Source of the DNA: Maricaulis salignorans
GTDB taxonomy: Bacteria > Pseudomonadota > Alphaproteobacteria > Caulobacterales > Aquidulcibacteraceae
Direction of reading: 5' to 3'
Assembly: GCA_945891505.1 (NCBI GenBank)
Contig: CAMDDL010000006.1
Coordinates: 62,001-126,000, forward strand
Length of the DNA stretch: 64,000 nt
The position numbers were made by a program, and so were the translations under genes. The stretch's first letter is position 1; the number at the start of each line of letters is the position of its first letter. The notes beneath the pieces are model-generated. The model was not told the origin of the DNA. It saw only the letters and a list, made by a program, of their open reading frames with translations, and searched no databases. Shown one piece after another: positions 1 to 64,000 of the stretch.

Positions 1-134
1 TGACCCAAGCCGCCTCGATGAAACTGGCCTTCGGCACTTGGACTTGGCCGCATAAGCTGGTGCGCGCCATGGCGGCAGAGCAACTTTATCGCGCAGTCTC
101 CATCCTTGCAGGCACGCCCTATCATCGGGTTTAG
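1..134 (+). CDS. rlmH: RlmH, 23S rRNA pseudouridine-1915 N3-methyltransferase (3' end only)
   Basis: The reading frame enters from the left edge and stops with TAG at 132-134. The last 43 residues contain the pattern [20 protein letters not shown] and end AGTPYHRV. This matches the C-terminus of the SPOUT methyltransferase RlmH, which methylates a pseudouridine in helix 69 of 23S rRNA; in E. coli the equivalent end is ...GHPYHR. Only about a quarter of the protein is present. Its position just before an EnvC-like gene and ctpA is the usual alphaproteobacterial order, which supports the call. Confidence 0.88.
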
Positions 135-198
135 AGCGGCGAGGCCCGCCTGTAACAGCGAGATGACCGCAGTGCCAAATCTGGTTATCTCTGGGACC

Positions 199-1359
199 AT
201 GCGCAGATTTCGAGCAATCCTTCTGTTGTGCGTGACGCTGGGCGCAGCCATGCCGGTCTACGGCCAAAGCTCTGCCGAACAGGAGCTCAAGCGCCTTGAA
301 GCTGAACGCCAGCGACGCGAAGAGCGGGTTGGCACGCTCGTCGATGATGCCAATCGTGTTGCTGGTGATGCAGAAGCTCTTCGGAAAAAGCTCGTTGCCG
401 CCGCCGAAGATCGGGATCGTCTCGAGCGCGAGGTGGAACGTTCAGAAGTCCGCCTTATCCAGATGCGCGCTCAAGAAAAGCAATTAAATACAAAGCTGGA
501 CAGCAATCGTGGCGCCTTGGAAGATGTCGTCATTGCCCTGATTGCCATGGAACGCGACCGCCCACCGGCGCTGGCGGTCCGGCCTAAAAATGCGGCTGAG
601 GCAGCTCGTGTCGCCATTTTGATGGGAGAGATTGCGCCCTTGCTCGACACTCGCGCAAAGCAAGCGGCTGCCGATATTGCAAAGCTGCAGAGCCTGCGCG
701 AGTCGATTTTGATGCAAAATACCAATTATCGGGACAGCAACACCCGCCTAATGATTGCGCGGCAAACGATTGGCTCCTTGATCCAAGAAAGGCGCATGGT
801 TCAGGCCCGTATCATGCGTGACGCAGAGACAGAGAGGACGCGGATTTCTGAGATTGTGCGGCGTGCCAATGATTTACGCGACTTGGTGGTCCGGCTAGGT
901 GGCTCGGTCCCCGGGCTTGACCCACAGCAACAACAAGACGGCTCTGACTTCGCGCGCGGCTTTGACCGTGCCATGGGCACTGTTGCCTATCCGGCCTATG
1001 GCCAAGTCGTGACAGGGTTTGGGGCAGCGCTGGACAGTGGCGGGCGATCTGAAGGGATCACCATTCGAACCCGCCGTTCCGCACAAGTCGTTTCCCCCTA
1101 TGATGGCGAGGTCGAGTTTGCGGGTCCTTTCCGCTCCTATGGTCGGGTAATGATTTTAAATGTCGGCAATGGCTACCACATTGTTTTAGCAGGCATGGCG
1201 ACGATTTATGCGGAGGCCGGTCAGGAAGTTTTGGCGGGGGAGCCGATTGGCGAAATGGCGACAGACAGTCGCATTATGCCCGATCTATATATGGAAGTGC
1301 GCAAACAAAGCACGCCGCAAAACCCCAATCTGTGGCTAAAGCGGCCTAACGGCACTTAA
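199..1359 (+). CDS. envC: EnvC-like murein hydrolase activator with degenerate M23/LytM domain
   Basis: The protein has about 386 residues. The ATG at 199 is chosen over the upstream in-frame ATG at 106 because it directly precedes a Sec signal peptide (MRRFRAILLLCVTLGAAMPVYG), and the earlier start would overlap rlmH. A long charged coiled coil covers roughly residues 25-220, followed by a LytM/M23 fold (about 270-380, from GQVVTGFG to GEPIGEMA). The zinc ligands of active M23 peptidases are not visible: the region around GGRSEGITI lacks the usual H...D pair, and YHIVLAG replaces the HxH motif. This is typical of EnvC-type proteins, which activate periplasmic amidases at the division site instead of cutting peptidoglycan. 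ctpA follows after 145 bases and may share a transcript. Confidence 0.82.
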   Translation: MRRFRAILLLCVTLGAAMPVYGQSSAEQELKRLEAERQRREERVGTLVDDANRVAGDAEALRKKLVAAAEDRDRLEREVERSEVRLIQMRAQEKQLNTKLDSNRGALEDVVIALIAMERDRPPALAVRPKNAAEAARVAILMGEIAPLLDTRAKQAAADIAKLQSLRESILMQNTNYRDSNTRLMIARQTIGSLIQERRMVQARIMRDAETERTRISEIVRRANDLRDLVVRLGGSVPGLDPQQQQDGSDFARGFDRAMGTVAYPAYGQVVTGFGAALDSGGRSEGITIRTRRSAQVVSPYDGEVEFAGPFRSYGRVMILNVGNGYHIVLAGMATIYAEAGQEVLAGEPIGEMATDSRIMPDLYMEVRKQSTPQNPNLWLKRPNGT

Positions 1360-1504
1360 GCCCGACCGGTCATCCCCGGCCGACTGTAGATTAAATCACC
1401 GCAATCAACTGTGGTAGGTGGTGCTTAACCACTTTGCTTGGATTATATAGGGTGTGCAAGTTTCTTGATGTACCTATGGCCTTAGCCACTCGGAGTAGCC
1501 GCAT

Positions 1505-2944
1505 ATGACAGATTCCCAAAAGACGCAGCGCTGGTGGATTGCGCCAGTCTTGGCCGGGACATTGGGACTGGGTGCTGCTTTGGGCGCGACGGCGGTGGCG
1601 TGGTCAGCTGGTGGTCGTCAAGACACGGCAGTACCAGCGGCCAAGGGTGTGGATACGCTGCGCCAACTAGAAATTTTTGCCGATGTGATGGCGCGCGTCC
1701 GCACCGACTATGTCGTACCAACCAAGGATGACAAATTGGTGGCAGCAGCCATTGATGGCATGCTGCAATCGCTGGACCCACACTCCAGCTTTCTTGATGC
1801 CGAAGCGTTCAACAATATGCAGGTATCGACCAAGGGCGAATATGGCGGCATTGGTATTGAAGTGACCAGTGAAGATGGCGCGGTCAAAGTAATCTCGCCC
1901 ATGGACGATAGCCCAGCGGTTCGGGCTGGCATTAAGGCGGGCGACAAACTAATTGCTGTCGATGGCGTTTCTATTCTGGGCCTGCCCTTGGATGAAGCCG
2001 TCAAGAAGATGCGCGGCCCGGTTGGAACGTCAATCGACATCACGGTCGCACGCGAGAGCCAAGAACCTTTTGTCGCCAAAGTCATGCGCGAGACCATTGT
2101 GCTGAAGCCTGTGACAAGCAAAATTCAAGGTGACTACGCCTATATCCGCATTTCCACCTTTGTGAATGAACGCACCTCTGAAGGGCTCAACAAAGCGATT
2201 GATGATGTTCAACGCCAATTGGGTGGCCGCTTAAAAGGCATTGTGCTTGATTTGCGGAACAATGGCGGTGGTTTGTTGGATCAAGCTATTGAAGTGACCG
2301 ATATCTTCATGGATCGCGGCGAAGTGGTCTCTACACGTGGTCGCCGCGCAGACGACATTCAGCGCTATTATGGCACGCCGGGTGAGCGTTTGGTCAATGT
2401 GCCGATGGTGGTCTTGATCAATGAAGGCTCGGCCTCGGCGTCAGAGATTGTGGCTGGTGCGCTACAAGATCGCGGTCGCGCCACGATTGTCGGCATGGCT
2501 TCGTTCGGCAAGGGCTCTGTCCAGACAGTCATCCCGTTGCGCAATGGTCGCGATGGTGCATTGCGCCTGACGACGTCGAAATATTACACACCAGCCGGTC
2601 GCTCGATCCAAGGCGCTGGGATTGAGCCTGATATTGAGATTGGTGCCGTCCGCATCACAGAAGAGCAGTTGAAGGAGCGTAAAGCGCTCTTCCAAGGTGA
2701 GGAAGATCTGCCCCACGCGCTCGACAATGAGAGCGGCGTCAAGCGCAAGCCTCCACATATGCCAGCGGAAATGCCGCCGGTTGGCTGGAAGGAAACCGAA
2801 GATTACCAGCTGAAACGTGCCTATGAATTGCTGGCCGCGGGTCTTCCAAAGCGCGCGCTTACTGTCACCACACGTCGGGCTGAGAACAAGCCAGCCGAGG
2901 GTACAAGGTCGCCTGTCTCTGGGGCCCCTGTTACGCCAAACTAA
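1505..2944 (+). CDS. ctpA: Carboxyl-terminal processing protease CtpA (S41 family)
   Basis: The protein has 479 residues. A membrane anchor or signal segment lies at about residues 12-35. A PDZ domain spans about 105-190 (GIGIEV ... SPAVRAGIKAGDKLI), followed by the S41 protease domain. The serine-rich nucleophile motif GSASASEIVAGALQD is at about 308-322 and the lysine motif FGKGSVQ at about 334-340, so the Ser-Lys dyad is intact. The C-terminal tail is polar and proline-rich. S41 proteases trim or degrade periplasmic proteins, often cell-wall enzymes, which fits the adjacent amidase activator. The start ATG at 1505 has a GGAG Shine-Dalgarno sequence 9 bases upstream. The next gene begins 14 bases after the stop. 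Confidence 0.93.
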   Translation: MTDSQKTQRWWIAPVLAGTLGLGAALGATAVAWSAGGRQDTAVPAAKGVDTLRQLEIFADVMARVRTDYVVPTKDDKLVAAAIDGMLQSLDPHSSFLDAEAFNNMQVSTKGEYGGIGIEVTSEDGAVKVISPMDDSPAVRAGIKAGDKLIAVDGVSILGLPLDEAVKKMRGPVGTSIDITVARESQEPFVAKVMRETIVLKPVTSKIQGDYAYIRISTFVNERTSEGLNKAIDDVQRQLGGRLKGIVLDLRNNGGGLLDQAIEVTDIFMDRGEVVSTRGRRADDIQRYYGTPGERLVNVPMVVLINEGSASASEIVAGALQDRGRATIVGMASFGKGSVQTVIPLRNGRDGALRLTTSKYYTPAGRSIQGAGIEPDIEIGAVRITEEQLKERKALFQGEEDLPHALDNESGVKRKPPHMPAEMPPVGWKETEDYQLKRAYELLAAGLPKRALTVTTRRAENKPAEGTRSPVSGAPVTPN

Positions 2945-2958
2945 GGGCTGGTGGTTGC

Positions 2959-3669
2959 ATGGTGGCACGGGTCGCCCAGTTAAGCCTGCCTTCTGGTCGC
3001 AGTGTTGAAGCCTGCTTTACCGGCCGTCGTGGGTCCAAGCGCCTGACCATGCGCGTCGACCCGATCAAGCGGCGTGTAGTGGTCAGTGGCCCTTTGCGCG
3101 TTTCGCAGAAACAAGCCTTGGGCTTTGTGCAGGAGAATGCGGCTTGGATTGAAGCGCGCCTCGATGCTTTGCCCGTGCCTGCACCCTTTATCGAAGGAGT
3201 TGAAATCCTATTTCGCGGTCGTCCCACGCTTTTGGTGCGCGTACCCGGACGCGGTGCTCCCGTTTTTCAAGATGGGGTTGAGCCGCGCTTGGTGATTGCA
3301 GCGACGCCAGCTCGCTTTAGTGCTCGCGTCGCCGTCGCCCTGAAAGCTTTCGCCCAATCCGATGCCGTGAATTACGCAGACGGTTTTGCCCCCCGCCTTG
3401 GCAAGGAAGCGACGTCAATCGCCCTGCGTGACACGCGCTCTCGGTGGGGGTCCTGTACGTCGCGCGGAGACATCATGCTGTCGTGGCGTTTGATTGGTGC
3501 CCCGCCGAAAGTATTCGAATATGTCGTCGCCCATGAGATGGCGCATTTGCTGGAACTCAATCATTCCCCAGCTTTCTGGGCCCACGTGGCGCGCTTGATG
3601 CCCGACTGGAAGCCAGCGCGCGCTTGGCTGAAAAGCCAAGGCGGCCAGCTTCAAGCGCTTGGTGGATAA
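2959..3669 (+). CDS. YgjP-type (DUF45/M48-like) metal-dependent hydrolase
   Basis: The protein has 236 residues. It carries the family hallmark RSRWGSC at about 154-160, followed by the zinc motif HEMAHL (HExxH) at about 193-198 and the third ligand region NHSPAFW a few residues later. It is related to E. coli YgjP, and the family is related to WLM/SprT-type metalloproteases. The physiological substrate is not clear from the sequence. The gene starts 14 bases after ctpA and is probably cotranscribed with it. It converges on the ABC permease gene with a gap of 8 bases. Confidence 0.8.
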   Translation: MVARVAQLSLPSGRSVEACFTGRRGSKRLTMRVDPIKRRVVVSGPLRVSQKQALGFVQENAAWIEARLDALPVPAPFIEGVEILFRGRPTLLVRVPGRGAPVFQDGVEPRLVIAATPARFSARVAVALKAFAQSDAVNYADGFAPRLGKEATSIALRDTRSRWGSCTSRGDIMLSWRLIGAPPKVFEYVVAHEMAHLLELNHSPAFWAHVARLMPDWKPARAWLKSQGGQLQALGG

Positions 3670-3677
3670 ACTGTTGC

Positions 3678-6212
3678 TCAGCCAAATTCTGCTGAAGCCG
3701 ACAGTACCCGATAGGGTGGACGGCCAAGGGCAGCAAAGCCAATTGCTACACCTGCCACCGCGAAGACCGTAACCGCACCGCCGACGATGGAACCAACCAG
3801 TCCCACGTTCAGCAACCAATCGGCTTCCAGCACGGTGGTGACAATCGCATAAGCGGCCCCAAGGCCAAGGCCTGCGCCAATCAGCGCCGCAATCAAACCG
3901 GCACAGGCCTGCTCAATCGCCATCGCACCAACAATACGGGCACGACTGGCCCCAAGGCTTTTCAGAATCGCGGCTTCATAGAGCCGTCTGCGGCTACCCG
4001 CTGCTAAGGCCCCTGCAACAGCAGCAGCGCCTGCCGCCAAGGCGACGGCGGCAATGGCTTGGATGGCGATGGCGAGGCTTTCGAACAAGTCACCGGCTGC
4101 AGCCAAAGCATCGCGCACGCGCACAATCCCGACAGCGGGAAAGTCCTTCGCCAAGGCCTTTGTCATTTCCACCTCTTCAGCGGGCGTTAGCCGGGCAATC
4201 GCGAAATGGCGAAATTGCGCGCCTTCAAACGCACCGGGGGCGAGGACGACGGCAAAGTTTGCGCCAAAGCCGCCCCAATCCACTTTCCGAAGGTTTTCAA
4301 CTTTGGCCTCAATCTCTCGGCCAGACACCAGAATGCCCAGCGTATCGCCAACATTGGCTCCGATACCTTCTGCGGCTTCGGCTTCAAGGCTGATTTTGGC
4401 CTCAAAGGGGTCGTTCCAATCCTCTGGCCACCATGTGCCCGCAGTAAGCTTTGCGCCTTCCGGCTGTTTGGCCTGCCAGGTTGATCCGATTTCTTGTTCG
4501 ACAAACCAACGCTCAGACGGCTTGACCTTCTCAACATCAATTTCTTGCCCATTGAGCGAGATGACGCGGATCGTCATCACGGGCGTGCGGGCGTAATCCT
4601 CTGGCTTGAGGCGAGGGACCGTGGCCTTGACCAAAGCATCAAATTCTAAGGCCTTAAGATCGGAAATTTCGGTATAGGCCACGCTGGGTGCCTTGGCGGG
4701 GGCCGTATCGCGTACTTGTGCCACCAGATTGGACTGGATTTGACCGAGCGCTACGAGAAGGGCGAGGCCAAGACCTAAAGCTGGCGCTGCTGCAGGGGCG
4801 AGAGAGCCTGGACCACCCAGTGCTGCAAGCCCCAGCCCCCAAGCGCCACCGGGGCGGGGTGCACGATGGGCGATGATTTGCGCGGCTTTGCCAAGTCCGT
4901 AAAACGCCAACCAGCCAAGACCTGCGCCAATCGCCAGCAAAATCGCCATCACGGGATCTGGGCTCGTCAGTGCAAAGAGACCGGCCAGCGCGACAAGGCC
5001 GACCATAGCTGCAATGCGCTCTGCCACGGGCGTTGGGCTATCGCCGCCGCCACCGCGCAGCAGATGGGAAGGCGGGGTTGCGCGCGCGGCACCCAAGGGT
5101 GGCGCGGCGAAAGCAAAGGCACACAAAAGCCCAATCCCGGCAGCCGATGCGAGGGGCTTTGGAAACAAGGTCAGCTCAATCGGGATCGGCAAGGCGCTGC
5201 CATAAGCCCACGAGGTCAAGAACGGTGCTGCCCCGCCAATCACGACACCTAAGAGCGCGCCCAAAAGCGCCAAGCACAAGATTTGTAAGCCGTAAGCCAG
5301 ACGTACATCGCCACCTGAAGCACCCATCGCTTTTAAGATGGCAATGGAGCCGCGCCGCGTTTGCAAATGTCCGCGCACGGCACCCGCAACACCTAGGCCC
5401 CCGGCCAGCAGGGCGGCAAAGCCGACACAGGACAAGAAGAGTTCCACCCGGTCGAGCGCGCGATCAAAGCCTTCAGCCGAGCGTGCTTTGTCGCGCAAGG
5501 ACGCTTTATCACTTGGAAAAGCTTGATCAAAGGCGGCCTTGGTGGCAGGTGCCGAACCTGCATCCTTCAATTTCACCCGGAGCGCGGAGGAAAAGAGCGC
5601 GCCCGGTTGAGCCAGATTAAGGGGCTTTAGCGCTGCCGTTGACACCATCAGGCGCGGCGAAAAGGCAAAGCCACGACCCAGAGCATCCGGTTCTTTCAAC
5701 AGGACTGCGCGGATTTGTACCTTGCCATAGGGCAAAGCGATCTCGTCACCGACTTTTAGCTTGAAGGCATCGAGCAAGGCCTGTTCGGCGACAGCTCCCC
5801 ACACGCCATCCTTCTCGGCCAACAGGTCTTGCAAGGGCTGTTGTGGGGCAAGAGTGACACTCCCTTCAAGCGGGTGAACTTGATCGACCGCGCGTAATTG
5901 GATTAGGCGACGAATGTCACCAGATGTACCCATCGTATTGCTGTCGATGGCAAGGGACGTAGCGCCGCGCTGCTTAAAGTAGGCCAGTTGGTCCGCACTT
6001 GGCGTGCGCTGGCGAAGGTTCAGAACGAAGTCGCCACCCAAAATTCGCCTCTGCTCTGCATCAAGGCCTGACCGAAAGGCCTGCGCCATGCTGCCCGCTG
6101 CGGCGATGGCAGCAACACCTATAGCTAGGCAGACCAGAAACAGACGGAAGCCTTTGATGCCGCTGCGCAGCTCAGCCACGGCAATGTTGAACGCATAGGA
6201 CCAGCGCGTCAC
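3678..6212 (-). CDS. FtsX-like ABC transporter permease (YbbP family)
   Basis: The protein has 844 residues. An N-terminal membrane helix follows MTRWSYAFNIAVAELRSGIKGFRLFLV. There is a periplasmic region, a first FtsX core at about 260-380, a central group of helices at about 400-500, a second soluble region, and a second FtsX core at about 715-835. This duplicated FtsX layout matches the E. coli YbbP family. The start overlaps the stop of the ATPase gene by 4 bases, so the two are translationally coupled and form one MacB/YbbA-YbbP-like exporter. Homologues are thought to handle lipids or lipoproteins at the inner membrane. The substrate cannot be told from sequence. Confidence 0.87.
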   Translation of the reverse strand: MTRWSYAFNIAVAELRSGIKGFRLFLVCLAIGVAAIAAAGSMAQAFRSGLDAEQRRILGGDFVLNLRQRTPSADQLAYFKQRGATSLAIDSNTMGTSGDIRRLIQLRAVDQVHPLEGSVTLAPQQPLQDLLAEKDGVWGAVAEQALLDAFKLKVGDEIALPYGKVQIRAVLLKEPDALGRGFAFSPRLMVSTAALKPLNLAQPGALFSSALRVKLKDAGSAPATKAAFDQAFPSDKASLRDKARSAEGFDRALDRVELFLSCVGFAALLAGGLGVAGAVRGHLQTRRGSIAILKAMGASGGDVRLAYGLQILCLALLGALLGVVIGGAAPFLTSWAYGSALPIPIELTLFPKPLASAAGIGLLCAFAFAAPPLGAARATPPSHLLRGGGGDSPTPVAERIAAMVGLVALAGLFALTSPDPVMAILLAIGAGLGWLAFYGLGKAAQIIAHRAPRPGGAWGLGLAALGGPGSLAPAAAPALGLGLALLVALGQIQSNLVAQVRDTAPAKAPSVAYTEISDLKALEFDALVKATVPRLKPEDYARTPVMTIRVISLNGQEIDVEKVKPSERWFVEQEIGSTWQAKQPEGAKLTAGTWWPEDWNDPFEAKISLEAEAAEGIGANVGDTLGILVSGREIEAKVENLRKVDWGGFGANFAVVLAPGAFEGAQFRHFAIARLTPAEEVEMTKALAKDFPAVGIVRVRDALAAAGDLFESLAIAIQAIAAVALAAGAAAVAGALAAGSRRRLYEAAILKSLGASRARIVGAMAIEQACAGLIAALIGAGLGLGAAYAIVTTVLEADWLLNVGLVGSIVGGAVTVFAVAGVAIGFAALGRPPYRVLSASAEFG

Positions 6213-6895
6213 GAAGCGACCTTCCCATCTTCCAAGCGTACAATCCGGTCGCAGGCGGCGGCCAAGCTAGCTTCATGGGTGACCAATACCAGGGCCGCCC
6301 CTTGGCTACGGGCAGCATCAAACAGCAAGTCGCGTACCGATTGCCCGGCCGCTTGGTCGAGATTGCCAGTTGGCTCGTCAGCAAAGATCAATTTGGGCTG
6401 GATCACCGTGGCGCGCGCCACCGCGACGCGTTGCTGTTCGCCGCCGGAAAGCTGGCTTGGATAATGTTTGAGCCGGTGGCTCAGGCCTACTTTTTCCAGC
6501 GCGGCGGCAGCGGCCTCGCGCGCAGCCTTGCCGGTCGAAATATCGGCAGTTTCAAGCGCGGTGGCAACATTTTCTAACGCCGTCATGTTCGGCAACAAAT
6601 GAAAGGCTTGAAACACAATCCCAATCCGCCCGCGCCGAACCGCGGCCAATTGATCTTCATTGAGGCCTAAAAGTTCGGTGCCCAAAAGCTTCACGGAGCC
6701 GCCACTCGCGGGTTCGAGCCCCGTCGAGACCGCCAAGAGACTGGACTTGCCAGAGCCTGATCGGCCTGTAATCGCCACGATCTCGCCCGCCCTGATCTCA
6801 CCATCTATCCCTTTTAGAATATGGACTGGGCCATCTGCGCCCGGGAGGGACAAAGTTACATTGTGAAGCGAGAGGACAATTTGGTTTTGGGTCAT
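6209..6895 (-). CDS. ABC transporter ATP-binding protein (YbbA-like)
   Basis: The protein has 228 residues from the ATG at 6895 (MTQNQIVLSLHN). A longer frame reaches 6964, but that would overlap the divergent tesA start, and the conserved family begins at the chosen Met. The Walker A motif is GRSGSGKSS, the signature LSGGEQQR, and the Walker B motif LIFADEPTGNLD, followed by the switch histidine in LVTHE. This is the MacB/LolD-type subfamily that pairs with FtsX-like permeases. It is the first gene of a two-gene operon with the permease. The divergent spacer to tesA is only 60 bases and must hold both promoters. Confidence 0.92.
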   Translation of the reverse strand: MTQNQIVLSLHNVTLSLPGADGPVHILKGIDGEIRAGEIVAITGRSGSGKSSLLAVSTGLEPASGGSVKLLGTELLGLNEDQLAAVRRGRIGIVFQAFHLLPNMTALENVATALETADISTGKAAREAAAAALEKVGLSHRLKHYPSQLSGGEQQRVAVARATVIQPKLIFADEPTGNLDQAAGQSVRDLLFDAARSQGAALVLVTHEASLAAACDRIVRLEDGKVAS

Positions 6896-6955
6896 AGACT
6901 GCACATAATCTTCAAAGGGGCTGTCGCAATGGGTGCGATAGCTTAAATAAGCGTC

Positions 6956-7636
6956 ATGCTGCACTTGCTCCTTATTTTCACCACCCGTCGAGCCTTTGTG
7001 ACCGGTAGCGCTGCGGTGGCGCTAGCTGGCCACGACGCTGCCGCGCAAACAGGCAAAGCGGCGCGGCCTAAGCCCTTTACGATTGTCGCCTTTGGCGATT
7101 CCTTGACAGCTGGCCTTGGCGTGAAGCGCAGTGAAGCATTCCCGGCTCGGCTCGAAGCCCGCTTAAAGGCAGCCGGTTATGATCTGCGTATCTCCAATGC
7201 CGGTCTGTCAGGTGACACGACCGCAGGGGCCTTGGCGCGATTTGACTTCGCCGTGCCTCGCGGCACCGATGCCGTGTTGCTTGCCATTGGGGCCAACGAC
7301 ATGTTGCAAGGGCGCAGCCCGGAAGATACCAAGACAAATATTGATGCTATGATCACCCGGGCCAAGGCCCGTGGCCTAAAGGTGGCCTTATTAGGCATGC
7401 GGGCGCCCAGCAATTGGGGCGCAGATTACCGGGCGCGCTTTGACGCCATCTACCCAAGCCTTGCCCGCAAACATAAGATCGCGCTGGACCCCTTTGTGCT
7501 AGAAGGCGTGGCCCTAAACCCTGCGCTCAATCAAGCCGATGGGATCCATCCAAACCCAGTTGGTGCCGACCGGATTGCCGCCCGCCTCGTGCCCTTTGTG
7601 GCAAAATCATTTGGACTAAAGTCCAAGCGCCCTTAA
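6956..7636 (+). CDS. tesA: TesA-type SGNH/GDSL esterase (arylesterase/lysophospholipase)
   Basis: The protein has 226 residues. An N-terminal export signal with a twin arginine (TTRRAFVTGSAAVALAG) precedes the mature domain. The SGNH blocks are all present: FGDSLTAG (nucleophile Ser about 49), the Gly in NAGLSGDT, GANDML with the block III Asn, and DGIHPNPVG with the catalytic Asp and His near the C-terminus. TesA proteins are periplasmic thioesterase/lysophospholipases with broad activity. The gene is divergent from the YbbA-like ATPase, the same arrangement as tesA-ybbA in E. coli, which supports the call. Confidence 0.92.
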   Translation: MLHLLLIFTTRRAFVTGSAAVALAGHDAAAQTGKAARPKPFTIVAFGDSLTAGLGVKRSEAFPARLEARLKAAGYDLRISNAGLSGDTTAGALARFDFAVPRGTDAVLLAIGANDMLQGRSPEDTKTNIDAMITRAKARGLKVALLGMRAPSNWGADYRARFDAIYPSLARKHKIALDPFVLEGVALNPALNQADGIHPNPVGADRIAARLVPFVAKSFGLKSKRP

Positions 7637-7666
7637 ACCCTGCTCGCCGTCATAAGGAACTCAGCC

Positions 7667-8707
7667 ATGATCATGAAACCGCTCGGCCGCACTGGCCTGT
7701 CCGTCCCGCTGATTTGCCTCGGCACCATGACCTATGGCGAGCAAAATACCGAAGCCGAAGGCCATGCTCAAATGGATTATGCCTTTGAGCGCGGCATCAA
7801 TTTCTTTGACACGGCAGAGCTTTACGCCATTCCGCCCCGCCCTGAAACATCTGGGGCGACCGAGCGCATCATCGGCACATGGATGAAGGCACGCGGCACG
7901 CGCGATAAGATTTTCTTGGCGTCTAAAGTGGCTGGCCGTTCACCGATGAATTGGTTCCGCGACTCCGGCGAGGGCTCCCGTGTCAATAAGGCCAATATTG
8001 ATGAGGCGATTGAAAAGAGCCTCGCGCGCCTTCAAACCGACTATCTCGACCTCTATCAAATCCATTGGCCCGACCGCCGCGTCAATATGTTCGGCGGCTG
8101 GAGCTATCGGGATTACAAGGACGATTACACCGCGTTTGAAGATGTCTTGGCCGCTTTAGACCCTTGGGTCCAGAAGGGTGCGATCCGGCACATTGGCGTG
8201 TCGAACGAGACCGCTTGGGGCGTGATGCGCTTTGTTGAAGAGGCAGAGCGCAATGGCCTGCCGCGGATCGCGACGATCCAGAACGCTTATAACCTTGTCA
8301 ATCGCACGTTTGAAACGGGCCTTGCCGAAGTCTCGATGCGCGAAAATGTCGGCCTGCTGGCCTATTCGCCTTTGGCGCAGGGCTATTTGACTGGCAAATA
8401 TCTGGGCGGCGCGCGCCCACCTGGTGCCCGCACGACCTTGTTTGAGCGCGGTCAGCGTTATCAGGGGCCGGGGGCAGAGCCTGCGATCAAGTCCTATATG
8501 GAATTGGCCGCGGCCCATGACATGACGCCGGTGCAATTGGCTTTGAAGTTCTGCGCGACACGGGAATTCATGACGTCAGTCATCATCGGGGCGACGACGA
8601 TGGACCAATTGAGCCATGCGATTGAGGCATTCGACAAGCCTTGGACGCCAGAGCTTGAAGCTGCCGTCGAGACCCTGCACTCGACCATTCCCAATCCTTG
8701 CCCCTAA
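7667..8707 (+). CDS. Aldo/keto reductase (Tas-like, NADP(H)-dependent)
   Basis: The protein has 346 residues. It begins MIMKPLGRTGLSVPLICLGTMTYG. The catalytic Asp and Tyr lie in FFDTAELYAIPPRPETSG, a stretch characteristic of the Tas branch of the aldo/keto reductases. The catalytic Lys is in FLASKV and the His in YQIHWPDR. The C-terminal cofactor-binding part includes SVIIGATTMDQL. The TIM-barrel enzyme is cytoplasmic and probably reduces aldehydes. The exact substrate is unknown. The start at 7667 follows an AAGGAA ribosome binding site; ATG at 7673 is a weaker alternative. Confidence 0.9.
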   Translation: MIMKPLGRTGLSVPLICLGTMTYGEQNTEAEGHAQMDYAFERGINFFDTAELYAIPPRPETSGATERIIGTWMKARGTRDKIFLASKVAGRSPMNWFRDSGEGSRVNKANIDEAIEKSLARLQTDYLDLYQIHWPDRRVNMFGGWSYRDYKDDYTAFEDVLAALDPWVQKGAIRHIGVSNETAWGVMRFVEEAERNGLPRIATIQNAYNLVNRTFETGLAEVSMRENVGLLAYSPLAQGYLTGKYLGGARPPGARTTLFERGQRYQGPGAEPAIKSYMELAAAHDMTPVQLALKFCATREFMTSVIIGATTMDQLSHAIEAFDKPWTPELEAAVETLHSTIPNPCP

Positions 8708-8721
8708 GTTCAGGCAAGCTG

Positions 8722-9264
8722 ATGCTACGCCTCTTTGTTGCCTTGCCCTTGCCAGACGCGATTGCGGGAGCCGTGCAGAAAACCCAAAGCGGGCTTGAGC
8801 GGGCGTCCTGGAGCAAGCGGGATAATCTGCACATCACCTTGCGCTTTGTGGGCGAGGTCGATGAAGCCCAGGCGACCGACCTCGATTTGGCGTTGGCCGA
8901 TATCCGCGTCGCGCCATTTGAGTTGGCCCTGCAGGGTTCGGGTTTTTTCGGCAATTCAAAGCCCCATGCGGCTTGGATGGGCGTCGCCTCTAATGAAGCC
9001 TTGACCCACTTGCAACGAGCGTGCGAGCGCGCGTGTCGGCAAATTGGCCTAGACCCGGATACCCGCGCCTATACCCCCCATGTGACTACTTGCTATCTGC
9101 AAGATGGCCATAGTCTGGAGGCGGTCATTGCCTATCAAGCGCGCCATAACTTGTTCAAAGCAGGGCCTTGGACGGCCGACCGCTTTTACCTTTACGCCAG
9201 CCATATCTCGAAAAAGGGCTCTAACCTTTATGGGGTTGTGGCGGAGTATCCGCTAATTCCTTAA
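8722..9264 (+). CDS. thpR: RNA 2',3'-cyclic phosphodiesterase (LigT/ThpR)
   Basis: The protein has 180 residues. The start is the ATG at 8722 (MLRLFVALPLP); a TTG further upstream would overlap the preceding gene. The two HxT motifs of the 2H phosphoesterase fold, HITLRFVG (about residue 42) and HVTTCYLQ (about residue 121), are both present. The family hydrolyses 2',3'-cyclic phosphate ends of RNA and can ligate tRNA halves in vitro. The 3' end overlaps the stop codon of the convergent uxaA by 4 bases. Confidence 0.9.
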   Translation: MLRLFVALPLPDAIAGAVQKTQSGLERASWSKRDNLHITLRFVGEVDEAQATDLDLALADIRVAPFELALQGSGFFGNSKPHAAWMGVASNEALTHLQRACERACRQIGLDPDTRAYTPHVTTCYLQDGHSLEAVIAYQARHNLFKAGPWTADRFYLYASHISKKGSNLYGVVAEYPLIP

Positions 9265-10766
9265 AGATAGGCCCCAATTTGCCACGGCACAAATTCTTCG
9301 TCACCAAGGCCCAAGGCTTCTGACCTCGTTGGCTCGCCAGAGGCAGTTTCGATCAGCGCCTCAAAAATGCGGGCACCTGCCGCCTCAATGCTTTCGCCCG
9401 ATAGGATGGGCGAACAATCAATATCCATATCCTCATCCATATGGCGGGCGAGGGCTTGGTTGGAGGCGAGTTTCAAGCAGGGGCTGGGTTTGGAGCCGAA
9501 TACGCTGCCCCGCCCGGTGGTAAAGGCGATCAGGTTTGCGCCGGAGGCAATCTGGCCTGTCGCACTGCAGGGATCGTAGCCCGGGCTATCCATGAAAACA
9601 AAGCCTTTTTCGGTGATGTTCTGCCCGTAGCGATAGACGGCATTGAGCGGTGTGGAACCACTTTTGGCCACCGCACCCAGCGACTTTTCTAAAATTGTGG
9701 TGAGACCGCCAGCCTTATTGCCGGGTGAGGGGTTGTTATCCAAGCTGGCCCCATGCTTGCCAACATATTCTTCCCACCAAGCCAATCGATCTTTGAGGGA
9801 TTGGGCCACTTCCGCGTTTCTGGCGCGTTGGAGCAGCAAATATTCCGCACCGTAGATTTCAGGGGTTTCAGACAGAATGGCAGTGCCGCCATGGGCGACC
9901 AACAGGTCGCTCGCCGCACCTAAGGCAGGGTTCGCCGTCACGCCCGACCAACCGTCTGATCCGCCGCATTGCAGGCCAAGGGTCAAGGCGCTGACAGGGG
10001 CGGTTCTGCGGCGGGCTCGATTGGCCTCTTGCACGAGCTCTTGCACCAGTCCGCGCCCATGCTCAATTGCCCGCGCCGTGCCGCCAACGTCTTGGATCGT
10101 GAAGGTCTGCAGTCTATCTGAGCGGGTGAGGCCCATGTCTTCGACCAAGCGGTCTAACTGATTGACCTCACACCCCAGTCCGATGATGACAACGGAATGG
10201 AAATTGGCGTGGCGCGCATAGCCAGCCAAGGTGCGCTGGAGATTATCAACCCCGTCCCCCGTGCTAGCGGTGCCGCAGCCTGTTGTGTGGGTGAAGGCGG
10301 CGACGCCATCAACATGGGCGAACTCCGCCATGCGGTCTTCATGGAAATAGGCCGCAATGCGTTTGGCAACCGTGGCTGAGCAATTCACCGACGTCAGGAT
10401 GCCGACGTAGTTGCGCGTCCCAGTCTGGCCGTCAGCGCGGTGATAGCCCTCAAACGTGCGCGGGGTCAGAATGGCGGGCAGAGCTCTCAAGTCACTGCCG
10501 ATGGTTGCTTCTTGGCTGCTCGCAACAAAGCCCAGATTGTGGCTGTGAACATGGGCACCCGCCGCAATCGGCTGAGAGGCTTGGCCGATGATTGCGCCAT
10601 ATTTGACGACGGCAGCCCCTGCCTCAATCCGGCGCAACGCGACTTTGTGGCCAGCCGCAATGGGCTCAAACGCGCGGAGGTCGCCGATGCCTAGCGCGTC
10701 GCCCGCCGCTAAGGCCGTCAACGCAATGCCGACATCATCGGTTTCGGTTAGGCGTAGGACTTTCAT
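9261..10766 (-). CDS. uxaA: Altronate dehydratase UxaA
   Basis: The protein has 501 residues. The N-terminal SAF-like UxaA domain (about 1-95) is fused to the catalytic domain, as in full-length enzymes. Recognisable motifs are GYHRADGQTGTRNYVGI, TTGCGTAS, GLGCEVNQ and LGLQCGGSDGWSG. The enzyme converts D-altronate to 2-keto-3-deoxygluconate, the last step before KdgK in galacturonate breakdown. It is the last gene of a minus-strand series (GH43, uxaC, reductase, uxaA) with 2-5 base junctions. Its ATG overlaps the reductase stop by 4 bases. Confidence 0.94.
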   Translation of the reverse strand: MKVLRLTETDDVGIALTALAAGDALGIGDLRAFEPIAAGHKVALRRIEAGAAVVKYGAIIGQASQPIAAGAHVHSHNLGFVASSQEATIGSDLRALPAILTPRTFEGYHRADGQTGTRNYVGILTSVNCSATVAKRIAAYFHEDRMAEFAHVDGVAAFTHTTGCGTASTGDGVDNLQRTLAGYARHANFHSVVIIGLGCEVNQLDRLVEDMGLTRSDRLQTFTIQDVGGTARAIEHGRGLVQELVQEANRARRRTAPVSALTLGLQCGGSDGWSGVTANPALGAASDLLVAHGGTAILSETPEIYGAEYLLLQRARNAEVAQSLKDRLAWWEEYVGKHGASLDNNPSPGNKAGGLTTILEKSLGAVAKSGSTPLNAVYRYGQNITEKGFVFMDSPGYDPCSATGQIASGANLIAFTTGRGSVFGSKPSPCLKLASNQALARHMDEDMDIDCSPILSGESIEAAGARIFEALIETASGEPTRSEALGLGDEEFVPWQIGAYL

Positions 10767-12235
10767 AGCGCAGCCTCCTTCTGAACGAGGGCTTCGACAG
10801 ATGCGCGTGCCCCTTGTTGTAGGAGAGCGTCTAGTGCTGCCCCGACCGCGTCTACAAAGCGGGGCTCTTTTGGTAGCCTAGGGCCAAACACGGCCTCCAG
10901 CGAACAAAGGCTTGTAGCCTTTTCAAAGCCGGTTTGGCCCTTGTAATAATGCGCCCGCGTTTCAGCCGCCAAAGGGTCCTGCACCTCATAGGGCTGGCCC
11001 TTTTCATCGACGGCTCCCTGCCAGCGCATCCAGCCAGCGACGGCGAGCGCGAGGCAGGCAAAGTCTTGGCCACGCGACATCCGCTTCTCAATCGTCGCCA
11101 ACAAGCGCTGCGGCAATTTCTGCGAGCCATCCATGGCGATCTGATAGGTCTTATGCATCAAGGCGGCATTCTTGAACCGCCGCTTCAGGTCGGTGCGATA
11201 GCTTGCGAGATTGAGGCCCGGCGGCGCGGTTAGCGTGCTTTGGGCTTCATCTTGGAGTAGGTCCACAAAGCGTTCAAACGCTGGATTTGCCAAAACTTGG
11301 TCGATTGTTTGATAGCCTGCCAAACCGCCCAGATAAGCAAGGGCTGAGTGTCCGCCATTTAACAGGCGCAACTTGGCCATTTCCCAAGGTGCGACGTCCT
11401 GTGTCAATTGCGCACCGGCCAATTCCCACTGCGGTCGTTCTCCCGCAAAATGATCCTCAATCACCCATTGGGAAAAGGGCTCTGTCTTGACGAGGCCTAA
11501 GTCCTGCACACCAAACTTAGCTTCAAACTGTGTAAGGTCGTCAGGCGTGGTGGCCGGCACGATACGGTCGACCATGCTGGCAGGGAAAGCGCCATGGCGT
11601 TCAATCCAATCAGCAAGGGCAGGGTCTTGCGCGCGGGCGAAGTCCAAAACTGCTTGTTTCAACCTACCGCCATTGTCGGGCAGATTATCGCAGGACAAAG
11701 CGGTGAACGGCGTCAGGCCGCGTGCGCGGCGGGCTGCTAAGGCCGCAATCAACAGACCGGGTGCGGTGGTGGGCGCATTTGGTCTCGCGAGATCGGCGAC
11801 AATGGCTGGGTCTTGCATCTGCAAAGCCCCCGTGGCCGGATCGAGATGATAGCCCTTTTCGGTGATCGTCAACGTCACGACATGGACGTTTTTATCGGCC
11901 ATGGCCTCAATCAAAGCAGCCGGATTCTGCGGCGCGACTAGGATTTTTTGGATCGCGCCAATGACACTGGCTTGGCTTTCTGCGCCATCGCGCACCAAAC
12001 AGCTATAAAGCCCATTTTGCGAATTCAGCTGTTCGGCCACCTGCGGGCTGCGCAGGCTTGCGCCCACAATACCCCAGCGCAAGTCCCCTGCCGCAAGGCA
12101 AGCTTCGGTGTATATCGCCTGATGGGCGCGGTGAAACGCGCCGACCCCCAGATGGACCTGTCCCGTGCGGACCAAACGTCGATCATAGGCGGGAGACTTT
12201 AGACCTTTTGGAAGATAGGTGTCCGAAATCCGCAT
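10763..12235 (-). CDS. uxuB: Mannitol dehydrogenase-family uronate reductase (UxuB/UxaB role)
   Basis: The protein has 490 residues from the ATG at 12235, 4 bases after the uxaC stop. The N-terminal NAD-binding domain contains the block LGVGAFHRAHQA. The C-terminal catalytic domain contains KLRLLNGGHSALAYLGGLAGY with the family Lys, Asn and His. This sequence type usually corresponds to D-mannonate oxidoreductase (fructuronate reductase, UxuB). The next gene, however, is altronate dehydratase, and no mannonate dehydratase is in the window. I therefore infer that it reduces tagaturonate to altronate, or both uronates. Family membership is secure; the substrate is not. Confidence 0.85.
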   Translation of the reverse strand: MRISDTYLPKGLKSPAYDRRLVRTGQVHLGVGAFHRAHQAIYTEACLAAGDLRWGIVGASLRSPQVAEQLNSQNGLYSCLVRDGAESQASVIGAIQKILVAPQNPAALIEAMADKNVHVVTLTITEKGYHLDPATGALQMQDPAIVADLARPNAPTTAPGLLIAALAARRARGLTPFTALSCDNLPDNGGRLKQAVLDFARAQDPALADWIERHGAFPASMVDRIVPATTPDDLTQFEAKFGVQDLGLVKTEPFSQWVIEDHFAGERPQWELAGAQLTQDVAPWEMAKLRLLNGGHSALAYLGGLAGYQTIDQVLANPAFERFVDLLQDEAQSTLTAPPGLNLASYRTDLKRRFKNAALMHKTYQIAMDGSQKLPQRLLATIEKRMSRGQDFACLALAVAGWMRWQGAVDEKGQPYEVQDPLAAETRAHYYKGQTGFEKATSLCSLEAVFGPRLPKEPRFVDAVGAALDALLQQGARASVEALVQKEAAL

Positions 12236-12239
12236 CACA

Positions 12240-13676
12240 TCACAGCCGATAGGCCTCTTTGGCCAACCGATAGGCAAGGTCGTAGGCGATTTCAGCTGCT
12301 TCATCGGCTTCTAGTCTGTGATCACACACCAGCTGCGCCAGCCACGCACAATCCATGCGGCGGGCGACATCGTGTCGGGCTGGGATGGACAGAAAGGCCC
12401 GCGTATCATCATTAAAGCCGACGGTATTGTAAAAGCCTGCGGTCTCCGTCGTCATTTCGCGGAACCGCCGCATGCCTTCGGGGCTATCGTGGAACCACCA
12501 AGCAGGCCCAAGCTTCAGGGCTGGGTAATGCCCCGCTAGTGGGGCGAGTTCCCGGGCATAGGTGCTCTCGTCTAATGTAAAGACAATTACTGAGAGACGT
12601 GGATCATTGCCATAGCGGTCGAGCAAGGGCTTCAGGTCGCGAACATAATCGGTGCGGGTTGGAATATCGCTGCCCTTATCGCGACCAAATCGGTTGAATA
12701 CCCCCGCATTATGATTGCGGAAACTGCCCGGATGGATTTGCATCACAAGGCCATCCTCAACGCTCATCCCCGCCATCTCAACCAGCATATGGGCGCGGAA
12801 TGTTTCAGCGTCTTCTGGGGAAGCAGGGCCGTTTGTGACACGTGCGAACAGGGCTTCTGCCTCTTGAGCACTCAGCCAAGCTGTTTTCGCTGTTGGGTGA
12901 CCATGATCGGTCGAGGTCGCGCCATGGGCTTTGAAATAGGCCCGGCGATCGCGCAGCGCGGCGAGATAGCCCGCATAGGTCAGGGCATCTTGGCCGGTGA
13001 TCTCTGACAAGCTGCGCAGATTATCGACAAAGCCTTCATAGTCTGGATCGAGCACAGGGTCCGGGCGGAATGCCGTAATCACGCGACCTTTCCAGCCCGA
13101 GCTCGCGATAGTTTGGTGGTGTTCCAAGAGGTCGAGCGGGCTTTCTGTGGTGGCGATGACTTCGATGTTGAACCGCTCAAACAAAGCACGCGGCAGGAAG
13201 TCGTCTTGGGCAAGCTTCTCAGCCATCACATCGTAATAATGGTCCGCCGTGTCTGGGCCGAGGCGGACCTTCAGGCCAAAGACTTGTGAATAAACCCAGT
13301 CGTGCCAGAGGCGCGATGGAGTGCCCCGGAACCGCCAATAATTCTCTGCAAACAAGCGCCAGATCTTGCGCGGGTCCGTCTCGGTCCAGCCGCCATCGGC
13401 GCGTGGAACGCCCAGAAGCTCCATCGGGGTGCCCTGACTATAGAGCATGCGAAACACATAATGATCGGGCGTGATCAACAGCTCTGCCGGATTGGCGAAG
13501 GGCGCGTTGGTCGCGAACCAAGACGGATCGGTATGGCCATGTGGGCTAATGATCGGCAGGTCCTTGACCGTCACATAGAGCGTGCGCGCCATCTGGCGCT
13601 GGGCTGTATCGGATGAGAATAGGCGATCAGGATGCAGGCTTAAGGCGGTCGCTGAAGGGCGGGGCATAAAGGTCAT
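12240..13676 (-). CDS. uxaC: Glucuronate/galacturonate isomerase UxaC
   Basis: The protein has 478 residues from the ATG at 13676 (MTFMPRPSATALSLHP). A longer frame upstream overlaps the GH43 gene and is not conserved-looking. The metal-binding HGH of the amidohydrolase fold appears in ISPHGHTDPSWF at about residue 37. Later motifs include GLKVRLGPDTADHYYD, VMQIHPGSFRNHN and LGPAWWFHDSPEGM, typical of uronate isomerases. The enzyme isomerises D-galacturonate to tagaturonate and D-glucuronate to fructuronate in the cytoplasm. The start is 2 bases after the GH43 stop, so the two are very likely cotranscribed. Confidence 0.95.
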   Translation of the reverse strand: MTFMPRPSATALSLHPDRLFSSDTAQRQMARTLYVTVKDLPIISPHGHTDPSWFATNAPFANPAELLITPDHYVFRMLYSQGTPMELLGVPRADGGWTETDPRKIWRLFAENYWRFRGTPSRLWHDWVYSQVFGLKVRLGPDTADHYYDVMAEKLAQDDFLPRALFERFNIEVIATTESPLDLLEHHQTIASSGWKGRVITAFRPDPVLDPDYEGFVDNLRSLSEITGQDALTYAGYLAALRDRRAYFKAHGATSTDHGHPTAKTAWLSAQEAEALFARVTNGPASPEDAETFRAHMLVEMAGMSVEDGLVMQIHPGSFRNHNAGVFNRFGRDKGSDIPTRTDYVRDLKPLLDRYGNDPRLSVIVFTLDESTYARELAPLAGHYPALKLGPAWWFHDSPEGMRRFREMTTETAGFYNTVGFNDDTRAFLSIPARHDVARRMDCAWLAQLVCDHRLEADEAAEIAYDLAYRLAKEAYRL

Positions 13677-13678
13677 GG

Positions 13679-15307
13679 TCAGGTTGCAAGTCCGCGATAA
13701 ACAAAATGGTGGAATGTCGCGGCACCCGTGCCGCTGACGTAAAGGGCAGGCTTGAGGCTCAAGAAGTCGCCATCGGTATTGTGGTGATAGCCCGAGACTT
13801 CCATTTGGACTTGGAACTTTGTCCACGTTTTGCCGTCGAGACTAAAGTGGATCGTTACGATATGGTGGTCGTTACGGAGGCGCAAGTAGAGGGTTTGGGC
13901 AAGCCCGGCTGGTGCCCGCGACCGGCGTTGGCGGCCATAGCGGTGCATGACGAGGCCCCGCTCGTCAAAGCCAAGACCGGCATAAAGCCGCTTGGAATAA
14001 AAGAGTAGCAGGCCAGCCTCCGTCCCCGGTTCCAAGGTGATCTTGGTCTCTACCTCATAAGCTAAATCGGCCGCGATTATGCCCAAAGGCGAGGCGTTGG
14101 TTGGGCTGGTACCCTTTGCGGTTAAGCGCAGGCCTTGTGGTCCAATCTGAAAGCGGCGGGCCTCATCGCGGGCCGGCTCATAAAAGGACCAACGCGTGCC
14201 CAAATGATTGCCTGAAAAGTCATCTGACAGCGACTTGCCATGCGGGCTTATGGGGCTCTTCACAGGCTTTGGCAGAGGCTGCGAGAGGTCCCCGCCTGCA
14301 GCTAAGGGCCAGCCGTCTTTGCTCCAGCGGACAGGGTCAAGCAGCATTTGCCGACCCAAAGTCCAAAAGCCATTCTCATAACCGTGATAGGCCATCCACC
14401 ACGATCCATCGGGCACTTGGATCAAGGTTGCATGGCCGCGCGACCACCATTTTTCTTCCGCAGACCAGGTGCGAACGGTCGGGTTGTAGGGGCAGTCTTC
14501 CCAGGGGCCGCCTAAGTCCTTCGCCCGCGCGACAATCACCATATGACCCGTTGGCGGACCAGCGGTGCCGCCTACGGCGGTAATCATATACCAATAATCG
14601 CCACGCTTGGTGATTTTGGGCCCTTCGGGCGAAAAGCTCTCTACCGTCCAATCGTCTGGATAGCGCCACGGGTCATAGATGTGTTCGACCGGGCCAGTGG
14701 TTGAAAGGCCATCAGCGGATAGAGGAACGCGGTCACCGCCACTCAAGAACAGCCAGCGTTGACCGTTCGTATCGGCAACATGGTCGGGATCAATATGAGC
14801 GGGCAGTTTCAGATCAATCGGCTCGCTCCACGGCCCCTCAATCCGATCAGCATGGATGACATAGATGGAGCGATACTCAGCGGTGCGCGCCGGGATATAG
14901 AGGTAAAAGCGGCCTTCATGTTGGGCGAGCGCTGGCGCCCAGACAGAGCCGATGTAGGCTTTAAGCGCTGCGGTGACCGGTGCCCAATTCACCAAGTCTT
15001 TCGACTGCCAGATAACAAGACCCGGATAGGCCTCGAAGCTGGAGAAGGTGAGATAGAAGGTGTCGCCGACGCGGATGAGGGCGGGGTCTGGATGGTCGCC
15101 GGGAAAAACGGGGTTTAAAAAGCGGCCATTACCTAGGTCAGCACGTCTTTGGCCGTCAAAGCCTGTGGCCCATTTCTGCTTGCGCCAAGAGGCACCATGG
15201 GGCGACAGCAGACCTTCTTTGCGCGGTGCCGCAAAAAGACCTGACGGGGTCACGGCTGAGCTAGCAATCAGCCCAAACGTGCCCCCGATCAGGTCCCTGC
15301 GGTCCAT
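13679..15307 (-). CDS. Secreted glycoside hydrolase family 43 protein
   Basis: The protein has 542 residues. The N-terminus MDRRDLIGGTFGLIASSAV resembles a twin-arginine signal. The five-bladed propeller begins at FPGDHPDPALIRVGDTFYLT, which carries the GH43 general base Asp, and runs to about residue 330. A C-terminal beta-sandwich (about 360-540, LGTRWSFYEP ... GLLLFYSKRLYAGLG) resembles the accessory domain of GH43 xylosidases and arabinofuranosidases. In this locus, removal of arabinose or xylose side chains from pectin is the likely job. The first genes downstream are uxaC, the reductase and uxaA. The TonB receptor gene lies 5 bases upstream on the same strand. Confidence 0.88.
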   Translation of the reverse strand: MDRRDLIGGTFGLIASSAVTPSGLFAAPRKEGLLSPHGASWRKQKWATGFDGQRRADLGNGRFLNPVFPGDHPDPALIRVGDTFYLTFSSFEAYPGLVIWQSKDLVNWAPVTAALKAYIGSVWAPALAQHEGRFYLYIPARTAEYRSIYVIHADRIEGPWSEPIDLKLPAHIDPDHVADTNGQRWLFLSGGDRVPLSADGLSTTGPVEHIYDPWRYPDDWTVESFSPEGPKITKRGDYWYMITAVGGTAGPPTGHMVIVARAKDLGGPWEDCPYNPTVRTWSAEEKWWSRGHATLIQVPDGSWWMAYHGYENGFWTLGRQMLLDPVRWSKDGWPLAAGGDLSQPLPKPVKSPISPHGKSLSDDFSGNHLGTRWSFYEPARDEARRFQIGPQGLRLTAKGTSPTNASPLGIIAADLAYEVETKITLEPGTEAGLLLFYSKRLYAGLGFDERGLVMHRYGRQRRSRAPAGLAQTLYLRLRNDHHIVTIHFSLDGKTWTKFQVQMEVSGYHHNTDGDFLSLKPALYVSGTGAATFHHFVYRGLAT

Positions 15308-15312
15308 GTGAT

Positions 15313-18273
15313 TTAGAACTTCATCCGTGCGCCAAAGTAGAATTGGCGACCCGAATTAGAGACGTCGAACAACAAGTCGTTGGCAACATTGCCTTGCGCC
15401 GTGTTGTAGGTGATGCGGCTATCTTGGGCCTCATCGGTCAAATTGGTGCCTTCTAGCACGAAGGTGATCTTGTCATTCAGCTTGTAGGAGACTTGCATGT
15501 CCAACGAGCTTACGCCTTCCTTGCCCCACAAATCGGCTGATGATCCAGGCAAGAGCTGTGAGATATAGCCATCACGATAGGAATAAGACACCCGACCCGA
15601 CAATGCCTTGCCTTCATAATACAGGGTGGCATTATAGGAGTTTGGCGACATGCCGATCAGATTATAAGCGGCATAAGTGGTGGCGGTTGCTGTCGAGGAG
15701 ATCACATAATTGATCGTCGATTCTACCTGTGTGTAGTTTAAGATCATGCCGGTGTTCGACAAGAAGCTTGGCAAGAAGTTGAACGGCTGGTTGACCGAGA
15801 CTTCAAAGCCCTGCAGCTCACCGCCCGTGGTGTTGATCGGCTGGGTCACGGTATAAGGCGTCGCGGCGCTTTGGCCTGTGCCATCCAGCAATGAGACATC
15901 ATAGCCGGTTTCGCCGAACGGAATAGTGCGCACTAAGCGCTGAATCCACGATTCCAAATCCTTTTTGAACAGGCTGACCGTAAACAGGGTGTCCTTGGTT
16001 GGATACCATTCAAGGCTCATGTCATAAGTATTGGCGCGGATCGGGTCGAGATAAGGGTTGCCGATCGACAAAGTGTTGCTCGTGGTGTTGATCGAACCAG
16101 CGGGCGAAAGGCTGGCCAATGTTGGCCGCGACATGGCTTTAGCGGCGGCAAACCGCACCAAGACATTTTCCATCGGCTCAATCGTCAGATTGAACGCAGG
16201 CAAATAATCGTCATAGGAACGCTTCAGTGTGATCTTTTCCAAGACTGCACCGCGCGAGAAGAAGCCGTCAACCGATTGCGACGTGCCGACATAGCGCACG
16301 CCGATATTACCGCGGACTGGCATAGAGGCGAGTTCGGTCTGGAAGTCGGACTGAATATAAAGCGCAGTATCTTCTTCCTGAGCCGAACGGTTGCTGGCGC
16401 GTGCATTGTTATTGGTCTGATTGACCGTGAACTGGCCCCATTGGTTGATGCAGTTACAATTATAGTCGAACTTGGCCCGGATCTTATCGAGGTCAGGAAC
16501 CAGATAGGTCAAGCCTGCAACCGTAACGCTACGCGAATAATTGGCCAGATTGCCGTTAAGCTCTGTCACAATGCCAGAGCCAGGTGCTGCGGCTTCGTTC
16601 GAGGTTAGCGGAGACGTGGTGTAGCGGCGCCATTCTTGGGTCTCAAACGAGAAGACTTTAAACGAGCCACCAAATTTGAACGTTACATTGTCGTTCCACT
16701 CATATTTGAAGTTCATCGCGCCGGTATTGTAGGTGTTTTCAACCGTTTGTGGGCGCAGGCGGATCAAGGATGCGTCGCCATTGGTATTGGTCGCCGCCGT
16801 GGTGGAAGAGGCGGCAGCATATTGCCAATAGCAGGCTTGCGCGATGTTACAGCCCGTTGCACTGCGGCCAAAGTCGATGACCGGCTTGGTCATGTCCATC
16901 AGGTCATATTTATAGCCTTGGACATTGTAAGATTCGAACGTGAACGTGGTTTGCTCTGGGTTGTCTAGATAAGAGCGTGAGCTACCGATCAAGAGCTTGC
17001 CCGAGAATTTGTCATTGAACTGCTGATCAATGGTGAAATTGACTTGGTTGAAGGTGGTCTTCAATTCGTCAAAACGCATTTCCGTGCGGATATCCACGTC
17101 GTTGAAGGCCGCTTTGGTGATCACTTTGCGGCCGTCAATCGTGTAATCATAGATATCTGTCTGTGGCACCCCAGCAGTGTTGCGCGAGAAGGAGATCGGC
17201 TCGAGGTTATATTCGATGCGGTCTGCGCTGAACACGGAATGCAAGATGTCCAAACTGAACGTGGTGTTCTCAGTCGGGCGATATTGCACCGAACCCGTAA
17301 CCCCCAAACGCTCTGCATCCGTGACGAATTGCGAGGTGCGCAGGAAGCGTGGGTAGATCGCCTGTGTTACCGCCAAAGCTTCACCGGTCAAAGTCGGGTT
17401 TGTCGCGCTGCTTTCGGTGGTGTTGCACACGCGGGTGTTTGCCGTGGTGCAAGGCGTGATCGGCAGGAAGGTCCGGCCGCCGTCCGTGGAATAGGATTGG
17501 AGACGACCCGCATTGCCGGCGGAATACGCATTCTGCCAACGTCCAGAGTTCGGGCCTTCTTCGAAGTTTTGCTTGGTCGAGTAAGCGACCGAGAACAAGG
17601 CCCCAAGTTTACCATCGGCCCAGCGGTTGGACACCATGAAGGTGCCGCGCTTGCCGACATCTTCAGACAGGTCATTATAGCCCGCTTGCAGCGAGCCGGC
17701 CATTGTGAAGCCCTTGTAGTCAAACGGACGAGCGGTGCGCAGATCGACGGTTGCACCCAGCGAGCCTTCTTCAATCTCAGCCGAGGTCGACTTGCGCACC
17801 GTCAGCGAGTTGAACAATTCCGACGCAAAGACGTTGAAATCGAAGCCACGGCCGCGGTTCGCGCCGCCGTCCTTATCTTTACCGCCGGTGGTCGAAATGG
17901 CTTCAAGGCCGTTCAAGCGCACGCGGGTAAAGTCTGGGCCCAAGCCCCGTACCGTGATGGTCTTGCCTTCGCCGCCTTCGCGGTCGATGGCGACGCCTGG
18001 GATGCGCTGAAGAGATTCGGCCAAGTTGTTGTCTGGGAATTTGCCAATGTCTTCAGCCTTGATCGAGTCGACGATGTCAATCTCCGCGCGCTTGGTCGCG
18101 ATGGCGGAGCGTAGCGACTCGCGGAATGAGCCGCGTACAATGACGACTTCAACTTCCTTCTCAGTTTCAGTGGCGCTGGCCGTTGCGGATTGCGCGTGAA
18201 CAAGACCTGCTTGGAGGCTTGCCGCAGCAACACCCATCATCAAAACGGCGGTAAGACGTATCTTCCGTGACAT
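15313..18273 (-). CDS. TonB-dependent receptor, oligosaccharide type
   Basis: The protein has 986 residues from the ATG at 18273, chosen because it has a GGGGAG ribosome binding site and leads into a signal peptide (MSRKIRLTAVLMMGVAAASLQAG). A TonB-box-like EVVIVRGSFRESL lies near residue 45. The plug domain (about 60-175) has LAESLQRIPGVAIDREGGEG and TVRGLGPDFTRVRLNG, as in the large Caulobacter-type receptors. A beta-barrel follows and ends ...NSGRQFYFGARMKF with the terminal aromatic. In this context it probably imports pectin oligosaccharides across the outer membrane. It heads the minus-strand series GH43-uxaC-uxuB-uxaA and has two operator-like palindromes in its promoter. Confidence 0.93.
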   Translation of the reverse strand: MSRKIRLTAVLMMGVAAASLQAGLVHAQSATASATETEKEVEVVIVRGSFRESLRSAIATKRAEIDIVDSIKAEDIGKFPDNNLAESLQRIPGVAIDREGGEGKTITVRGLGPDFTRVRLNGLEAISTTGGKDKDGGANRGRGFDFNVFASELFNSLTVRKSTSAEIEEGSLGATVDLRTARPFDYKGFTMAGSLQAGYNDLSEDVGKRGTFMVSNRWADGKLGALFSVAYSTKQNFEEGPNSGRWQNAYSAGNAGRLQSYSTDGGRTFLPITPCTTANTRVCNTTESSATNPTLTGEALAVTQAIYPRFLRTSQFVTDAERLGVTGSVQYRPTENTTFSLDILHSVFSADRIEYNLEPISFSRNTAGVPQTDIYDYTIDGRKVITKAAFNDVDIRTEMRFDELKTTFNQVNFTIDQQFNDKFSGKLLIGSSRSYLDNPEQTTFTFESYNVQGYKYDLMDMTKPVIDFGRSATGCNIAQACYWQYAAASSTTAATNTNGDASLIRLRPQTVENTYNTGAMNFKYEWNDNVTFKFGGSFKVFSFETQEWRRYTTSPLTSNEAAAPGSGIVTELNGNLANYSRSVTVAGLTYLVPDLDKIRAKFDYNCNCINQWGQFTVNQTNNNARASNRSAQEEDTALYIQSDFQTELASMPVRGNIGVRYVGTSQSVDGFFSRGAVLEKITLKRSYDDYLPAFNLTIEPMENVLVRFAAAKAMSRPTLASLSPAGSINTTSNTLSIGNPYLDPIRANTYDMSLEWYPTKDTLFTVSLFKKDLESWIQRLVRTIPFGETGYDVSLLDGTGQSAATPYTVTQPINTTGGELQGFEVSVNQPFNFLPSFLSNTGMILNYTQVESTINYVISSTATATTYAAYNLIGMSPNSYNATLYYEGKALSGRVSYSYRDGYISQLLPGSSADLWGKEGVSSLDMQVSYKLNDKITFVLEGTNLTDEAQDSRITYNTAQGNVANDLLFDVSNSGRQFYFGARMKF

Positions 18274-18357
18274 TGTTAACTCCCCTCGAGGCGTTGCCCC
18301 TATATCGTCTTTCCGGGTCCGCTGTATCAGCGCACAGAGACCCATCTGACAGTCTTT

Positions 18358-18395
18358 TGCTACCGGTAGCATTTTCGAAAATGTCACCGGTGTCA
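18358..18395. promoter_or_regulatory. Two tandem LacI-type operators in the TonB receptor promoter
   Basis: The first element, 18358-18371 (TGCTACCGGTAGCA), is a perfect 14-base palindrome. The second, 18382-18395 (TGTCACCGGTGTCA), has one mismatched pair. Their centres are 24 bases apart. On the minus strand the second reads TTGACACCGGT, so a consensus -35 box (18396 to 18391) is embedded in it, and the first falls where a -10 box would be. A CG-centred palindrome is usual for LacI-family operators. Between them, 18371-18382 (ATTTTCGAAAAT) is also a perfect palindrome. The assignment is inferred from position and from the matching sites at 19687 and 28930. Confidence 0.7.
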
Positions 18396-18519
18396 ATCCT
18401 TATTTGTCGATGAGATGAAACTTGATTGCAGTGTAGGGGGGCAGCTCAATGCAGATGGGCCTTGCTTGCGGCGCTGCGAGAGGCAAGGCTAACAGGAAAA
18501 GACGCATGCAGAGGTTCTT

Positions 18520-19611
18520 GTGAAACACGAAGCCGACCCCGAAGACGCATTGCCACCGTCCAGCCCGCAAGCGGTGGGTGGGGAAGCCGTTTTTCGCGGT
18601 AAGGCGACCATTAACGATGTGGCGCGCTTAGCAAAGGTTTCCAAGAAGACCGTATCGCGCGTCATCAATGAATCGCCTTTTGTGAAGCAAAAGACGCGTG
18701 ATGCGATTAAGGCCGTCATAGCAGAACTGGGTTTCACGCCGGACCCTCAGGCTCGCGCTTTGGCCCGACGGAAAAGTTTTCTGATCGGCCTCGTCTTTGA
18801 CAACCCCAGTCCGCAATATGTTGTGTCTATTCAGCGTGGCATTTTAGACGCGCTAGAAGGTACAGATTTTCAATTGGTGCTGCATCCTTGCGATCGGGCC
18901 AAGCCCGACCATGTGGCCCGCATTCAGTCCTTCATCCAACAGCATAAACCCTTTGGCCTGATCTTGCCGCCATCGGTGTCTGAGGATGAGCCCTTGGCGC
19001 TGGCTCTGAATGAAGCAGATGTCGATTATGTTCGCATTGCCTCGGTAGAGCTCGATACGCCATCGCGCATGATCCGCACTTTGGACGGGGATGGCGGAGC
19101 AGCGGCCGGGCGTCATTTGGCTGAGCTTGGCCATCGTCACATAGCCCATATCCACGGGCCGCTAAGCTTCCGCTCTACCCATGAACGCCGTGGAGGTTTT
19201 GAGCGGGCGCTCGCCGAAGCAAGCCTTGTCCTCCTCCCCGAAATGGCAGTCGAAGGCGGCTACACCTTCGATGGCGGTGTTGTGGCGGCAGAGCAATTAT
19301 TGGCGCAACCAGCGCCACCCAAAGCCATCTTTGCCGGCAATGATGAAATGGCGACCGGGGCCTATGTCGCCGTGCGCCGGGCAGGCTTTCGAATTCCAGA
19401 AGACATTTCTATCGTTGGCTTTGACGATACCCCGATTGCTGGGAGACTTTGGCCCGCGCTGACAACAGTGCGTTTGCCGATCCGCGAGATGGGTTCTGCT
19501 GCTGCGACCTTACTTCTTCAGACAGCCGAAGGAATGACAGCCAAGAAGTTCATCACTTTCTCGCCCGAGATTGTCGTGCGCGGATCGACCGCCGCGCCAA
19601 GCGCAAATTAG
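18520..19611 (+). CDS. LacI-family transcriptional regulator of the pectin locus
   Basis: The protein has 363 residues with a GTG start. An N-terminal tail of about 30 residues precedes the helix-turn-helix ATINDVARLAKVSKKTVSRV and the hinge helix (GFTPDPQARALA). A periplasmic-binding-protein-like effector domain follows (IGLVFDNPSPQYV, FAGNDEMATGAYVA, ISIVGFDDTPIAGRLWPALT). It is divergent from the TonB receptor gene and lies just upstream of kduI-kduD-kdgK. The likely effector is an intermediate such as KDG or a uronate. I propose that it binds the TGACACCGGT sites. The tail before the helix-turn-helix is longer than usual for the family, so the true start could be slightly downstream. Confidence 0.9.
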   Translation: MKHEADPEDALPPSSPQAVGGEAVFRGKATINDVARLAKVSKKTVSRVINESPFVKQKTRDAIKAVIAELGFTPDPQARALARRKSFLIGLVFDNPSPQYVVSIQRGILDALEGTDFQLVLHPCDRAKPDHVARIQSFIQQHKPFGLILPPSVSEDEPLALALNEADVDYVRIASVELDTPSRMIRTLDGDGGAAAGRHLAELGHRHIAHIHGPLSFRSTHERRGGFERALAEASLVLLPEMAVEGGYTFDGGVVAAEQLLAQPAPPKAIFAGNDEMATGAYVAVRRAGFRIPEDISIVGFDDTPIAGRLWPALTTVRLPIREMGSAAATLLLQTAEGMTAKKFITFSPEIVVRGSTAAPSAN

Positions 19612-19686
19612 AGCGTACAAACGCACTCCACCGCTCACAGCGCCACTTGTCAGATGAAATCTTCCTGTATAAGACTTTCTCTTGAA

Positions 19687-19700
19687 TGACACCGGTTACC
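19687..19700. promoter_or_regulatory. Operator-like site upstream of kduI
   Basis: The site TGACACCGGTTACC lies 38 bases upstream of the kduI start. Its first ten bases are identical to the half-site at the TonB receptor promoter and to the one upstream of the TRAP/hydratase operon, while the second half is degenerate. It probably controls kduI-kduD-kdgK-esterase-pectate lyase. Evidence is sequence identity and position only. Confidence 0.6.
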
Positions 19701-19737
19701 ATACTGGTGATGAAGCTGGCTTGGGAGGGCCAAAAAG

Positions 19738-20586
19738 ATGTTCGACAAGGTTTATCACGCCACCCATCCAGACATGATGGCCGGGGCCGATAATGACGCG
19801 CTGCGTGCGCGCTATGTGGTCACCGATATGTTCCAAGCCGATGAAATCCATCTGAATTATTCGCATAATGAGCGGATGGTGGTGGGCGGGGCTATGCCTG
19901 TGAATGGCCAAGTTGTGTTGCCGCATCAGACGGAGCCAGCTTCGGCTGCAGGCCATCCTTTCCTTGAACGGCGCGAACTGGGCCTCATCAATGTCGGCAC
20001 TGGCGTTGGAATCGTTCATGTTGACGGTGTGGCGCATGAGATCAAGCCACGCGACGGCCTCTATGTGCCGATGGGCTCCAAAGATGTGATCTTCGCGTCA
20101 CAATCGGCTGATGCACCTGCCAAATATTATTTGGTCTCAACCCCAGCCCATGCCCGCTTTGAGGTCGCTAAAATCTCGATCGAAACGGCTGTGCCGCTGG
20201 AGCGCGGTTCGCTGGCTGAATCAAACGAGCGCGTGATCTACCAATATATCGTGCCCGCGACGGTGAAGTCCTGCCAGCTTCTGTTGGGGCTGACCCAGCT
20301 CAACACTGGCAGTGTCTGGAACACCATGCCGCCACACCTGCATGATCGCCGCTCTGAGGTCTATTTCTACTTTGGTCTGGGCGAGAAGGACCGGGTTTTC
20401 CACTTCATGGGTGAAGAAGACAAGATCCGCCATATCGTTATGGAGAATGATGAAGCCGTGATCTCACCGCCTTGGTCGATCCACATGGGTTCGGGCACCC
20501 GCAATTATTCGTTCATTTGGGCAATGGGCGGGGAAAACCTCGACTACACAGACCTCGCGGTCTGCGACATCTGCCAGTTGAAATAA
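19738..20586 (+). CDS. kduI: 5-dehydro-4-deoxy-D-glucuronate isomerase KduI
   Basis: The protein has 282 residues, the usual length. It is a two-cupin protein beginning [14 protein letters not shown]. The zinc-binding motif [14 protein letters not shown] is at about 199-212, with a further His in PPWSIHMG. It isomerises 5-keto-4-deoxyuronate, formed spontaneously from the unsaturated uronate released by pectate lyases, to 2,5-diketo-3-deoxygluconate. It is the first gene of a tight plus-strand operon, with kduD 16 bases downstream. A strong GGGAGGG ribosome binding site lies upstream. Confidence 0.96.
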
Positions 20587-20602
20587 ATCGGGGACTAAGA
20601 TC

Positions 20603-21361
20603 ATGAGCCTTTCCTATTTCAATCTGGCTGGCAAAGTCGCGCTCGTCACGGGTGCCAACACAGGGCTGGGTCAAGGCATAGCTTTGGCCTTGGCAGAAGC
20701 GGGTGCCGATATTGCCGCCGCCGGTATCGTCCCTGCGGATGAGACAGGCGCAAAAGTGACAGCCTTGGGCCGTCGCTTCATCAATATTGACGCCAATCTG
20801 ATGAGCATTGAGCCTGTCGACCGTATTGTGGCCGAGACGCTGTCGGGCCTCAGTGGTCTTGACATTTTGGTCAATAATGCGGGCCTTATCCGCCGTCAGG
20901 ATGCGGTGGATTTCTCCGAGAAAGACTGGGATGATGTGATGAATGTCAACATCAAGTCCGCTTTCTTCATGAGCCAAGCCGCCGGCAAAGTGATGATTGG
21001 TCAAGGCAGCGGCAAGATCATCAACATCGCCTCGATGCTGTCCTTCCAAGGCGGCATTCGCGTGCCGTCTTACACCGCTTCCAAGAGCGGCATTGCGGGC
21101 ATTACCAAGCTTTTGGCATGTGAGTGGGCCTCCAAAGGTCTGAACATCAATGCCATTGCGCCTGGCTATATGGCGACTGACAACACGGCCCAATTACGAG
21201 CTGATGAAGAACGTTCCAGCGACATTTTAAAGCGCATTCCTGCGGGGCGTTGGGGAGAGCCTTCTGATCTGGGCGGCACGGCTGTCTTTTTGGCATCAAA
21301 AGCGTCAGACTACCTCAATGGAGCCGTCATCCCCGTCGATGGCGGGTGGCTAGCAAGGTAG
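20603..21361 (+). CDS. kduD: 2-deoxy-D-gluconate 3-dehydrogenase KduD
   Basis: The protein has 252 residues of the short-chain dehydrogenase fold. The cofactor motif is TGANTGLGQGIA at about 17-28, followed by NNAG at about 90 and the catalytic YTASK at about 155. The C-terminus is PVDGGWLAR. It reduces 2,5-diketo-3-deoxygluconate to 2-keto-3-deoxygluconate with NAD(P)H. Its position directly after kduI and 6 bases before kdgK makes the assignment firm, although many close short-chain dehydrogenases have other substrates. Confidence 0.94.
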   Translation: MSLSYFNLAGKVALVTGANTGLGQGIALALAEAGADIAAAGIVPADETGAKVTALGRRFINIDANLMSIEPVDRIVAETLSGLSGLDILVNNAGLIRRQDAVDFSEKDWDDVMNVNIKSAFFMSQAAGKVMIGQGSGKIINIASMLSFQGGIRVPSYTASKSGIAGITKLLACEWASKGLNINAIAPGYMATDNTAQLRADEERSSDILKRIPAGRWGEPSDLGGTAVFLASKASDYLNGAVIPVDGGWLAR

Positions 21362-21367
21362 TTCGCA

Positions 21368-22366
21368 ATGGCAGGATCAGTCGTTTGTTTCGGGGAATTG
21401 CTGATCCGCCTCAGTGGGCCGGGCCATCAACGTCTGTTGCAATCACCCAGCTTAGATGTGGCGATTGGCGGGGCTGAAGCCAATGTCGCGGTTTGCCTTG
21501 CCCGTTTTGGCGACAAGGCCCGTATAGCGAGTGTGGTGGCCGACAATGAATTGGGCCAAGCCGCCATTGCTGAAATCCGCAAACATGGCGTGGATACAGG
21601 CCTCGTCCGCCAGACCAAAGGCAGGATGGGGCTTTATTTTTTGTCCCATGGTGCCGTCAGCCGCCCTTCTGCTGTCCTGTATGACCGCGCTGACAGTGCC
21701 TTCGCAAAATCTGCCGCCGATCTAACCTTGCCAGCCGAGGTTTTGGCAGGCGCCGAGTGGCTGCATGTTTCAGGCGTGACTCCTGCCGTTGGCCCCGAGG
21801 CGTCAAAAGCTGCGCTGGCGCTCGTGGAAGCCGCGACGCAAGCCGGTGTCAAAGTTTCGTTTGACGGCAATTATCGCGCGCAACTTTGGGCGGCTTGGGC
21901 TGGCGACGGCCCCGCTATTCTCAAACAAATCTTGTCGCACGCGACCTTGGCGTTCATCAATGAGCGCGATGTTGAGCTGATCTTGGGCGAACGCTTTGCG
22001 AGCCGTGAGGCTGCATTGCAACGGGCTTTTGAAGCGTTCCCGCGGCTTCAATGGATTGCAGCCACGACGCGCACTTTGGCTTCGGTCACGCACCAAGGCC
22101 TGCAAGGTGAAATGGTTAGCCGGACTGAGCGCTATGTCTCGAAAGACCACGAGCTGGCAGGTGTCGTTGATCGCATTGGCGCAGGTGATGCTTTTGCTGC
22201 TGGCCTGCTGCATGGCCTTTTGGCGCAGCATGAACCTCAAGCCTGTTTGGAATTTGCGGTTGCCTCAGCCGTTATCAAGCACTCCATCCCCGGCGACTTC
22301 AACTTGACCAATCTTCAGGAAGTCACTGAAGCCATGGCTGGTGGCGGGCTCGATGTCCGCCGGTGA
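21368..22366 (+). CDS. kdgK: 2-keto-3-deoxygluconate kinase KdgK (PfkB family)
   Basis: The protein has 332 residues. The N-terminal PfkB signature is GGAEANVAVCLARFG at about 37-51. The C-terminal signature, DRIGAGDAFAAGLLHG, carries the catalytic Asp. The enzyme phosphorylates KDG to KDPG, joining the galacturonate branch (UxaA) and the pectate-lyase branch (KduD). The aldolase that cleaves KDPG is not in this window. The stop overlaps the start of the following esterase gene, so translation is probably coupled. Confidence 0.93.
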   Translation: MAGSVVCFGELLIRLSGPGHQRLLQSPSLDVAIGGAEANVAVCLARFGDKARIASVVADNELGQAAIAEIRKHGVDTGLVRQTKGRMGLYFLSHGAVSRPSAVLYDRADSAFAKSAADLTLPAEVLAGAEWLHVSGVTPAVGPEASKAALALVEAATQAGVKVSFDGNYRAQLWAAWAGDGPAILKQILSHATLAFINERDVELILGERFASREAALQRAFEAFPRLQWIAATTRTLASVTHQGLQGEMVSRTERYVSKDHELAGVVDRIGAGDAFAAGLLHGLLAQHEPQACLEFAVASAVIKHSIPGDFNLTNLQEVTEAMAGGGLDVRR

Positions 22367-23945
22367 GGCTAGCCCGCTTGGCGGTGCCGCCTCGCGCCGC
22401 ATGATCTTGGCTGGGGGCCTGATCACAGGATTGGTTCCCCAAGCCCTTTGGGCAGATGAGGCGCAAAGCTTAGTCCAAACGACCTTTGGCCCCGTGCGGG
22501 GTCGCAAGCAAGCTGGCCTGCACGTGTTCAAGGGCATCCGATATGGCGCTGACACCGCGACCACGCGCTTTGCGGCCCCTAAGCCACCGGCACCTTGGCA
22601 AGTGCCTGTGGAGGCTGTCGATTATGGGCCTGCTAGTCCTCAAGCAGGCAGCGAGCCCAATCAGTCTGAAGACTGTCTGTTCCTAAACATCTGGACCACC
22701 AGCCTTGATGCTCGCGCCAAGAAACCGGTCATGGTCTACATCCATGGCGGGGCTTACAACACGGGTTCTGGTTCCTCGCCCTTGACCGATGGTACCAATC
22801 TGGCGAGCGAAGAGGATGTGGTGGTGGTGACGATCAACCACCGCTTGAATGCCTTTGGCTATCTCTATCTGGGTCAACTCATCCCCGACATCGCGCCAGA
22901 TAGTGGCAATGCCGGGCAGTGGGATCTGGTGTTGGCGCTCAATTGGGTGAAGACCAATATTGCCCGCTTTGGCGGTGACCCAAGTCGCGTTATGCTGTTT
23001 GGGCAATCAGGTGGCGGGGCAAAAATTGCTTCGCTGATGGCCGCCCCGGCGGCTTCTGGCCTATTCCATGCGGTCGCGACCATGAGTGGCCAACAAGTGA
23101 CGGCCTCTGGCCCCTTAAACGCCACGGCGCGGGCAAAGGCATTTTTAGAGGCTCTAAAAGTTTCACCGCAGGAAGTGTTCAACGTGCCGACTGCGCGTTT
23201 GATCGAAGCGTTGAATAATGCCGATCCGATCAATTCCACGCAAAAGCTCTATTTCGGTCCCGTGCTGGACCAGCGCCATCTGCCGCGTCACCCGTTTTGG
23301 CCAGACGCGCCGCCACAATCGGTACGGATCCCGATGATCCTTGGCAATATGGCAAATGAAACACGCAATTTGATTGGCCGGTCAAACCCAGCCGCCTTTA
23401 GCCTGACTTTTGATGCGCTCCCCACCTGGCTGGCTACGCATATGCGCAGCGATATTTCGCCAGCCCATGTGATCGCGACCTATCAAGCCGCTTATCCCGG
23501 TATCTCCGCTTCTGACCTATTCTTTGCCGCAACCACGGCCGGGCGCTCTTGGCGCGGGCAAGTGGAAGAGGCTGATGCGCGTGCCCGCCAAGGGGCACCA
23601 ACCTGGGTTTACCGCTTTGATTTGAAGAGCCCGGAAGATGGCGGCCAGTGGGGCGCTTATCACACGCTCGACATTCCCCACGCCTTTCGTACCTTGGCCG
23701 CTTCCGGCCCGATGACGGGTACAGGCCCTGAGGCGCGCAAGGTGAGTAGGGAGCTTTCGTCAGCCCTTGTCAGTCTGGCCCGCACTGGGTCGCCGCAGTC
23801 CAAGCGCCTGCCAGCTTGGCCGCGCTATAGTCTTGCGCGGCGTGAGACGATGATTTTCGATACTACGACGCGGGTGGAGTTTGACCCGCGCGGTGTGGAG
23901 CGCGCCCTCTTCCAGACCGTTCCATTCATCCAATGGGGTAGCTGA
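22353..23945 (+). CDS. Secreted type B carboxylesterase
   Basis: The protein has about 530 residues from the ATG at 22353; a GTG at 22341 is the alternative. A hydrophobic export segment (RRMILAGGLITGLVPQALWA) lies at about 16-35. The oxyanion-hole motif VYIHGGAYNTGS and the nucleophile elbow LFGQSGGGAKI are intact. An acidic residue occurs in GNMANETRN and a His in YHTLDIPHAF. In a pectin locus, removal of acetyl, methyl or phenolic esters from pectin is a reasonable inference, but family B esterases are broad. The gene starts inside the end of kdgK and shares one base (TGATG) with the next gene. Confidence 0.85.
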   Translation: MSAGEASPLGGAASRRMILAGGLITGLVPQALWADEAQSLVQTTFGPVRGRKQAGLHVFKGIRYGADTATTRFAAPKPPAPWQVPVEAVDYGPASPQAGSEPNQSEDCLFLNIWTTSLDARAKKPVMVYIHGGAYNTGSGSSPLTDGTNLASEEDVVVVTINHRLNAFGYLYLGQLIPDIAPDSGNAGQWDLVLALNWVKTNIARFGGDPSRVMLFGQSGGGAKIASLMAAPAASGLFHAVATMSGQQVTASGPLNATARAKAFLEALKVSPQEVFNVPTARLIEALNNADPINSTQKLYFGPVLDQRHLPRHPFWPDAPPQSVRIPMILGNMANETRNLIGRSNPAAFSLTFDALPTWLATHMRSDISPAHVIATYQAAYPGISASDLFFAATTAGRSWRGQVEEADARARQGAPTWVYRFDLKSPEDGGQWGAYHTLDIPHAFRTLAASGPMTGTGPEARKVSRELSSALVSLARTGSPQSKRLPAWPRYSLARRETMIFDTTTRVEFDPRGVERALFQTVPFIQWGS

Positions 23946-25288
23946 TGCGTCGAATTGTGTCTTCACTTGGCTTGGCCAGTGCGCTTCTGGCCGCCAATGC
24001 CAGCGCGCAAACACCTACACAGCCATTGCGCGCTTTTCCTAGCGCTGAAGGTTTCGGTGCCTTCACCCAAGGTGGACGCGGCGGGCGCGTGATCAAAGTG
24101 ACCAATCTGGCAGATGCTGGACCGGGCAGTCTGCGCGCCGCCATTGAGGCTAAGGGCCCGCGCATCATCATCTTTGAAACCGGCGGCACGATTGAACTTC
24201 AATCGCCCCTAGTGATCCGCAGCCCGTTCATTACTGTGGCAGGACAAACGGCTCCCGGGGGTGGGATCACGCTAAAGAGCCATGCCCTTTTGGTCTCTAC
24301 CAGTGAAGTCATCGTGCGCTTTATCCGCGTGCGACCGGGCGACATCTCGAAGACCGAAACCGACTCGATTTCACTCACCGCTGGTCGCAATATCATCATC
24401 GACCATTGCTCAGCCTCTTGGTCGACCGATGAGACCTTGTCGGTCTCGCAGCAGATGACGCAAGGCGAGCGGAAATTGGACCTTGTGACGGTGCAATGGT
24501 CGATTGTGTCGGAGTCGTTAGACCAATCGGTTCATTCCAAAGGCGCGCATGGTTACGGTTCGCTCGTGCGCGGGTCGGCAGGCTCCCGCTATAGCTTCCA
24601 CCATAATTTATGGGCGCACCATCGCGCGCGTCTGCCACGGCCGGGTAACTTTGCCGATGCCAAGCTCGACCCGCAAGGCCCGGTCTTCGACTTTACCAAC
24701 AACGTCTTTTACAATTGGGGCGGCGATGGTTCTGGTTATAATGTCGATGAGACGGCGATCAGCCGCTATAGCTTCCGCGCAAATTCTTACCGCCAAGGCG
24801 CGAGCTCAAAATCGGCCTTAGCCTTTGTAGAATCCGCGCCCGGCGCGCAGGCGCATTTTTCCGGCAACTTCATGAATGGCGCGAGCATGGAGACGCAAGC
24901 CATTGTGCGCCTAAAGCGGCCGCTTGACGGCTATTTTTCGGCTACACCGTTTGACTATGGTGCTCTTGCGGCTGAGCCTGCTTTACAGGCCGAGGAAAAA
25001 GTCTTGGCCAAGGCAGGTGCTTCGCTCGTGCGTGACACCGTGGATGCCCGCGTCATTGCAAGCGTGCGTGCGCGGACCGGCCAGATCATCAATTCGCAAG
25101 CCGAAGTTGGCGGTTGGCCGGAACTGGCAAAAGGTAGCGCTCGCCCTGACCAAGATGGCGATGGCTTACCCGATGCTTGGGAAATCCAGCACAAGCTCAA
25201 TCCCAATGACGCTAGCGACGCAGGCCTAGACCCCGATCAAGATGGCATTAGCCATCTTGAGGTCTGGTTGAATTCGCTGGTTCGCTGA
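23945..25288 (+). CDS. Secreted pectate lyase (PL1-like) with C-terminal calcium-type repeats
   Basis: The protein has 447 residues. A Sec signal (MRRIVSSLGLASALLAANASAQ) precedes a right-handed beta-helix domain beginning FPSAEGFGAFTQGGRGG. Diagnostic stretches are IDHCSASWSTDETLS at about 150-165, and FHHNLWAHHRARLPRPG with the catalytic-type arginine near 230. The last 50 residues hold two Asp-rich segments, DQDGDGLPDAWE and DPDQDGISHLE, resembling thrombospondin type 3 or EF-hand-like calcium repeats. The enzyme should cleave polygalacturonate by beta-elimination and so feed KduI. It ends the kdu operon and abuts dctM tail to tail with no spacer. Confidence 0.9.
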   Translation: MRRIVSSLGLASALLAANASAQTPTQPLRAFPSAEGFGAFTQGGRGGRVIKVTNLADAGPGSLRAAIEAKGPRIIIFETGGTIELQSPLVIRSPFITVAGQTAPGGGITLKSHALLVSTSEVIVRFIRVRPGDISKTETDSISLTAGRNIIIDHCSASWSTDETLSVSQQMTQGERKLDLVTVQWSIVSESLDQSVHSKGAHGYGSLVRGSAGSRYSFHHNLWAHHRARLPRPGNFADAKLDPQGPVFDFTNNVFYNWGGDGSGYNVDETAISRYSFRANSYRQGASSKSALAFVESAPGAQAHFSGNFMNGASMETQAIVRLKRPLDGYFSATPFDYGALAAEPALQAEEKVLAKAGASLVRDTVDARVIASVRARTGQIINSQAEVGGWPELAKGSARPDQDGDGLPDAWEIQHKLNPNDASDAGLDPDQDGISHLEVWLNSLVR

Positions 25289-26569
25289 TTAGGCCACCAA
25301 GCCTGGCAGCCACAGCGACAGCTGCGGGAAGATCATCACCAGTGCGAGAACGAAGAGTGCGGCCAGATAGAAGGGCCACATGCCGCGCACGGCTTCCATC
25401 ACGCTGATCTTGCCAATCGATGCACCTAAGAACAGGACCGAGCCGACCGGTGGGGTCACCAGACCAATGCCAGCCGACAGAATCAGCACGACACCGAAGT
25501 GCACGGGGTCGATTTGATAGGCCTTGGCCACGGGCAGAAAGATCGGTGTTGCAATGATGATCAGCGGAGCCAGATCCATAAAGGTCCCCAGCACCAAGAG
25601 GCACAGCACCATCAGGGCCAGAACCGTCAGCTTATCATGCGCAATCGCCTGCATAGCCTCAACCGCATGGCTAGGCACTTGCAGATAGGCCATCATCCAG
25701 CCAAAGGCACCAGCCGCGCCGATGACGAACAAGACAGAACCGGTTGTTTTGGCCGCACCCTTGGCTGCGTCCAAAAAGGCGTTCCAGCTGAGGCTGCGAT
25801 AGACAATCAGAGTCACAAGAACCGCATAAACCACAGCCACAGAGGCACTTTCAATCGCGGTGAAAATCCCGGCTTTAATCCCGACAAAGATGATCAGCAC
25901 CAGCACCAAAGCGGGCAACGCGGTGATAAAAGTCGTCAAAAGTGCGCGAGCCCCGACTTTGCCTTCGGCCTGATAGCCGCGCTTCACAGCCAGAATATAA
26001 GCTGTCGCCATCACGGCGAGCGCCAGCATCAAGGCCGGAATAATGCCTGCAGAAAAGAGTGCTGTAATCGAGATACCCCCACCTGCAGCGGCCGAAAACA
26101 AGATCATATTGTGCGACGGCGGTACTAGCAGGGCGACCAAGGCGGCCGAGATCGTCACATTGACGGCAAAATCCTTGTCATAGCCGCGTTGGGCCATTTG
26201 CGGGATCATGGTGCCGCCAACGGCGGAGATGTCGGCAATAGCGGAGCCCGATACGCCCCCGAACAAGGTGGAGGCCACCACACTGACTTGGGCGAGACCG
26301 CCGCGGAACCGGCCCACAAGGGCGCTGGCTAATGCGATAATCCGCTCAGAAATGCCGCCCTTCAGCATTAACTCACCGGCGAATACAAACAGCGGGATAG
26401 CCAGAAGGCCAACATTGGAGATATCTGCCGCTGCCTGTTGACCGACCACAATCGGAGGGATGCCCACCACAAGGGCCGCGCTGATGGTGGAAATGATCAA
26501 GGCAATCGCCACGGGCGCGCCGAGAACCAGAAGAAGGGCGAAGACGAGGAAAAGTGCCGCAAGAGCCAT
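25289..26569 (-). CDS. dctM: TRAP transporter large permease DctM
   Basis: The protein has 426 residues from the ATG at 26569 (MALAALFLVFALLLVLGAPV); the longer open frame overlaps dctQ and is not membrane-like. About twelve hydrophobic helices are visible, with typical DctM stretches GGVSGSAIADISAVGG, VPPSHNMILF and ATPIFLPVAKAYQIDPVHFG. It forms the sodium-coupled transport core together with DctQ. It is the last gene of the minus-strand operon hydratase-dctP-dctQ-dctM. In this locus the substrate is probably a uronate or a pectin-derived acid. Confidence 0.93.
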   Translation of the reverse strand: MALAALFLVFALLLVLGAPVAIALIISTISAALVVGIPPIVVGQQAAADISNVGLLAIPLFVFAGELMLKGGISERIIALASALVGRFRGGLAQVSVVASTLFGGVSGSAIADISAVGGTMIPQMAQRGYDKDFAVNVTISAALVALLVPPSHNMILFSAAAGGGISITALFSAGIIPALMLALAVMATAYILAVKRGYQAEGKVGARALLTTFITALPALVLVLIIFVGIKAGIFTAIESASVAVVYAVLVTLIVYRSLSWNAFLDAAKGAAKTTGSVLFVIGAAGAFGWMMAYLQVPSHAVEAMQAIAHDKLTVLALMVLCLLVLGTFMDLAPLIIIATPIFLPVAKAYQIDPVHFGVVLILSAGIGLVTPPVGSVLFLGASIGKISVMEAVRGMWPFYLAALFVLALVMIFPQLSLWLPGLVA

Positions 26570-26580
26570 CGGTTTCGTCC

Positions 26581-27075
26581 TTAGTTTTTCTGGGGCGCCA
26601 AAAGGCGCTCGGCGGCAAACAGCGCCATGATGGTTGCACCGATAGCAAAGGGCACATAGCGAATGCCGGCGGGGATTGGTGCACCGGCCATGCTGACATC
26701 CCAATTATCTAAAGCGAGCGTCATGCCCCAATAGGCCAACAAAAGTGCGACGCCTAAAGTGAGGGCGAGAAGCAACCTGCGGACGAGGGCTTGGATCCCT
26801 GCAGGCATGGCATCTAGGATATTGGAGAAGGAAAAGTGAGTGCCCTCACGGACCCCAACGGCGGCTGCCATCATCACGGTCATGCCCATGAAGAAGACCG
26901 ACACAGGCTCTGTCCATCCCGGTGAGTTATTCAAAACATAGCGGGCAAAAACCTGCCAAGCCTGAACCAAGGTGATGATCACGAGGCCCGTCAGCGCCAC
27001 TATTTTGCAGGCATTCGCCAGCCGGTCCAGCAGGCTTTCTTTACCCAAAGGTGCCGTGTTCTGTTCGTTTTCCAT
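26581..27075 (-). CDS. dctQ: TRAP transporter small permease DctQ
   Basis: The protein has 164 residues from the ATG at 27075 (MENEQNTAPLGKES), 1 base after the dctP stop. Four hydrophobic helices are visible, with the family motif VFARYVLNNSPGWTEPVSVF near residue 55. The small subunit joins DctM to form the membrane complex. Spacing to dctP and dctM is 1 and 11 bases. Confidence 0.9.
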   Translation of the reverse strand: MENEQNTAPLGKESLLDRLANACKIVALTGLVIITLVQAWQVFARYVLNNSPGWTEPVSVFFMGMTVMMAAAVGVREGTHFSFSNILDAMPAGIQALVRRLLLALTLGVALLLAYWGMTLALDNWDVSMAGAPIPAGIRYVPFAIGATIMALFAAERLLAPQKN

Positions 27076-27076
27076 A

Positions 27077-28060
27077 TCAAACCATCGCTTTAATCGCCGC
27101 ATACAGGCGGGCGACATCTGGGTTGTTTAGGCGTTTTGCATTGACGGGGTCGCAGACGGCTTTAAAGGCGGCCTTATTGACCTCGACCACTTTGGTGCCA
27201 GCCGCGAGCGCTTTGGTGCGGGACTCGGCTTCCGTTTTCACCCAAGCCTCCCGCATGATGGGCACCGAGGCCTTCGCGAGTTCGCGCACCAGATCTTGGT
27301 CCTTCGCGCTAAGCAGGCCAAAACTCTTCGCCGACATCATCAAAAACTCTGGCGAGTAGGAATGTTGGGTTTGAGACCAATAGTGCGCCACTTCAAGGTG
27401 ACGGGCTGTCTCAAAAGTTGGCCAATTATTCTCTGCCCCATCGATCAAGCGGCTTTGCAGCGAAGAATAAACAGCACTGAAGCCCAGAGGTGTGGGGTTT
27501 GCCCCCATCGCGCCAACGGCGTCGATAAAGACGTCAGACTGTGGCACGCGGATCTTGAGGCCGTGCAAGTCCTTCGGCGTCTCAATTGGGCGTTGGGTGT
27601 TGTAGAAACAGCGACCACCAGCATCATAGGAGGCCAGGCCAATAAGCCCACGCGCTTTGAAACCATCCAAAATCTCTTGGCCAATTGGACCATCGAGAAC
27701 GCGGTGCAAATGGTCATCGTTTTGAATGACAAATGGCATCGAAACGACTTGAGTGAGCGGAAAAGCATTGTTGAGCGCCGCGGCATTGGCGCGGCAAATG
27801 TCGATCACGCCGGATTGGGCCAGTGAAATCGTATCATCTTCTCCGCCCAATTGACCGGAGGGATAGCTACGAATAGACAGCCGACCGCCGGTTTCTTTAG
27901 ACAGAGCTTCCCCCAGCCACTTCACAGCGGTGACGGTCGGATAGCCGTCGCGATGCACATCACAAGCCGTCAAAACCCCGCCTGCACGATGGGGCTGACA
28001 GGCAGAGACCAGCGGCAAAGCGAGGCCAGCTGTGGCCAAGAGCGTGCGACGTGAAATCAT
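27077..28060 (-). CDS. dctP: TRAP transporter substrate-binding protein DctP
   Basis: The protein has 327 residues. The N-terminus MISRRTLLATAGLALPLVSACQ combines a twin-arginine-like start with a possible lipobox ending at Cys21, so it may be an anchored lipoprotein instead of a free periplasmic protein. The DctP fold is recognisable from TVTAVKWLGEALSKETGGR, the conserved arginine in GLKIRVPQSDVFID, and GAENNWPTFETARHLEVAHYW. The ligand is presumably an organic acid, since the conserved Arg binds a carboxylate. The start overlaps the hydratase stop by 4 bases. Confidence 0.9.
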   Translation of the reverse strand: MISRRTLLATAGLALPLVSACQPHRAGGVLTACDVHRDGYPTVTAVKWLGEALSKETGGRLSIRSYPSGQLGGEDDTISLAQSGVIDICRANAAALNNAFPLTQVVSMPFVIQNDDHLHRVLDGPIGQEILDGFKARGLIGLASYDAGGRCFYNTQRPIETPKDLHGLKIRVPQSDVFIDAVGAMGANPTPLGFSAVYSSLQSRLIDGAENNWPTFETARHLEVAHYWSQTQHSYSPEFLMMSAKSFGLLSAKDQDLVRELAKASVPIMREAWVKTEAESRTKALAAGTKVVEVNKAAFKAVCDPVNAKRLNNPDVARLYAAIKAMV

Positions 28061-28890
28061 AATCCTAGTCCTAAACCTGCAGTTACCGCCAAACGATGGC
28101 AGGCAATTCGTCCATCCGGCCCAAAGTCTGCAATCGCATGATCCCCGGCCTTTGCGTCATGAACACCCGAGACTGCCCCTGTTGAGATCAACATGCCGCG
28201 TTTCAGCGGTAGACCCCGAGATGCAGCACAGTTTAGAGCGAAGACGAGGGACTGCGTGATGCCGCCCGGAAATGCGGTGACAATCCCCGTACCGACCACA
28301 TCGCCATTGATCGTTACAGAGCAGGTCAGATTTTCCAGCCGAGCTTGCCAATTTTGCACCGGCTTGCCGAGGATCAGGCCCCAATTATTGCCGAAGTCTG
28401 AGACCACCACCGTCGGGCCTAGGTCATTAATCGTGGCAAGCGGGCTGCCGGCCACTTCAATCCCGGTCCACAATCGGCCGACAAGTGCGAGCGCCGAGCT
28501 TGCATCATAATCGGTTTTGTTGGGCTCTGCATCGATTGCAAGCTCAAAGACATATTCGCCTTCGACCGCACAAAAGCCGCCGGCAATGGCTGCGAAGTCT
28601 TGCTCTGCCTCGCCATCAGCATTCTGTAGCGAAGCGGCGAAGATCGGTCCAATCAGGCGGTCTGTACCATGCACGGCGACCAGATCGCCAAGGATGCGTC
28701 CGACTTTCCAGCCGACCAATGCGTCAGGCCAATGCGCGATCGCGGCATCTTGAATCGCGTAGGACTCATCGAGGATACGCGGCAATGTCCCCGGAAAGTC
28801 TGTTAGGGCAGTCCGACTTATCCTCGCCGCACGAAACTCGCCAGCAATGGCGCTGTAGGCTTCTTTCACGGAGTCACTGGTCTCAAACAT
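28057..28890 (-). CDS. 2-keto-4-pentenoate hydratase-like protein (MhpD/FAH-type fold)
   Basis: The protein has 277 residues from the ATG at 28890 (MFETSDSVKEAYSA). Features of the MhpD group are YAIQDAAIAHW, VGWKVG, the metal-binding pair of glutamates in VEGEYVFEL (about 115-123), and GTGIVTAFPGG near the active site. Known members hydrate 2-keto-4-pentenoates or act on related 2-keto acids in aromatic catabolism. Here it is the first gene of a TRAP transporter operon inside a pectin locus, so its substrate is likely a 2-keto acid derived from a uronate; that part is inference. An operator-like site lies in its promoter. Confidence 0.82.
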   Translation of the reverse strand: MFETSDSVKEAYSAIAGEFRAARISRTALTDFPGTLPRILDESYAIQDAAIAHWPDALVGWKVGRILGDLVAVHGTDRLIGPIFAASLQNADGEAEQDFAAIAGGFCAVEGEYVFELAIDAEPNKTDYDASSALALVGRLWTGIEVAGSPLATINDLGPTVVVSDFGNNWGLILGKPVQNWQARLENLTCSVTINGDVVGTGIVTAFPGGITQSLVFALNCAASRGLPLKRGMLISTGAVSGVHDAKAGDHAIADFGPDGRIACHRLAVTAGLGLGL

Positions 28891-28929
28891 GTGCGCTTTC
28901 GTCCTTTGATTTTCATGATTGCGCATTTT

Positions 28930-28943
28930 GGAAACCGGTGTCA
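28930..28943. promoter_or_regulatory. Operator-like site between the TRAP/hydratase operon and pectate lyase 2
   Basis: Read on the minus strand the site is TGACACCGGTTTCC, sharing ten bases with the sites at 18382 and 19687. With the preceding T it again embeds a TTGACA -35 box for the minus-strand operon (28944 to 28939). It lies 40 bases upstream of the hydratase start and 83 bases upstream of the divergent pectate lyase start, so it could control both. Confidence 0.6.
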
Positions 28944-29025
28944 ATATGCATGAACAATACAAAATCAACGATCATGTTCAGTTTGGCCAAGTTCAGACTG
29001 GATCGTAAAACAGGGGAGAAGCGGC

Positions 29026-30375
29026 ATGGACCGCAGACAGCTTTTGGGTGCAACATCAGCGGCAGTTGTGGGTTTGATTGCCAGCCCCAGCATGGCGCAG
29101 ACCTTAGCAAATGCTGCGGTAGAGAAGGCTTTCCCGGGTGCCGTTGGCTGGGCCGCAAACACCGTTGGCGGGCGAGGTGGACAAATCCTGCGCGTGACGA
29201 GTTTGGCGAAGGATGGCCCCGGTTCCTTCAAAGTGGCCGTTGAGACCAAGGGACCCCGAATCATCGTGTTCGAAGTCGGAGGGGTCATTGATCTGGAAGC
29301 CACCACCTTGAGAATCACTGAATCCTTCTTGACCATTGCAGGCCAGACCGCACCTTCGCCCGGCATCACCTTCATCCGGGGCGGCTTAGATGTGACCGCT
29401 TCCCACGTCATCGTGCGCCACATTCGGGTCCGCGCAGGTGAGGCTGGTAAGCCGAAAATGAGTGGGAGCGACTTTGATTCCTTCTCGACCATTGGTGCCC
29501 GCAATGTGATCGTCGATCAGTGCAGCATGACCTGGGGTACCGATGAGAATCTGTCGGCATCGGGTCCACGCTTTACAGGCAAAACCCCGGCTGAATGGCG
29601 GGCTGGAACCTCGCGTCAGATCACTTATTCCAACAATTTGCTGGCCGAAAGCTTGGCGAATTCGACCCATGCCAAGGGCGAGCATTCGAAGGGCTCACTC
29701 ATCCATGACAATGCTAATGACATCCTAATCTACCGCAACGTCTATGCCCATAATGTGGAGCGCAATCCCTTGTTCAAGGGTGGCGTGCATGGGGCGATCA
29801 TCAATAATCTGATCTATAATCCCGGCCATCGTGCCATCCACTACAATCTGATGGCCAATGAATGGGGTGCGCAGCCGTTCCAAAATGGCCGCATGACCGT
29901 GATCGGCAATGCGATGCGCGGTGGGCACAATACGATTGCTGGCCTGCCGCTGGTGATGCTGGGCGGGCATGGCGATCTCGATCTCTTCCTGCGGGACAAT
30001 ATTGCCCAAGACATGAATGGCAAAACGCTGCCACAAACGGGCCGATATACCTCAGGGACGGCGAAGATTAATCCAAGTACCAAACCACTGGACTTGCCAG
30101 CGGGCCTCAGGATTGTCCCAGCAGCAGCTTTGGAAGCCGATCTTTTGACCACAGTGGGCGCGCGGCCTTGGGACCGTGATGCGCACGATGTGCGGATTCT
30201 GGCCGATATCGCCGAAGGGCGCGGCAAAGTTATCGATAGTGAGAGCGAGGTCGGTGGTTATCCGGTTCAAAAGCCCACTTATCGCGCCTTTGTGCCCGAC
30301 GATTGGGACTTGGCGACCATGGAGCCTCTTCGCCCAGATGTGCTTGATTCTGGAGCGAAATCGCGTGGGACTTAA
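29026..30375 (+). CDS. Second pectate lyase (PL1-like), Tat-type signal
   Basis: The protein has 449 residues. MDRRQLLGATSAAVVGLIASPSMAQ is a twin-arginine-like signal, unlike the Sec signal of the lyase at 23945. The beta-helix domain begins FPGAVGWAANTVGGRGG and has VDQCSMTWGTDENLS at about 165-179, and YAHNVERNPLFKGG near residue 245, which holds the likely catalytic Arg. There is no calcium-repeat tail. It is a paralogue of the first lyase with a clearly different sequence. A GGGGAGAAG ribosome binding site precedes the start. Its stop codon overlaps that of the convergent esterase by 4 bases. Confidence 0.88.
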   Translation: MDRRQLLGATSAAVVGLIASPSMAQTLANAAVEKAFPGAVGWAANTVGGRGGQILRVTSLAKDGPGSFKVAVETKGPRIIVFEVGGVIDLEATTLRITESFLTIAGQTAPSPGITFIRGGLDVTASHVIVRHIRVRAGEAGKPKMSGSDFDSFSTIGARNVIVDQCSMTWGTDENLSASGPRFTGKTPAEWRAGTSRQITYSNNLLAESLANSTHAKGEHSKGSLIHDNANDILIYRNVYAHNVERNPLFKGGVHGAIINNLIYNPGHRAIHYNLMANEWGAQPFQNGRMTVIGNAMRGGHNTIAGLPLVMLGGHGDLDLFLRDNIAQDMNGKTLPQTGRYTSGTAKINPSTKPLDLPAGLRIVPAAALEADLLTTVGARPWDRDAHDVRILADIAEGRGKVIDSESEVGGYPVQKPTYRAFVPDDWDLATMEPLRPDVLDSGAKSRGT

Positions 30376-31388
30376 GGTTTAGGAAAGCCGTGATCTTGCG
30401 CCCAATTTAGCACAAGCTCGGGCCATAGGGCCAAGGGCGTGCCTGCAATCCCACGCAGACCAAAGCCGTGACCACCTCTCTCAAACAGGTGCAGACTGAC
30501 CGAGACCTTGCCGCGCCGGGCTGCTTCATAGAGCATCAAGGCGTTTTCAACCGGCACAGCGGGGTCGTCTCCTGCATGGAGAATGAACAAGGGTGGTGCG
30601 TCGGCCCGAACGGAGGTCTCCAACGAATAGGCTGCAATTGCCGCCGGAGTGGGGGTAAGTCCGATCATATTCTCGCGCGACTTGGGGTGCCTGAAGGGCT
30701 CAGTCATGGTCGCAACAGGATACATGAGGACAGCTAGATTTGGCTTGGCAGAAAGCCTGTCGACACTGTCCAACGGCGGCGTGATGGCTTGATCGAACTT
30801 GAGCGCAAGGGAGCCTGCGACATGACCGCCTGCGGAAAAGCCCATCGCCATGACTTTGTTGGCGTCAATGCCATCTTGTGCCGCCCGCGAGCGGATGACG
30901 CGCATGGCCCTTTGGGCATCTTGTAAGGGCGTATCTGGTCCCGCGGCCCAGCCTTGGTGGGGCAGGCGATAGCGCAGGACGTAGACCTGATAACCCTCAG
31001 CGGCAAAGCGCTTAGCGCCCTCATAGCCTTCCTTGTCAATCACTACCCAAGAATAGCCGCCACCGGGTATAATCAAAATCGCTGCCCCATTGGGCTTCTT
31101 GGGGCGAAAGTGGCTGAGGTTGGGTTGGGCGACTTGATGGGCCGCGCGGTCGATCAGGTTGAACGGATTGCTGCGGAAGACAATTTCTTCTTTGGGCGGG
31201 GGCTTAGGCGCACCCGGGGCTGCGCCGGGCCACAGATCGATCATGGCGTCTGGTTCAATCTGAACAGCACTTGTTTGTGCGCTTGAGGCGGCCGGGAGGC
31301 CAAAGTGCGCAACAAGCACGCAAACGAAAACCGAAACCAATTGTGCGAGGCGAAAAGGGCGCGCTACTAGATTCATCTTATGTTCCAT
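30372..31388 (-). CDS. Secreted alpha/beta-hydrolase, acetylesterase-like
   Basis: The protein has 338 residues. A signal peptide (LAQLVSVFVCVLVAHFGLPA) follows a short basic N-terminus; the first ATG (31388) or the one at 31376 may be used. The oxyanion motif is IPGGGYSWV, the nucleophile elbow GFSAGGHVAG, the acid in HAGDDPAVP and the His in RGGHGFGL. The protein belongs to the BD-FAE/Aes-like group that removes acetyl groups from polysaccharides such as xylan and pectin. In this locus a pectin or rhamnogalacturonan acetylesterase role is likely but not proven. No operator-like site was seen upstream. Confidence 0.82.
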   Translation of the reverse strand: MEHKMNLVARPFRLAQLVSVFVCVLVAHFGLPAASSAQTSAVQIEPDAMIDLWPGAAPGAPKPPPKEEIVFRSNPFNLIDRAAHQVAQPNLSHFRPKKPNGAAILIIPGGGYSWVVIDKEGYEGAKRFAAEGYQVYVLRYRLPHQGWAAGPDTPLQDAQRAMRVIRSRAAQDGIDANKVMAMGFSAGGHVAGSLALKFDQAITPPLDSVDRLSAKPNLAVLMYPVATMTEPFRHPKSRENMIGLTPTPAAIAAYSLETSVRADAPPLFILHAGDDPAVPVENALMLYEAARRGKVSVSLHLFERGGHGFGLRGIAGTPLALWPELVLNWAQDHGFPKP

Positions 31389-31619
31389 CCTTCGATCCTG
31401 ACCCGGCTTATCCGCTAGATGGAGAAGGCCGAATTCTCTCTGACAAGTACAAATGGGTCAAAGGATGAGAGACAGGCACATCAGCCCGCGACCTTTTGAC
31501 CGTTTGGATTGCTTTTCCGCTCTATCTTATTCACTTAGCGTGGGCATTGCTCTAAAAACCTCCCGAGTACAGACTGTTGCGTTTGCCTTACTTTGTTTTG
31601 ACCTGCGTGGTAAGGATGA

Positions 31620-31657
31620 AGGGCGCGTCGTGGTTTTCTTGATAGACAGCGCGCCCT
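31620..31657. other. Inverted repeat in the leader of the ECF sigma gene
   Basis: AGGGCGCG at 31620-31627 and CGCGCCCT at 31650-31657 form a perfect 8-base stem with a 22-base loop, 21 bases before the sigma factor ATG. No T-tract follows, so it is not a typical terminator. It may be a regulatory hairpin. The rest of the 290-base spacer 31389-31678 shows nothing I can assign. Confidence 0.4.
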
Positions 31658-31678
31658 AGAAAGTAGCTCCCAAACCCC

Positions 31679-32323
31679 ATGTCTTCTTCGGACAATTCTT
31701 CACGCAAGCCTTCAGCGAGCCCGTTAGGCTCTGCCAGCGGCAAAACCCCGGCGACAGCGGGGACCTTGAGTGAAGGGGAGCGTGATCGCTTTGCCGATCT
31801 GATGGAAGCCGTGGCGACCCATAAAGATAAAGCGGCCTATGGTGAGTTGTTCGCTTATTACGGCCCACGCGTGAAGGCCTATCTCATGCGTCTGGGGGCG
31901 GACAATGCACTCGCGGAAGAATTGGCCCAAGATGTGATGGTCACGGTCTGGCGCAAGGCCGATCTGTTTGATCGCACGCAAGCGTCCGTCTCAACTTGGC
32001 TGTTTCGGGTGGCGCGCAACAAGCGCATCGATGCTATCCGCCGCACGACCAAGCCAGAGCTTGATCCCAATGACCCCTTGCTCTTGCCATCTGCGCCGCC
32101 AGCTGCGGATCAGGTGATCACAGGTGCCGAGCGTGACCAATTGGTCCGCGCTGCCATTGTCGAATTGCCAGAAGAACAGCGTCAATTGTTGCAGCAAGCC
32201 TTTTATGATGGCCTCTCGCACCGCGAGATCGCTGAGCAGACTGGCACCCCACTCGGCACCGTCAAATCCCGACTTCGATTGGCTTTTTTGAAGCTAAGGT
32301 CCAAACTGGACAGCCCAGACTGA
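31679..32323 (+). CDS. ECF-type RNA polymerase sigma factor (RpoE/ChrR-linked group)
   Basis: The protein has 214 residues. A low-complexity N-terminal tail of about 40 residues precedes sigma region 2 (YGELFAYYGPRVKAYLMRLG to FRVARNKRIDAIRR, about 58-120). A linker and sigma region 4 follow (ELPEEQRQLLQQAF, SHREIAEQTGTPLGTVKSR, about 163-206). The sequence resembles the ECF sigma factors paired with ChrR anti-sigma factors, which respond to singlet oxygen in Rhodobacter. The next gene encodes a ChrR-like protein, which supports this. The two genes are 132 bases apart, not overlapping as is common, so the partner may have its own promoter. Confidence 0.9.
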   Translation: MSSSDNSSRKPSASPLGSASGKTPATAGTLSEGERDRFADLMEAVATHKDKAAYGELFAYYGPRVKAYLMRLGADNALAEELAQDVMVTVWRKADLFDRTQASVSTWLFRVARNKRIDAIRRTTKPELDPNDPLLLPSAPPAADQVITGAERDQLVRAAIVELPEEQRQLLQQAFYDGLSHREIAEQTGTPLGTVKSRLRLAFLKLRSKLDSPD

Positions 32324-32455
32324 TCGATTGCGGTAAGTCCGCCTTGACGTTAGGAAATGGCAACCAATATCGGTTATCGTGGAAACGTGAACGAGCCTGA
32401 GCTCGATTGCGCTACGACGTGGAATAGACCTTTAGGGTTTGGATTAGGGAAGAAT

Positions 32456-33103
32456 ATGATCAGCGCATATCCTGATGACTTCCTAACGGCAGACCCCTCG
32501 CTGCGTCTTCTCGTCGAGACCCAAGCTGCCTTAAAAGGCGTCCGCTCGTTCTCCCTCGATTTTGGTGACGTGGTTGGCGGTGTCTCCCTAGAAGCTCAAG
32601 GCCCGGTCGACGTTTCCGATCATTTCTTGGCAGACGTTTTAGCCCGCATTGACGCGTTAGAAGACAGCCATGCCCAAGCGCGCGAGGCTGTGCATGCGGC
32701 TGGCCGCGCTTTAGATGAACTTTTAGGCCTGCCCCAGCCTTTGCGCGACATTAGCCTAGATTCCGCCGCTCAGGAGGGTTGGACTTTTGCGGGTCCGGGC
32801 GTCAAATCCATGGCTTTAGAGACTGGAGGTACGCTACGTGCCAAGCTGTTGCGGATCGAGCCCGGCCATGGCGCACCCCATCATGACCACACCGGCACCG
32901 AGTACACGTTGGTGGTCTGCGGTGCCTTTCAAGATGGCACCGGCATGTTTGGCCCTGGCGATCTCTCGATTAAGCGCCCTGGCCAAATGCACCATCCGGT
33001 GGCCTTGCCGGGCGGCGTTTGCTTGGCTTTGACCGTGGAAGAAGGCGATATCGCTTTGACCGGTGCGTTGGGCATGCTGCAGCGCCTATTCACCCGCCAC
33101 TAA
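32456..33103 (+). CDS. ChrR-like cupin anti-sigma factor lacking zinc ligands in its N-terminal domain
   Basis: The protein has 215 residues from the ATG at 32456, which has an AGGGAAG ribosome binding site; the in-frame upstream ATG at 32357 gives an unlike-family extension. The C-terminal cupin domain (about 110-205) keeps HHDHTGTE (His143, His145, Glu149) and HHP at 179-180. The N-terminal anti-sigma part resembles ChrR by its leucine pattern (FLTADPSLRLLVETQAALKG). Where ChrR has His and two Cys zinc ligands (HxxxCxxC), however, this protein has Gln23, Lys27 and Arg30, and the first His is also absent. It probably still binds the neighbouring sigma factor but cannot hold zinc the same way. 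Confidence 0.78.
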   Translation: MISAYPDDFLTADPSLRLLVETQAALKGVRSFSLDFGDVVGGVSLEAQGPVDVSDHFLADVLARIDALEDSHAQAREAVHAAGRALDELLGLPQPLRDISLDSAAQEGWTFAGPGVKSMALETGGTLRAKLLRIEPGHGAPHHDHTGTEYTLVVCGAFQDGTGMFGPGDLSIKRPGQMHHPVALPGGVCLALTVEEGDIALTGALGMLQRLFTRH

Positions 33104-33177
33104 ACCCCCCAAGACGTCTACCACCGCCGCACCAGCCTCTTGACCCTTGGCTCGGACAGGGCAATGAAGCCCCATGC

Positions 33178-33198
33178 ATCATGTGACCTCCACATGAT
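33178..33198. promoter_or_regulatory. Inverted repeat upstream of fabI
   Basis: ATCATGTG at 33178-33185 and CACATGAT at 33191-33198 are exact reverse complements separated by 5 bases, ending 29 bases before the fabI start. The size and spacing suit a dimeric repressor or activator site. No regulator gene is adjacent, so the partner is unknown. Confidence 0.4.
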
Positions 33199-33227
33199 TG
33201 GAATTAGTGTCAGCGGTAGGAGCTCTC

Positions 33228-34055
33228 ATGAGCAGCGAAACGAAAGAAACTGGCTATCCAACCGGAACCCTGATGAAGGGCAAGCGCGGCCTTGTTATGG
33301 GCGTGGCCAATGACAAGTCGATCGCTTGGGGTATTGCCAGCCAATTGGCCGCCCAAGGCGCCGAACTGGCCTTTACCTATCAAGGCGAAGCGCTGGAAAA
33401 GCGCATGCGGCCTTTGGCTGAAAGCGTTGGTTCTGACCTGATCTTGCCGTGTGATGTCACCGATGATGCAGCCTTGGACACGGTTTTCGCCGCCATTAAG
33501 GAAAAATGGGGCGGCCTAGACTTCTTGGTGCACGCCATTGCTTTTTCCGATAAAAATGAGCTGAAGGGCTCGTTTGTGGAGAATACAACGCGCGAAAACT
33601 TCCTCCGCACCATGGATATTTCGGCCTTCTCGTGGGTTGCTTGTGCCAAGCGCGCCGCCCCCTTGATGTCGCCCGGCGGCTCGATGATCACTTTGTCTTA
33701 TCTGGGGGCCGAGCGTGTCTTGCCATCTTACAATGTGATGGGCGTCGCCAAGGCAGCGCTGGAAGCTGCCACCCGCTATATCGCCCGCGACTTGGGCCCC
33801 AGCGGCATTCGCGTCAACGCTATCAGCGCAGGTCCCATGCGCACCTTGGCCTTAGCCGGTATCCAAGGCGGCCGTGGCCTCGTCAATACCGGCCGCGAGT
33901 GGTCCTTGATGAAGGAAGATACCAGCATGGAAGGCATTGCAGGCTGTGCCTTGTGGCTGTTGTCCGATATCGGCCGCTCCACCACCGCTGAAGTGGTCCA
34001 TGTCGACGCAGGCTTCCACGTTGTCGGCGTGCCGGATGGTTTGAACGACGGCTAA
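33228..34055 (+). CDS. fabI: Enoyl-ACP reductase FabI
   Basis: The protein has 275 residues from the ATG at 33228, preceded by AGGAG. The FabI-specific cofactor loop GLVMGVANDKSIAWGIA is at about 21-37. The catalytic Tyr-x6-Lys motif is YNVMGVAK at about 166-173. Downstream is ISAGPMRTLALAGI, and near the end TTAEVVHVDAGFHVVG. The enzyme carries out the NADH-dependent last reduction in each cycle of fatty acid elongation and is the target of triclosan. The DUF1801 gene follows 17 bases later. Confidence 0.96.
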   Translation: MSSETKETGYPTGTLMKGKRGLVMGVANDKSIAWGIASQLAAQGAELAFTYQGEALEKRMRPLAESVGSDLILPCDVTDDAALDTVFAAIKEKWGGLDFLVHAIAFSDKNELKGSFVENTTRENFLRTMDISAFSWVACAKRAAPLMSPGGSMITLSYLGAERVLPSYNVMGVAKAALEAATRYIARDLGPSGIRVNAISAGPMRTLALAGIQGGRGLVNTGREWSLMKEDTSMEGIAGCALWLLSDIGRSTTAEVVHVDAGFHVVGVPDGLNDG

Positions 34056-34072
34056 GTTGTCGGGAGTGACCC

Positions 34073-34696
34073 ATGATCACCCAAAGCGACGATTATTTCA
34101 TCAAGGGATGTGGTCGTTGTGGGCGATTTGAGACGCCAGACTGTTCGGTCCACCTATGGGGGCAGGGCCTCGCCGCGCTTCGGGAACTCTGCTTGGAAGC
34201 TGGGCTGACCGAAACGGTGAAATGGGGCCACCCGTGCTATCAAGAGGGGGATCGCAATATCGCTCTCTTGGGCGCGCATCGCGACAGCTTTATCCTGACC
34301 TTCTCCAATGCCGCGCTCTTAAAGGATCCAGAGCAAATCCTAGAGCGCGCTGGCCCCAACACTCAGACGGCCGACCTTGTACGGTTTAAAGATGTGGCAG
34401 AAGTGCAGGCCTTAGCCCCCACGCTGAAAGCCTATTTGGCTGAGGCGATTGGCTATGCCCGGGCGGGCCTTAAGCCCGTCAAAACCCAAGCAGAATTCGA
34501 CTTACCCGATGAGCTGATCGAGGCCCTCGACGCCGATCCAGAGCTAGCTCAAGCCTTCCACGATCTGACCCCGGGCCGACAGCGCAGCTATGCCATCGCG
34601 CTCAACACCACCCGAAACCCGACCACCCGCCGGGCGCGGCTTGATAAGTTTCGTCCCAAAATCTTGCGCGGTAAGGGGGCTTTGGAGCGGGAGTAG
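34073..34696 (+). CDS. DUF1801 / YdeI-type conserved protein
   Basis: The protein has 207 residues. The N-terminal half (about 25-115) fits the DUF1801 domain, including ETVKWGHPCYQEGDRNIALLG. The C-terminal part has the YdeI-type stretch LTPGRQRSYAIALN and an Arg/Lys-rich tail. No catalytic motif is evident and the biochemical function is unknown. It has a GGGAG ribosome binding site and is probably cotranscribed with fabI. Confidence 0.75.
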   Translation: MITQSDDYFIKGCGRCGRFETPDCSVHLWGQGLAALRELCLEAGLTETVKWGHPCYQEGDRNIALLGAHRDSFILTFSNAALLKDPEQILERAGPNTQTADLVRFKDVAEVQALAPTLKAYLAEAIGYARAGLKPVKTQAEFDLPDELIEALDADPELAQAFHDLTPGRQRSYAIALNTTRNPTTRRARLDKFRPKILRGKGALERE

Positions 34697-34739
34697 CTGT
34701 GTGCTTGGCGTAACGCCCCATGCTTTGAACGACCTAAAT

Positions 34740-34805
34740 GGAGCGCGCAGCACGAGCTGCGCACCTGTACGCCGCGGGCAGGCGCAGCTAATGCTGCGCG
34801 GTCCT
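34740..34805. repeat. Intergenic palindromic repeat, copy 1
   Basis: This 66-base element lies between the DUF1801 gene and the convergent FecA-like receptor gene. It contains two inverted hairpin units: GCGCAGCACGAGCTGCGC (7-base stem) at the left and GCGCAGCTAATGCTGCGC at the right. It begins GGAGCGCG and ends GCGCGGTCCT. The same layout recurs at 47635-47701. It resembles REP/BIME-type elements. No coding function is likely. Confidence 0.7.
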
Positions 34806-34836
34806 ATCGCGGCATGCCTGACGCATTGCCAGAGCC

Positions 34837-37035
34837 CTAAAACGCCTTCGTCAGCCCAAACTGCACCTGCCGTGGTGCGCCCGGCAAAATGCCGCGGGAG
34901 CGGTCGACGATGGTGCGGGCGTCGCCGGCATTTTTGACGGCGATATAGGCACCCAGCGGCCAGCTTTCTGGGTGGATGTTCAGCGTTAGGTTCCAGATGT
35001 CGGCGGCCTTGATCAAGCCGCGTTGCCCGTCCGCCGTTGGGGCGACGGTGTTGAGGTCATCGGTGAACATCTCGTCAGTGCGGACATATTCGACTTGAAA
35101 TTCCCCCATCGTGCCGAGGCGATAGCCAATGGCCGCATTGATCAGCCATTCGGGCGCATAGGGCAGGCGGTTGCCGGTCACCGACCGCGTTGTGTTGCCC
35201 GAGACACCCGAGAAACGTGTGCCGACATAGCTGGCGTCGGCCACATGGGTCAGCGCTGCGCGGAAATAAAGGTCATTGCCTGTCGTCATCAGGCCCATAT
35301 CGGCGAGTGAGCCACGCAATGAAGCCTCCAAGCCTTGGTGTAGCGTCTTACCGGCGCTCGTCAGCGTGGCACCGGCCCCGCCCGCGACAGAGCTTGGGAC
35401 AATCTGATTGTCAAAGTCCATGCGGAACCAAGTCAAATCGACCGCTACACCCTTGGTGACATCGCCGCGCAATCCAGCTTCCCAATTGGTGCTGGTCTCG
35501 GCATCCAGATTGATGGATGAGCCCGTCGTGTTGTTGATTGCGTCCTCGACGCGCGGTGGGGAGAAGCCCTCATGTACGCCGACATAGGCCGCAAATCTGG
35601 GGCTTATCCGGTAAGAGACGCCAAGGCCCGGTATCCATTCTTGGACCTGATCCTTCCCGCGCATAGGGCTTGCCGGATTGAGGCGATTGAGCCTTTCAAG
35701 ATCAATATGCTCATAGCGCAGCCCCGGCGAAATTGTCCAAGCCCCGATGCTCGCCTTAGTGGTGGCAAAGCCCGACCAAGCTTGCAAATAGCGCAGATTA
35801 TTTTCACGCACGCCTGCATTCACGCTGGTGCCCGGCGTTCGGCCGGTTGGCGTGTCGGAATTGATTTGTAGGCGGTTTTGCCGCTCATCATTGTAGCGAA
35901 TGCCGTATTCGCTCTCAAACCGCACGCTGCCGATTTCGCCACTCTGGCTCAAACGGCTTTCGAGGCCATAGGTGTGATACTCACGTAGACGGCCTTCATT
36001 GCCGCAGGTGGTCAAGAGGTTGGCCATGCTGGCGCAAGTTGGGTCCGACGCATCATTGGGGCGTTGGGCGGAGTTAGACGATTGCCGCCACCAATCGCGA
36101 TTAAACCACGAATAAGAGGCCGAGGTTTTCAAGGTGGTCGTGTCATTGATCGACCAAGCCCATAAGAGGGAGGAGCCCACGCGGACGGCTTCAAATCCGT
36201 CATTCACAAAGGCATTCTGGCGGCGATTGGCCAGATATTCGGCTTGGGTGAGGCCGGAATAGGTGACTTGGCTATCTTCGCCATAGCGGCTGACGCGCAA
36301 GGTCAAATCATGATGCTCGCCCAAGCTTTTTTCGAGCTTGAGATAGAGGTCATTGATCTTCAAGGACTGATTATCGCGCACGCCATCGGATTGGGTCGCG
36401 TTCGCATGGAAGAGGCCGCGCATGCCTGCGATTGGGCCACCGAGATTGAGGTCAGCTTCCAAATAGCCATCTGAACCCGCCGCCCACGTCGCCTGGCCTT
36501 CAAAGGCTTCGGGCGCAGGCGGTGTCACGTAATTGATCACACCGCCGACGGTATTGGGGCCAAAGCGGATTTGGCTTGCGCCTTTGAGGATTTCAATCCG
36601 GCTATAACGGCGGATGGGTGGGTGATAATAGGTGGCATTGTCGCCATAAGGCGCAAAGCTCAAGGGCAAGCCATCTTCCAACAGCAAGACTTTGCTTGAG
36701 CGCGTCGGCGATAGGCCGCGAATACCAATATTAGGGCGCAGGCCTATGCCTTCTTCATCGCGTGCAAAGACGCCCGGTACTTGGCGCAACGCTTCATTGA
36801 CGGACAAGACGCGCGCGCGAACCAGATCGGCTTGCTCAATCGTGGCACCAGAGCCTGCAATGTTCCGCAGGCCTTCCTTTTGTCCAATGACAATAATGGT
36901 CTCCACTGGCGCGCCCTCTTCAGCCGATGCCATTATCGGGGCAAGGGCAGCTAGGCCGCCGACGCACAGTGCTGTTGTAAGGTGGGAAAGTGTGCCGGCT
37001 GTCTTGTTTGTAGTGATACGCATTCTTAGTTTCAT
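34837..37035 (-). CDS. FecA-like TonB-dependent siderophore receptor
   Basis: The protein has about 732 residues. The start may be the ATG at 37035 or 37023; both precede the signal peptide ending PIMASA. A TonB box-like ETIIVIGQ lies before the plug, which has VNEALRQVPGVFARDEEGIGLRPNIGIRGLSPTRSSKVLLLEDG and PNTVGGVINYVTPP. The barrel ends with ...QVQFGLTKAF and a terminal Phe. The plug is like those of ferric citrate (FecA) and related siderophore receptors. A Fur-box-like dyad lies directly upstream, consistent with iron control. Confidence 0.9.
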   Translation of the reverse strand: MKLRMRITTNKTAGTLSHLTTALCVGGLAALAPIMASAEEGAPVETIIVIGQKEGLRNIAGSGATIEQADLVRARVLSVNEALRQVPGVFARDEEGIGLRPNIGIRGLSPTRSSKVLLLEDGLPLSFAPYGDNATYYHPPIRRYSRIEILKGASQIRFGPNTVGGVINYVTPPAPEAFEGQATWAAGSDGYLEADLNLGGPIAGMRGLFHANATQSDGVRDNQSLKINDLYLKLEKSLGEHHDLTLRVSRYGEDSQVTYSGLTQAEYLANRRQNAFVNDGFEAVRVGSSLLWAWSINDTTTLKTSASYSWFNRDWWRQSSNSAQRPNDASDPTCASMANLLTTCGNEGRLREYHTYGLESRLSQSGEIGSVRFESEYGIRYNDERQNRLQINSDTPTGRTPGTSVNAGVRENNLRYLQAWSGFATTKASIGAWTISPGLRYEHIDLERLNRLNPASPMRGKDQVQEWIPGLGVSYRISPRFAAYVGVHEGFSPPRVEDAINNTTGSSINLDAETSTNWEAGLRGDVTKGVAVDLTWFRMDFDNQIVPSSVAGGAGATLTSAGKTLHQGLEASLRGSLADMGLMTTGNDLYFRAALTHVADASYVGTRFSGVSGNTTRSVTGNRLPYAPEWLINAAIGYRLGTMGEFQVEYVRTDEMFTDDLNTVAPTADGQRGLIKAADIWNLTLNIHPESWPLGAYIAVKNAGDARTIVDRSRGILPGAPRQVQFGLTKAF

Positions 37036-37037
37036 AT

Positions 37038-37052
37038 TGCGAATGATTTGCA
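37038..37052. promoter_or_regulatory. Fur-box-like dyad upstream of the FecA-like receptor
   Basis: TGCGAATGATTTGCA is a 15-base dyad with one mismatched pair. It resembles the alphaproteobacterial Fur-type consensus (TGCAAAT/ATTTGCA arms around a central base). It sits a few bases before the receptor's translation start, where binding would block transcription or initiation. It is also upstream of the divergent histidine kinase gene. Confidence 0.6.
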
Positions 37053-37113
37053 AAAACAACTAGGCGAAATCGTAAATTACAGTCATCACTGGCTTTTTCA
37101 GGGTTTCCCCTCT

Positions 37114-38643
37114 ATGAACAGAGGCAAGATAGTTGCCTCTTTGGTCACAGGAAGCTTTTTTGAAAATGAGCGTGCGATACAAGTGACCTTAAACGTGCCA
37201 TCCGATAGCCTTGAGGCGGCCACGTCGACGACTCCTACCGAGTTTAAGCCCAAAGATGGCTTGACTGCGCGGCTGTTGACCATTGGTGCGGGCTTTATCT
37301 TTTTGACAGAGGCCTTATTTTTCCTGCCAACCATGGCCAGCCTACGCGACGAATGGATCGTTAGTCGTCTCAATACGGCGGAGATTGTCGCGTTGGCCGG
37401 AACCGCGCCGGACAGCGATGGTCTGATGGGGGGACGCACGTCTGAACTAGTGCGCGCGGCCGAAATCCAGTCGGTGACGATTATCCAGAATGATGTCCGT
37501 CTGCTCATTATGGGCACACCGCCGCAAGGCACGATCATTGACATTGATCCTGAAGCCCAAACCATTGGCCGATCGCTTTCAGGCGTGTTGGAAGCCTATG
37601 CAGCGCCTGAAGGTCGATACCTTCGCATCGTTGGGCGGCCGCAGACCAATGCGGCGATCAAGCTTGAAGTCATTGTCGCAGAAGCACCATTAAAAGACTC
37701 GCTGATGCGGTCGACTTGGCAGGTATTGTTTGCGTCCTTAGCTTTGTCCTTGACCATTGGCGCGCTGATTTATGCGGCTTTGGCCGACGGCTTTGTGCGG
37801 CCCATGCGGCGTTTAACGCGGGCAATTGCGCGCTTCAGCACCGCACCAACTGATGCAAGCCGCGCCTTGGTACCTTCAGGGCGGAACGATGAAATTGGGC
37901 AAGCCGAAGTTGCTTTTTCTGCCATGCAAGATACCGTGCGGCAGGCCTTCATTCAGAAGGATCGCCTGGCGCAATTGGGGCTTGCGGTCTCCAAAATCTC
38001 CCACGATCTACGTCACTCGCTGGGCGCGGCCCAATTGGTGAGTGAGCGTTTGGCTTCGGTAGATGATCCGGTTGTGCGGGCAACCGCGCCCCGGCTTGAA
38101 CGGGCATTGCAACGGGCGGTCAATTTAGCCCAATCCACCTTGGCGTTTGGGAAAGCGCAAGAACGTCCGCCTGAAACTGAGCTCCTCTATCTGTCTGATG
38201 CGTTGGATGACGCAGCAGAAGAAGCTTTGGCAGGCCTGACCGTGCCTTGGCAGCATGATGTTCCCAATGACCTTGAGATCGAAATCGATGGCGAGCATTT
38301 GCATCGTATCTTGACCAATTTGATCCGAAATGCCGCTCAAGCAATCGCTCAATCGCGTAAGCCTGGCTCGATCCATGCCCATGCGGCCGTCGAGGGGGAT
38401 CGCATTGACCTACATATTGTCGATAAAGGGCCAGGTCTGCCGAAACGCGTGCAGGACAATCTGTTCATGCCGTTTGCGGGCAGCGGGCTAACAGGTGGGA
38501 CAGGGCTTGGCCTAGCCATTGCACGCGAGCTTGCCCGCCTCAACGGTGGCGACATCGTCTTGGTCTCGACTGGGCCGTCGGGCACCGACTTCATCGTGCA
38601 AGTATCGGCGGAAAAGGCTGATCCGGAGGAGGGCGCTGCCTAA
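37114..38643 (+). CDS. Orphan membrane sensor histidine kinase
   Basis: The protein has 509 residues from the ATG at 37114; the N-terminal 45 residues are weakly supported and a GTG start at 37183 is possible. Two membrane helices (about 52-74 and 203-222) flank a periplasmic domain of about 128 residues. A HAMP domain follows (about 223-275), then the H-box KISHDLRHSLG with His297, the N-box NLIRNAAQA, and the ATP lid motifs DKGPGLP and GGTGLGLAIA. No response regulator gene is adjacent. It is divergent from a siderophore receptor gene, so an envelope or metal signal is conceivable. The stop codon overlaps that of the convergent transporter gene by 4 bases. Confidence 0.85.
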   Translation: MNRGKIVASLVTGSFFENERAIQVTLNVPSDSLEAATSTTPTEFKPKDGLTARLLTIGAGFIFLTEALFFLPTMASLRDEWIVSRLNTAEIVALAGTAPDSDGLMGGRTSELVRAAEIQSVTIIQNDVRLLIMGTPPQGTIIDIDPEAQTIGRSLSGVLEAYAAPEGRYLRIVGRPQTNAAIKLEVIVAEAPLKDSLMRSTWQVLFASLALSLTIGALIYAALADGFVRPMRRLTRAIARFSTAPTDASRALVPSGRNDEIGQAEVAFSAMQDTVRQAFIQKDRLAQLGLAVSKISHDLRHSLGAAQLVSERLASVDDPVVRATAPRLERALQRAVNLAQSTLAFGKAQERPPETELLYLSDALDDAAEEALAGLTVPWQHDVPNDLEIEIDGEHLHRILTNLIRNAAQAIAQSRKPGSIHAHAAVEGDRIDLHIVDKGPGLPKRVQDNLFMPFAGSGLTGGTGLGLAIARELARLNGGDIVLVSTGPSGTDFIVQVSAEKADPEEGAA

Positions 38644-40436
38644 GCGCCGTCGGCCTCTGCTTCTTCCCGTTGTTCACGCTCCAGAATTTCCCGGGCTGGA
38701 CCGCGCGAGATGACCAAAGCCATGATGATGCCGAAAATCCCGATCAAGGACGTGTAGAAGAAGAAGGCTGTATAACCGGCAGCAAGCGCTTGACCCGATA
38801 CGCCAAGCTTAGCCCCACCTGCGGCAAAGGCTTCGGCTGGCAAATGGTTGAACCAAGGCTTCATGGCGGCCAACCAGCCTGTCTCAGATGCCTTGGCAGC
38901 ACCTTCAATCACACGTCCAGAAAGCGCGGTGATGATCTTGCCAGGTAGGGCATAGAGCGAGGAGAACACCGCATATTGCGTGGCAGTAAAGCCCTCTTTG
39001 GTTAGCATCGACATATACATGATCAGGCAGGTGCCCGCGAACATGCCCGACAAATTATCGATGCCAATCGCGACATAAAGGGCAGGGACATTAGGGCCAG
39101 TAAGCGTAATCGCGATGAACGCCAAGTTCGACAAAGGCTGTAAAAAGGCCCCAATGACGAGGCAGCGGAACAGACCAAACTTTAAGACCAGCCAACCGCT
39201 TAAGCCTGCGCCAATCGCACTCATGGCTGCACCAAAGAATTTCTGGGCAAAGGCAATGGAGTCTTTCGAGAAGCCCGCATCTAAATACATGGTCGAGGTC
39301 AAATTCAGGACGAAGTCTGCCATCCGATAGACGCAGATGAACACCAAGATCAGGCTGGCCAGGTCCTTGTAGCGGCTGAAAAAGTCCGCCAATGGGTCTG
39401 CCAAGGCCGCTTTGAAATAAGCGCCAGGGCGGGTCTTTACGCGGGGGAGTTGTAGGCAAGCCACCACCACGAGGCTAAGGCCGATCAGCGCATAGCCTAC
39501 TTGTTGCCAAACGCCCCAAGGCTTTGCGGCCAACGCCACGCTCATGGCCTTTGTGCCGCCATAAAGGTCACCGACCAACCACGCGAGTGGCTCTGCCTTG
39601 CCAGCTAACCCCACGGCCAGCACACAGGCTGCCAGCACCATCAGAGCAATGCGGCCGACCCATTCCAAATAATCGATCACGCCACGATCTGGCACATCGG
39701 CGGGGGCAACCCAGCGAGGCGCTGGGGCTGTGGTCTCACGCGGAGCTAAGAGAGTTGAGATGATCGCAAGGCCCATAAAGCCCGCCATCGCAAGATAGGC
39801 AACTGCCCAGCCTAGCCAGCCATATTGGTCACCATTGAGAGCTTGGGCGACAAAGAGCGGCAGCGCTCCGGCCAACAAAATCGCGACTCGGTAGCCCCAT
39901 TGATAGGTTGCGGTTAAAACGCCCAAGCGGTTCGCATCGCGGGCCACTTCAATGCGCCAAGCATCAATCGCAATATCTTGCGTTGCCCCTGCCAAAGCAA
40001 TCAGAACGGCAAAGGCCGCAAACGGGATAAAGGCAGCGGTGGCATCGCCTTCTTTCGTGAAGGCCAGTGCAGGGTCATTGGTTGCCATCAACAACAGCCC
40101 CACAATGACAATGGCTTGGGTCAATAACATCCAAGCCCGGCGACGGCCCAAAGCCTTGTCCAACACAGGGATCGCGACCCGGTCTACCAAGGGGGCCCAC
40201 AGGAACTTTAGCGCATAGGTGAGCGTGGCAAGCCCCATCAAGCCAATCAGAGCTAACGAAGCCCCGGCTTCACGCAACCAGATAGCTAAGGCCAAACCCG
40301 CTAGTTGATTAGGCATGCCGGCGGCAAAACCTAAGCCGAACATGACCAATGAAGGCCGTTCGAAAAAGGCACCAACGCCTACTTTATCGTCGGCACCAAG
40401 TTCTAATTCCGGTTCGTTAGCGGATTTGCCAGCCAT
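38640..40436 (-). CDS. AmpG-like MFS transporter
   Basis: The protein has 598 residues from the ATG at 40436, which has a GAGGA ribosome binding site. The N-terminal half carries the AmpG pattern YALKFLWAPLVDR (about 81-93), GRRRAWMLLTQ and GATQDIAIDAWRIEVAR. About fourteen hydrophobic helices are visible. There is an extended loop in the middle (about 240-370), so it is longer than E. coli AmpG (about 490). AmpG imports anhydro-muropeptides for cell-wall recycling; longer alphaproteobacterial relatives are common and their substrates less certain. Confidence 0.85.
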   Translation of the reverse strand: MAGKSANEPELELGADDKVGVGAFFERPSLVMFGLGFAAGMPNQLAGLALAIWLREAGASLALIGLMGLATLTYALKFLWAPLVDRVAIPVLDKALGRRRAWMLLTQAIVIVGLLLMATNDPALAFTKEGDATAAFIPFAAFAVLIALAGATQDIAIDAWRIEVARDANRLGVLTATYQWGYRVAILLAGALPLFVAQALNGDQYGWLGWAVAYLAMAGFMGLAIISTLLAPRETTAPAPRWVAPADVPDRGVIDYLEWVGRIALMVLAACVLAVGLAGKAEPLAWLVGDLYGGTKAMSVALAAKPWGVWQQVGYALIGLSLVVVACLQLPRVKTRPGAYFKAALADPLADFFSRYKDLASLILVFICVYRMADFVLNLTSTMYLDAGFSKDSIAFAQKFFGAAMSAIGAGLSGWLVLKFGLFRCLVIGAFLQPLSNLAFIAITLTGPNVPALYVAIGIDNLSGMFAGTCLIMYMSMLTKEGFTATQYAVFSSLYALPGKIITALSGRVIEGAAKASETGWLAAMKPWFNHLPAEAFAAGGAKLGVSGQALAAGYTAFFFYTSLIGIFGIIMALVISRGPAREILEREQREEAEADGA

Positions 40437-40479
40437 GAAGGTCCTCACTGGGATCAGGACCTCAAAAAGCGGTCCCTAA

Positions 40480-42198
40480 TCAGGCGGCGAAAGTGGCCTG
40501 TCTGGTGGCATTCGTCCAGCGCTCTAATACAGAGGACAACATCGCCGGGTCGAGCGGCTTGGTGATGAAGTCGTTCATACCGGCATTTTTGCAAGCTCGG
40601 CGGTCTTCTTCCATGGCGGCAGCTGTTAAGGCGATGATGGGTGTCTCTAAGAAACGGCCACCCAAGGCGCGGATGGCGCGGGTGGCTTCAAACCCGTCCA
40701 TAACTGGCATGTGTACGTCCATCAGGACCAGATCATAGGGTGCGACTTGTAAGGCCGCAAAAGCTTCGGCCCCATTGCCAACGGCCACGACATGGCAGCC
40801 ATTGCGGACCAGAAGCGATTTCGCCAAGAGCGCATTGATTGGATTGTCTTCGGCCAAGAGGACGCGCAACCCAATCGCGATAGGCGTTGTATCGGCGCGC
40901 TCGTCATTGGCGACCACAGGCCGCGTATCCACGCCTTCGCCTGCGGCTAGGGCAACCCGTTCGATCAAAGAGGCCGTGCGCAAGGGCTTAATCAGATAGC
41001 CGATTGCACCCTTGGCGCGATAATCATCAATCAGGTCACGCCGCTCTTGCGGGATGAGCGCCACAACCGGGCTGGCGCATTTAAGCCAAGGGGCTGCGTG
41101 CACGGTATCGGTATGGTGATCGAGCAGGATCACGCTGGCCTCTTTGGCTTGGCGCGGCGTTGTGACTTGCTTGACCCGTGCGCCTTCATCTTCCAGAGCC
41201 AAAGTAAGGGCTTCGACCAAAAGGGTGGACTGGCTTTGGATTGCGATGGTTTTACCCGTCAGGCGCTGGCTGCGGGCAGGGGCGGGGGTGACAGTCTCAA
41301 AAGGAATATCAATCCAGAACACACTGCCGCCGCCTTCACGGCTCTTCAGGCTAACCGTGCCCCCCAAAGCCGTGGTCAACTTCTTCACGATGGCAAGACC
41401 CAAGCCCGTGCCGCCAAAGCGGCGTGAGTGCGAGGAATCGGCTTGTTGGAATTCTTCAAAGACCCGTTCCATCTTATCGGCTGGAATGCCAATGCCGCTA
41501 TCTTCCACGCTAAAGCGCAGGCGGTTGACGCCCGTGGCTTCCAAGCGCAGCAAAACGCCACCGTCTTGGGTGAACTTCACGGCGTTTGAGGCCAAGTTCA
41601 AGATGATCTGGCGCAAGCGACCATCATCGCCAGCCACTTCGACCGGCACATTTGGGTCAACCACAAGGACGATCTCCAGCGCCTTTTCATGTGCCCGTGG
41701 TGAACACAGTTCGGCGACCGATTGCAGCGTTTTGGCCGGATTGAAGACCATGGTCTCTAGCTCGATCTTGCCGCTCTCCAGCTTGGCGTAATCGAGAATA
41801 TCGTTGAGGAGTGCCAACAAATGTTGGCCAGAATCGGTGACAGCACCAAGCCAGGAGCGCTGGGCGCTCGAGAGTTCACTCATGCCCAACAAGCCCGCCA
41901 TGCCCAAAATCCCGTTCAAAGGCGTGCGGATTTCGTGGCTGAGGGTGGCAAACAACATGGTCTTGCCGCGCGCCGTCTCGTCGGCATCAGGGCGGAACAA
42001 GCCCAATTGACTGCCGTCTTCGCGTTCTTGGATCATCCAACCAAAGCGGGCTTCATACCAAGGAGCAAAGGCACCCAAGGCAACCTGCTCGCCAAATCGT
42101 TGCGAAGCCAGATCATTGGCTTCTAAAACGCGGCCATTTTTGCTGGCAAGAATGGCGCAATCGGGCAAGTCGCTCAAAGCGAAAGTCATGTTTGTCAT
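40480..42198 (-). CDS. Cytoplasmic hybrid histidine kinase with a degenerate internal receiver
   Basis: The protein has 572 residues and no membrane helix. A short PAS-like segment (about 8-65) precedes the H-box FATLSHEIRTPLNG (His88). The ATPase domain has NLASNAVKF, DSGIGIP and GGTGLGLAIVKKL. A receiver-like domain (about 313-415) lacks the usual acidic pair at its start but keeps the lysine in YLIKPLR. A canonical receiver (about 445-565) follows with AEDNPINALL, the phosphoacceptor DVHMPVMDG (Asp494) and ITKPLD. The architecture is that of complex phosphorelay kinases. The signal and partner are unknown. Confidence 0.88.
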   Translation of the reverse strand: MTNMTFALSDLPDCAILASKNGRVLEANDLASQRFGEQVALGAFAPWYEARFGWMIQEREDGSQLGLFRPDADETARGKTMLFATLSHEIRTPLNGILGMAGLLGMSELSSAQRSWLGAVTDSGQHLLALLNDILDYAKLESGKIELETMVFNPAKTLQSVAELCSPRAHEKALEIVLVVDPNVPVEVAGDDGRLRQIILNLASNAVKFTQDGGVLLRLEATGVNRLRFSVEDSGIGIPADKMERVFEEFQQADSSHSRRFGGTGLGLAIVKKLTTALGGTVSLKSREGGGSVFWIDIPFETVTPAPARSQRLTGKTIAIQSQSTLLVEALTLALEDEGARVKQVTTPRQAKEASVILLDHHTDTVHAAPWLKCASPVVALIPQERRDLIDDYRAKGAIGYLIKPLRTASLIERVALAAGEGVDTRPVVANDERADTTPIAIGLRVLLAEDNPINALLAKSLLVRNGCHVVAVGNGAEAFAALQVAPYDLVLMDVHMPVMDGFEATRAIRALGGRFLETPIIALTAAAMEEDRRACKNAGMNDFITKPLDPAMLSSVLERWTNATRQATFAA

Positions 42199-42248
42199 GC
42201 CCTTACCCTAGCAGCGAGGGGTTAAGGAATGGCTGCTTGAGAGCAAAT

Positions 42249-43412
42249 TCAGGACATCTTCGGCCAAACATAAGGATAGCGGACATAGCCAAAGGCGGGC
42301 AGGGCCTCATTGCCGCGCTTGAAATCAAAGAAGGTCGCATTTTCCCAATGCGAACCTGTGCCCCAACGCGTCTTGCACGAGGTTGAGACCCAAGCGGGCT
42401 CCCAATAGACCACGCCGACACCACCATGGCTGATCACCCCTTGGGTCAGGTCAACCAGATAGCGCAATTGGTCATTCGGTGTGGCAGGATAATCCTTGAT
42501 CAAGGTGTCTGGACCCAGAAGATTTGCGGCCTCATCGGCCCCGTCATTGGTCCAAGGATAGGAGGTTTCAACCACAATTACCTTGGCCTTATACGTGGCA
42601 CTCAGGCGCGTGATGGTCGCATTGAGGCCATCTAGGCCCTGTGTCGACCATTTCCGATAATAGGACAGACCGATATAATCAAAGTCGGTGACGCCAGCCT
42701 CAGCGGCCTTGGCAAACCAGGGCTCCCCATTTTCAGGCTGGGCAATGTGCAACATGATTTTAGGATCGGTACCTGTGGCCTTGCCTGCATCGCGTACGGC
42801 TTTGATCCCAGCATTGAACAAAGCAGCATTGCGGACCCAATCGGTGGAGCGGGTCTCCCACTTCCAATCTTTACGGCCCATCATTTCCTTATTGGTTTCG
42901 TTGCCGACTTGGACCATGTGCGGCATCAAGCCTTCGCTGGCGAGCTTTGTGAGGGTGTCAAAGGTGAAGTGATAGACGGCGGCGGCTAGGCCTTCTGTAG
43001 TTGGAATGTTTTCCCACGCCTTTGGGATCCATTGCTTGTCGCCATCAGCCCAATCGTCAGAATAGTGAAAGTCCAACAGAACCTCTTGCCCGCTCGCCTT
43101 GGCCCGACGCATCGACCGGCGCACATCGTCAAAAGTGCTGTAGGTCGTCCAGTCTGGATTATTCCATAAGCGCAGCCGCACCAGATTATGGCCCGTGTCG
43201 GCAAACAATTGATACGGGTCAATGCGCTTGCCACCTTGGCGATAAACCGCGCCGCAATCTTCCATCTCATTCACATAAGACAGGTCTGCGCCGAAGTAGA
43301 AATTAGGGTGATTGGGCTGATGTGCAGACGCTGCAAAGCCTGCGCGAACAAGCCCGCCGGACGCTAGAAGTCCAAGCCCTGCGGCCAGCGCACCTCGCCT
43401 AGAAAAAGTCAT
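42249..43412 (-). CDS. Arabinogalactan endo-beta-1,4-galactanase (GH53)
   Basis: The protein has 387 residues. The N-terminus MTFSRRGALAAGLGLLASGGLV is a Tat-like signal. The mature enzyme begins FYFGADLSYVNEMEDCG, typical of GH53. The acid/base glutamate is in VQVGNETNKEM (Glu172) and the nucleophile in VIVVETSYPWTND (Glu282). GH53 enzymes cut beta-1,4-galactan side chains of rhamnogalacturonan I, so this gene fits the pectin theme although it lies 11 kb from the main locus. It has an AAAGGAG ribosome binding site. I saw no copy of the TGACACCGGT site upstream. Confidence 0.93.
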   Translation of the reverse strand: MTFSRRGALAAGLGLLASGGLVRAGFAASAHQPNHPNFYFGADLSYVNEMEDCGAVYRQGGKRIDPYQLFADTGHNLVRLRLWNNPDWTTYSTFDDVRRSMRRAKASGQEVLLDFHYSDDWADGDKQWIPKAWENIPTTEGLAAAVYHFTFDTLTKLASEGLMPHMVQVGNETNKEMMGRKDWKWETRSTDWVRNAALFNAGIKAVRDAGKATGTDPKIMLHIAQPENGEPWFAKAAEAGVTDFDYIGLSYYRKWSTQGLDGLNATITRLSATYKAKVIVVETSYPWTNDGADEAANLLGPDTLIKDYPATPNDQLRYLVDLTQGVISHGGVGVVYWEPAWVSTSCKTRWGTGSHWENATFFDFKRGNEALPAFGYVRYPYVWPKMS

Positions 43413-43479
43413 GCAGCTACTCCTTTAAGAGGCTACATGACCATTCAATGCCTTGGCGTGCAATGGATTCAAGCAACGC

Positions 43480-43506
43480 CCGCTCTATCTGAGTTAGATA
43501 GAGCGG
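43480..43506. other. Perfect hairpin downstream of rpoH
   Basis: CCGCTCTATCT at 43480-43490 pairs exactly with AGATAGAGCGG at 43496-43506 around a 5-base loop. It lies 24 bases after the rpoH stop. There is no T-tract on either strand, so it may stabilise the rpoH transcript end or act as a weak terminator. Confidence 0.5.
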
Positions 43507-43529
43507 ATAAGCTGTTGCGCCTACCAAAA

Positions 43530-44414
43530 TCAGGCGGCGATCAAGCCATTCTCAAGCGCTGCCTTTTTGATCGCGGCTTGCATTTTTTCAAACGCACGCA
43601 CTTCGATCTGACGGATGCGCTCACGGCTGACGCCATATTGATCGGCCAAGTCTTCCAGCGTCACTGGGTCATCGCGCAAGCGGCGCTCGCGGATGATGTG
43701 CTGTTCGCGCTCGTTCAAGGTCGACAAGGCTTGGTTCAGCAAGATCATGCGCTCGTCATGCTCTTCGCGCTCGGCATATTCGGTTTCAGCGCTTTCATCA
43801 TCGGAAGCCAGCCAATCCTGCCATTCCCCGCCACCATCTTCGCCAACACGGACGTTGAGCGAGGCATCGGGGCCCGACAAGCGACGGTTCATTGAGATGA
43901 CCTCGTCATTCGTCACAGCCAATTGGGTCGCAATGTAGGTGACGTCCTCTGGCTTCAGATCGCCTTCTTCGATCGCCTGCATTTTGGATTTCATGCGGCG
44001 GAGATTGAAGAACAGCTTCTTTTGCGCTGCAGTCGTGCCCATTTTGACCAGGGACCATGAGCGCAACACATATTCCTGAATCGAGGCGCGGATCCACCAC
44101 ATGGCATAGGTCGCCAAGCGGAAGCCTTTTTCAGGGTCGAACTTTTTGACCGCCTGCATCAGGCCGATATTGCCTTCAGAAATCACTTCCGCCACGGGCA
44201 GGCCGTAGCCGCGATAGCCCATCGCCATCTTCGCCACGAGGCGCAAATGGCTGGTCACCAGCTTTTCAGCCGCACCGGTATCTTCATGCTCACGCCAGCG
44301 TTTGGCGAGCATATATTCCTCGTCCTTGTGCAGCATAGGAAATTTACGGATCTCTGTGAGATACCGCTGAAGGCCCAGTTCTGGCCCAACATTAAGCGCG
44401 AGTGCGCGAGTCAT
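43530..44414 (-). CDS. rpoH: RNA polymerase sigma-32 factor RpoH
   Basis: The protein has 294 residues from the ATG at 44414, preceded by GGGGAGTGG. Region 2 carries LAKRWREHEDTGAAEKLVTSHLRLVAKMA and GNIGLMQAVKKFDPEKGFR. The RpoH box is present as QKKLFFNLRRMK at about 129-140, which separates it from RpoD. Region 4 has DPVTLEDLADQYGVSRERIRQIE. The factor directs heat-shock genes. Alphaproteobacteria often have more than one copy; only one is seen here. Confidence 0.96.
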   Translation of the reverse strand: MTRALALNVGPELGLQRYLTEIRKFPMLHKDEEYMLAKRWREHEDTGAAEKLVTSHLRLVAKMAMGYRGYGLPVAEVISEGNIGLMQAVKKFDPEKGFRLATYAMWWIRASIQEYVLRSWSLVKMGTTAAQKKLFFNLRRMKSKMQAIEEGDLKPEDVTYIATQLAVTNDEVISMNRRLSGPDASLNVRVGEDGGGEWQDWLASDDESAETEYAEREEHDERMILLNQALSTLNEREQHIIRERRLRDDPVTLEDLADQYGVSRERIRQIEVRAFEKMQAAIKKAALENGLIAA

Positions 44415-44603
44415 ATTTCCACTCCCCAAAAGAATTACCCTTGTAAGTCAGGCAATAGCAGGAGCGTCGGGGCAGGGATTTGGTTCCCGTTCCGGCGTTC
44501 GAGACTCCACTTAGGAGTGCGCTTGGGCAAAATAAAGGCCCAACCTGATGAATGATTGGTAAGGTTTCGTCATGCCTTGGATGAGAAGTCCTTCGCCAAC
44601 ATG

Positions 44604-44635
44604 AAAAAGGGCCCTCTGACGATGTCAGAAGGCCC
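44604..44635 (-). terminator. Rho-independent terminator of acnA
   Basis: On the minus strand a 12-base stem with one mismatch (arms 44624-44635 and 44609-44620, 3-base loop) is followed by TTTTT (44608-44604). It lies 24 bases after the acnA stop. Confidence 0.9.
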
Positions 44636-44658
44636 CAGTCTTGGCTGGATTGGGTGGC

Positions 44659-47343
<2,685 letters not shown>

Positions 47344-47634
47344 GGTAGCCGTCCTTTGTTCGAGCGAGTTGATCATCACTGGATTGCCCTTAACCAGAGG
47401 CTAACAAGCAAGCCAAATTTCGCCCGCAAGGGTCGCGCGCTTGTGAGCGGCGTATCGACCGGCGGTTCGCCACCGTGTCCGGCAGCGCGGCTGCTTTAGC
47501 GCGGAAATGGTTAAAGGTCTATGGCGGGTGTCAGGATTTTGGGTGTGTTGTCCCTAGAGGCGTCAACCGAGTCCCAAATCTTGTGCCGCAAGGTCCAATG
47601 GGGTCCCCGCTCTACGCTTACGCATGGCGATGTT

Positions 47635-47701
47635 GGAGCGCGTGAGCCACTAGCTGCGCATCTGGACGCGTTGACATGCGCAGCTCGTGCTGCGCGGTCC
47701 T
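47635..47701. repeat. Intergenic palindromic repeat, copy 2
   Basis: This 67-base element matches copy 1 at 34740: it starts GGAGCGCG, has AGCTGCGCA in the left third, and ends with GCGCAGCTCGTGCTGCGC then GGTCCT. The right unit here is the exact reverse complement of the left unit of copy 1 over 18 bases. The final 24 bases differ from copy 1 at only two positions. It lies in the gene-free stretch between acnA and fahA. Confidence 0.7.
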
Positions 47702-48280
47702 TTGGAGGGGATAAAACAATTCTTATCCCCCTCCCACAAAACCTACCGTAACCTAAGCCCATCTCCGACGAGAGGGCGTTGTTGCTGCAGCGGCGACACC
47801 GGTTGGGGATGGGTAAGCGGGGTTAATCGGGGCAGACGTGGCTGCCTCGTGTTTTCATAAGGATTAGCTCGTCCTTATGCCCGGTGTGCTCGAGACCGAC
47901 TGCCATGTGAAGCCGGAGGTCAGGTCTTTCAATAGGCTTGGTCCAAACTCGCGGGTAGCCTCAAGTGTGTTTAGGCCTTTACGTACTAGGCGGGGGAAAT
48001 GTCACCACAGAGGAGGGCTGATGATCTTCCCTTGGGCACGCGTACTTATTTCAGCCGGGGCGCATGGTTTGCGTCGTATTCCGGGCCAGTCCGTTAATCT
48101 GGCCCACCTCATTTGGCGCGCACCCCGCGCCCCGGCCCCTCTACAAGGTGCACCCCCGCTGGGTTTTTCCAGTTGGGGCTAAAGGTGTTGGGGGGAAGGA
48201 GCGCGTTTGTGTAGATGTCGCGCTAATCCTAGACGATCCATTTTGGCGCAACAAATTCGCCACAGGTGAAATGCCGCCCC
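47702..48280. other. Gene-free, hairpin-rich stretch of unknown function
   Basis: No frame here has a believable ribosome binding site and family-like sequence. Several inverted repeats stand out: GGGGATAA/TTATCCCC (within 47707-47730), GGCAG/CTGCC (47831-47846), CATAAGGA/TCCTTATG with an 8-base loop (47856-47879), GGGCCAG/CTGGCCC (48083-48105), and a CCCC...CTGG stem around GTTTTT (48154-48178). Together with 47344-47634, where I see nothing, it makes about 940 bases without a gene. A structured RNA is possible. I could not match it to tmRNA, RNase P RNA, SRP RNA or a riboswitch by eye. Confidence 0.4.
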
Positions 48281-49285
48281 CTACCCACTCACCTTCTGCT
48301 CAATCGCCCCAAAGATAGAGTGGCCCTTGGAATCGTCGGCCCAGATGCGCACGACTTGGCCGTGTTTTAAGAAAGGCGTTTTGGCGGCACCGTGGAGGAT
48401 GGTTTCCACCACGCGGACTTCTGCCAAGCAGGAATAGCCAAGACCACCTTCAGCGATTGACTTGCCTGGGCCGCCTGCCGCATCGCGGTTTGAAACGGTG
48501 CCAGACCCGATGATGGTGCCAGCGCAGAGGTTACGGGTGCGTGCGGCATGGGCGATTAATTGACCGAAATCGAAGGTCATATCCAAGCCTGTTTCAGCCC
48601 GGCCCAACGGCGTGCCATCGAGGTCGACGCTTAAAGTGACATGCAGTTTCCCGCCGTCCCAGAGCGGTCCTAGGCTTTCTGGCGTGACCGCGACGGGAGA
48701 AAATGCGCTGGCAGGCTTGGCTTGGAAGAAGCCGAAGCCCTTGGCTAATTCATTGGGGATCAGATTGCGCAGGCTGACGTCATTGACCAAGCAGACAAGC
48801 GCAATGTGGTCGCGTGCGGCCTCTGCGCTGATGCCTCGCGGCACATCTGTTGTGATGACAGCCACTTCGGCTTCAAGATCACAGCCCCATGTCTCATCGG
48901 CGAGCCGGATGGGCGAACGTGGCGGCAGGAAGTCGTCAGAGCCGCCTTGATACATCAAGGGGTCAGTCCAGAAGCTATCTGGCATCTCCGCGCCACGGGC
49001 TTGGCGCACCAACTGGACATGGTTCACATAGGCGGAGCCATCGGCCCATTGAAAGGCGCGGGGCAGGGGCGAATGGGCTTCGCGCTCATGAAAGCGCTCG
49101 GTCGGCACCGCGCCACGTTCAAGCGCTTCGCTCAAGGTCTGCAGAGCCGGGCCACAACGCGCCCAATCATCAAGGGCCGCTTGCAGGGTTGGGGCGATCA
49201 AGGCCGCGTCGGTGCAGTAATTGAGGTCTGACGAGACGACGACGAGGCGTCCATCGCGGCCGGATTTGAGAGAAGCAAGTTTCAT
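48281..49285 (-). CDS. fahA: Fumarylacetoacetate hydrolase family protein (FahA)
   Basis: The protein has 334 residues. The N-terminal region (MKLASLKSGRDGRLVVVSSD) and the FAH core are both present. Metal ligands are in GCDLEAEVAVITTDVPRG (about 134-151), VCLVNDVSLRN, and the substrate-binding GSGTVSNRD. The protein resembles the bacterial enzymes that split fumarylacetoacetate into fumarate and acetoacetate. The presence of hpd and maiA on the same strand upstream supports this role. It is the last gene of the cluster. Confidence 0.9.
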   Translation of the reverse strand: MKLASLKSGRDGRLVVVSSDLNYCTDAALIAPTLQAALDDWARCGPALQTLSEALERGAVPTERFHEREAHSPLPRAFQWADGSAYVNHVQLVRQARGAEMPDSFWTDPLMYQGGSDDFLPPRSPIRLADETWGCDLEAEVAVITTDVPRGISAEAARDHIALVCLVNDVSLRNLIPNELAKGFGFFQAKPASAFSPVAVTPESLGPLWDGGKLHVTLSVDLDGTPLGRAETGLDMTFDFGQLIAHAARTRNLCAGTIIGSGTVSNRDAAGGPGKSIAEGGLGYSCLAEVRVVETILHGAAKTPFLKHGQVVRIWADDSKGHSIFGAIEQKVSG

Positions 49286-49336
49286 GGGCGTTTCCTAATG
49301 GCTGGGTGGTCCCAGAGCGTTTTTATCGAGCACGTT

Positions 49337-49897
49337 TTAGATAGGGTCTGAATTTGTATGGCTGGCACGTGCCTTGGCGTGCAGCCAGTCGGCATGGCGC
49401 GGGGCCTTCTTGGTCTTGGACCATTCGTCCAGCATGTCTGGGGCCACGCGCCGCAGCTCGGTGATCTCCGCCGCGGTGCCAGTGTCATGGGCGAGTTCCA
49501 GCCTGTGACCGTTAGGGTCAAAGAAATAGATGGAGCGGAAAATACCATGGTCAGTCGGGCCGATCACCGAACAACCGCGCGCCTCGGCGCGGGCCTTGCC
49601 AGCCAGAAGTGCCTCTTCATTAGCAACCTTGAAGGCGATGTGCTGCACCCATTCTGGCGTATTAGGGTCGCGGCCCATGGCGGGCTGCTCAGGCAACTCA
49701 AAGAAGGCCAACACATTGCCGCCACCTGCATCGAGAAAGACGTGCATATAGGGGTCATAGGCCCCGGTAGAGGGGACATGATCTTCTGCAAAGGCGATCT
49801 GGAAGTCCATGCCCAGCACGTCGTGGTAGAATTCGACAGTCTCCTTGGCATCGCGGCAGCGATAGGCGACGTGATGGATACCCAAAAGCTGGCTCAT
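49337..49897 (-). CDS. VOC-superfamily protein (glyoxalase/dioxygenase fold)
   Basis: The protein has 186 residues. It begins with GIHHVAYRCRDAKETVEFYHDVLGM, then EWVQHIAFKVAN and YFFDPNGHRLELAHD, giving the His, His and Glu metal-site pattern of the VOC fold. The C-terminal tail (about 145-186) is charged and unlike plain glyoxalases. It sits between fahA and the asparaginase in a tyrosine catabolism cluster. The substrate is unknown; an aromatic or keto-acid role is only suggested by context. Confidence 0.8.
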   Translation of the reverse strand: MSQLLGIHHVAYRCRDAKETVEFYHDVLGMDFQIAFAEDHVPSTGAYDPYMHVFLDAGGGNVLAFFELPEQPAMGRDPNTPEWVQHIAFKVANEEALLAGKARAEARGCSVIGPTDHGIFRSIYFFDPNGHRLELAHDTGTAAEITELRRVAPDMLDEWSKTKKAPRHADWLHAKARASHTNSDPI

Positions 49898-49912
49898 GTT
49901 TGCTTCTGCCTC

Positions 49913-51028
49913 TTAATTTTCGTCCGCATAAATCGCGACACGGGCGGGGCTGACCGCACTCATCTGCGCACGGTACATGCCAGGTGTGTTCATGCTGGAA
50001 ACGGTTTGACCCCGGGCATTGACGACGATCACGCCGCCATCGCCACCCAAAGCCGTAAGGTCCTTTTTCATGACAGCGTCCGCAGCGGCTTGCAGGTCCA
50101 TCCCGGGCTCAGCCGCTTTGTCACAAATGGCGCGGGCAACGCCCAAGCGGATGAAATATTCGCCCGTCCCCGTGCCGGAGACTGCGCAACTTGGCGTGGC
50201 ATAGGTACCCGCCCCGATCACCGGCACATCACCAACGCGCCCCCATTTCTTGCCCGTCAGGCCGCCAGTTGAGGTTCCAGCCACCAAGACGCCTTTGGTA
50301 TCGCGCACAACAATCCCAATCGTGCCAAAGCGTGCCTCGCCTGACTTGGCGGCATTCGGACCAGAGCGGACGGGGCCGTCATTGTTTAAGCCCGGCGGCT
50401 TGGGCGGGATTGCCATTTTCTGTTCGGTCAGGACTTCTTCCAGAATTTGCCAGCGCCGAGCCGTCAAGAAGAAGGTGTTTGGCACTTGCTCAAGACCTTG
50501 TTCGCGCGCGAACTGATCTGCGCCATCGCCAATCAGAAAGACGTGCGGGGTCTTTTCCATCACAGCACGCGCGGCACTGATCGGGTGCCTCGTTGTCAGC
50601 ATACCAGCAACGGCACCAGCCTTCAGGCCCGGCCCCACCATGATGGCTGCATCCAACGTCGCCTTGCCCGAAGCATCAATAGCCGCACCCCGGCCTGCAT
50701 TGAACAAGGGATTATCTTCCAAATAGCGTGCGGTCGCCTCCACAGCGTCAATGCCGTCACCACCCTTGCGCAACATGTCGGCACCAATCTCAATCGCCTC
50801 AGCCAAGGCAGTGCGGTAGGCTCTGTCTTGTTCTGGCGTCAGATTTTTCCGCTCAATTACGCCAGCCCCGCCGTGAATCGCTATCGACCAAGCGGGAATG
50901 GGGGCAGGTGGGGTGGCGAGGAAGGTGCGGGTCCGCTCAGGCCCGTCGCCCATCTGGGTGGTCATGGTGCAGGCACCCAGTGCCAAACTCAATGCCAAAA
51001 TCCCGGAAAGCGCTCCTAATTTGCCCAT
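49913..51028 (-). CDS. Lipoprotein isoaspartyl peptidase / L-asparaginase (Ntn hydrolase)
   Basis: The protein has 371 residues. The signal MGKLGALSGILALSLALGAC fits a lipobox with Cys20. The Ntn-hydrolase body starts at SIAIHGGAGVIERKNLT. The autocatalytic nucleophile is Thr236 in RFGTIGIVVRD, followed by AGTSTGGLTGKKWGRVGD and IGAGTYA. The proenzyme is cleaved before this Thr to give two subunits. Relatives cleave beta-aspartyl dipeptides and asparagine. It interrupts a tyrosine degradation cluster and is unlikely to belong to that pathway. The start is 21 bases after the hpd stop. Confidence 0.9.
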   Translation of the reverse strand: MGKLGALSGILALSLALGACTMTTQMGDGPERTRTFLATPPAPIPAWSIAIHGGAGVIERKNLTPEQDRAYRTALAEAIEIGADMLRKGGDGIDAVEATARYLEDNPLFNAGRGAAIDASGKATLDAAIMVGPGLKAGAVAGMLTTRHPISAARAVMEKTPHVFLIGDGADQFAREQGLEQVPNTFFLTARRWQILEEVLTEQKMAIPPKPPGLNNDGPVRSGPNAAKSGEARFGTIGIVVRDTKGVLVAGTSTGGLTGKKWGRVGDVPVIGAGTYATPSCAVSGTGTGEYFIRLGVARAICDKAAEPGMDLQAAADAVMKKDLTALGGDGGVIVVNARGQTVSSMNTPGMYRAQMSAVSPARVAIYADEN

Positions 51029-51049
51029 TATAACCGCTCCCCTATGGCC

Positions 51050-52126
51050 TTAGCCTTGCAAAACCCCGCGCCGAATTTGGTCCAATTCGATGCTTTCAAA
51101 CAGGGCTTTGAAATTGCCTTCGCCAAAGCCCTCGTTTCCTTTTCGCTGGATAAATTCAAAAAAGATAGGCCCAACGGCATCCTTGCCGAAGATTTGCAAC
51201 AACAGACCTTGGCCTTCGCTGGGCGCGCCATCGATCAAGATCCTGCGTTGGCGAAGGGACTCTACGTCGTGGCCATGGCCGGGTAGGCGCGTGTCGATCA
51301 AGTCGAAATAAGTGTCGATCGTGTCTTGCAACTCCACACCCCGGGCACGCAATTGATCGACCGTCGTCAACAAGTCGGTCGACCCCATGGCAATGTGCTG
51401 GATGCCTTCGCCCTTATAGCGTTGTAGGAATTCCTCGATCTGGTCGGTCTTGCCTGCTTCGCCCTTGCTCTCATTCAAGGGGATACGGATCTTGCCGCAA
51501 GGGCTGGTCATCGCCTTGGAGAAGAGGCCGGATACTTTGCCTTCAATGTCAAAATAGCGGATCTCGCGGAAGTTGAAGATGCGCTCATAATAGTCTGCCC
51601 ACACATCCATTTTGCCCCGAAACACATTGTGGGTTAGGTGGTCGAGATAGGTCAGGCCTGTCGAATTGATTGCTTCTTCTTCGGCAGCACCGGGAATGGG
51701 CTTAAAGTCCACATCATAAATGCTTTGCGCCCCATAGCGATCGACCAGATAGATGAAAGCCCCACCAATGCCCTTGATAGCTGGGATGTCTAGTTCCATC
51801 GGTCCGATGGGGCTGTCCACGGCTTCTGCGCCGCGCGCGATGGCCTCGCGAAAGGCTTGGGCGGCGTCCTTGACCCGAAACGCCATCGCATTGGCAGATG
51901 GCCCGCGCTGTTCGCGGAATTCGGCCGCTTGGCCCACAGGCTCCATATTGAGGATGAAGTTGATGTCGCCTTGCTTAAAGCGGATCACATTCTTGGAGCG
52001 GTGCTGCGATACCGCCGTGAAGCCCAATTGGCGGAAGTAGCTGGCCAAGGCATCGGGGTCAGGGCTGGTGAATTCAACAAACTCAAATCCATCGGTGCCA
52101 AGTGGGTTTTCAAACAAGTCCGCCAT
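51050..52126 (-). CDS. hpd: 4-hydroxyphenylpyruvate dioxygenase
   Basis: The protein has 358 residues from the ATG at 52126, with GGAG upstream. It starts with GTDGFEFVEFTSPDP. The iron ligands are His163 in LDHLTHNVF, His244 in IQHIAMGSTD and Glu324 in IFFEFIQRKG, the order seen in bacterial HPPDs. The C-terminal helix NEGFGEGNFKALFESIE is intact. The enzyme makes homogentisate from the keto acid of tyrosine. A MarR-type gene lies just upstream, and maiA and fahA are in the same strand group. Confidence 0.96.
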   Translation of the reverse strand: MADLFENPLGTDGFEFVEFTSPDPDALASYFRQLGFTAVSQHRSKNVIRFKQGDINFILNMEPVGQAAEFREQRGPSANAMAFRVKDAAQAFREAIARGAEAVDSPIGPMELDIPAIKGIGGAFIYLVDRYGAQSIYDVDFKPIPGAAEEEAINSTGLTYLDHLTHNVFRGKMDVWADYYERIFNFREIRYFDIEGKVSGLFSKAMTSPCGKIRIPLNESKGEAGKTDQIEEFLQRYKGEGIQHIAMGSTDLLTTVDQLRARGVELQDTIDTYFDLIDTRLPGHGHDVESLRQRRILIDGAPSEGQGLLLQIFGKDAVGPIFFEFIQRKGNEGFGEGNFKALFESIELDQIRRGVLQG

Positions 52127-52155
52127 AGGGTGCTCCAACCAAGAAAACCCGATTA

Positions 52156-52173
52156 TAGTTTCATTTGTTACTA
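52156..52173. promoter_or_regulatory. Imperfect dyad upstream of hpd, possible MarR site
   Basis: TAGTTTCATTTGTTACTA is an AT-rich imperfect palindrome (outer TAGT/ACTA arms exact) 30 bases before the hpd start and directly downstream of the marR gene. MarR-family regulators commonly bind dyads of this size. This is suggestive only. Confidence 0.3.
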
Positions 52174-52194
52174 ATTGCCAAGATGGGCGCGCGC

Positions 52195-52638
52195 TTATTT
52201 GGCCAGTTTTTCGGCCTGTTCTTCCAGCTTGCGCAGCATCATATCAAGGCGTTCAGCCGCCGGTCCGCCAATGGCCTCGATCAAGGATTTCTCAAAGGCG
52301 AGCGCGACCGGGGCCACGTCTTGCACGATGGAGACGCCGGCGGCGGTTAGACTCAATTCCACGGCCCGGCGGTCTTTATCGCTGGGCTTGGATTGGACGA
52401 CACCGCGCGTGATAAGGGCCTGTGCGGCACGGCTGACGGTTACTTTGTCCATCGCCGTTCGGCTGACTAAGGTTTGTTGTGACAGGGGTTGGCCTTCAGA
52501 AAGGATCGCCAGCAAGCGCCACTGCGGGATCGTCAAACCGAAGCGCGCTTCATAGGCTTTTGAGATCAGCGCGCTGACCTTGTTGGACGCCACACTGAGC
52601 CGATAGGGGAGGTAGGTTTCAAGATTGAGTGGTTTCAT
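52195..52638 (-). CDS. MarR-family transcriptional regulator
   Basis: The protein has 147 residues from the ATG at 52638 (MKPLNLETYLPYRLS); the longer open frame overlaps maiA. A winged helix-turn-helix is visible: LTIPQWRLLAILSEGQPLS, TLVSRTAMDKVTVSRAAQAL, then the wing SDKDRRAVELSLT. It is placed between maiA and hpd on the same strand and is the obvious candidate for control of the tyrosine genes. The ligand may be a pathway intermediate such as homogentisate. Confidence 0.88.
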   Translation of the reverse strand: MKPLNLETYLPYRLSVASNKVSALISKAYEARFGLTIPQWRLLAILSEGQPLSQQTLVSRTAMDKVTVSRAAQALITRGVVQSKPSDKDRRAVELSLTAAGVSIVQDVAPVALAFEKSLIEAIGGPAAERLDMMLRKLEEQAEKLAK

Positions 52639-52669
52639 GATCTCGACGTCCGTCCAGTTCGGAAACAAG

Positions 52670-53311
52670 TTATCCAACCTGCGTCTCAGGCGCGGTAATA
52701 ACAAAGGCTGGGTGGGCGCGTGCTTTTGCGTCTGCCGCAACCAAAAGCGGGAAGGCCGCAAGGTCCACGCCATAGCGGCGAGCGTTATTCATCTGCGGTA
52801 CCAAGCAAATATCCGCCAAAGTGGGGGTTGGCCCAAACAAATAGCCCTGTCCTTCATCCCAGCCGCGCTTGGCTGTCTCCGCCTCTAGGGCGACAAAGCC
52901 ATTAGCGATCCAGTCGGCGCACCATTGGATTGTGCGGGCTTCATCGGCACCAAAGTCTGCGGTCAGCTTGCGCCGCACTCCAAGGTTCTGGACCGGGAAG
53001 ATATCGCTCGCAATGGCATGGGCAAAGGCACGGCATAAAGCGCGCTGCCAAGGGTTCGCCGGGTAGAGGCTCGGCTGGGGAATAGTGTCTTCCAGCCAGT
53101 CCATAATAGCGAAGGATTGGGTCAAAACGCCTTGTTCGGTCACAATCGCGGGAACCCGGCCTTCGGGGTTTAGGGCTTGGTAAGCTTCGGACAGGTGGTC
53201 ATTGGCAATCAAAGAGACCGCGTGGCTTTCACTTGCCACCCCCTTTAACGCCAGAGCTATACGGACCCGGTACGAGGCTGAGGAGTGAGAAAACGTGTGT
53301 AATTGGAGCAT
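52670..53311 (-). CDS. maiA: Maleylacetoacetate isomerase (zeta-class glutathione transferase)
   Basis: The protein has 213 residues. The zeta-class motif is SSASYRVRIALALKG at about 10-24. It is followed by LNPEGRVPAIV and TQSFAIMDWLE, and in the C-terminal domain GPTPTLADICLVPQMNNARRY, which is conserved in maleylacetoacetate isomerases. It converts maleylacetoacetate to fumarylacetoacetate, the substrate of FahA, using glutathione. It is the first gene of the minus-strand cluster, with a 230-base spacer to the divergent Bax-inhibitor gene. Confidence 0.93.
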   Translation of the reverse strand: MLQLHTFSHSSASYRVRIALALKGVASESHAVSLIANDHLSEAYQALNPEGRVPAIVTEQGVLTQSFAIMDWLEDTIPQPSLYPANPWQRALCRAFAHAIASDIFPVQNLGVRRKLTADFGADEARTIQWCADWIANGFVALEAETAKRGWDEGQGYLFGPTPTLADICLVPQMNNARRYGVDLAAFPLLVAADAKARAHPAFVITAPETQVG

Positions 53312-53388
53312 AGGCGCTTCCTAGCATAATGTAGGCTTGGTCACCATATAAGCGGGGTAACAAGGTCTAAGAGTGCTGTGATCTCGAC

Positions 53389-53426
53389 TTTTGGGTTGTG
53401 GCCCAGACGTCATTAGCAACCCAAAA
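53389..53426. promoter_or_regulatory. Long inverted repeat between maiA and the Bax-inhibitor gene
   Basis: TTTTGGGTTG (53389-53398) and CAACCCAAAA (53417-53426) are exact 10-base reverse complements with an 18-base spacer, about 78 bases upstream of maiA and 115 bases upstream of the divergent gene. A shorter perfect dyad (GGCAGA-AG-TCTGCC, 53506-53519) lies 22 bases before the Bax-inhibitor start. Both could be regulator sites. Confidence 0.4.
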
Positions 53427-53541
53427 CGGCTCTGCACACAAAATCGTGTAGTAGATTTGTCTTGCATCCAATGGGCTGCGGCATGATATTACAAGCAATC
53501 ATTGTGGCAGAAGTCTGCCTGCATGTTGAAAAGGAAAGAAA

Positions 53542-54282
53542 ATGAACGACCAGAATAGGTTTCAAGCTCAAGCGATCCCAGCCGGGAACACGATGGACAT
53601 GTCCGTCGACGCTGGTCTGCGGAGCTTTATGTTGGGCGTCTACAACAAGATGGGTCTTGGCTTGGTGCTCTCGGGTATCTTGGCCTATATCACCTCGTCG
53701 GTGCCCGCGGTTCGCGATATGTTGTTCACCGCCAACGGTGGTTACACAGGCGCTGGTTTGATCCTCAGCTTTGCCCCGCTTGGCGTGCTGTTGATTGGCA
53801 TGTTTGCCATGCGCAACCCGTCAAAGACTGGCGCGAATTTGTTCTACTGGACAATTGTAACGCTGATCGGCGCAGGCTTGGGTGTTTTGGCATTGCGCTA
53901 CACCGGCCAGTCGCTGGCTTCGACCTTCTTCATCACGGCGTCGGCTTTCGGCGCTTTGTCGCTCTGGGGCTATACCACCAAGCGTGATCTGACGGGCTTT
54001 GGCACGTTCTTGATCATGGGCATGTTTGGTCTGCTCTTGGCCAGCATCGTCAACATCTTCCTGCAAAGCCCGATGATTATGTTTGTCATCTCTGGCTTGG
54101 GCGTGTTGATCTTCTCTGGCTTAATCGCCTTTGACACGCAGCGCCTGAAGTTTGAGTATTACTACTTGAAGGGCGACGACACCGCGATGTCGGTTGCCAC
54201 CAGCATGGGTGCGTTGAGCCTGTACCTCAACTTCATCAACCTGTTCCAATTCTTGCTCACCTTCTTGGGCGACCGCGAATAG
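53542..54282 (+). CDS. Bax inhibitor-1 / YccA-family membrane protein
   Basis: The protein has 246 residues. About seven hydrophobic helices follow an N-terminal soluble stretch of about 30 residues. Family features are LRSFMLGVYNKMGLGLVLSG at the start of the membrane part, FIMGMFGLLLASIVNIFL-like helices, and the C-terminal LIAFDTQRLKFEYYYLKGDD. YccA relatives modulate FtsH-dependent proteolysis; the role here is not known. It has an AAGGAAAG ribosome binding site and a strong terminator. Confidence 0.93.
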   Translation: MNDQNRFQAQAIPAGNTMDMSVDAGLRSFMLGVYNKMGLGLVLSGILAYITSSVPAVRDMLFTANGGYTGAGLILSFAPLGVLLIGMFAMRNPSKTGANLFYWTIVTLIGAGLGVLALRYTGQSLASTFFITASAFGALSLWGYTTKRDLTGFGTFLIMGMFGLLLASIVNIFLQSPMIMFVISGLGVLIFSGLIAFDTQRLKFEYYYLKGDDTAMSVATSMGALSLYLNFINLFQFLLTFLGDRE

Positions 54283-54304
54283 GCTGATTGCCACCGCTAA
54301 AAAC

Positions 54305-54338
54305 GAAAGCCCGCTGACGCAAGTCAGCGGGCTTTTTC
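54305..54338. terminator. Bidirectional rho-independent terminator
   Basis: Perfect 11-base arms AGCCCGCTGAC (54309-54319) and GTCAGCGGGCT (54324-54334) enclose a GCAA loop. TTTTT follows on the plus strand, and a T-rich stretch (TTTCGTTTT) follows on the minus strand. It serves the Bax-inhibitor gene and probably rmuC, which converge here. Confidence 0.93.
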
Positions 54339-54357
54339 TTTGACAGGAAATCGGGCG

Positions 54358-55896
54358 TTACCCCTCATCGCCCTCATCCAATACATCGTCGAGCAGGTCT
54401 TGCGATTGGGCAAAGGGCAGGGCGGCGATGTGAGCACTGCCAGGCAGGGTCTCAACAGCCCGCAATTGGCGACCAAGCACATTCTCACGGGTGCGGGCTT
54501 GTTGCACCACAGTCTTGGCCTGATCCAGCTTGTCCTCAACCTTCTTGAGGACGCCACCAAACTTCTCAAACTCCTGCTTCACCTTGCTCAGCACCTGCCA
54601 GACTTCGCTGGAGCGCTGCTGGATCGCCAGGGTCCGGAAGCCCATGCGCAGGCTCGTCAAAGTCGCCATCAACGTCGTGGGGCCCGAGACCAGAACTTTG
54701 AACTCCCGCTGTAGGCTGTCCACAAGGCCAGGCCGACGCACGACTTCAGCAAACAGGCCTTCGGTTGGCAGGAACATGATAGCAAAGTCGGTCGTGTGCG
54801 GTGGCGCAATATACTTCTCGAAAATGTCCTTAGCGGCGATCTTGATCGCCTTCTCCAGACCCTTCTGTGCGGTATCAATGCCGGCCGTGTCAGCCCGTTC
54901 TGAAGCATCTATCAAGCGCTCATAATCTTCCACGGGCAGCTTGGCGTCGATTGGCAACCAGACTGGGGTATCGCCGTCATTGGGCAAGCGGATGGCAAAT
55001 TCGACCCGTTGATTGCTGCCGGGTTTGACTTCAACATTCTGGGCATATTGCTCTTGGCTCATGGCTTGTTCCAACAACATGCCCAGGGTGGCTTCACCCC
55101 AGGTGCCGCGGGCTTTCACATTGGTAAGAACGCGCTTCAGGTCGCCAACACCGGTCGCAATCGTCTGCATTTCGCCGACGGACTTAAACACACGCTCCAA
55201 TTGCTCATTCACTTGCGTGAAGGAAGCGCCCAAGCGCTGCTCCAGCGTGCCTTGCAGCTTCTCATCGACCGTGACCCGCATTTGCTCCAGCTTGGCTTCA
55301 TTTTCTTGCCGCAGCACATCGAGGCGGCCCTCAACGGTCTGGCGGAGCGCCAGCGCGGTGCGGTCATTGGCCTCCATCATTTCCTTGATCTGGGTCTGCG
55401 CTTTGGCGAGGCCTTCGGTTTGAGAGCGGCCTTGGGCAGTCATGCCCTCGAGCAAACCTGACGATAAGGTAGCGATAGCCTTATTGACCTCTTCGCGCAG
55501 GGCACGGCTGTCTTCACTGGTTGCCGCGCGATACTCAGCCAGACTGGCTCCAAAGGCGTCGAGACGCTCGCGCTGGGCAGCCGACATGACATCGATCAAG
55601 CGCTGCAAGTCTTGAGCGATCCCGGCCATGCGATTGGCCATTTCTTCGCGTGCTTGAACATTTTGGCGTGCCGCTTCCTCGCGGACTGAGGTGATTCCTG
55701 TTTGAAGGTCCTGACGATAGTCGACAAAGCGCACATTCATGTCTTCGATCCGCCGACCGAGCTGGGTCAAAGGGCGGTTTGAACGCGTGAGCGCAAAATA
55801 GAGCGCGACCAATAGGATCAAGAGATAAAGGCCAATAACGGCGATCAAATTCAAAAATTCTGGCGTCAATGTATCGGGGCTCGTGGAGGGGGCCAT
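54358..55896 (-). CDS. rmuC: RmuC-family DNA recombination protein
   Basis: The protein has 512 residues from the ATG at 55896 (MAPSTSPDTLTPEFLN). One N-terminal membrane helix (about 14-36) is followed by a long coiled coil (about 45-225). The RmuC nuclease-like core (about 250-440) has RGTWGEATLGMLLEQ, VWLPIDAKLPVEDYERL and FAIMFLPTEGLFAEVVRRPGL. RmuC limits sequence inversions in E. coli, and the core is related to restriction-type nucleases. An upstream frame to 55968 lacks family features. The terminator at 54305 follows. Confidence 0.93.
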   Translation of the reverse strand: MAPSTSPDTLTPEFLNLIAVIGLYLLILLVALYFALTRSNRPLTQLGRRIEDMNVRFVDYRQDLQTGITSVREEAARQNVQAREEMANRMAGIAQDLQRLIDVMSAAQRERLDAFGASLAEYRAATSEDSRALREEVNKAIATLSSGLLEGMTAQGRSQTEGLAKAQTQIKEMMEANDRTALALRQTVEGRLDVLRQENEAKLEQMRVTVDEKLQGTLEQRLGASFTQVNEQLERVFKSVGEMQTIATGVGDLKRVLTNVKARGTWGEATLGMLLEQAMSQEQYAQNVEVKPGSNQRVEFAIRLPNDGDTPVWLPIDAKLPVEDYERLIDASERADTAGIDTAQKGLEKAIKIAAKDIFEKYIAPPHTTDFAIMFLPTEGLFAEVVRRPGLVDSLQREFKVLVSGPTTLMATLTSLRMGFRTLAIQQRSSEVWQVLSKVKQEFEKFGGVLKKVEDKLDQAKTVVQQARTRENVLGRQLRAVETLPGSAHIAALPFAQSQDLLDDVLDEGDEG

Positions 55897-56054
55897 GTCT
55901 AGGATGTCCTTGCGACTCAATCTGGAAATAGTCTGACGCGTTTGTGCCACAGCTGGGGCCGGGCTCACACTCGAGCTCGCAGTCTAAACCAGTTCTACGT
56001 CAGATCAGGACGCATTTCAGTTGGCCATGCGGATCATTGGGCAGTGCGGGAGAT

Positions 56055-56086
56055 AAAAAAAGGCCGCGCCATGGTTAGGCGCGGCC
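56055..56086 (-). terminator. Rho-independent terminator (candidate sRNA or monooxygenase mRNA)
   Basis: On the minus strand the 9-base perfect stem (56086-56078 with 56070-56062, 7-base loop) is followed by seven T residues (56061-56055). The strand is clear because no T-tract exists on the plus side. It is 154 bases downstream of the monooxygenase stop. Confidence 0.93.
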
Positions 56087-56152
56087 ACCCTCTTGCGAGA
56101 GCCAAAAGGGCGTCTCCTCCCCGAAACGCCGCCGGACCGAAGTCCAAGCCTC
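56055..56152 (-). ncRNA. Candidate small RNA with an exposed purine-rich loop
   Basis: On the minus strand four hairpins follow each other within about 100 bases. The first is GGAC-UUCG-GUCC (56145-56134). The second is an 8-base stem (56130-56123 with 56116-56109, one GU pair) displaying the loop GGGGAG. The third is a short CUCU/AGAG stem (56101-56090). The last is the terminator (56086-56055). A TTGACA box lies at 56184-56179, about 30 bases before the first hairpin, but no good -10 box is seen. It could instead be the 3' UTR of the monooxygenase mRNA. No member of a known RNA family was recognised. The rest of the 55897-56239 spacer shows nothing else. Confidence 0.5.
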
Positions 56153-56239
56153 TTTTGTGTGACAATCTGTCACCTTTCTGTCAAGTCCCTTGGACTCTCT
56201 GTTGCAGCAAAGCCAAGCAAACCGCCTTCCGCGCAGGGC

Positions 56240-57712
56240 CTAGACCACCTCGTAGTCCGCCCAAACAACCGAGCTGACAGCCTCCGTATAGGATTTACAA
56301 TTGCCGCCCCAATTCTGGGTAATCTGGCCTTTGTCGTTCTTGTACCAAGAATTGCAGCTTGGATCGGCCCAGACAGTATGACCTAGTGAATCTTGTAAAT
56401 CGGCAATAAAGCGGGCTTGCGCCTCTGGCGTTACGGCGGCGGACTTGACCCTCTGCTCGATCAAACCTGCCAACATCGCCTGCACATACTCAATCTGACG
56501 CTCGAGCATGTAGGTAATCGAATTGTGGCCCAGATTGGTGTGCGGGCCGTACAGCATGAAGAAATTAGGGAAGCCCTTGGTCGTGATGCCCAGATAAGCT
56601 TCAGGCCCCTCTGCCCATTGATCGGCAAGGTGGGTGCCGTCTTGGCCCACCACGTCCAAGCTCCAATGCCAACCCGTCGTTTCAAAGCCGGTAGCGTAGA
56701 TGACCACGTCGAGATCATAATGGGTGCCCGATGCAACCTTGACGCCGGTGGCGTCAAAGCCTTCAATTCGGGCTGTCTCCAAGGTCACATGATCTTGTGT
56801 GAGGGCGGGATAGAAGGTGTCGGTGAATAGAAAGCGCTTACACCCGACGGCATAGTCGGGCGTGAGTTTGGCGCGCAATTCTGGATCGGCAATTTGCTTC
56901 TCCAAATGCCGTTTAGCGATGTCTGCATAGGCAGCGCGGCCTTCTGGAGTCCAGCTAAACGTTTGCCAGAAATACGTATCGGCGGTGTCAAAGATCATCG
57001 CCCGATTGCGGGCACCAAGGTCCATTGCGGCCTGCGGATTGCTCAGCAGGAGGGCGATCTCCGTGGCTGGAATCTCGCGGTCGCCACGAGGCCCAATATA
57101 ATTGGCGGAGCGTTGAAACACGACGAGAGACCCCGCCACTTTCGCCACTTCGGGAATCAATTGCACCGCACTGGCGGCAGAGCCAATCACACCGACGCGC
57201 TTGCCCTTCAGATCCACCTCGTGGTTCCAAGCCGCCGAATGCATGCTGGCCCCAAGGAAGTTAGCTTGCCCCGGAATCTCCGGAATTGAGGGGCGATTCA
57301 GTTGGCCGAGCGCAGAGATGATTGCGCCGACTATGTGAACTTGGCCGTCGGCGGTGGTTAAGGTCCAGCTTTGCGCGGCCGCATCCCAAATCGCAGAAGT
57401 TGCTTCGGTATTGAGGGACAAGAGTGGCTCTAAGCCAAAGCCCGTGACCAATTGTTCGCAATAGGCTTGGATTTCGGCCGAGCTTGGGTAGGTATTGGTC
57501 CAGTGAATTGCTGGTGCAAAACTATATTGATAGAGCGCGACCGGCACGTCGCACGAACAGCCCGGATAGGTGTTTTGCGCCCAAGTGCCGCCGACTTTGG
57601 CCCCTTTTTCCAGCAAGATCACATTCTGATAGCCAGCTTGTTTAAGCTGTATCGCGGCGGCTAAGCCTCCTAAGCCGGCACCGATAATGGCGATCGGTGT
57701 TGTATGATCCAT
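56240..57712 (-). CDS. Flavin-containing Baeyer-Villiger-type monooxygenase
   Basis: The protein has 490 residues. The FAD-binding motif is GAGLGGLAAA at about 11-20, followed by GGTWAQNTYPGC. The Baeyer-Villiger fingerprint FxGxxxHxxxW is met by FLGASMHSAAW at 152-162. The NADPH-binding GSAASA begins at about 177, and ATGFETTGW marks the second FAD contact region. The enzyme likely oxygenates ketones with NADPH and O2; the substrate is unknown. It is transcribed in the same direction as the PhoD-like gene upstream (80-base gap), and the candidate sRNA follows it. Confidence 0.9.
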   Translation of the reverse strand: MDHTTPIAIIGAGLGGLAAAIQLKQAGYQNVILLEKGAKVGGTWAQNTYPGCSCDVPVALYQYSFAPAIHWTNTYPSSAEIQAYCEQLVTGFGLEPLLSLNTEATSAIWDAAAQSWTLTTADGQVHIVGAIISALGQLNRPSIPEIPGQANFLGASMHSAAWNHEVDLKGKRVGVIGSAASAVQLIPEVAKVAGSLVVFQRSANYIGPRGDREIPATEIALLLSNPQAAMDLGARNRAMIFDTADTYFWQTFSWTPEGRAAYADIAKRHLEKQIADPELRAKLTPDYAVGCKRFLFTDTFYPALTQDHVTLETARIEGFDATGVKVASGTHYDLDVVIYATGFETTGWHWSLDVVGQDGTHLADQWAEGPEAYLGITTKGFPNFFMLYGPHTNLGHNSITYMLERQIEYVQAMLAGLIEQRVKSAAVTPEAQARFIADLQDSLGHTVWADPSCNSWYKNDKGQITQNWGGNCKSYTEAVSSVVWADYEVV

Positions 57713-57792
57713 AGCGCGTGCTCCCCTATTTTGTTATGGAGAACACGATCACCTAAAACGACTTGGCTTTCAATGGCTGAAATGCCCCGGCG

Positions 57793-58932
57793 CTATTCCC
57801 GGCGTAAGTTTTTCAAGTCCAAGGTAGTCGAGCCTGCCAATTTCCCGCCGTCACCGATCAAGTTCAGGCTTAAGGTGCCTGCCGCCCAATTGATCTCGAT
57901 CAGGCCAAAATTAACGGCTGCATAGCCGTCGCCAATCCGGGTGGTGGCAGGCTCGTTATAGGAAGTCGTGCCTTCCGCGACCCGAAATGGCATGTTGATG
58001 GCAGAAGCCGTGATATCGGTTAGCGGATAAGCAACGCCGTCACGAACTTGATTGATCGATCCATAGTGACGGTCTCCGGAAGCAAAGACGACACCTTTTG
58101 CCCCAGTTTGTGCGATCAAATCATAGAGCCGCTTTTGCGCATCTGGGAAATTGCCCCAGCGCTCATAGCCATGGCCATCGGCCACCACTTGAATAGAGGA
58201 AACGATTAGGCGCACATCGGCTGGCTTTTCTAGTTCAGCCTTCAAAAAGGCCCATTGCGCCTCGCCCAAAACATCTGCACCTGAGCCAGGTGGATGGGGA
58301 ATATAGCGCTCCTTGCCGGGCACATCACGTTGATCAGTCAATAACAAGGGTGCACGAAAGTAGCGTGTGTCGAGCATGATGACTTGCAAGACTTGGCCCT
58401 TTGGGCCGGCTTGAAACGCGCGGTAGATACCCGGTCTTTGGCGCAGCGGGCTATTAGCCGGCACGTTCCAAAATTGATTGAACATGGTTTGGGCCTGCGC
58501 TTTGTAAGCAAAGTCGCCGCCCCCATCATTGATGCCGAAATCATGATCGTCCCACACCGCCTGGGTCGGAACCTTCGACACAAGCGACTTAAAGGCCGGA
58601 ACCTCCGCCAACTTGGCATAGGCCTCACTCAGGCTGGGTAAGTTCGGGTCGTTTGGCGTGTAGGAGCCATAAACATTGTCGCCCATCATGAGCAATAGAT
58701 CGGGGTTTCTCGCCTCGACTTGCCCAAAGAAACTCAAATCCTTGGCCGGGTTAGAGCAAGAGGTCAGCGCAATTCGGCTGATCGCGCGCTGCGGAATGGC
58801 CGGTGTCCTTGGGGCACGCGGAAACGCAGGCAATGGGGGCGCTGTGGCGGAGGAGGTAGCGCAACCAGCCAAAGGTGTTGCGGCTAAAGCGATCATGGCG
58901 GCGGAGGTCAAAAAATAGCGGCGTTGCATCAT
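57793..58932 (-). CDS. PhoD-like metallophosphatase, lipoprotein
   Basis: The protein has 379 residues from the ATG at 58932 (MMQRRYFLTSAAMIAL); the longer frame upstream is not family-like. A lipobox LAGC gives a lipidated Cys at about 23. Metal-binding motifs of the PhoD group are MMGDNVYGS, AVWDDHDFGINDGG and FASGDRHYGSI, with a characteristic LTDITASAIN near the end. Such proteins are phosphodiesterases or alkaline phosphatases of the envelope. There is no Pho-box I can identify. Confidence 0.87.
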   Translation of the reverse strand: MMQRRYFLTSAAMIALAATPLAGCATSSATAPPLPAFPRAPRTPAIPQRAISRIALTSCSNPAKDLSFFGQVEARNPDLLLMMGDNVYGSYTPNDPNLPSLSEAYAKLAEVPAFKSLVSKVPTQAVWDDHDFGINDGGGDFAYKAQAQTMFNQFWNVPANSPLRQRPGIYRAFQAGPKGQVLQVIMLDTRYFRAPLLLTDQRDVPGKERYIPHPPGSGADVLGEAQWAFLKAELEKPADVRLIVSSIQVVADGHGYERWGNFPDAQKRLYDLIAQTGAKGVVFASGDRHYGSINQVRDGVAYPLTDITASAINMPFRVAEGTTSYNEPATTRIGDGYAAVNFGLIEINWAAGTLSLNLIGDGGKLAGSTTLDLKNLRRE

Positions 58933-59118
58933 GCAAACAGACCTATCATCGCCATGCGTCAACTTCACGACGGAATTCGGTCGCAAGTAATCACAAAACA
59001 GTCTGCGGCGGCACTTTGCAATTAACCAAGCTACAACCAATTCAGGCATAACGTAACGGCAAGTTGCATTCCGTGTGTGTTCTCGATGCTGACCAAAGCA
59101 ACAAGTGAGGGTCCACAC

Positions 59119-60801
59119 ATGAAATTCGATTCAATTGGCGCGAAAATTACGTTGGCTGGGGCGCTTTCCTTTGCGTTAGCGGCAACAGCGGCAGCGGCGG
59201 GATTGTGGGTATCCACCCGTTATTATGACGGCGTCCACAAAGCCGTGTCAGCCGCCCGCGTTCTTCGCAATCACATGCAGGCCGATATGATGCATGATGC
59301 GCTGCGCGCTGATGCACTTGCAGCACTTTTGGCATCCGATCCTGCTTCGGCCATCTACACGCCGGCTCAGGTCAAGCAGGACACGGAGGAACATAGCGCT
59401 ATCTTTGAAAAGGCCGTGGCCGATTCCAAAGCCACCGCTGAAGACCCGAAAGTCAAACAGGCCCTAAACGAATTGGCACAGCCCCTCGCCAATTATATCG
59501 AAAGCGCCAAAAGAATCGTCGGAAGAGCTGCCAATGACCCAGCGGCTACGCGTGCGGAGATGCCTGCGTTTTTGCAACGGTTCACAGAGCTAGAACAATC
59601 CATGGAAGCCGCAGCAGAGGTGATCGAAGCGTCTGCCAATGACGCAGCGACAAGTGCAGAATCAGAAGCGCAACTTACCGAACGCATCATGGCGGCTATT
59701 CTGCTTTTCGCCTTCTTGTTTGCCGCGGCGGTCAATTTTTTCATGCGCCGGCAAGTGGCAAAGCCCGTTGCTGATTTAGCTGAAGCCATGAATAGCCTTG
59801 CAACTGGCGATCTGACCGTGGTGGCACCCCACGCGGAGGCGGGTGGTGAAATCGGTTCTTTGTCATCGGCCATGGGGCGGTTTCGTACCAATGCACTCGA
59901 GCGCAACAAACTGGAAGAATTGGCAGCCTTAAGCGCCAGCGAACGCGAGGCACGCGCAGCGAAACTCACCATCCTCACCGAAGAATTCTCCGCCATGATG
60001 AGTGAGAGCTTAGCTACCTTGGCGTCTGCTTCCCGAGAGCTTGAAGTCAGTGCGTGCCAATTAGGGGCTATGGCGTCTCAAACCCGGTCGCTAACGCATG
60101 TGGCGACCTCGGCATCCTTAGAAGCATCTCAAAGCGTTTCGTCAATCGCGGCGGCAACGACCGAGTTGACCGCATCGGTTGAGCAGATTGCGGGTCGGAT
60201 GACTCAGTCTGTTCAAGTGGCTGAAAATGCAGTGAGGCTAGGCCGAGAGACCGATAGCTCCGTCAAGGGTCTGGCAGAGGCAGTCGCCGAGATCGGCGCG
60301 GTGGTTGCCCTGATCGAAGGCGTTGCGACCCAAACTAATCTCTTGGCATTGAATGCCACGATTGAAGCCGCGCGGGCGGGTGAGGCGGGGAAAGGATTTG
60401 CTGTTGTGGCAGGGGAAGTGAAATCCCTCGCCGCGCAAACTGGCAATGCAACCCAAGACATTGTTACCCGCATCAGCCGCATTCAACATGCCTCAGATCA
60501 TGTTGCCACGTCAGTTTTGCAAGTGATCACGATGATTGAGGAAATGAAAAACCTATCGCGGGGGGCGTCCGAAAGCGTGCGCGAGCAAACCGGGGCAACC
60601 GAGCAGATCGCCCAGAGTGCAGTGTTGGCCTCAAGCGGCACAGACGCGGCCCATTCCAGTGTGGGGGAACTCGAATCTGCCGCTTCCGACGCCGCGGGCG
60701 CGTCTCTGGCGGTAACAAGGGCTGCTGAAGATGTAGCCCGCCAAGCTGCGATACTGAGGGAAAGCGCCGATCTCTTCTTTAGCAACATAAAGGCGGCTTG
60801 A
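59119..60801 (+). CDS. Methyl-accepting chemotaxis protein
   Basis: The protein has 560 residues from the ATG at 59119, preceded by GAGG; an earlier in-frame start at 59077 is unlikely. Two membrane helices (about 9-31 and 190-209) bracket a helical periplasmic sensor of about 160 residues. A HAMP domain (about 210-265) follows, then the signalling domain with the hairpin tip [24 protein letters not shown]. There is no CheR-binding pentapeptide at the C-terminus. The next gene, an OprB-type porin, begins after one base, so the sensor may report on the solute that porin admits. Confidence 0.93.
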
Positions 60802-60802
60802 C

Positions 60803-61948
60803 ATGGTTAGCCGCTGGACTTTGCCCGCCCTCTTGTTGATCGTACCTGTCGCGACGGCTTCTTTAGCACACGCCCAAAATGATGTTGAGGCAGGGCCCAT
60901 TTCGATTGAGGGCAATGTGACGATCGACCTCCTCTCTAATCTCCGGGGTGGGATTGAAGAAGGCTCACAGACGCTCAACAATGTGTCCGTGCAAGTCAAT
61001 TATGACGGGGCGACCCACGGCCTACGTGGGATCAAGGCCAGCATTGGCGTGCTCTATAATGGCAATAAGTCCTTTTCCGGTGACCTTGTCGGCGATTTGC
61101 AGGGTGTTTCTAACATTGAGACGGGTACCGAAGCCTTGCGGCCTTATGAGGTTTGGATTGCGAAGGAATTTGGCGAAGAAGGTTCTTACCTAAAGCTCGG
61201 TCTGGTTGATCTTAATAGCACATTCGACGCGCCCGGCAGTTCAGCCTTATTCCTCAACGCGTCACATGGGATCGTGCCTACTTTCGCGCAATCCGGGCTC
61301 AATGGCCCGTCTATATTCCCTACGTTGGGATGGGCGATTATTGGGGAGGTGGCGCTTGGTGCAAACTTAAGACTACGCGCAGGCATTTTTGATCCAGTCC
61401 CTGGCGACCCACTCAGGCCTGACCATACGGACCTAATTTGGCGCAAAGACGACGGCCTCCTAAGTGTGTTAGAAATTGAGCAGCAGGGAAAGTCTTGGCG
61501 ATGGGCGCTTGGGGGCTGGACCTATTCGCAAGCCAGTATCGACTCACTCGCGCGCCTTCAGAGCGGCAACTCAGGCCTTTATGGGACGGTCGAATATGAT
61601 ATAGACAATGCCACCAGCGCCTTTTTGCGGGCTGGAACAGCTCAGTCGGACTTCAATGTTGTGGATCGCTATGTGGGCGCAGGTATTGTTTGGTCGGGAC
61701 CTTTGGAAGGCCGTTCAGAGGATCAATTCGGGATCGCACTGGCACATGTGCGGACTACACCAGTGGCCCGCTTCGTGGGTCTTTCGGAGTCTGAAACAAA
61801 TCTTGAGATGACTTATGCCGCACCAATCGGGGGCGGATTTTCTCTGCAGGGCGATGTTCAATATGTCATCGACCCAGGTGCTAACCCGGGCAGCAAAGAT
61901 GCACTGGTCGCAGGCGTACGATTGAGCTGGGCTTTTGGTGATGATTGA
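60803..61948 (+). CDS. OprB-type carbohydrate porin
   Basis: The protein has 381 residues. A signal peptide (WTLPALLLIVPVATASLAHA) precedes a beta-barrel. The OprB family stretch LGLVDLNSTFDAPGSSALF, then FLNASHGIVPTF and LNGPSIFPTLGW, is clear at about 130-170. The C-terminus is rich in alternating residues and ends RLSWAFGDD. OprB porins admit glucose and other sugars. It is translationally close to the chemoreceptor gene (1-base gap). It is slightly shorter than P. aeruginosa OprB. Confidence 0.85.
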   Translation: MVSRWTLPALLLIVPVATASLAHAQNDVEAGPISIEGNVTIDLLSNLRGGIEEGSQTLNNVSVQVNYDGATHGLRGIKASIGVLYNGNKSFSGDLVGDLQGVSNIETGTEALRPYEVWIAKEFGEEGSYLKLGLVDLNSTFDAPGSSALFLNASHGIVPTFAQSGLNGPSIFPTLGWAIIGEVALGANLRLRAGIFDPVPGDPLRPDHTDLIWRKDDGLLSVLEIEQQGKSWRWALGGWTYSQASIDSLARLQSGNSGLYGTVEYDIDNATSAFLRAGTAQSDFNVVDRYVGAGIVWSGPLEGRSEDQFGIALAHVRTTPVARFVGLSESETNLEMTYAAPIGGGFSLQGDVQYVIDPGANPGSKDALVAGVRLSWAFGDD

Positions 61949-61955
61949 TCTTGAG

Positions 61956-61991
61956 AAAAATGCCCTTCACCAGCGGCGGCCGGTGAAGGGC
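61956..61991 (-). terminator. Rho-independent terminator of katG
   Basis: The arms GCCCTTCACC (61962-61971) and GGTGAAGGGC (61982-61991) pair exactly over 10 bases around a 10-base loop. On the minus strand TTTTT (61960-61956) follows. It lies 19 bases past the katG stop and may also stop the convergent porin transcript. Confidence 0.92.
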
Positions 61992-62010
61992 GTAAGGGTC
62001 GCATGACGAC

Positions 62011-64000
<1,990 letters not shown>

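Follow-up and report, generated by a model that had tools for sequence, protein, structure and literature searches.

The 64,000-nucleotide stretch of DNA analysed here (the window) carries on its minus strand, from 56149 to 56055, the gene of a structured small RNA (Table 1), which is very likely the CrfA counterpart of an Aquidulcibacter species and a sponge of alpha-r8 sRNAs. In Caulobacter, CrfA is a carbon-starvation sRNA and an Hfq-dependent sponge which captures the alpha-r8 sRNAs SisA-D via a G/A-rich loop (PMC12559287). The RNA is therefore not a new kind but the counterpart of a known sRNA, by which a known circuit is extended across the order. A preliminary description, made from the sequence alone, had proposed a small RNA at this place. 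This reading was borne out, whereas the identity as a CrfA counterpart (RF01527) had not been recognised.

Table 1. Features of the RNA locus and its neighbours in the window.
Feature	Position	Strand	Basis or remark
Upstream neighbour, flavin-type monooxygenase	stop at 56240	same as RNA	
Probable -35 box, TTGACA	56179..56184	-	sequence; begins 35 nt before predicted transcription start
Possible operator, perfect dyad GTGACA-N3-TGTCAC	56159..56173	.	between -35 box and start
CrfA-type sRNA, predicted transcript of ~95 nt	56055..56149	-	RF01527 match, conservation block, fold
Hairpin 1, GGAC-UUCG-GUCC	56134..56145	-	fold; compensatory change in locus L011
Hairpin 2, 8-bp stem, loop GGGGAG at 56122-56117	56109..56130	-	fold; near-invariant core GCGTTTCGGGGAGGA
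Site predicted to pair with both alpha-r8 sRNAs of the genome, GGGAGGAGACGCCC	56108..56121	-	helix energy, shuffles
Hairpin 3, GCUCUC-GCAA-GAGGGU	56087..56102	-	fold; lineage-specific
Intrinsic terminator	56055..56086	-	9 G-C pairs (stem 56086-56062), 7-nt loop, TTTTTTT 56061-56055
Downstream neighbours, RmuC and, farther along, a Bax1-I protein			

An Rfam scan of the whole window at the gathering thresholds returned no family over its cut-off. In the permissive scan of 400 bases, however, CrfA (RF01527) matched from 56149 to 56053 with 32.2 bits (E 3.9e-4) over the full model (positions 1-136), so that the covariance search which the preliminary description had proposed did find a match exactly at the RNA locus, below the cut-off. 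As 32.2 bits do not reach the RF01527 cut-off of 38 bits, which is a curator's threshold, the RNA is missed by a standard Rfam scan and is not a CrfA member by that rule; we call it a counterpart (homologue) on other grounds. Its second hairpin (56130-56109) combines the G/A-rich loop GGGGAGG with a GGCGUUU / RACGCC stem, and the same core occurs in the second hairpin of all CrfA loci compared. Judged from its signals, it has a promoter of its own, with TTGACA 35 nt before the predicted start, and an intrinsic terminator with seven T residues, and the same genome contains two alpha-r8 RNAs whose complementarity to the loop region spans 14 and 13 contiguous pairs.

Recognition is also reciprocal. 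RF01527 finds this locus only, with no further match in the whole genome even at E 10, and among the 150 relatives scanned it gives one match at the RNA locus in each of the nine genus genomes, the window's own included. In the other direction, the model R2, which was built from the window's lineage alone, was tested on 15 Caulobacteraceae loci and in every one of them matched best at the CrfA position (23-42 bits). Among the 150 relatives, 22 members of family f3 lie over the RF01527 cut-off (41-160 bits), and the assignment of this family to the Caulobacteraceae is read from those same CrfA scores. R2 also gives 16-23 bits on some alpha-r8 loci, because GGCGUUU and the terminator are common to both RNAs.

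Other families were considered and rejected. Matches to SorX, suhB and the Betaproteobacteria toxic sRNA (14-19 bits) reflect resemblance of the terminator. Membership in alpha-r8 / mmgR (RF00519) was discarded as well, as the RNA scores 16.3 bits against a cut-off of 41 and carries the complement of the single-stranded UUUCCUCCC core instead of the core itself.

The promoter signal was present as described before, with TTGACA at 56184-56179 at a fitting distance upstream. TTGAC precedes the loop in all 84 related loci, where shuffles lead to an expectation of 7.8, mostly at a distance of 59-84 nt; neither TTGAC nor terminators served as selection criteria for these loci, although close relatives among them are not independent. 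An automatic promoter scan did not find a sigma-70 pair at the RNA locus, as a TATAAT-like -10 box is absent after TTGACA, and it is the conservation in relatives that supports TTGACA as a promoter element. For Caulobacter CrfA, the published residue numbering, in which G49 is the first G of the loop (PMC12559287), places the start at GCAAGGAC, 35 nt past the beginning of TTGACA (hand count in the Caulobacter-type crfA locus L032). The equal spacing in the window leads to a start at 56149 at GCTTGGAC (also counted by hand), where the Rfam match begins too. The perfect dyad GTGACA-N3-TGTCAC may bind a regulator of the RNA promoter. No second exact copy exists in the genome, and of the nine genus members eight retain the dyad and the ninth (L010) has it nearly intact.

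Folding of 56149-56055 reproduced everything that had been listed from the letters, i.e., four consecutive hairpins, the UUCG loop, an 8-base stem with the purine loop and the terminator with seven T residues; the strand, left unstated at that time, is the minus strand. The predicted transcript has a minimum free energy of -52.5 kcal/mol (z = -4.4) and only one of 200 dinucleotide shuffles was equally stable, while for the minus strand of the 130-nt stretch originally outlined z was -4.9 and none of 200 shuffles was as stable. The plus strand folds as well (z = -3.2), and a T run after its hairpins is absent there. Among the relatives, 63 of 84 pass a strict terminator test downstream of the loop (0.9 expected); those that do not pass include several CrfA loci of high score, in which T residues are too few. 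Open reading frames overlapping the RNA code for only 23-111 amino acids and none obviously matches the conservation pattern.

Within the genus, a base-by-base comparison of eight members shows 97-100% identity for the RNA with its promoter, compared to about 80% for the flanking coding sequence. In the eight close genomes, identity is 90-100% over a stretch that begins about 80 nt before the loop and extends to 60 nt beyond it (97-100% in the core) and drops to 42-74% in the adjacent spacers. In the window's genus together with one further genus, 97.4% of the pair cells are standard pairs. The preliminary description had made its reading depend on stems that are conserved in relatives, and they are. 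The alignment for compensatory changes which it had suggested gave a mixed result: in hairpin 1 both bases of a pair changed together once (compensatory, A-U to C-G in L011), whereas none was found in hairpin 2 across the order. Hairpin 2 is invariant in the genus and varies at one pair across the order (U-G, U-A, C-G), so that the core hairpin could be conserved for its sequence alone, which is expected if alpha-r8 pairing also constrains the stem. In helices 3 and 4 changes are mostly one-sided, and the pairing of hairpin 3 is kept in the genus.

This conservation bears on two explanations without a dedicated sRNA. That the hairpins arose by chance in intergenic DNA has a negligible probability: scans for promoters and terminators over the wider region are only modestly above shuffles, as this explanation would have it, but it is refuted by the conservation across genus and order, next to the fold (z -4.4) and the Rfam match (E 3.9e-4). 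It is also very improbable that the structure just belongs to the upstream monooxygenase gene, as its terminator and 3' untranslated region, and has neither a promoter nor a function of its own. The monooxygenase gene lies on the same strand, with its end at 56240, and no other terminator was detected in between; however, the conserved block begins around TTGACA, well past the stop codon, and is better conserved than the monooxygenase gene itself. Moreover, all relatives retain TTGAC, and other genera as well as Ca. Phycosocius spiralis (L010) carry the RNA but not this monooxygenase upstream of it. The signals thus support an independently transcribed, structured sRNA with a purine loop.

Two alpha-r8 RNAs are encoded in the genome of the window. 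The first (C4:21312-21234) scores 61.1 bits, over the RF00519 cut-off, and adjoins the gene of an N-formylglutamate amidohydrolase (FGase), beside which sisA is located according to its published position. The second (C14:58572-58651, 35 bits) lies beside a class II tRNA synthetase gene. Both contain the core GGCGUUUCCUCCC, which is complementary to the CrfA loop and the 3' arm of its stem over 13-14 contiguous pairs with one G-U. The earlier guess of a CU-rich partner for the purine loop is therefore well supported, with the pairing itself being predicted. RF00519 matches are found in all genus members, and in every one of them one or both alpha-r8 RNAs match the pattern of core plus T run.

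The length of this complementarity is not rare by itself, as runs of 13-14 counting G-U are reached by about 5% of shuffles in such G+C-rich RNAs; only its stability and placement are unusual. Duplex energies of the whole molecules were discarded as a measure, since with the entire molecules paired they are uninformative, and the energy of the helix was used instead. The best uninterrupted helix, GGGAGGAGACGCCC with GGGCGUUUCCUCCC, has 14 pairs and -29.2 kcal/mol, a value reached by 2 of 500 shuffles; with the other alpha-r8 RNA, a helix of 13 nt attains -25.9 kcal/mol (0 of 500). The predicted site coincides with the protected residues G49-C63 of C. crescentus CrfA, which pair with G33-C45 of SisA as demonstrated by probing and compensatory mutants (PMC12559287). 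The sponge function there is based on RIL-seq, probing, compensatory mutants and deletion phenotypes and includes four alpha-r8 sRNAs (PMC12559287).

As the GGGGAG loop looks like a Shine-Dalgarno sequence, the sRNA might instead act as a mimic that binds the ribosome or C-rich mRNAs. By calculation, a duplex can form with the 3' end of 16S rRNA (-15.3 kcal/mol), and CrfA was initially described as an activator pairing with mRNAs (Landt 2010, as cited in PMC12559287). However, we regard this explanation as unlikely, because the helix predicted with alpha-r8 is far longer and stronger (-26 to -29 kcal/mol) and because in C. crescentus the partners recovered by RIL-seq were alpha-r8 RNAs, the mRNAs proposed earlier not being among them (PMC12559287).

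When sites that alpha-r8 could target (GGGAGGAAA ahead of ATG) were searched for, a single candidate emerged. The ribosome-binding region GGGAGGAAATGATG of a gene labelled PQQ-dehydrogenase-like from its protein sequence by eye (L251 ~1501-1514, minus strand; G000:C14:11421-11434) is complementary to the alpha-r8 core, which makes this gene a candidate alpha-r8 target. At L188 (G147:C1:1171243-1171561, family f2), two adjacent copies of the RNA-like element GTTTCCTCCCC are followed by a terminator and are possibly tandem alpha-r8 siblings.

In the proposed sponge mechanism, transcription of the CrfA counterpart would begin at about 56149, driven by a promoter of its own (TTGACA at 56184), and stop at the 56055 terminator. 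The GGGGAG loop, which the RNA exposes, would pair first with the CCUCCC core of SisA-like alpha-r8 sRNAs, and the pairing would then spread into the 3' arm of hairpin 2 and displace the 5' arm. The GGCGUUU common to alpha-r8 and the 5' arm of CrfA suggests such an invasion of the hairpin, as the alpha-r8 RNA could replace the arm because both carry this sequence. The alpha-r8 RNA would thereby be kept off the Shine-Dalgarno regions of its target mRNAs and the target genes would therefore be released, an event that in Caulobacter takes place upon carbon starvation. In the Aquidulcibacter species the RNA is presumably expressed and active as a sponge, and Hfq dependence and the carbon-starvation trigger may hold there as well. 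As a tentative generalization, to which we give somewhat less than an even chance, CrfA would act throughout the order as a sponge by toehold strand displacement, where pairing at the loop opens the hairpin and yields a complex that is hard to reverse.

A natural comparison would be provided by Maricaulis. The alpha-r8-like RNAs in this genus carry UUUUCCUCCCC before the terminator, which is complementary to the loop and lacks GGCG; with no copy of the 5' arm in this core, pairing would stop at the loop. If strand displacement is true, loop-only pairing could thus be compared in Maricaulis. In the Maricaulis group an alpha-r8-like RNA with the core TTTTCCTCCCC shortly before a strong terminator was observed at L203 (1501-1575) and also at L204, L205, L210 and L211, in all cases under the RF00519 cut-off.

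Across four families the core GCGTTTCGGGGAGGA of hairpin 2 is almost invariant, while in other families different stems replace hairpin 1 and the terminator. As the hairpin served to gather the loci, selection partly accounts for the invariance of the loop itself. With the combined model R1, the RNA was detected in 219 of 398 Caulobacterales genomes at E 0.01, usually in one or two copies; R1 contains many of these loci, whose R1 scores are high by construction, and matches in the order at E ~0.001-0.01 are doubtful. Outside the order, 15 of about 380 genomes gave weak, borderline R1 matches (best E 3e-4, 31 bits), which are taken as noise. A search for the exact core hairpin in named genomes returned Aquidulcibacter, Candidatus Phycosocius, Maricaulis and Hyphobacterium, plus one planctomycete and one unclassified proteobacterial MAG as strays. 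Putative sponge and matching partner sRNAs are thus both found in a family other than that of Caulobacter (Aquidulcibacter, Ca. Phycosocius), and Maricaulis as well as some genera of a further family possess CrfA-type RNAs, which mostly score under the Rfam cut-off.

The CrfA sponge circuit was elucidated in a single species in 2025 (PMC12559287), and in the open-access collection searched, which spans part of the journals, no paper on CrfA in Aquidulcibacter was found. Added here are the range of the family, its recognition at scores short of the Rfam cut-off, and partner RNAs in this lineage that match it. The spread suggests that this feast-to-famine switch is old in the Caulobacterales, and the many natural variants provide material for testing which parts of the RNA matter.

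Among known systems, QrrX of Vibrio, as cited in PMC12559287, is comparable as a sponge that sequesters the family of sibling Qrr sRNAs, in another organism and with another signal. With the alpha-r8 / mmgR (suhB) RNAs (RF00519, SisA-D), the window RNA shares the layout of the terminator, from which the 16.3 bits arise, and alpha-r8 shares with CrfA the GGCGUUU of the 5' arm. However, where alpha-r8 has the CCUCCC core the window RNA has the complementary GGGGAGG loop, and it is predicted to be an antagonist of alpha-r8 and not a member. Compared to Caulobacter CrfA (RF01527; PMC12559287), it is shorter (~95 nt versus 136 model positions), has a UUCG-capped hairpin 1, a different third hairpin and terminator and AGACGCC in place of AAACGCC in the 3' arm, and lacks the loop UAUCCCCC of the Caulobacter terminal hairpin. 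Both RNAs have in common that they usually occur as a single copy, with the TTGAC element at equal spacing, a start GCnnGGAC, the second hairpin GGCGUUUCGGGGAGGARACGCC with its G/A-rich loop, a terminal hairpin and matching alpha-r8 partners.
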